Shown here: piece after piece, positions 1 to 12,673 of the stretch
Layout: each line of letters opens with the position of its first letter
Numbering within the stretch: position 1 is the first letter of the stretch
Assembly (NCBI GenBank): GCA_005883255.1
Contig: VAXS01000206.1
Span: forward strand, 1-12,673
DNA from: Actinomycetota bacterium
GTDB taxonomy: Bacteria > Actinomycetota > Thermoleophilia > Solirubrobacterales > Solirubrobacteraceae
DNA length: 12,673 nt
Direction: 5' to 3'
The notes under the pieces: generated by a model
Seen by the model: only the letters and a program-made list of their open reading frames with translations
What the model was told of the DNA's origin: nothing
Databases searched by the model: none
Program-made: the position numbers and the translations under genes

Positions 1-1
1 G

Positions 2-160
2 TGCGTGGTCCCGGCCGAGCGCGCCGACGCGGCGGCGCGGCTCGTGGCCGCGCGCCATCCCGGGGCCGCGCGGATCGGCACCGTGACGCCGGAGGCGGGG
101 CGGGTGTCGCTGCCCGCCGCGGGGCTGGCCGGCGACGCCCAGGGCCTGGGTCCGGCGTGA
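2..160 (+). CDS. C-terminal end of an AIR-synthase-like (PurM-type) protein, 5' partial
   Basis: Frame 2 is open from the left edge to a TGA at 158-160 and gives 52 residues, beginning CVVPAERADAAARLV and ending GDAQGLGPA. The pattern of a short VVPAE strand, a helix, then IGTVTPEAGRVSLPA resembles the last strand-helix-strand of the AIR synthase C-terminal domain shared by PurM, ThiL, SelD and HypE. A PurM (phosphoribosylformylglycinamidine cyclo-ligase, purine synthesis) identity is my best guess because PurM proteins often end with an IGxV segment of this kind. The catalytic part lies outside the window, so the family cannot be settled here. The stop lies 5 nt from the stop of the facing DsbA-like gene. 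Confidence 0.5.
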   Translation, partial: CVVPAERADAAARLVAARHPGAARIGTVTPEAGRVSLPAAGLAGDAQGLGPA

Positions 161-172
161 GCGCCTCAGGCC
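143..172. terminator. Possible bidirectional stem-loop between convergent stops
   Basis: GGCCTG (143-148) can pair with CAGGCC (167-172), and inside it GGCG (154-157) with CGCC (162-165) around a TGAG loop. The structure spans both stop codons of the convergent pair. There is no T tract, as is common in very GC-rich bacteria, so it could be a weak terminator or chance pairing in GC-rich DNA. Confidence 0.25.
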
Positions 173-975
173 AGGGACCAGACCTCGCCGCCGAGCGTGG
201 GCTCGGCCCGCACCCGCCAGTCGGCGGCGGCGCGCCAGAGCTCGGCGGCGGCGCGGGGACCGGGCAGGTCGCAGACGGCGGCGACCTCGACGGTGGCCAT
301 GGTCCCGAAGCGGCGCAGCGCCTCCTCGACCGAAACGGCGGCCCGGCTCCCGAAGACGGCCCCCGCCGCGGCCGCCGCGTCGCGGTAGGCCTCGTAGGGC
401 TGCGCGCCGTAGACCCCGTGGACCTCGCCGTCCTGGCCGCGGAACTCGATCGACGGAAGCTCGACCCGTCCCTGGTCCGCCGAGCGTCGGTCGGAGGCGA
501 CCGCCCGCGCCCGGTCCAGGTCGGCGCCGAAGGCCTCGACGATCGCGTGCGAGCCCATGTCGATCCGCAGGCGGTCCAGGTCGAGCCCGCCCCGCTCCCG
601 GGCGATCGACTCGAAGGCCTCGGCGTGGTCGAGCCGGCGCCGGCGGAAGGCGAACCCCTCCCGCAGCGCGCGCAGGAAGTCGCCGGGGTCGCCCTGCTCG
701 GCGGCCGCCTTGACCGCCAGGCAGGCCGGATACGACGTGGTGGGAGCGCCCTCCAGCCACAGCCGCACGTCCACCGGCATCCCGCTGGCCGCGGCGGCCG
801 CCAGCCACTCGCGCGCTTCGTCGCGGCCGGCTCCCAACTCTCGGATGCCGCCCATGACGTAGGTGAGCTCCAGCTGGCCCTCGAGCTCGACGGTCAGCCG
901 GCGGACGTGCGGCTCGATCGCCCACGACCACGGGGAGGCCGGATCGGTGTAGTACCACGCATGAACGGCTCCCAC
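166..975 (-). CDS. DsbA/FrnE-family thioredoxin-fold protein without the CxxC cysteines
   Basis: 269 residues, GTG start. The opening WYYTDPASPWSWAIEP matches the first strand and active-site turn of FrnE/YjbH-like DsbA proteins, which usually read DPxCxWCW. Here both cysteines are serine (S14-P15-W16-S17). The cis-proline segment VELPSIEF (P174) and the following GVYGAQPYEAY helix start are also typical. The only cysteines are near residues 85 and 235. A C-terminal extension (about 215-269) resembles the extra small domain found in some family members. Disulfide chemistry looks impossible at the usual site, so a binding or adaptor role, or a glutathione-transferase-like or isomerase-like activity, is more likely; no substrate can be named. 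No signal peptide is seen, so it is probably cytoplasmic. It is divergent from the kinase at 999. No in-frame ATG lies near the start, and the GTG sits right after an AT-rich stretch that could be a promoter -10 element. Confidence 0.8.
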   Translation of the reverse strand: MGAVHAWYYTDPASPWSWAIEPHVRRLTVELEGQLELTYVMGGIRELGAGRDEAREWLAAAAASGMPVDVRLWLEGAPTTSYPACLAVKAAAEQGDPGDFLRALREGFAFRRRRLDHAEAFESIARERGGLDLDRLRIDMGSHAIVEAFGADLDRARAVASDRRSADQGRVELPSIEFRGQDGEVHGVYGAQPYEAYRDAAAAAGAVFGSRAAVSVEEALRRFGTMATVEVAAVCDLPGPRAAAELWRAAADWRVRAEPTLGGEVWSLA

Positions 976-998
976 CGGCGCAAAATAGAGACAACGGG
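976..998. promoter_or_regulatory. Compact divergent promoter region
   Basis: This is the whole 23-nt space between the divergent DsbA-like gene and the + strand kinase. The block CAAAATAGAGA (981-991) is a conspicuous AT-rich stretch in GC-rich surroundings. On the - strand it reads TATTTT, six nt before the GTG at 975, which is the spacing expected for a leaderless mRNA. On the + strand CAAAAT (981-986) is a weak -10-like hexamer 12 nt before the ATG. Neither gene has a clear Shine-Dalgarno sequence, which fits leaderless or near-leaderless starts. No convincing -35 box is seen. Inference only. Confidence 0.35.
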
Positions 999-2051
999 AT
1001 GCAAACGCTCGTCGGCACCCTCCTGAACGGCCGTTACCGGCTGGACGCCCAGATCGGGGCGGGCGGCATGTCGACGGTGTATCGGGCGTTCGACACCACG
1101 CTGGAGCGCCCGGTGGCCATCAAGCTGCTGCACCGGGAGATCGCCGACGACGGCAGCCAGATCGAGCGCTTCCGCCGCGAGGCCCGGGCGGTGGCCCAGC
1201 TCTCCCATCCGCACATCGTCACGGTCATCGACGCGGGCGAAGACGACAGCCGCCCGTACATCGTCTTCGAGCACGTCGAGGGCGAGACCCTGAAGACGCG
1301 CATCAAGCGCATGGGCCGGCTGCCGATCGACGAGGCGGTGGCGTACGCGATCGAGATCGCGCGGGCCCTGGAGTGCGCCCACCAGAACCAGATCGTCCAC
1401 CGCGACGTCAAGCCCCAGAACGTGCTGATCGACGCCGAGGGCCGGGCCAAGGTCACCGACTTCGGCATCGCCCACTCGCTGGACCAGGAGGGATTGACCG
1501 CCGACGGCCGGGTGCTGGGCACCACCGACTACGTCTCGCCCGAGCAGGCGCTGGGGCACCCGGTCACCGGCCAGTCCGACGTCTACTCGCTGGGGATCGT
1601 GCTGTGGGAGATGCTGACCGGCGAGGTCCCGTTCAAGGGCGAGAACCAGGTGGCGGTGGCGATGAAGCACGTGCGCGAGGCGCTGCCCGACGTGCAGGCG
1701 CGCCGCCCGGAGGTCTCCTCCTCGCTGGCCGCGGTCATCGACCGGGCCACGGCCAAGCACCTGGAGCGCCGCTACGCGAGCGTCCACGAGCTGATCGCCG
1801 ACCTCGAGGACGTGCTGGCGCTGGAGACGGCGCGGGCCGGGGGCTCCACCGGCGAGGCCACGAGCGTCATCCGCACCATCTCCCCCCGCGCGCGCCGGCG
1901 GCTGCCGTTCCGGATGCGCCATCCGGGCTGGCTGGCGCTGATCGGGCTGGTGGCGGTGGGCGCCGCCGCGGCGGTGATCGTGGCGGCCAGCCGGCAGACC
2001 CACAGCGGGACCGGCACCGTGGGCGCCGCCACGCGGTCGACCGCGACATGA
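999..2051 (+). CDS. Membrane-anchored Ser/Thr protein kinase, ectodomain lost by frameshift
   Basis: 350 residues. A complete Hanks-type kinase domain spans about residues 13-270: glycine loop GAGGMSTV (20-27), VAIK lysine K42, helix-C E61, HRDVKPQN (134-141, catalytic D136), DFG (154-156), TTDYVSPEQ (about 175-183) and SDVYSLGIVLWE (193-204). A basic linker (about 297-308) leads to one membrane helix (about 309-330, WLALIGLVAV...AAAAVIVAA). The kinase domain is therefore cytoplasmic and only about 20 residues follow the helix. The frame ends at TGA 2049-2051, in the middle of what is recognisably a discoidin-like domain encoded in another frame (next entry). The ATG at 999 is chosen because the kinase starts at once with the usual VGTLLNGRYRL; no Shine-Dalgarno sequence is seen. 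The kinase should still be active; signal sensing is probably lost or altered. The substrate is unknown. Confidence 0.9.
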   Translation: MQTLVGTLLNGRYRLDAQIGAGGMSTVYRAFDTTLERPVAIKLLHREIADDGSQIERFRREARAVAQLSHPHIVTVIDAGEDDSRPYIVFEHVEGETLKTRIKRMGRLPIDEAVAYAIEIARALECAHQNQIVHRDVKPQNVLIDAEGRAKVTDFGIAHSLDQEGLTADGRVLGTTDYVSPEQALGHPVTGQSDVYSLGIVLWEMLTGEVPFKGENQVAVAMKHVREALPDVQARRPEVSSSLAAVIDRATAKHLERRYASVHELIADLEDVLALETARAGGSTGEATSVIRTISPRARRRLPFRMRHPGWLALIGLVAVGAAAAVIVAASRQTHSGTGTVGAATRSTAT

Positions 2052-2377
2052 GCACGTTCTGGAGCACCGAGACCTACCGCGGCGGCCTGGACAAGCCCGG
2101 CGTCGGGATCTACGTCGACGCCAACCCGGGCGTGACGGCGCGGGCGCTGGAGGTGCGCACGCCCGACCCCGGCTGGACGGCGGGGATCTACGCCGCCGAC
2201 CAGCCGTCGAAGGACATCACCGGCTGGAAGCTGGTCAGCCCGGCCCGCACCGTGACCGAGAACGTCCAGCGCTATCAGCTGGACACGGGCGGCCACGCCT
2301 ACCGCTACTACCTGGTGTGGATCACCAAGGTGGTCGCGGGCCAGGCGAAGGTGGCCGAGATCTACCTGTTCAAGTAG
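2048..2377 (+). CDS. Discoidin-like ectodomain fragment of the preceding kinase, in another frame
   Basis: 109 codons from ATG 2048 to TAG 2375-2377. The protein reads MSTFWSTETYRGGLDKPGVG, then YVDANPGVTARALEVRTPDPGW, and ends YRYYLVWITKV...VAEIYLFK. This is the beta-sandwich of the discoidin (F5/8 type C-like) domains found after the membrane helix in actinobacterial kinases. The frame is open upstream of the ATG and there gives AVDRD directly before MSTFW, matching the usual 'VDGD..T.W.TE.Y' start, so the domain originally continued upstream. The ATG overlaps the kinase stop as ATGA, so the piece could be made by termination-reinitiation, but it would have no signal peptide or membrane helix and would stay in the cytoplasm. 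A broken tail of one gene is the simpler reading. Its last 8 nt overlap the end of the convergent cyclase gene. Confidence 0.7.
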   Translation: MSTFWSTETYRGGLDKPGVGIYVDANPGVTARALEVRTPDPGWTAGIYAADQPSKDITGWKLVSPARTVTENVQRYQLDTGGHAYRYYLVWITKVVAGQAKVAEIYLFK

Positions 2378-3506
2378 CGGACGGCTCGTCGCCGTCGCGG
2401 CGGGCCCGGAAGAGCTTCACCGGCTCGCGGATGCCCTTGAGCTTGCGCTCGCCCGCGAACGACCAGCGGTAGCCGTCGTCCGCCGCCTCCCGCACGGACT
2501 CGTCGACCAGCACGCTGCCCGGCCGCGCCACGCCGGTGAGCCGGCTGGCCAGGTTGACGGTGTGGCCGTACCAGTCGCCGGCGCGGTTGATCGCCGGCCC
2601 GGCGGCGGCACCGGCGCGCAGCTGGGGGAAGTCCTCGCCCTCGCGGTCGGCCGCGTCCACCAGGTCGAGCGTCACGTCCAGCAGCGGCTCAACCTCGGAC
2701 GAGACCAGCATCACCGCGTCGCCGATCGTCTTGACCAGCCGCACCGGTGGCTGCGCCAGGTCGCCGGCCAGCTCGGCCAGCCGGCCGGCCACTCGCCCCA
2801 CCTCGTCCGCGGGGCGCCTCTCGCCCAGCCGCGTGAACCCGACCAGGTCGGCGAACGCCACGCCCACCTCCCGCGCGCCGGCCAGACCTCGCTGCCCCGC
2901 CGCGAGCTCGGCGCGCGAGATCACGTCCGAGCGGATCTGGTCGAGCAGGTGCGCGGTGAGCGCGTCGCCCAGCAGCGGGGTCAGCTCACCCTCGACCGTC
3001 TGTGCGAAGCCGGCCAGGCCCAGCGCCAGGTCCCGCTCGCTGGCCGCCTCGGGAAGCACGACGTCCTCGACCAGGCCGCGCATCGATTCGGCCAGTCGCG
3101 CCACCGACTGCCCGATGACCCGGGACACCTCCACCAGGCCCTCCTCGGGCAGCCCGGCGTCCCGGAACAGGCGGATCCGGCGGGCCGTCTCCAGCGCGCT
3201 CCGGTCCAGCACCCGCGCCTCGGGGTCCTGGATCGGCAGTCCGAACGCCTGCCGGATGCGCAGGTAGAAGTCCAGGTCCAGTCCCGACTGCTCGGCCACC
3301 TCGACCGCCGAGTGGCGGTCGTCGCTGGCCAGCACGCGCTCCACCGGCAGCAGCGCCAGCCGATCCTCGGCCACCGCCTGGCGCAGCTCGTCGAGCGGCA
3401 CGCCGTCCGCGTGCAGCTGCTCGAGCAGCTCCAGGCGCGCGCTGCGCTCGCCGTCGTCCTCGATCCCGTCCAGCAGGCCCTCGGCCTCGAAGTCGACCTC
3501 GGACAT
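2370..3506 (-). CDS. Class III adenylate cyclase with pH-sensor-type regulatory domain
   Basis: 378 residues. Residues about 20-195 form an alpha-helical N-terminal domain resembling the regulatory domain of Mycobacterium tuberculosis Rv1264, a cyclase inhibited by this domain at neutral pH and activated by acid. The catalytic domain (about 210-370) has the full residue set: metal aspartates D220 (AFADLVGFTR) and D263 (KTIGDAVML), adenine-selecting K259 and D311 (GDWYG), and transition-state N318 and R322 (VNLASRL). It should make cAMP from ATP as a homodimer in the cytoplasm; no membrane segment is seen. It is the last gene of the - strand unit. Its ATG overlaps the ddl stop by one base (TGATG), so translation is probably coupled. 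Its 3' end overlaps the convergent kinase tail by 8 nt. Whether pH sensing is kept cannot be read from the sequence. Confidence 0.9.
   Translation of the reverse strand: MSEVDFEAEGLLDGIEDDGERSARLELLEQLHADGVPLDELRQAVAEDRLALLPVERVLASDDRHSAVEVAEQSGLDLDFYLRIRQAFGLPIQDPEARVLDRSALETARRIRLFRDAGLPEEGLVEVSRVIGQSVARLAESMRGLVEDVVLPEAASERDLALGLAGFAQTVEGELTPLLGDALTAHLLDQIRSDVISRAELAAGQRGLAGAREVGVAFADLVGFTRLGERRPADEVGRVAGRLAELAGDLAQPPVRLVKTIGDAVMLVSSEVEPLLDVTLDLVDAADREGEDFPQLRAGAAAGPAINRAGDWYGHTVNLASRLTGVARPGSVLVDESVREAADDGYRWSFAGERKLKGIREPVKLFRARRDGDEPSAT
2380..2396. terminator. Hairpin just after the kinase tail stop
   Basis: GACGGC (2380-2385) and GCCGTC (2391-2396) form a 6-bp stem with a TCGTC loop, 3 nt after the TAG of the + strand kinase tail and inside the last codons of the convergent cyclase gene. 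There is no T tract. It could help end transcripts from either side; it is weak evidence in such GC-rich DNA. Confidence 0.25.
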
Positions 3507-4489
3507 CAGTGCCGGTAGGCGCGCTCGCGCCGGTGGCGTTCGATCCCGTAGCCCACCAGCCGCTCCAGCAGCTCGTCGTAGGGGACGCCGGAGGCCTCGA
3601 ACAGGCGGCCGAAGACGCTGGTCTCGGTGAAGCCGGGGATGGTGTTGAGCTCGTTGACCTGCACGTCAGCGCCGTCCACGAAGAAGTCCACCCGCGCCAG
3701 CCCGCTGGCCCCCACCAGCCGGAACGTCGCCACCGCCAGCTCGCGCACCCGCTCCCGGACCTCCTCCCAGATCCGCGCCGGCACCACCAGGTCCATGCCG
3801 CCGGCCGTGTACTTCGCCTCGTAGTCGTACCAGTCGCCGTGCAGCACGATCTCGCCGGGCTGGGAGGCCACCGGCTCGCGGTCGCCCATCACCGAGCACT
3901 CGACCTCCAGCCCGGCGGCCTGCGCCTCCACGATCGCCCGCGAGTCGTGGGCCAGCGCGGCGTCGACGGCGGCGGCCAGCTCCTGCGGCGTCGTCGCCTT
4001 CCCGATGCCCACGGAGGAGCCCAGCGCCACCGGCTTGACGAACACCGGCAGGCCCAGCGCCGCCAGCTCGGCCAGCGCGCCCTCGCGGTCCGCGTTCCAG
4101 CGGTCGTCGCGGACCCCCGCGTGGTCCACCTGGGGCAGCCCCGCCTCGGCCATCAGCTGCTTGAACACGAGCTTGTCCATGCTCAGCGCCGAGGCCAGCA
4201 CCCCGGCCCCCACGTAGGGCACGTCGAGGCACTCCAGCAGGCCCTGGACCGTGCCGTCCTCGCCATAGGGGCCGTGCAGCGCCGGAAACGCGGCGTCGGC
4301 GTCCAGCAGCCCGCCGCCCGCCCGCAGCGTGAGCTCCGCTCCGTCGCGGCGCCACGTCCCATCCCGCTCGATCCGCACGTCCAGCACCTCGTGGCCGCGG
4401 CGCCGCAGGCCCTCGCGCACGGACGCGGCCGAGGCCAGCGACACGTCGTGCTCGGAGGAGCGGCCTCCGCCGAGGACCGCGATCCTCAC
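3506..4489 (-). CDS. ddl: D-alanine--D-alanine ligase
   Basis: 327 residues from GTG 4489. It joins two D-Ala using ATP to make the dipeptide end of the peptidoglycan stem. ATP-grasp motifs are complete: SSEHDVSL (11-18, with the D-Ala-binding glutamate E13), LHGPYGEDGT (71-80), MDK (104-106), KP (152-153), GSSVG (157-161), the omega-loop YDYEAKY (221-227), R266, and metal ligands D268, E280, N282 in VDFF and NELNTIPGFT. The tyrosine at 221 is the residue type found in D-Ala-D-Ala enzymes rather than D-Ala-D-Lac ligases. The GTG start gives the normal family beginning RIAVLGGG. It overlaps the intended pknB stop as GTGA. Because of the pknB frameshift, the ddl frame is open far upstream and joins the kinase, so ddl may be made alone from 4489, as a kinase fusion, or both. 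The GTG has only a weak Shine-Dalgarno sequence. Confidence 0.93.
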   Translation of the reverse strand: MRIAVLGGGRSSEHDVSLASAASVREGLRRRGHEVLDVRIERDGTWRRDGAELTLRAGGGLLDADAAFPALHGPYGEDGTVQGLLECLDVPYVGAGVLASALSMDKLVFKQLMAEAGLPQVDHAGVRDDRWNADREGALAELAALGLPVFVKPVALGSSVGIGKATTPQELAAAVDAALAHDSRAIVEAQAAGLEVECSVMGDREPVASQPGEIVLHGDWYDYEAKYTAGGMDLVVPARIWEEVRERVRELAVATFRLVGASGLARVDFFVDGADVQVNELNTIPGFTETSVFGRLFEASGVPYDELLERLVGYGIERHRRERAYRH

Positions 4490-6253
4490 GGCGTCGCGGT
4501 CCCGGGGGTGGCCGCTCCAGGCGCCACGGTGGGCGCCGGCGTCGTGAGAGTGGTCGCCTGGCCGACCACGATGGTCACCCGCGAACCCTGCTTGGCCTTC
4601 GAGCCACCGGTCGGGCGCTGCGAGATGACCTTCCCGTTCTGGGTGGGATCGGTGACCGTCTGCTTCTGCGTGGTGACCGAGAAGCCCGCCCCGCTGAGTG
4701 CCCGATATCTCCGCGGTGGCCGCGCTCTCGCTCTGGCCGGTGACGTCGGGCACGGCCACCTGCGCCGGCCCGGACGACAGGAACAGGGTCACGCTGGACT
4801 TGAGCTGGGACAGAGAGCCGCCCGGCGGCGAGGTGCGGGTCGCGCGGCCCCGGTCGATGGTGTCCGAGGGCTCCTGCTGGGTGATCACGGCGAAGCCCGC
4901 CCGCTGAAGCGCCTTGCGCGCCTGCCCTCCGGGGAGGTTGGTGACGTCGGGGACGGGCGCGTCGCCCGGCCCGTCCGACACGGTCAGCGTGACCGTCGAG
5001 CCCTCGTCCACCTTGGCGCCGGGCTGCGGGTCCTCGCGCAAGACGCGATCGCGCGGCGCGTCGTTGGTCACCCGCTGGACGTCGACCGCGAAGCCCTTGT
5101 TGTGCAGCTGCGCCGCGGCGGTGCTCAGCTGGCCTCCCACCACGTCGGGCACCGCCACCTGGGTGGCGCCCCGGGTGAGGAAGAACGCCAGCAGGCCCCC
5201 GGCGATCAGCAGCAACGCGATGCCGGCCAGGATCGCCATCACACGCCGGCGACGGCGTTGGCGGTCCTCCTCGGGCTCGGGCGGCAGGGGGCCCGCGGGA
5301 TAGAGGGCGCCCAGCTCGTCGTCGGGCGGAGGCGGCGGAGGGGCGCCGGCCAGCGCGGTGGGACCGGTGGGCTCGTCGGGGATGGCACCGAAGGCCGCGG
5401 TGGACTGCCCCGCCGGGACCGCCACCAGGCGCCCGCGCAGCTGCTCCAGCGCCGCCGCCATGTCGCCGGCGTCGGCGAAGCGCCGCGCGGGGTCCTTCTC
5501 CAGCGCGCGCAGGACGATGGCGTCCAGCTCGGGCGGGATCGCCGGGTTGTAGGCGCTGGGCGGGACCGGCAGCTCCGACACCTGCTTGAGCGCGATCGTC
5601 ACGGGGCTGTCCCCGTCGAACGGCACGCGCCCGGTGAGCAGCTCGTACAGGACGATCCCGATCGCGTACAGGTCCGCCTGGGCGCTGACCGCGTGCCCCT
5701 GGGCCTGCTCGGGCGACAGGTACTGCGCGGTACCCATGATCGACCCGGTCTCGGTCATGTCCGAGGCTCCGGCGCGGGCGATCCCGAAGTCCGTCACCTT
5801 CACCCGGCCCTCGTCGTCCACGATCACGTTGTGCGGCTTGATGTCGCGGTGGATCACGCCCCGCTGGTGCGCGAAGCGGGCGGCGCGCAGGATCTGCACC
5901 ACGATGTCGATCGCCCGCTCGGGCGCCAGCGGACCCTCCTCCTGGACCAGCTGCTTGAGCGAGCGGCCCTCCAGGTACTCCATCGCGATGTAGTAGGTGC
6001 CGTCGAACTCGCCCCGGTCGTAGACGCCCACCACGTTGGGGTGCTGGAGGCCGGCGGCGGCCGAGGCCTCGCGCTTGAAGCGCTCGACGAACTGCGCGTC
6101 CTCCGCGAAGCGGCGGTACAGGAGCTTGAGCGCCACCTTGCGGCCCAGCTGGAGGTCCTGCGCGCAGTACACGTCCGCCATTCCCCCCGAGCCCAGCCGG
6201 GACAGGATCGAGTAGCGGCCGTCCACCACCGTGCCGGCGTCGAGGTCCCTCAC
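4486..6253 (-). CDS. pknB: PASTA-domain Ser/Thr kinase PknB, frameshifted in the third PASTA repeat
   Basis: Starts at GTG 6253, overlapping the PBP stop as GTGA, with GGAGG 10 nt upstream. Kinase domain about 12-272: GSGGMADV (21-28), K43, E62, HRDIKPHN (135-142, D137), DFG (155-157), an activation loop with T167, T169 and S171 before GTAQYLSPEQ, and ADLYAIGIVLYE. A proline-rich linker (about 278-330), a basic patch and one membrane helix (338-360) follow. Outside are PASTA 1 (about 365-428) and PASTA 2 (about 431-495). PASTA 3 begins at VAVPDV (499) but leaves frame after AATAEISG. In the other frame the repeat resumes as AGFSVTTQKQTV and runs through VISQRPTGGS, SRVTIVV and a Thr/Pro tail to TGA 4486-4488. 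Removing 10 nt (4692-4701) restores the usual 17-residue spacing from VPDV to AGF and a 585-residue protein. PknB senses muropeptides or lipid II in relatives and phosphorylates wall enzymes and FHA proteins. Confidence 0.88.
4692..4701 (-). other. Apparent 10-nt insertion (frameshift) in PASTA 3 of pknB
   Basis: On the coding strand GCACTCAGCG interrupts what would otherwise read GAG ATA TCG GGG GCG GGC TTC (Glu-Ile-Ser-Gly-Ala-Gly-Phe). Taking these 10 bases out gives a third PASTA repeat with the same 17-residue spacing from VPDV to the AGF/KGF phenylalanine as repeats 1 and 2. A one-base excess would also restore the frame but leaves the repeat three residues too long. The exact borders are ambiguous by a few bases because of flanking G runs. 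It may be a real mutation or an assembly error. Confidence 0.6.
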
Positions 6254-7665
6254 CGCAGCAGCGCCTCCATCACCTGCTTGGCGATCGGCGCCGCCACCGT
6301 CCCGCCCTGGCCGGACGAGCGCTCCACGGTCACCGCGATCGCCACCCGCGGGTCGTTGATCGGGGCGAAGGCGATGAACCAGACCTGGTTGACGCCGGCC
6401 TGGATCTCGGCGGTCCCGGTCTTGCCGGCCACGTCGATGCCCGACAGCGCGGCCGCGGTGCCCGTGCCCTCCTTGACCACGTTGGACATCATCTGGGCCA
6501 CCTTCTGCGCGGTGTCCGCCTTCATCACCCGGTGATACACCGACGTGCCCACGCTGTCGCGCACCCGGCCGTCGGGGTCGACGACGCGGGCGGTCAGGTG
6601 CGGCCGCACCAGCACGCCCTGGTTGGCCACCGCCGCGGCCACCATCGCCATCTGCAGCGGGGTGACCAGGAGCTTGTCCTGGCCGATGGCCATGCGGCCC
6701 ACGTCGATGCGGCCGCTGGTGGGCGACAGCAGGCTGCCGTTGAGGTACTCGCCGCTGGCGTAGCGCTGGTCGGAGGGGTAGTCGAGCGGCGGCTTGGCGT
6801 AGAAGCCGAAGCGCTCCATGTACTTGGCCATCGTGCCGCGCCCCAGCGCCTCCCCCACCTGCGCCCACACGGTGTTGACCGAGTGGGTGAGGGCGTCGGT
6901 GAGCGGGATGTCGCCGAAGCTCTGCCCGCCGTCGTTGGACAGCGGAACGCCGGAGATCGTCTTGGGGCTGTCGCCGTTGAGCGTGGAGTCCGGCGAGAAG
7001 CGCCCGGTGTCGATCGCCGCCACGTCCGTGAGTACCTTGAAGCTGGACCCGGGCGGGTACTGGCCCTGGGTGGCGCGATTGAGCAGCGGCGCGCCCGGCT
7101 GGCTGGCCAGCTTCGGGTAGGAGGTGGCGATCTGCCCCGGGTCGAACTGCGGGTAGCTGGCCATCACCTTCACCGCGCCGGTGTGCGGGTCCAGCGCCAC
7201 CACAGACCCCTTCTGGCCGCCCAGGGCGTTGATGGCGATGCGCTGGGCGTTGGGGTCGAGCGTGAGGTCGACGTTGTCGCCGTCGCGCCGCTTGCCCTGC
7301 AGCTGGTCGATGATCGACCCCAGGTCGCTGCCCGAGCCGGCCAGCTCGTCGTTGCGCGAGCGCTCCAGCCCGGCCCGGCCGTAGCTGATCGACCAGTAGC
7401 CGATCGCGTGAGAGAGCAGGTCGCCCTGCGGATAGGTCCGGCGGTAGACGCCGCCCCGGCCGCGGACGCTGCGGGCCAGCACCGTGCCGTCGGCGGCGCG
7501 GATCAGCCCGCGCTTGATCTCCAGCTGCTCGAGCAGCTGCCGGCGGTTGAGCGCGTTGTCGTTGAGCGACTTGGCCTCGAACACGGTCCAGCGCGACGTG
7601 AACAGCACCAGCGCGCCGAACATCAGGACGATCACCGCGAACAGTCGCCTCACCGGACCGCTCAT
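6250..7665 (-). CDS. pbpA: Class B penicillin-binding protein (PbpA-type peptidoglycan transpeptidase)
   Basis: 471 residues. An N-terminal membrane helix (about 7-23) anchors an extracytoplasmic protein. A pedestal region (about 30-140, with IKRGLIRAADGTVLA and a YGRAGLE segment) is followed by the transpeptidase domain (about 150-471). All active-site motifs are present: S207-S-F-K210 within YPPGSSFKVLT, S262-V-N264, and K415-T-G417 within VAGKTGTAE. It crosslinks stem peptides in glycan strands made by the neighbouring SEDS protein. The size is that of mycobacterial PbpA, and no PASTA domains are attached. The start is ATG 7665, with a GAGG ribosome site (7671-7674) overlapping the upstream stop; the gap to rodA is 7 nt. 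A division-type FtsI role cannot be excluded from sequence, but the locus favours elongation. Confidence 0.93.
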   Translation of the reverse strand: MSGPVRRLFAVIVLMFGALVLFTSRWTVFEAKSLNDNALNRRQLLEQLEIKRGLIRAADGTVLARSVRGRGGVYRRTYPQGDLLSHAIGYWSISYGRAGLERSRNDELAGSGSDLGSIIDQLQGKRRDGDNVDLTLDPNAQRIAINALGGQKGSVVALDPHTGAVKVMASYPQFDPGQIATSYPKLASQPGAPLLNRATQGQYPPGSSFKVLTDVAAIDTGRFSPDSTLNGDSPKTISGVPLSNDGGQSFGDIPLTDALTHSVNTVWAQVGEALGRGTMAKYMERFGFYAKPPLDYPSDQRYASGEYLNGSLLSPTSGRIDVGRMAIGQDKLLVTPLQMAMVAAAVANQGVLVRPHLTARVVDPDGRVRDSVGTSVYHRVMKADTAQKVAQMMSNVVKEGTGTAAALSGIDVAGKTGTAEIQAGVNQVWFIAFAPINDPRVAIAVTVERSSGQGGTVAAPIAKQVMEALLR

Positions 7666-7670
7666 CGCCG

Positions 7671-7674
7671 CCTC
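7671..7674 (-). promoter_or_regulatory. Ribosome binding site of pbpA
   Basis: GAGG on the - strand, 5 nt before ATG 7665, shares bases with the TGA of the upstream SEDS gene. The layout suggests that ribosomes finishing rodA restart on pbpA. Confidence 0.5.
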
Positions 7675-8965
7675 ACCCCGGTCTCCGCGCCCGGTCGGAC
7701 ACCAGCAGCAGCAGCGCCACCAGCGCGAAGTTGGCCACGATCGACGAGCCCCCGTAGGACACGAACGGGAGGGTCACTCCGGTGAGCGGTATGAGCTTGG
7801 TCACGCCGCCCACGATCACGAACACCTGCAGCGCGAACACCGAGGTCAGGCCGGCGGCCAGCAGCGTGGAGAACGAGTCTCGGGCCAGCACCGCCGCCTT
7901 GAAGCCGCGCTGCACGATCAGCAGGTAGACGCCCAGCAGCCCGCAGGCGCCCACCAGCCCGATCTCGTTGACGATCACCGCGTAGATCAGGTCGGTGCGG
8001 GGCGCCGGCAGCAGGTTGGCGCTGGAGCCCGGGATCTGCAGCAGCGACTGCCCGAAGCCCCGGCCCAGCACCCCGCCGTCGGCCTGCGCGAACAGCAACT
8101 GGGCCACCTGGTAGCTGCCGCCCTGGGCCTCGTACAGCCGCCGGTTGAACGGGTGCTGCCAGGCCTCGATCCGGCTGTGCACGTGGGGCACGTGCGTCCC
8201 CACCGCCCAGGCCCCCAGGGCGAACATGGCCAGCCCCACCACCACGAACGACAGCCGATTGGTGGCGACGTACAGGATCGAGAGGAAGGCCCCGAAGAAC
8301 ATCAGCGACGAGCCCAGGTCGCGGATCACGAACAGCATCAGCATCGCCGCGCCCCACACCACCAGGAGCGGGCCGAAGTGCTTGAGCGGCGGGATCGTCA
8401 CTCCCAGGACCCGGCGCGCCCCCATGACCAGCACCTGGCGCGTGTCGCGCAGGTACGAGGCCAGGAAGACGACGATGCCGATCTTGGCGAACTCCGCCGG
8501 CTGGAAGGTGACGCCGCCGGCGTGGATCGCCAGGTAGGCGCCGTTCACCGAGCCGCTGAACCGCGGCAGCACCAGCAGCCCGATGCTGCCCAGCGCGATC
8601 AGGTACCGGTAGCGCTCCAGCACCCGGTAGTCGCGCAGGAAGACGAGCGTCCCCAGGAAGAAGCCCAGCCCGATCAGGAACGAGATCACCTGGCCCCGGG
8701 CGAAGGTGTCGTCGATCCGGTAGATCATCACGATGCCCACCCCGGCCAGGACCGCCACCAGCGGCAGCAGGTAGGGGTCGGCGTAGGGGAGGACGATCCG
8801 CACCACCACGTGCGCGGCCAGGCACAGCCCCAGGAACAGCGCGCCGTAGGTCAGCGAGACGTTCGACACCTGCGCCGAGCGCTGGATGAAGATGGCGGTG
8901 AACCCGGCCGTCACCAGCAGGGCGGCGGGGATCAGCCCGAACAGCTCCCGGTTCCTCGCGCTCAC
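7673..8965 (-). CDS. rodA: SEDS-family peptidoglycan glycosyltransferase (RodA/FtsW)
   Basis: 430 residues, polytopic, with about 10 or more predicted membrane helices from residue 8 to 423. Family marks: FQPAEFAKIGIVVFLA (154-169), RDLGSS (215-220), the large extracytoplasmic loop with HPFN (271-274) and APRTDLIYAVIVNE (321-334), and IPLTGVTLPFVSYGGSS (392-408). D325 in RTDLIYAV sits where the aspartate required for SEDS polymerase activity lies. It polymerises lipid II into glycan strands with the class B PBP encoded next. The start GTG 8965 overlaps the pstP stop as GTGA and is preceded by AGGTGG (8973-8978); the frame is open further upstream, but that stretch is arginine/proline-rich shadow of pstP. 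RodA is preferred over FtsW by synteny with the mycobacterial locus; motifs alone do not decide. Confidence 0.93.
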   Translation of the reverse strand: MSARNRELFGLIPAALLVTAGFTAIFIQRSAQVSNVSLTYGALFLGLCLAAHVVVRIVLPYADPYLLPLVAVLAGVGIVMIYRIDDTFARGQVISFLIGLGFFLGTLVFLRDYRVLERYRYLIALGSIGLLVLPRFSGSVNGAYLAIHAGGVTFQPAEFAKIGIVVFLASYLRDTRQVLVMGARRVLGVTIPPLKHFGPLLVVWGAAMLMLFVIRDLGSSLMFFGAFLSILYVATNRLSFVVVGLAMFALGAWAVGTHVPHVHSRIEAWQHPFNRRLYEAQGGSYQVAQLLFAQADGGVLGRGFGQSLLQIPGSSANLLPAPRTDLIYAVIVNEIGLVGACGLLGVYLLIVQRGFKAAVLARDSFSTLLAAGLTSVFALQVFVIVGGVTKLIPLTGVTLPFVSYGGSSIVANFALVALLLLVSDRARRPG

Positions 8966-10176
8966 GAGGCGCCCACCTGTCCCTGCTCGATCTTGCGCAC
9001 GAGGTCCGAGGCGTCGCCCTGCGAGCGCAGCTGGTGGTCGAGGAGCTTGTGGCGCCGGCCGGTCGGGACTTCGCTCACCGGCACGGCGGAGACGTAGAAG
9101 CTCTCGTACAGGTGGACCCCGAACGGGCCATTCCACGGCAGTCCGCGGTACACGGCGACGAACCCGTCGTGGGTGGTGCCCACGAAGTACACCGCGCGGG
9201 TGGCCACCCAGGCGCCGGCGGCCAGCGCGCCCAGGATCGCGACTACGATCAGCGTGGGCACCAGGCCCCGGATCCGGCGGCGGCGCCCGCGCGCAGCCGC
9301 CGGCGCGGCCGGCTTGCGCCGTCGGGGCAGCGGAACGGTGCGCCGCGGCGCCGCTGCGGACTCGGCCTCCGCTGTCGCCTTGGCCGCCTCGACCTGCTCG
9401 GCTGAGGGAGCGGGCACGCCGATCTGCGTCGGCTGGTCGGTCACCGCCCCGTCGGCCACGTCCTCCAGCGAGAACAGGACGACCGTGATGTTGTCCCGCC
9501 CCCCGCGGTCGTTGGCCTCGGCGATCAGCTCGCGGCCCACCCGCTCCAGCCCGGCGCCGTCGCCGTCGCCGAAGATCTCCTCGATGCGCTCCTCGGGCAC
9601 CATGGCGGTCAGCCCGTCGCTGCAGAGGAGGAAGACGTCGCCCGCCTGGGCGGGGACCGACACCGTGTCCACGTCCACCCGGGCCTCCGGACCCAGCGCG
9701 CGCGTGATCACGGACCGCTGCGGGTGCTCCTCGGCCTCCTCTTCCGTGAGCTTTCCGCGCCGCTTGAGCTCCTCCACCAGCGAGTGGTCGCGCGTCATCT
9801 GCTCCAGGCGGCCGTCGTGCAGGCGGTAGGCGCGCGAGTCGCCCACGTGTGCGAGCGCCACCGCCCGGTCGCCCACGTAGGCGGCGGTGACCGTGGTGCC
9901 CATGCCCGCCCGCTCGGCGTCCTGGCGCGACAGCTCGTGGATCTGGGCGTTGGCCTCGCGCACGCGCCCGGCCACCCGCTCCTCGTCGTTGCCGCCGTCG
10001 GGGAGCCCGCTCTCCAGCACCTCGACCAGCAGGCTGGAGGCCACCTCCCCCGCCCGGGCACCGCCCATCCCATCCGCCACCGCGAACAGCGGGGGCCGGG
10101 CGTAGAACGCGTCCTCGTTGCTGCGGCGCTGGCGACCGGTGTCGGTGCGGGCGAAGCTGTCGGCGACCCGGAGCAT
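8962..10176 (-). CDS. pstP: Membrane-anchored PP2C-type Ser/Thr protein phosphatase PstP
   Basis: 404 residues from ATG 10176. The PPM/PP2C domain spans about 1-238: RSNEDAF (18-24, metal D22), VADGMGG (33-39, D35), GMGTTVTAAYV (91-101), VGDSRAYR (111-118, D113), CSDGLTAMV (185-193, D187) and DNITVVLF (228-235, D228). A Glu/Ala-rich then Arg/Pro-rich linker leads to one membrane helix (about 304-326). About 75 outer residues follow, with GFVAVYRGLPW (338-348) resembling the short ectodomain of mycobacterial PstP. It removes phosphate from kinases and their targets in this locus. The ATG is 2 nt after the fhaB stop, without an obvious ribosome site, so coupling to fhaB translation is likely. 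Unlike the two kinases, its ectodomain is intact. Confidence 0.94.
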   Translation of the reverse strand: MLRVADSFARTDTGRQRRSNEDAFYARPPLFAVADGMGGARAGEVASSLLVEVLESGLPDGGNDEERVAGRVREANAQIHELSRQDAERAGMGTTVTAAYVGDRAVALAHVGDSRAYRLHDGRLEQMTRDHSLVEELKRRGKLTEEEAEEHPQRSVITRALGPEARVDVDTVSVPAQAGDVFLLCSDGLTAMVPEERIEEIFGDGDGAGLERVGRELIAEANDRGGRDNITVVLFSLEDVADGAVTDQPTQIGVPAPSAEQVEAAKATAEAESAAAPRRTVPLPRRRKPAAPAAARGRRRRIRGLVPTLIVVAILGALAAGAWVATRAVYFVGTTHDGFVAVYRGLPWNGPFGVHLYESFYVSAVPVSEVPTGRRHKLLDHQLRSQGDASDLVRKIEQGQVGAS

Positions 10177-10178
10177 GG

Positions 10179-10673
10179 TCAATGCACGAAGGAGAACTCG
10201 TTGTCGCCGATGCGGATGCGGTCCCCGGGGTGCAGCGGCTGGGGGCCGTCCAGGCGGGTGCCGTTGAGGTACGTGCCGTTGGTGGAGTCGAGGTCCTCGA
10301 TCACCAGCACGTCGCCCTGGGGCACGATGCGGGCGTGGCGGGAGGAGGCGAAGGGATCCTCGAGGCGGATGTCGGCCAGCGTGCCGCGCCCGAGCACGAC
10401 CCCGCCGGTGACGTCGTACTCGTCCCCGGAGCGCATGCCCATGGCCTGCTCCACCCGCAGGCGCGGCTCCCACTCGTCGAGTCCCTCGGGAGCCAGCCCG
10501 GCGGACGCGGCGTGCATTCCCGTGGCATCGGGCGGGAGCTCGGTGGCGGTCACGCCGCGGCGGAGGTCCTTGAGGGCGCTGCGCGCCACCCACATCAGGA
10601 ACAGGTAGAGGACCGCGAGGAAGCCGAACTTCAGCGCGACCGAGGCGGGGTCCAGCAGGGCGGCGTAGGGCAC
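10179..10673 (-). CDS. fhaB: Membrane-anchored FHA-domain protein FhaB (FipA-type)
   Basis: 164 residues. An N-terminal membrane helix (about 11-30, SVALKFGFLAVLYLFLMWVA) is followed by a basic stop-transfer stretch (KDLRRG), a linker (41-90) and a C-terminal FHA domain (about 90-164). Phosphothreonine-binding residues are in place: GRGT (95-98), S111-R112-H113, and STNGTYLNG (130-138). The layout and size match mycobacterial FhaB/FipA, which docks phosphorylated kinases and wall or division proteins. The GTG start at 10673 is set by AGGAG 5 nt upstream, overlapping the fhaA stop. The same frame is open further upstream, but that part is arginine-rich and not protein-like. The gap to pstP is 2 nt. 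Confidence 0.92.
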   Translation of the reverse strand: MPYAALLDPASVALKFGFLAVLYLFLMWVARSALKDLRRGVTATELPPDATGMHAASAGLAPEGLDEWEPRLRVEQAMGMRSGDEYDVTGGVVLGRGTLADIRLEDPFASSRHARIVPQGDVLVIEDLDSTNGTYLNGTRLDGPQPLHPGDRIRIGDNEFSFVH

Positions 10674-10678
10674 CGGCG

Positions 10679-10683
10679 CTCCT
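10679..10683 (-). promoter_or_regulatory. Ribosome binding site that fixes the fhaB start
   Basis: AGGAG on the - strand lies 5 nt before GTG 10673 and overlaps the TAG stop of fhaA (TAGGAG). It is the clearest Shine-Dalgarno sequence I found in the window and decides the fhaB start against longer in-frame alternatives. Confidence 0.65.
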
Positions 10684-11437
10684 ACTCGAGCTCGAACCGC
10701 AGCTCGCAGGTCCCGAGCTCGATGCGGTCCCCCCCGGTCAGCGGCACCGCGCCGCGGATCCGCCGCCCGTTGACCACGGTGCCGTTGGTCGAGCCCAGGT
10801 CGCCGATCGACCACCCGTCCTCGGTGGGAAGCACCTGGGCGTGGCGGCGGGAGACGTTGGCGTCCTCGAGCACGACGTCGCAGTCGCGGCTGCGACCGAT
10901 CACCGCGCCGGTCCGGCCCACCATCATGCGCCGGCCGTCCACCACCAGGATCGCGCTGGACCGAGCCGGTGGCGGCGGCCCGGCCTCCGCCGGGCGCAGC
11001 CGCTCGGAGCTGTAGATCATCGTGTGGCCGACGTCGCCCTGCTGCGCCTCGGCCGCCCCGTTGTCGGCGGCGTGCACCAGGCGGGCCTGGATGCCGAACT
11101 CGCCCAGCGACAGTCGGTCGTCGGTGTGGAACGCGATCTCGGGGCGCGAGAGCAGCGCCAGCCGCTCCAGCCGGGCGTGCTCGAGCAGGTAGCCGGAGAG
11201 CTCCTTGGACAGCGCGTCCTCGTAGTCCGCGAACCGATCGTGGTCCTGGGCGGAGACGTAGACGTGGTACTCGTTGGGCGCGTAGACCTTGGACACGGAG
11301 ACGACCTTGTGCTCCTCCATCTCGCGAGCGAGCTTGCGGGCGATCTCCACCGGCCGCAGCTCCGACCGGAACGCTCGGCCGAATGCTCCCTCGACGATGC
11401 CGGCGATCTTGCTTTCCAGGTTCTTGAAGACGCTCAT
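10682..11437 (-). CDS. fhaA: FhaA-type protein (DUF3662 plus FHA domain)
   Basis: 251 residues from ATG 11437. The N-terminal DUF3662 domain (about 1-120) begins MSVFKNLESKIAGIVEGAF and contains RPVEIARKLAREMEEHK and APNEYHVYVS. A linker (about 125-160) carries GHTMIYSSERL, and the C-terminal FHA domain (about 161-251) has VIGRS (179-183), NVSRRHA (194-200) and STNGT (216-220). It is cytoplasmic; in mycobacteria FhaA binds phosphothreonine on the pseudokinase MviN/MurJ partner and on PknB substrates and tunes lipid II export. An in-frame ATG at 11452 would add MAGRG. I prefer 11437 because GGACGG lies just before it, the 11452 ATG has no ribosome site, and the protein family normally opens at MSV..NLE. 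The gap from the upstream kinase stop is 21 nt (6 nt with the longer start). Confidence 0.92.
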   Translation of the reverse strand: MSVFKNLESKIAGIVEGAFGRAFRSELRPVEIARKLAREMEEHKVVSVSKVYAPNEYHVYVSAQDHDRFADYEDALSKELSGYLLEHARLERLALLSRPEIAFHTDDRLSLGEFGIQARLVHAADNGAAEAQQGDVGHTMIYSSERLRPAEAGPPPPARSSAILVVDGRRMMVGRTGAVIGRSRDCDVVLEDANVSRRHAQVLPTEDGWSIGDLGSTNGTVVNGRRIRGAVPLTGGDRIELGTCELRFELE

Positions 11438-11458
11438 TCCCCGTCCGGCCATGCTAGA

Positions 11459-12673
11459 TCAGAACGGCGCCGCGCCCGCCGCCGGGGCGGGGGCGTCAGG
11501 CACCGCCAGACGGGCGGGCTCGGGGCCGCGCCCCACGCGCAGGGCGAGCGCCGCCGCGGCCGCCACCACCGGTCCGGCCAGCCCTCCGTAGGGGTGCGCG
11601 TGGACCAGCGCGGGCGCCGCCAGCTGCGCCGTCGCCGACGTGGCGGCCGCCAGTCCCAGCGCCCACAGCCCGGCGCCCAGGAGGTCGGCGGGGCGCGAGC
11701 GACCGCGCACCAGCCAGGGCAGCACCAGCGCCGCGGCGGCCCACGCCACCGCCGCCAGCAGCACCCCGCTGGAGGCCACCGGGGCCAGCACGTGGACGCC
11801 CGCGGTCCGGGCCGAGTCCGCCCAGTCGCTCGCCGGCGGGATCGCGCGGAGCGGGCCCAGGTAGAGGCGCCGGCCGAGCAGCGGCTCGGCCAGCGCCGTC
11901 CACCACAGTCCCAGCGCCCCCAGCGCAGCCCGGCGACTCCAGGTCCGGGCCTGGCCGGCCAGCGCGCAGAAGGCCACGGCGACCCCGGCCATGCCCAGCA
12001 GCGGCGCCAGCGCCGGCAGCGACCACGCCCGGCCGGCCCGGGGCAGGAGCAGCGGGCAGGCCACCAGCGCCGCGGCCACCACCAGGGCGGTGCCGGGGGC
12101 GCGCGCGGGGGGCGCGGCCAGCCACGCCACCGCGGCCAGGGCAGCGGCCAGCCAGCCCAGCCGGGGCAGCAGGGCGACCGCTCCTGCCGTCCCGGCGGCG
12201 GCCAACCCCGGGGCCACTCCCACCGGCGCCAGGGTGGTGGCCCCCGCCGCCAGCGCGCCCGCGGCCAGCGCGGCCCCCAACCGCCCGGCGCCGGGCGGGA
12301 GCGGCAGCCGGGGCGGGGGGACGGGCAGCGTCCCGCCCTCGTCGGAGACCTCCTCGGCCACGCCCTCCAGCGCCGCGCGCAGGTCGGCCAGCCCGCCCCG
12401 CTCGTCCGGCGCCGGCGACAGCGCCCGGTCGATCGCCGCCACCAGCCCCGCCGGGAGGTCGCCCCGGATCCGCCCCAGCGAGGGGAGGACGGCGCCCAGG
12501 CGCCGGGCGGTGTCGGCCGGGCCGGCGCCGCGGACTGGATGGGCGCCGGCCAGCGCCTCGTAGAGCACGAGCGCCAACGCGTACACGTCGGCGGCCGGGC
12601 CCACCGCCCGCCCCTCGGCCTGCTCCGGCGCCATGTAGGCCAGCGTCCCCACCACGTCGCCCGTCCGTGTCAG
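11459..12673 (-). CDS. Ser/Thr kinase with multi-pass membrane C-terminal domain, 5' partial
   Basis: The frame is open from the right edge and gives 404 residues plus stop; the N-lobe and catalytic loop are outside. It begins in the activation loop (LTRTGDVVGTLAYMAPEQ), then ADVYALALVLYEALAG (helix F) and the kinase end at about residue 108. A short Glu/Pro-rich linker leads to about 250 residues with roughly eight very Ala/Leu-rich membrane helices (from about 130 to 380), loops with RRLYLGPLRAIPPASDW and LVHAHPYGGLAGP, and an Ala/Pro tail. Kinases in PknA/PknB loci usually have one helix, so a polytopic tail is unusual; its signal is unknown. It may be the first gene of the unit or lie further in. 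Its place next to fhaA suggests it takes the role of pknA, which is absent between pbpA and pknB. A start within the window at GTG 12655 would cut the kinase in half and is not credible. Confidence 0.85.
   Translation of the reverse strand: MTRTGDVVGTLAYMAPEQAEGRAVGPAADVYALALVLYEALAGAHPVRGAGPADTARRLGAVLPSLGRIRGDLPAGLVAAIDRALSPAPDERGGLADLRAALEGVAEEVSDEGGTLPVPPPRLPLPPGAGRLGAALAAGALAAGATTLAPVGVAPGLAAAGTAGAVALLPRLGWLAAALAAVAWLAAPPARAPGTALVVAAALVACPLLLPRAGRAWSLPALAPLLGMAGVAVAFCALAGQARTWSRRAALGALGLWWTALAEPLLGRRLYLGPLRAIPPASDWADSARTAGVHVLAPVASSGVLLAAVAWAAAALVLPWLVRGRSRPADLLGAGLWALGLAAATSATAQLAAPALVHAHPYGGLAGPVVAAAAALALRVGRGPEPARLAVPDAPAPAAGAAPF

Follow-up and report, generated by a model that had tools for sequence, protein, structure and literature searches.

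An apparent PASTA kinase–Ddl fused frame in a draft genome as a probable assembly artefact

The locus and its apparent fused frame

The window, by which we mean the whole 12,673-nucleotide stretch of DNA that was analysed, is an entire contig from a draft genome that totals 1.89 Mb over 288 contigs and is 72.4% complete. Related proteins bear names that put it near Solirubrobacteraceae. Pfam matches on its minus strand identified a run of genes coding for FhaA-like and FHA proteins, a PP2C phosphatase, an FtsW/RodA protein, a PBP, a PASTA kinase, a D-Ala-D-Ala ligase (Ddl) and a cyclase-like protein. The last of these (2370-3506, minus strand) lies directly after ddl and is similar to adenylate/guanylate cyclases, with an adenylate cyclase regulatory domain. 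The features relevant to this work are collected in Table 1.

An earlier note on this DNA had described a kinase frame that runs without a stop from GTG 6253 through two full PASTA repeats and some 70 non-PASTA residues into Ddl, and this description was confirmed. The open frame extends from GTG 6253 to a stop at 3506-3508 and comprises 915 codons, with a computed mass of 97.2 kDa for the product (35.1 kDa for Ddl alone). Pfam analysis of the frame returned a Ser/Thr kinase domain (PF00069, E 3.3e-51), two PASTA stretches and the N and C domains of Ddl, with PF01820 and PF07478 matching over the 327-aa ligase product. The kinase domain contains HRDIK at residue 135 and DFG at residue 155, which we take to be its catalytic motifs. 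The strongest hydrophobic segment of the frame (residues 341-359, score 2.72; the next best, at 1.71, lies inside Ddl) is found between the kinase domain and the PASTA repeats, and the order of a transmembrane segment followed by two whole PASTA repeats is that of PknB-type kinases. The translation departs from the PASTA pattern after residue 517, at about position 4703, and 71 off-pattern residues are then crossed before Ddl is entered in frame. A further piece of PASTA sequence can be read in another frame, with no internal stop, as far as the GTGA overlap with ddl. The earlier note had recognised this tail and its end at the ddl start, and that part stands; its assignment of the tail to the third repeat does not, since the tail belongs to the fourth (see below).

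Table 1 Features of the window discussed in the text
Feature	Position	Strand	Remark
Second Ser/Thr kinase, frame-broken near 2020-2050	999..2377	+	about 100 nt missing relative to a 99%-identical protein
Apparent fused frame: kinase, transmembrane segment, two whole PASTA repeats, 71 off-frame residues, Ddl	3506..6253	-	
PASTA repeat 1, whole	4973..5158	-	51.4 bits
PASTA repeat 2, whole	4775..4954	-	48.3 bits
Junction of PASTA 3 head and PASTA 4 tail, out of frame	4680..4720	-	some 190 nt present in the same-genus relative absent
PASTA repeat 4 tail, in another frame, to the GTGA overlap with ddl	4561..4701	-	38.7 bits
ddl, D-Ala-D-Ala ligase, 327 aa from its own GTG (start 4489)	3506..4489	-	

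The junction compared with close relatives

Alignment of the kinase with an orthologue, a check that the earlier note had proposed, was carried out using a genome of the same genus (G001), the kinase of which has four PASTA units. The window follows the third unit of the G001 locus (L034) down to window position 4700, matching L034 5931, while window positions 4698-4561 match L034 5741-5604 in the fourth unit. About 190 nt of G001, or roughly one PASTA unit, are skipped by the window between repeats 3 and 4, with a change of frame. Judged from this alignment, what had been read as a third PASTA repeat combines the beginning of repeat 3 with the end of repeat 4, the two parts lying in different frames. 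A frame scan with a codon-usage model trained on the window's own genome located the switch at 4707; the old frame has no stop within 75 nt of this position. A small indel was rejected as the cause because the skipped stretch is some 190 nt long and lies between two PASTA units of the same-genus locus; bases were lost relative to this genome, and the extra bases suspected earlier at the break found no support.

The fused frame was used as a query against 5.8 billion proteins; scoring was limited to the 7999 candidates with the most words in common with it, and the top 120 were listed. One of these, P0002 (598 aa, seven member sequences), shares 515 of the 517 residues before the junction with the window, completes PASTA 3 past the junction point and begins PASTA 4. 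In repeat 4 it ceases to follow the PASTA pattern, falling short of its ten best relatives by a median of 62.5 residues; a contig end, an error of its own or real variation may account for this irregularity, which makes P0002 a somewhat weaker control for the gene's end. Irregularity of the PASTA 3-4 region was observed in two records, the window and the near-identical P0002. The nearest Ddl, P0242 (nine member sequences), is 95% identical and is a separate 327-aa protein. As would be expected of an assembly artefact, a near-identical sequence elsewhere is free of the lesion, P0002 having a complete repeat 3, with the caveat that the P0002 protein is itself irregular in repeat 4.

Thirty relatives were fetched, 29 of which have both genes on the stretch obtained (the contig of G010 ends before ddl, and that of G028 starts within the kinase gene). 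In all 29 the kinase stops by itself near the start of ddl, with a four-base overlap in 17, a one-base overlap in five and a gap in seven. A survey of 201 genomes gave a Ddl match in 192; among the best 30 of these 192 loci, one was the window's own and the other 29 were unfused, with five genomes common to both sets. A natural fusion conserved in relatives was looked for and not found: none of the 53 distinct other genomes examined (the 29 relatives and 24 further genomes) has a kinase–Ddl fusion. Nor is the kinase whole up to Ddl in the window, where a median of 128 residues at the C-terminal ends of the relatives' kinases is unmatched. The relative G016 was observed to have a ddl split over two frames (L049 2640-3585).

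The entry of the shifted frame into ddl, which had been considered an unusual weld, proved to be unremarkable. In 15 of the 29 relatives no stop interrupts the ddl frame over 218 nt or more upstream of ddl, and the reading of the weld as a remarkable event was rejected on this basis. As the kinase frame is fixed relative to the overlapping ddl and stops are few in G+C-rich DNA, a shift of the right sense near the end of the kinase gene would often lead into ddl.

Similar losses in the contig and the genome

The contig also has a broken second kinase gene, which lies on its plus strand. It is read in one frame from 999 to about 2040, while its C-terminal domain lies in another frame up to 2377. 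The stretch of G001 that matches it is a single open frame, and P0122 (493 aa, 14 member sequences) is a whole protein 99% identical to it over 98% of the query. Comparison with the intact P0122 shows that the window lacks about 100 nt in this second kinase.

The codon-usage scan was extended to 259.5 kb of readable bases, made up of the window and 40 sampled contigs, eight of which read as N throughout. Thirteen same-strand frame switches without a nearby stop were found in this sample, 11 of which were kept by eye; L147, in which the old frame reaches an ordinary stop further on, and L151, which lies beside a short run of N, were set aside. The same scan returned one switch in 212 kb of G001 and three in 135.6 kb from G012, a relative assembled into about 440 contigs. 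The window's genome has an excess of such lesions, with binomial p values of 0.008 for 11 versus 1, 0.003 for 13 versus 1 and 0.007 for 11 versus 3 pooled, the pooled test having kept the one switch of G001 and all three of G012, including L045 at the low-complexity end of a normal kinase. The second break of the window was missed by the scan because its old frame meets a stop nearby, and the switch counts are lower bounds in all three genomes.

Several of the switches fall within recognisable genes. A second Ddl-like gene (L190 1016-2549, contig C43) has an out-of-frame break that removes profile positions 54-106 (gap 53 to 107), a glutamate synthase gene (L180 4036-6436) has a frame switch with a profile gap from 104 to 140, and an Orn/Lys/Arg decarboxylase gene (L158 2797-4109) has a profile gap from 203 to 270, its downstream match scoring 22.7 bits, below the Pfam cut-off of 27. 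Five genes were profile-scanned as two pieces, and the second Ddl and the glutamate synthase matched on both sides of the switch, whereas L187, L191 and L179 matched downstream only. L154 gave two different genes, with the match to the first reaching profile position 284 of 310; the switches L183, L185 and L192 were located and left out of the profile scan. Out-of-frame losses in such genes at such density point to assembly rather than biology, and the draft genome should be flagged as carrying many of them.

On the strength of these comparisons the kinase–Ddl fused frame is very probably an assembly artefact. The gene in the cell would very probably be a pknB with four PASTA repeats, its own stop and a four-base overlap with ddl; Ddl would be made separately from its start at GTG 4489, and the draft genome would have dropped a stretch about one repeat long, out of frame, between PASTA 3 and PASTA 4. 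The artefact was among the readings offered at the outset, and it gains from the loss of about 190 nt relative to G001, the complete repeat 3 of P0002, the absence of fusions from all 53 other genomes, the second loss opposite an intact P0122 and the excess of similar lesions. Counting against it are the irregular repeat 4 of P0002 and the choice of 11 of the 13 switches by eye, and some real variation at the site may exist; that assembly and not mutation caused the loss is what we infer from the whole.

A genuine and very recent deletion between PASTA 3 and PASTA 4 would give the same sequence, with entry into the ddl frame by chance, Ddl made from its own GTG and the fused tail exported and idle. 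The junction does fall near matching positions of the two repeats, the lost frame shows no decay (38.7 bits and free of stops), as expected of a very recent event, and the irregularity of P0002 in repeat 4 suggests that the region may vary in nature. However, an in-register exchange between repeats would keep the frame, which here was not kept, and the same kind of loss is seen both in a second gene of the contig and in other conserved genes of the genome. We regard such a deletion as very unlikely.

Fused frames in databases and comparison with known systems

Proteins that combine a kinase with at least one Ddl domain make up 25 of the 120 matches listed, a sample that favours fused proteins since the query was itself fused. 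Nineteen of the 25 lose the kinase pattern at scattered points, 14-191 residues ahead of its end, and this scatter does not support phase variation. The other six (P0003, P0005, P0013, P0029, P0066 and P0114) have a kinase that is whole to within five residues of its end, and may be real fusions or the result of indels in the tail. P0066 was seen to carry PBP domains as well. By hand tally, fused rows account for 24 of the 57 non-JGI entries among the 120 listed versus one of the 63 JGI entries (Fisher p 1.7e-8), and the median longest contig is 123 kb for the 25 fused rows, including the single JGI one, and 8.6 kb for the 33 unfused non-JGI rows. The fused rows follow the data source, which might suit long-read assemblies with residual indels. 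The titles and abstracts of the literature searched contained no treatment of a PknB–Ddl fusion. With pknB in this order often overlapping ddl in a fixed frame (by four bases in 17 of 29 relatives), errors in pknB would readily yield kinase–Ddl "fusion proteins", by which the mining of fusions and domain architectures could be misled; the 25 listed matches look like a case of this.

Should some members of the order have a true end-to-end PknB–PASTA–Ddl protein and the PASTA 3-4 region vary in the window's species, Ddl might at times be exported behind a muropeptide-sensing ectodomain, a prospect to which we attach very little weight. ATP and D-alanine are cytoplasmic, and an exported Ddl would be without both. 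The PASTA domain is extracellular (PMC8528326), and with the strongest hydrophobic segment (341-359) placed between kinase and PASTA, both PASTA and Ddl would lie outside the membrane; a membrane-held, working Ddl was rejected on this topology. Of the outcomes offered earlier, an altered Ddl supply, a membrane-held product and an artefact, only the artefact is supported. If the fusion were real, working Ddl would need to be translated from its own GTG or supplied by the second ddl-like gene on C43, itself broken in the assembly. A functional PknB–PASTA–Ddl fusion, whether fixed or switchable, coupling wall sensing to the supply of precursors could appeal to the 25 two-part database proteins and to the six with a nearly whole kinase, but is scarcely credible against the early, scattered loss of the kinase pattern in the other 19, the dependence of fused rows on data source, the 53 unfused genomes and a Ddl held away from ATP and D-alanine.

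The locus, with its FHA proteins, PP2C phosphatase, FtsW/RodA protein, PBP and PASTA kinase, resembles the actinobacterial pstP locus (PMC6554272). The kinase shares with PknB, PrkC and StkP a kinase domain, a single transmembrane segment and PASTA repeats; unlike them, its last PASTA repeat is a junction of two repeats and its frame continues into ddl. Similarly, the ligase resembles known Ddl enzymes in that its 327-aa product starts at a GTG of its own and matches the two Ddl Pfam domains, but the stop between the kinase frame and Ddl is missing. There is a likeness too to the gene-breaking errors of draft assemblies, for example those treated in the Kastor paper (PMC12007338), where frameshifts make intact genes look broken. 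The long-read frameshifts and premature stops described there differ from the losses in the window, which span about 100-200 nt and in which the overlap of two genes produces a fused frame.
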